Of a stretch of DNA of 5,348 nucleotides, positions 1 to 5,348 are shown in pieces (positions within the stretch are counted from its first letter, which is position 1; the number at the start of each line of letters is the position of its first letter). The notes under the pieces were generated by a model. That model saw only the letters and a list, made by a program, of their open reading frames with translations. It ran no database searches and had not been told where the DNA came from. Origin of the DNA: Candidatus Desantisiibacteriota bacterium. GTDB taxonomy: Bacteria > JACRDZ01. Position numbers and translations under genes: made by a program. The stretch spans positions 4,333 to 9,680 of the forward strand of contig JACQWU010000287.1 in NCBI GenBank assembly GCA_016209155.1. Direction: 5' to 3'.

Positions 1-919
1 ACTCTATATGGATAACGGCGCGCTTGCACGCGCGGAAGCAACAAAAGAATTTATGAGCCGGATCGGAGTTGAAATCAAAACTCACGAGCCGGACAGCCCC
101 GAAGATACAGGAAAAATAGAAGTTAGGTGGAAAACACTTTGGTCAAACTTTGAACTGCCTGAATTTATAATGGATCCTCGCTGGGAAGACAGAGAATACA
201 CGTTGTCAGATTTACATCAACGGTTACTAAATTACACACATCAATACAATCAAAAAGCTCATCCTACTAATATTAAAATTTCAAAAGAGCAATCATGGCT
301 TAGGGTAATGCAGTCCGGTGGAGTTATAGACATAGATCAAGATGTATTTGATACAGTATTCAGACGTCTGAAGCGATATGTAGGACGTGATGGCATTGTT
401 AGCATTGATACCTACAAGTATTTTGTCAAAGGTCTATATGACACCTGGGTATACATCTACCAGGGCGTCTTTGACGGCCGGATAGTAGCCGAAGATATCC
501 TATCTCATAAACGATACGAAGCGGAAATATACGTAACCCCCGGACTTGATGAAATTAAATCCGACAAAAAATTAGCATCTGAAATTATACGCGAAGAATC
601 AGAAGAAATAAAAAAACAATTTTCCCCAGGTCAGTTTAAAGGCATCTACGAAGTAACCAATCAAGCTCAAAACCTAATACCCATGCCCATCAGAACAAAA
701 GAAACAAAAGAAGTACCGGATCCGTTTGATGTAGATGCATTTCCATCGCTCACGGAAGCGATGAAAGAATTACACGAAATTGTAGGAATCTCAATTTCAC
801 AGGAACAAAGAGAAATAATAGAAAATTTAATCAAAAAAAATGGCTGCAAAAAAGCATACGTAACCGACTTTGCTCTTGAACTAAGAGCAAGTCTCGAGGA
901 AAAAAGAGTCGCATTGTAA
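1..919 (+). CDS. muA: Mu-type DDE transposase, C-terminal part (5' end outside window)
   Basis: The reading frame is open from base 2 (Leu-Tyr before the first Met), so the ATG at 8 is internal and the gene continues upstream. Numbering from that Met, Asp2 in the YMDNG motif fits the second catalytic Asp of an RNase H-like integrase fold. Glu38 in TGKIE fits the catalytic Glu, giving the classic D-35-E spacing. Residues about 110-175 (FRRLKRYVGRDGIVSI, then YDTWVYIYQ) match the beta-barrel domain that follows the catalytic core in MuA. The remaining charged tail, ending with helices at about 255-300, sits where MuA binds its ATPase and ClpX; that role is inferred. The protein would cut and join phage ends during transposition. 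The ATPase gene follows after 48 nt. A TnsB-like transposase is the alternative, but downstream gam, gemA and mor favour a Mu-like phage. Confidence 0.88.
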   Translation, partial: LYMDNGALARAEATKEFMSRIGVEIKTHEPDSPEDTGKIEVRWKTLWSNFELPEFIMDPRWEDREYTLSDLHQRLLNYTHQYNQKAHPTNIKISKEQSWLRVMQSGGVIDIDQDVFDTVFRRLKRYVGRDGIVSIDTYKYFVKGLYDTWVYIYQGVFDGRIVAEDILSHKRYEAEIYVTPGLDEIKSDKKLASEIIREESEEIKKQFSPGQFKGIYEVTNQAQNLIPMPIRTKETKEVPDPFDVDAFPSLTEAMKELHEIVGISISQEQREIIENLIKKNGCKKAYVTDFALELRASLEEKRVAL

Positions 920-926
920 TTGTACT

Positions 927-950
927 TGTAGGGGCAGGTCTTGGCCTGCC
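927..950 (+). repeat. GC-rich palindromic repeat, copy 1 (TGTAGGGGCAGGTCT family)
   Basis: GGCAGG (933-938) pairs with CCTGCC (945-950) around the loop TCTTGG. The first 15 nt, TGTAGGGGCAGGTCT (927-941), recur exactly at 4371-4385. The hairpin fills most of the gap between transposase and ATPase genes and ends 5 nt before the AAGGAGG ribosome site. There is no T-run, so it is not a standard terminator. It resembles dispersed REP-like palindromes of bacterial chromosomes. Confidence 0.75.
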
Positions 951-955
951 ATTAA

Positions 956-964
956 AAGGAGGAG
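956..964 (+). promoter_or_regulatory. Strong Shine-Dalgarno of the ATPase gene
   Basis: AAGGAGGAG lies directly after the palindrome and just upstream of the ATG at 968. It fixes the start of the ATPase gene and shows that the gene is translated independently of the transposase gene. Confidence 0.8.
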
Positions 965-967
965 ATT

Positions 968-1918
968 ATGACAAAATTAGAAGTATTAGCAGAATACGGC
1001 TTCAAACGTGATCCGTTTAAAGCACTTGTTATGGAGACAGCCGATTTTACACGTGTTAAACGCATACTATCGCTCGCAATTGAATCAAAAGCAATGATAT
1101 CAATTATTGCAGACAGAGGATTTGGCAAAAGTGATGCATTGGAGCTGGCAATAAAAGACAAGGATTATTCTATTGTGAGGGTAACACCTAATGATAAAGA
1201 AGAAATTAAAGTTGGGGATATCGAACAAGAAATAATTCTTAAATTATCTCAAGAAAGTGTAAAAAGAACCAGAGTGATCAGAACGCATCAGGTACGTCGA
1301 TTGCTTGGAGAAGAATCAAGACAACGTCCAGTTATAATTATAATAGAGGAAGCCCATCGCATTAAAGGACAAACATTGAGATCCCTAAAGACAATGAGAG
1401 AAATGGAGTGGATGGGAATCCGCCCGCTCGCAACGATAGTAATGATAGGGCAATACGATCCAATGCGAAAACGTGGAGTTGAGGAAGTAGACCTACGTAC
1501 AGATACATTTTTCATGAAAGGTTTAACATCTCATGAAATAAAAAAATACATTGATACAACAGTCGGAAATTTTTTTGAGCCGGATGCAATAAGCGCAATC
1601 GCAAAATTAAAAGAAGCAAGAAATTTTTTAGAACTCCAAAAAATATTAACTTCCGTGATGTCTTATGCCCTTGAAATTGGCAAGAAAAAAGTAACAACGA
1701 TGGAGGTTTTTGAGCTGTACGGCGGTGGATTAAAAGAACTATTAAAAATTACTAACAGCACTATAGGAGATATCTCCAAAGAAACCGGACTCCCGCGCTC
1801 AACAGTATCAATGAATATCAATAATCAACAAGGTACAATGTCAGATAAAACATTTAACAATGACAGACAAACAATTTCTGATATTTTAAAGAAAAAAATA
1901 GAAGAAAAGGTCGCATAA
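968..1918 (+). CDS. muB: MuB-type AAA+ ATPase, transposition target-DNA activator
   Basis: This 316-aa protein lies directly downstream of the transposase, as MuB does (Mu B is about 312 aa). The P-loop is ADRGFGKS at residues 48-55, with Ala in place of the usual first Gly. Walker B is VIIIIEEAH (122-130), with Glu-Glu rather than Asp-Glu. A sensor-1-like IGQ follows at 160-162. Family knowledge: MuB binds ATP, forms filaments on DNA, recruits target DNA to the transposome and gives target immunity. Residues about 263-286 (SKETGLPRSTVSMNIN) look like a helix-turn-helix of the Cro/cI type near the C-terminus, whereas in Mu B the helix-turn-helix domain is N-terminal. Here the protein enters the ATPase region almost at once. 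TnsC/IstB-like ATPases are the alternative. The start is fixed by AAGGAGG at 956. Confidence 0.85.
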   Translation: MTKLEVLAEYGFKRDPFKALVMETADFTRVKRILSLAIESKAMISIIADRGFGKSDALELAIKDKDYSIVRVTPNDKEEIKVGDIEQEIILKLSQESVKRTRVIRTHQVRRLLGEESRQRPVIIIIEEAHRIKGQTLRSLKTMREMEWMGIRPLATIVMIGQYDPMRKRGVEEVDLRTDTFFMKGLTSHEIKKYIDTTVGNFFEPDAISAIAKLKEARNFLELQKILTSVMSYALEIGKKKVTTMEVFELYGGGLKELLKITNSTIGDISKETGLPRSTVSMNINNQQGTMSDKTFNNDRQTISDILKKKIEEKVA

Positions 1919-1940
1919 CAATATAACTATATTAATGTAT

Positions 1941-1962
1941 GGGCGGCTCCCCGTGGCCGCCC
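1941..1962 (+). repeat. GC-rich hairpin between ATPase and next gene
   Basis: GGGCGGC (1941-1947) and GCCGCCC (1956-1962) form a perfect 7-bp stem with an 8-nt loop. It sits in an otherwise AT-rich 63-nt gap, 4-6 nt before the GGAG ribosome site of the next gene. No U-tract follows, so termination is not supported. It does not share a core with the TGTAGGGGCAGG copies. Confidence 0.7.
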
Positions 1963-1981
1963 CGTTAGGGAGAGACTAAAC

Positions 1982-2215
1982 ATGAAACACGAAAATGAAG
2001 ATATCCAAAATGCATTAATCAAATTAACCGATGCACTATGCTCCTGGGAAAGAGTAACAGGAATAGACTCAGTTTTAATACTACGCGATACCACTGGATT
2101 TAACTACAGGGCGATAAACGGCAAAACAGAAGAAGCTAATTCATGGATGTCTGATTTAGAATTATTATCGTTTTTATATCCAAATAATGAAGGAGGTTCC
2201 CATGAAACCAAATGA
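1982..2215 (+). CDS. Small hypothetical early protein (77 aa)
   Basis: I do not recognise this 77-aa protein. The start is supported by an AGGGAGAG ribosome site at 1967-1974. The N-terminal third (residues 3-25) reads as an amphipathic helix (NALIKLTDALCSWERVTG). A likely beta-strand pair follows (SVLILRDTTGFNYRAI, about 29-45) and then a short acidic helix. The protein is soluble, with no signal sequence, membrane segment or metal motif. Its 3' end overlaps the next gene by 14 nt, so the two are probably translationally coupled. The position between muB and gam is where Mu-like phages carry variable small semi-essential early genes. Function unknown. Confidence 0.7.
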   Translation: MKHENEDIQNALIKLTDALCSWERVTGIDSVLILRDTTGFNYRAINGKTEEANSWMSDLELLSFLYPNNEGGSHETK

Positions 2216-2381
2216 ATGCAAAATTTATAACGCAAACGAATGTTTTGGTTACGCCGAAGATTGCAAAGATTGTAAAGAAACATTATTTATAAAAAGGCTT
2301 AAAAATATATCAATCCGGATATATTTTAAAACCTATAAGTTTATTTACACAATAAGGAGAGCACTATGCGGAAAAAGATAA
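2202..2381 (+). CDS. Small Cys-containing basic protein (59 aa)
   Basis: The start is placed at 2202 because AAGGAGG at 2190-2196 lies at ideal spacing from that ATG; an earlier in-frame ATG at 2187 lies in front of this ribosome site. The N-terminal half holds four cysteines (C6, C14, C21, C24) in a C-x7-C-x6-C-x2-C pattern, ending CKDC, which could bind one zinc ion. The C-terminal half is basic and aromatic (residues 31-59, with IRIYFKTYKFIYTIRR). That region may be amphipathic, touching DNA or membrane, but is too charged for a clear transmembrane helix. A fifth Cys (C56) is near the end. The gene overlaps its neighbours by 14 and 16 nt, indicating tight coupling. No family recognised. 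Confidence 0.6.
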   Translation: MKPNECKIYNANECFGYAEDCKDCKETLFIKRLKNISIRIYFKTYKFIYTIRRALCGKR

Positions 2382-2851
2382 TCACATTTATCGAAGATAA
2401 TATTTTAAAAGTTTTTTTTGTAGGATTATTGTCTTTAGTCTGTGTCCAGGCCGGTATTTACCGCGGGCGTACACTTACATATGATAAGTTCGCCCCTGAG
2501 ATACTCGTAAAAGAACAAATAATTGTTGAATTTGAAGAAAAAGAAGAGCAATACATTCAAACAATTGAATCACTGAAAACGGAATTACAGCACTGGAAAC
2601 TTGTGAATGAAATTCTCACACTCGAAAGCTCAAAAAAACATGAAAAAGTTTGGGGCGATGGCGGTGATTCTTACGGAATCGCTCAGTTCAAAAAAACCAC
2701 ATTTTACGAGCTTGCAGAAAAATCCGGATTTTATGGAGCAAACTGGAAAAACGAAATGGATCAAATAATATTATTGTCCTGGGCACTTAGAAACGGTTAT
2801 GGTGATCACTGGTCATCATATGATAGAGCCAAAAAAAACATTGGAATGTAA
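2366..2851 (+). CDS. Membrane-anchored lysozyme/transglycosylase-like protein (161 aa)
   Basis: The N-terminus has a basic start (MRKK) and a hydrophobic segment at about 13-31 (ILKVFFVGLLSLVCVQAG), fitting a signal anchor with the rest outside the cytoplasmic membrane. Residues 46-80 are Glu/Lys-rich and predicted coiled coil. Residues 82-161 resemble the lysozyme-like (SLT/goose-type) fold. Glu87 in LTLESS is the candidate catalytic acid, DSYGIAQF (101-108) matches the conserved SYG(L/I)xQF motif, and TTFYELA, DQIILLSWAL and GYGDHWSSY follow in the expected order. The predicted activity is cleavage of peptidoglycan glycan strands in the periplasm. The domain is short (about 80 aa), so activity is uncertain. 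It overlaps the preceding gene by 16 nt and the next by 1 nt. The ribosome site AAGGAGA (2354-2360) supports this start. Position in the early rather than the late lysis region is odd. Confidence 0.65.
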   Translation: MRKKIITFIEDNILKVFFVGLLSLVCVQAGIYRGRTLTYDKFAPEILVKEQIIVEFEEKEEQYIQTIESLKTELQHWKLVNEILTLESSKKHEKVWGDGGDSYGIAQFKKTTFYELAEKSGFYGANWKNEMDQIILLSWALRNGYGDHWSSYDRAKKNIGM

Positions 2852-3027
2852 TGAATTTAACAAACGAAGAATTAAAAAAATTATATAACAAAAAACTAAT
2901 AGAACTAAGACGCAACGAACTTGCAGAAACAAAAGAATTTATCGTTAAACATAACTTCACCTCCATCGGTACTATATTAAACAAATTAAAAACCCGTGGA
3001 GATGTAAAAAACCGAGGAGAACATTAA
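2851..3027 (+). CDS. Small hypothetical protein (58 aa), coupled to the lysozyme-like gene
   Basis: The ATG at 2851 overlaps the upstream stop codon (TAATG), and its TAA ends directly before the ATG of gam at 3028. The gene thus exactly fills the 177-nt space. No strong Shine-Dalgarno is visible, so translation probably depends on reinitiation. The protein is highly charged: residues 3-30 form a likely long helix rich in Glu, Lys and Arg (LTNEELKKLYNKKL onward), and 31-50 (VKHNFTSIGTILNKLKTRG) could be a second helical unit resembling a helix-turn-helix half. Codon use matches the flanking genes. No family recognised. Exact tiling between two genes in the same operon is the main support. Confidence 0.6.
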   Translation: MNLTNEELKKLYNKKLIELRRNELAETKEFIVKHNFTSIGTILNKLKTRGDVKNRGEH

Positions 3028-3552
3028 ATGTCAACATTAATCGAAATTGAAAAGCAAACATGCAAATATGCAGAAATCAGATTACGTCTAAAGGAGGAAA
3101 TGACTATGACAGAAGCCCGTATCAACACAATTAAAAATGAAACTCTGCCAAAAATAAAAAAAGTGTTAACTCAAATGGTAGAAGCAGAATCACAACTTAA
3201 ATCTATGATGGAAGATTCAAAAGATTCATTTGACAAACCCCGTACATATATCTTCCATGGGATAAAGGTTGGGTTCCAAAAATTAAAAGGTAAAATTTTA
3301 TGGGATGATGACGACACAGTAATAAAACTGATCCGCAAACACTTCCCTGACAAAGCTGACACCATGATCCGCACTTTAGAAGTCCCAAACAAACAAGTAT
3401 TATCAGATTTACCCGTTCACGATCTAAAAAAAATAGGAGTAGTAGTAACTGAAACAAGTGATGAAATCATAATAAAATCAACAGACTCCGCCATCGACAA
3501 AATGATAAATGCATTAATGAAGGATTTAGAAAAAATCGAAGACGCCGCATAA
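3028..3552 (+). CDS. gam: Mu Gam-like host-nuclease inhibitor
   Basis: This 174-aa protein has the length of Mu Gam. Residues 1-65 are a long charged coiled-coil helix pair. These are followed by a compact domain with KPRTYIFHGIKVGFQK (70-85), WDDDDTVIKLIRKHFPD (92-108), IRTLEVPNKQVL (114-125) and LKKIGVVV (133-140), the pattern I associate with the Gam family of Mu-like phages. Family knowledge: Gam is a dimeric Ku-like protein that binds double-stranded DNA ends and blocks host exonucleases such as RecBCD. The start at 3028 has GAGGAG at 3014-3019. A second, stronger site (AAGGAGG, 3091-3097) lies before in-frame Met27 at 3106 and could give a 148-aa form. I prefer the long form because the N-terminal helix is a normal part of the family. 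Confidence 0.82.
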   Translation: MSTLIEIEKQTCKYAEIRLRLKEEMTMTEARINTIKNETLPKIKKVLTQMVEAESQLKSMMEDSKDSFDKPRTYIFHGIKVGFQKLKGKILWDDDDTVIKLIRKHFPDKADTMIRTLEVPNKQVLSDLPVHDLKKIGVVVTETSDEIIIKSTDSAIDKMINALMKDLEKIEDAA

Positions 3553-3563
3553 TAATAAATTTA

Positions 3564-3599
3564 ATTGTCAACTCATAGCAGCTGGTGAAAGTTGACAAT
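3564..3599 (+). repeat. 10-bp inverted repeat after gam
   Basis: ATTGTCAACT (3564-3573) and AGTTGACAAT (3590-3599) are perfect reverse complements separated by 16 nt. The loop contains the small palindrome CAGCTG. It could be an RNA hairpin, a dyad operator or the ends of a tiny mobile repeat. TTGACA at 3592-3597 resembles a -35 box, but no -10 box lies 16-18 nt downstream, so I do not call a promoter. Confidence 0.7.
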
Positions 3600-3608
3600 A
3601 AAAACCCT

Positions 3609-3635
3609 GTCATTCCCGCGCAGGCGGGAATCCAG
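3609..3635 (+). repeat. dRS3-like palindromic repeat
   Basis: ATTCCCGC (3612-3619) pairs with GCGGGAAT (3624-3631) around a 4-nt loop, flanked by TGTC and CCAG. The core fits ATTCCC-N8-GGGAAT, the neisserial dRS3 consensus as I remember it. Similar palindromes are dispersed in many other bacterial genomes, so no host is implied. It ends 9 nt before the AGGAGG site of the next gene. Confidence 0.72.
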
Positions 3636-3653
3636 TATTTAGGAGGAAAGTAA

Positions 3654-3965
3654 ATGACTACTGCTCAATTAACTCAAAACGAAATTTACAAAATTAAAAT
3701 ATCCGTTGACATCGCTGATAAACTCAACAAACTACACCTACAATGCCTCAATGATGCGACCTTACTTATTAACCAAGTTTCAATTATTACAGGCGTAGCC
3801 TTAGAGCTTGAAAAAAAAGTATCCGTTGAAAAAACAACGGAAATTTTAAATCAATTTAATCAGGGTAAATTTACCCCAGCAGAAATAGCTATTAACTTTG
3901 ATTTATCCCTATTAACAGTAGAAACAATAATCAATTATTTCACAAGAGGTACATATGCCAACTAA
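3654..3965 (+). CDS. Small helix-turn-helix-like protein (103 aa)
   Basis: The start is fixed by AGGAGG (3641-3646). Residues 5-58 are mostly helical (KIKISVDIADKLNKL and a hydrophobic stretch LLINQVSIITGVALEL). Residues about 61-97 contain a plausible helix-turn-helix, with KFTPAEIAINFDLSLLTVET forming two helices around a short turn. This suggests DNA binding, but I cannot assign a family. The gene overlaps the GemA-like gene by 11 nt, so both are probably made together. Its location between gam and gemA, behind a 101-nt gap containing two inverted repeats, makes it the first gene of a translational sub-block. It could be a regulator of that block or a structural adaptor; this is inference only. 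Confidence 0.62.
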   Translation: MTTAQLTQNEIYKIKISVDIADKLNKLHLQCLNDATLLINQVSIITGVALELEKKVSVEKTTEILNQFNQGKFTPAEIAINFDLSLLTVETIINYFTRGTYAN

Positions 3966-4365
3966 CCAAAGCCATAATAGACTATTATCCGCCATCTTTG
4001 CCGAAGCCAAATCCGCCTGCATAGATTCCGATTTATTGCGTAATTCAATCGCTCCAGCAATAATCAAAAAACGCATGTCCGCCGCAACAAACAGAGACTT
4101 ATTTATATTATTAACCCATCTTAAAACCAAAAATAATAAGCCCTGGAAAGAAAGCCTAAAACCTAAATTCGATTCCAGCCGCTCAGGATTAATCAAAGAA
4201 CTGGAATCAGTCGCGGATGCGCGATGGGGAGAAGGTTTTGAAAAATCCTTAAACGCATTCATTAATAGTAATAACAAAGATAACATACTAAAACACTATA
4301 AATTTCTAAATATAAGCACCCTAAAAGCAATAAAAAACCGCATAAAAGAATTAAATAATAAATAA
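3955..4365 (+). CDS. gemA: GemA-like protein (Mu gp16 / DUF1018 family)
   Basis: This 136-aa, all-helical, basic protein occupies the GemA position, downstream of gam and upstream of mor. The N-terminal helix (RLLSAIFAEAKSACID, 9-24), the central stretch with LFILLTHLK (49-57), and ARWGEGFEKSLNAFI (89-103) followed by a helical tail (121-134) match the layout I recall for the family, notably the WGEGFE/W-type motif. Family knowledge: Mu GemA is an early protein that changes host gene expression, reportedly through DNA supercoiling and gyrase-related effects; its mechanism is poorly known. The start follows AGAGGT (3945-3950) inside the preceding gene. Similarity is to the pattern, not to Mu GemA residue by residue, so the call is moderate. 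Confidence 0.62.
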   Translation: MPTNQSHNRLLSAIFAEAKSACIDSDLLRNSIAPAIIKKRMSAATNRDLFILLTHLKTKNNKPWKESLKPKFDSSRSGLIKELESVADARWGEGFEKSLNAFINSNNKDNILKHYKFLNISTLKAIKNRIKELNNK

Positions 4366-4370
4366 TTTAA

Positions 4371-4398
4371 TGTAGGGGCAGGTCTCGCGCCTGCCCTA
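4371..4398 (+). repeat. GC-rich palindromic repeat, copy 2 (TGTAGGGGCAGGTCT family)
   Basis: GGGCAGG (4376-4382) pairs with CCTGCCC (4390-4396) around a 7-nt loop; TA/TA can extend the stem across a bulged G. Bases 4371-4385 are identical to 927-941 and the copies diverge after that. It ends 6 nt before the AAGGAAGGA ribosome site of the next gene, the same placement as copy 1. No terminal T-run is present. Confidence 0.75.
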
Positions 4399-4416
4399 TT
4401 ATAAGGAAGGAATCCC

Positions 4417-4710
4417 ATGGAAATAATAGAAATGTCAGACAACAAAAACAACAGAACAAAATTTGAGGTTTTAGAACACTGGCTCCATCACAAACAATGC
4501 ATCTCCTGTCAGGGCAGAGGCGTTGTTATAATAATGTCACCTAATAAAGTTGCTCTACAACCAAATATGTCCCGCACGCAAGAGCATTGTCCGGTATGTC
4601 ATGGTACCGGCATAGTAAATTTGCAATCGATGAAGATTAACCATATCAATGAAAAAATAACCCCAAAAAACAATATCTTAAATTTAATAAAAAAAAATAA
4701 AAAAGAATAA
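4417..4710 (+). CDS. Small zinc-finger protein with two DnaJ-like CxxCxGxG motifs (97 aa)
   Basis: Two motifs, CISCQGRG (28-35) and CPVCHGTG (58-65), match the CxxCxGxG repeats of DnaJ zinc domains. Their four cysteines (C28, C31, C58, C61) would hold one zinc ion in a single hairpin-like module, with 26 residues between C31 and C58. There is no J domain and the rest is short: a charged N-terminus with a helix containing EVLEHWLHH, and a Lys/Asn-rich tail (75-97). The role is unknown; likely options are protein or nucleic-acid binding. Isolated half-DnaJ zinc modules are common in phage small proteins. The start follows AAGGAAGGA (4403-4411). The GC-rich palindrome lies just upstream and an AT-rich palindrome just downstream. 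Confidence 0.75.
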   Translation: MEIIEMSDNKNNRTKFEVLEHWLHHKQCISCQGRGVVIIMSPNKVALQPNMSRTQEHCPVCHGTGIVNLQSMKINHINEKITPKNNILNLIKKNKKE

Positions 4711-4732
4711 ACTACTATACATATATAGTAGT
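4711..4732 (+). repeat. AT-rich perfect palindrome before the mor-like gene
   Basis: ACTACTATA (4711-4719) and TATAGTAGT (4724-4732) are perfect 9-bp arms around CATA. It starts directly after the stop codon of the zinc-finger gene and ends 13 nt before the mor-like ATG. It could be an operator dyad or a weak hairpin. The + strand downstream lacks a T-run. Read on the - strand it is followed by a T-rich tract, but no - strand gene needs a terminator here. Confidence 0.7.
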
Positions 4733-4745
4733 ACGAAAGATACAA

Positions 4746-5063
4746 ATGAAACACACTAAAAAATTATTAGAAAATTTGCCAGGGGATCTCAAAGATATAG
4801 CGAGTTTAATAGGTATCGAAAACACCTTTAAACTTGTCCATTTCCGTGGCGGCAGCTATCTAATAATTCCAAAATGTGAAGGACTCATAAAAGAAATCCG
4901 CAATAATAAAATAAGAGAACTATATGATCAAGGTCTCCGCGTAAGAGACCTCTCCTGTCGTTTTAATCTTACCGACAGAACCATTATTTCCATCCTAAAA
5001 GAAACAAGCCAAAATATTCCACTCCCATTATTAGAGTTAATGGAAAAAAAAGGAGATATCTAA
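4746..5063 (+). CDS. mor: Mor-family transcription activator
   Basis: This 105-aa protein matches the Mor/C family pattern. LPGDLKDIASLIGIENTFKL (11-30) forms the N-terminal dimerisation helices, FRGGSYLIIPK (33-43) is the characteristic Gly-Gly turn and beta-strand, and RELYDQGLRVRDLSCRFNL (57-75) then TDRTIISILKE (76-86) form the C-terminal helix-turn-helix. Family knowledge: in Mu, Mor binds as a dimer upstream of the middle promoter and recruits RNA polymerase to switch on the gene for C and hence late genes. The ribosome site is weak (GAAAGA, 4735-4740), unlike the strong sites elsewhere, so Mor may be made at low level. An AT-rich palindrome sits just upstream. The stop codon overlaps the next start by one base. 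Confidence 0.82.
   Translation: MKHTKKLLENLPGDLKDIASLIGIENTFKLVHFRGGSYLIIPKCEGLIKEIRNNKIRELYDQGLRVRDLSCRFNLTDRTIISILKETSQNIPLPLLELMEKKGDI
5050..5055 (+). promoter_or_regulatory. Shine-Dalgarno of the thymidylate-synthase-like gene
   Basis: AAGGAG lies inside the end of the mor-like gene, 7 nt before the ATG at 5063. It fixes the start of the truncated last gene and shows it has its own ribosome site despite the one-base overlap. Confidence 0.7.
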
Positions 5064-5348
5064 TGAATTGTGAATTTATAGAAGCAAGGGATTTACCAGA
5101 TGCATGGTTTCAGGCAATAACAAGAATTCTGGATAAAGGTGTAATATATACAATTACCAGAGGTAGTTATGAAGGGCAGAAACGCAGTGAGCTTGATTAT
5201 GTTACAGTACATATTAGATATCCCGGAACCCGGCCATTAATTCCGGAAATACCGGCTCATTTAGGGATTCCAGCTCCTGTATCAATGGATTATATTGATG
5301 ATTATTTGCCGTATTTAATGACAGATATTAAAAAGGAAAACGAGCAAT
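5063..5348 (+). CDS. thyA: Thymidylate-synthase-like protein, N-terminal part (3' end outside window)
   Basis: Ninety-five codons are visible and the frame is open at the window edge. The visible part matches the N-terminal region of the divergent, archaeal-type branch of ThyA-like proteins. EARDLPDAWFQAITRILDKG (6-25) fits the first helix. RGSYEGQKRSELDYVTVHI (33-51) should contain the phosphate-binding Arg region and first strand. RYPGTRPLIPEIP (52-64) and DYIDDYLPYLMTD (76-88) lead to where the YTYG motif should begin. Family members methylate or hydroxymethylate dUMP or dCMP using methylenetetrahydrofolate. The active-site Cys lies beyond the window, so the activity cannot be judged. It overlaps the mor-like stop (TAATG), placing it in the same transcript. 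Options are supply of dTMP or synthesis of a modified base. Confidence 0.72.
   Translation, partial: MNCEFIEARDLPDAWFQAITRILDKGVIYTITRGSYEGQKRSELDYVTVHIRYPGTRPLIPEIPAHLGIPAPVSMDYIDDYLPYLMTDIKKENEQ

Follow-up and report, generated by a model that had tools for sequence, protein, structure and literature searches.

Mu-like early region

The window, by which we mean the whole analysed stretch of 5,348 nucleotides, corresponds to positions 4333-9680 of contig C248 in the host draft genome G000 (3.08 Mb, 79% complete, about 21% missing). The contig totals 9680 bases and terminates exactly at the window's last base; it covers only the interval from a repressor-like gene to a thymidylate synthase-like gene, referred to here as thy. 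The repressor-like gene, recognized by reading, lies at the opposite contig end and on the opposite strand.

Genes for the Mu A-type transposase, the Mu B-type ATPase, Gam and Mor follow one another in order, all on the plus strand and all with open reading frames (Table 1). This undamaged early region is that of a Mu-like transposable phage, the context that had been proposed in the preliminary description. The ATPase matches transposase B of Pseudomonas transposable phages, and the ORF assigned to GemA occupies the place that GemA takes ahead of mor in BalMu-1. The complete transposase gene spans L001:3623-5251 and contains, just before the window, a short in-frame run of N (L001, about 4312-4332) that is probably a scaffold gap or a masked stretch. 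A further ORF (2366-2851), located in the early operon before gam, has an N-terminal hydrophobic stretch and a weakly lysozyme-like C-terminus (PF18013, E 0.014).

Probes for Mor, Mu B and Mu A recovered no relative of this phage in viral contigs, and Mu B was not found in other genomes of the host phylum. Within the host genome itself, a second Mu B-like stretch (L112; G000:C12:5550-6035) is 28% identical and perhaps belongs to another transposable element.

Table 1. Features of the window, with positions counted from its first base
Feature	Positions	Strand	Evidence
Mu A-type transposase, 3' part	2..919	+	phrog_310 transposase 1.9e-19; rve core 5.5e-4, below its cut-off
Mu B-type AAA ATPase (transposition protein)	968..1918	+	PF13401 (AAA_22) 3.4e-9; phrog_296 DNA transposition protein 1.9e-11
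Mu Gam-like DNA end-protection protein	3028..3552	+	PF07352 2.8e-10, 40.7 bits vs cut-off 28.3; phrog_491 1.4e-14
Mu gp16/GemA-like protein, probable by position (weak)	3955..4365	+	phrog_286 at E 0.005 only
Small 97-aa DnaJ-type zinc-finger protein (CxxCxGxG), just upstream of mor	4417..4710	+	DnaJ_CXXCXGXG 6.7e-6, below its cut-off
mor, Mu middle-gene activator	4746..5063	+	PF08765 2.8e-9, 37.4 bits vs cut-off 24.9; phrog_836 5e-16
Ribosome-binding-like GGAG shortly before the thy ATG, inside the mor 3' end, plus TAATG overlap	5050..5066	+	Sequence read; pattern only, putative function
thy, short archaeal-like ThyA gene, 5' part, 95 codons	5063..5347	+	53-68% identity to full-length relatives passing the PF00303 cut-off; alignment from residue 1 in both

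Junction between mor and thy

The start codon of thy and the stop codon of mor overlap by one base in the form TAATG GGAGATATCTAATG. This overlap and the upstream GGAG support, as a sequence pattern, a putative translational linkage of thy to mor, and to that extent the earlier placement of the gene directly behind mor and linked to it is borne out. The same TAATG form joins the gene pair at 2851, upstream in the same operon.

The phages BalMu-1 and FP_Mushu share with the window's phage the order that runs from Gam to mor. In both, more than 100 bases separate mor from the late genes behind it (lysis, lipoprotein and terminase-type), and thyA is absent from the mor stretch examined in each; thy therefore looks inserted in that slot. 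Since it fills the position after mor, any Mor-dependent promoter would have to lie further on.

No Mor gene scored over its cut-off among 50 viral records that carry the thy family, so the arrangement stands, as far as tested, as a single case with no second mor-thy example. A Mor candidate in one of these records consisted of two sub-threshold pieces with a stop and was rejected. The literature searches run here yielded no report of a Mu-like phage with a thymidylate synthase, a negative result that argues only weakly for true absence; the thymidylate synthase described in PMC8541194 is FAD-dependent and belongs to the lytic phage KASIA.

Identity of the truncated gene

The frame of thy is open at the window's end, and since the contig ends at the same base, the gene is truncated by the contig and not by the window. 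As a consequence, the window holds neither the active-site Cys nor the selective Asn, and the whole catalytic half is absent; the "YTYG" and Cys regions fall outside. A search for the second half of the gene elsewhere in G000 did not find it.

When scanned alone, the 95-residue piece gave no thymidylate synthase match in Pfam, PHROG, NCBIfam or PDB, because these models score mainly the C-terminal half and the piece is the less conserved N-terminal half. Compared directly with proteins of 10 loci (two viral and eight genomic), it aligns over about 90-95 residues with E-values of 4e-30 to 6e-42. These relatives are 218-295 aa long, and the seven full-length ones that were scanned all pass PF00303 (33-45 bits, cut-off 24.3). 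The ORF is thus confirmed, by homology, as the predicted N-terminal part of a short ThyA-family protein, and its description as thymidylate synthase-like holds.

That thy might be a truncated or inactive remnant carried by the phage is suggested by the 95 codons that are visible. Against this, every invariant position that these residues cover is kept, and the final bases, GAG CAA T, are compatible with Tyr, the next conserved residue; we judge a remnant to be very unlikely.

The assignment to an archaeal-type branch was correct in part. Of the NCBIfam models, TIGR03283 (methanogen ThyA) fits the relatives best and spans nearly their entire length, whereas the scores of the seven scanned proteins (76-106 bits) all fall below its cut-off of 174.55, as do those in G001 and G003, two genomes of the host's phylum. 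The family is therefore sister to the methanogen equivalog rather than part of it. The closest homologues of thy are bacterial chromosomal and viral genes, and scans of the relatives gave no match to ThyX (PF02511/Thy1).

Catalytic residues and fold in the relatives

A wider search with alignment A1 extended the family to 76 viral loci. Among 75 full-length or nearly full-length members, with residue equivalences taken from HMMER alignments, the catalytic Cys, the Arg-Ser pair, the Asn equivalent to N177 of E. coli, and the His and Tyr of HxY are invariant (75/75). The Cys and the Asn that distinguishes dUMP from dCMP, which the preliminary description had singled out for inspection, are consequently both present in every one of these relatives.

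An AlphaFold model of L044, a viral relative that shares 68% identity with the window protein across the 95 residues, adopts the ThyA fold with a pLDDT of 95.8 and aligns with ThyA structures at Z about 20 across 192-195 residues. Its top structural matches are AfhB, a phage dCMP hydroxylase (Z 24.2, 203 residues), and MilA (Z 21.1), from which one could read a dCMP hydroxymethylase or an AfhB-like dCMP hydroxylase that serves modified cytosine. We consider this extremely improbable and rejected the top rank as a guide to function: it lies only 1-4 Z units above ThyA, every structural match shows the same 19-23% identity, and the short size of the protein may favour the AfhB and MilA scores. 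By sequence, the closest solved proteins are thymidylate synthases (4.8e-13 and 1.1e-9), as are all of the best 60 solved matches. Moreover, the position that is Asp in the annotated MW202657 pyrimidine hydroxymethylase is Asn in all 75 relatives, as distinct from the window gene itself.

Gene neighbourhoods in viral loci

Several genes of nucleotide metabolism and replication lie near the thy-family gene in viral loci, including those for nucleoside diphosphate kinase (NDK; four loci), the beta clamp (nine loci), thymidylate kinase and ribonucleotide reductase (L046). The DNA polymerase beta-clamp gene follows thy by 0-2 kb in the nine loci, with NDK between them in several; L033, L037, L039, L041 and others display these arrangements around position 8000. 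The gene ahead of thy in nine viral loci encodes related proteins of up to 580-660 aa, shortened in some, with no Pfam or PHROGs match. On a 62-kb viral contig (L046:7145-14479), thy was found, by reading, between a NeuB-like sugar gene, ribonucleotide reductase and sugar-nucleotide-like genes.

In four viral loci, thy comes directly after a phrog_2170-type glycosyltransferase gene (L044:6413-7747, L048:6524-7978, L049:6630-7997 and L074:6669-7955), which in L048 and L049 ends 1-2 bases from the start of the thy ORF. In a fifth locus, a gene of this type (L103:5974-7278) is located 705 bases upstream of thy; the five loci represent separate thy clades. This adjacency could hint at base glycosylation or could simply reflect regions of sugar cargo. 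Cultured phages gave only distant matches to the family (below roughly 35% identity among the matches listed); for instance, a full-length match at 26% in Glutamicibacter phage Montesquieu sits beside genes for alpha-glutamyl/putrescinyl-thymine pyrophosphorylase.

These neighbourhoods bear on the proposal, made in the preliminary description, that the gene serves a modified base. Its most plausible form is a dUMP hydroxymethylase that produces 5-hydroxymethyl-dUMP for hypermodified phage DNA. Such an enzyme would keep the dUMP-selecting Asn, and both the Montesquieu match and the glycosyltransferase genes that directly precede thy in several viral contigs are compatible with it. These neighbours are, however, leads for other viruses and not evidence for the window's phage, and no hypermodification gene was seen within the window. 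The family also is the sole recognizable thymidylate synthase in seven cellular genomes, and the window gene groups with two of these in the tree, as described below. Together with the Asn in all 75 relatives, its status as the sole synthase weakens the modified-base idea; we regard a dUMP hydroxymethylase as improbable, and still more doubtful is the further step in which the Mu-like phage builds 5-hydroxymethyluracil-derived bases as a nucleotide-level counterpart of Mom protection.

Chromosomal relatives and the host lineage

The nearest relatives of thy occur in the host's phylum. G001 (98% complete) and G003 (92%) each carry a chromosomal gene of the family that is their only PF00303 match, and ThyX is absent from both. 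The same holds for G110-G113 and G115 (the genomes of L004-L007 and L009), with one PF00303 match each and no ThyX. Most simply, the family provides the only recognizable thymidylate synthase of these seven cells, draft gaps being possible. Other carriers have a second enzyme, either ThyX (G027, G038 and G116) or another PF00303 gene (G114 and G117). In G002, of the same phylum as the host, ThyX is present and the ThyA family gives no match; the type of thymidylate synthase has therefore switched at least once within the phylum. The ThyX match of G002 contains one in-frame TAA.

The tree placement that had been suggested at the outset put the window gene beside G001 and G003 together with one viral row, L046 (SH-aLRT 93), the window row filling only 38% of the columns.

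This affinity raises the alternative that thy is a chromosomal thyA of the host and came to lie beside mor through either a deletion within a decaying Mu-like prophage or a chimeric assembly. Its nearest relatives do lie on chromosomes within the host's phylum, in a neighbourhood of mtnA, nucleoside phosphorylase, proB and uvrB (by reading); the contig end falls inside the gene, and the GC content of thy equals that of the host, a comparison in which GC and codon position 3 of thy, phage and host are too similar to separate them. A search of G000 for a further ThyA or ThyX found none; the same would be expected if thy were the host's gene, and the result counts against a phage-carried synthase. 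At 79% completeness, however, there is about a one in five chance that a separate host copy was missed; mtnA and the thy-side neighbour, a 128-aa protein, were also not found in G000, an uninformative result at that completeness. A random deletion join is made unlikely by the one-base TAATG overlap, the GGAG in the 3' end of mor and the undamaged early region. We therefore hold this explanation to be unlikely, though it deserves weight.

Probable role in dTMP supply

The explanation that we consider probable is that thy is a phage-carried, short archaeal-like thymidylate synthase gene, derived from the host's lineage, that lies in a Mu-like early operon and raises dTMP. In this proposal, a thyA of the host's lineage would have been inserted immediately after mor, ahead of the genes usually found next in Mu-like phages, and the early/middle transcript would serve for the translation of both Mor and the synthase. 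Using a one-carbon folate or a related pterin, the synthase would turn dUMP into dTMP, and the extra dTMP could support many rounds of replicative transposition. The family, the start and mor overlap, the Mu-like neighbours, the conserved residues of the relatives and the closeness to the host's phylum are direct observations; from them we infer a gene that would be whole in the phage, an active product that would yield dTMP and not hydroxymethyl-dUMP, and the presumed timing of expression.

If this explanation is correct, the locus belongs to a transposing phage with a thymidylate synthase wired to mor, which would imply that dTMP supplementation extends to such phages and that an essential gene of the host's lineage can be acquired by them. 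The short archaeal-like ThyA is, in addition, apparently the only thymidylate synthase in several bacterial lineages, and it is found widely among uncultivated viruses.

Comparison with known systems

The relatives have in common with canonical ThyA (PF00303; E. coli, L. casei and Mtb) the fold, the catalytic Cys, the Asn, the Arg-Ser pair, the Asp and HxY, whereas they are shorter, about 19-23% identical, and carry PPCL in place of PPCH. The modifying enzymes of the thymidylate synthase family (AfhB, MilA and pyrimidine hydroxymethylases) have the same fold as well, but none of them is closest by sequence.

Closer counterparts are the short archaeal-like ThyA proteins of G001, G003 and Desulfobacterales, which begin at the same residue as the window protein and are 65-68% identical to it over the 95 residues; those of G001 and G003 also share its IPAP-SMDY/TMEY stretch. 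In their full-length form, all active-site residues are present. Unlike thy, these copies are chromosomal, beside gyrB in some cases, and are not located behind mor.

Thymidylate synthase genes are frequent in large lytic phages. Their occurrence in phages is thus already known; what is unusual here is the link to mor in a phage that transposes, along with the short archaeal-like type.
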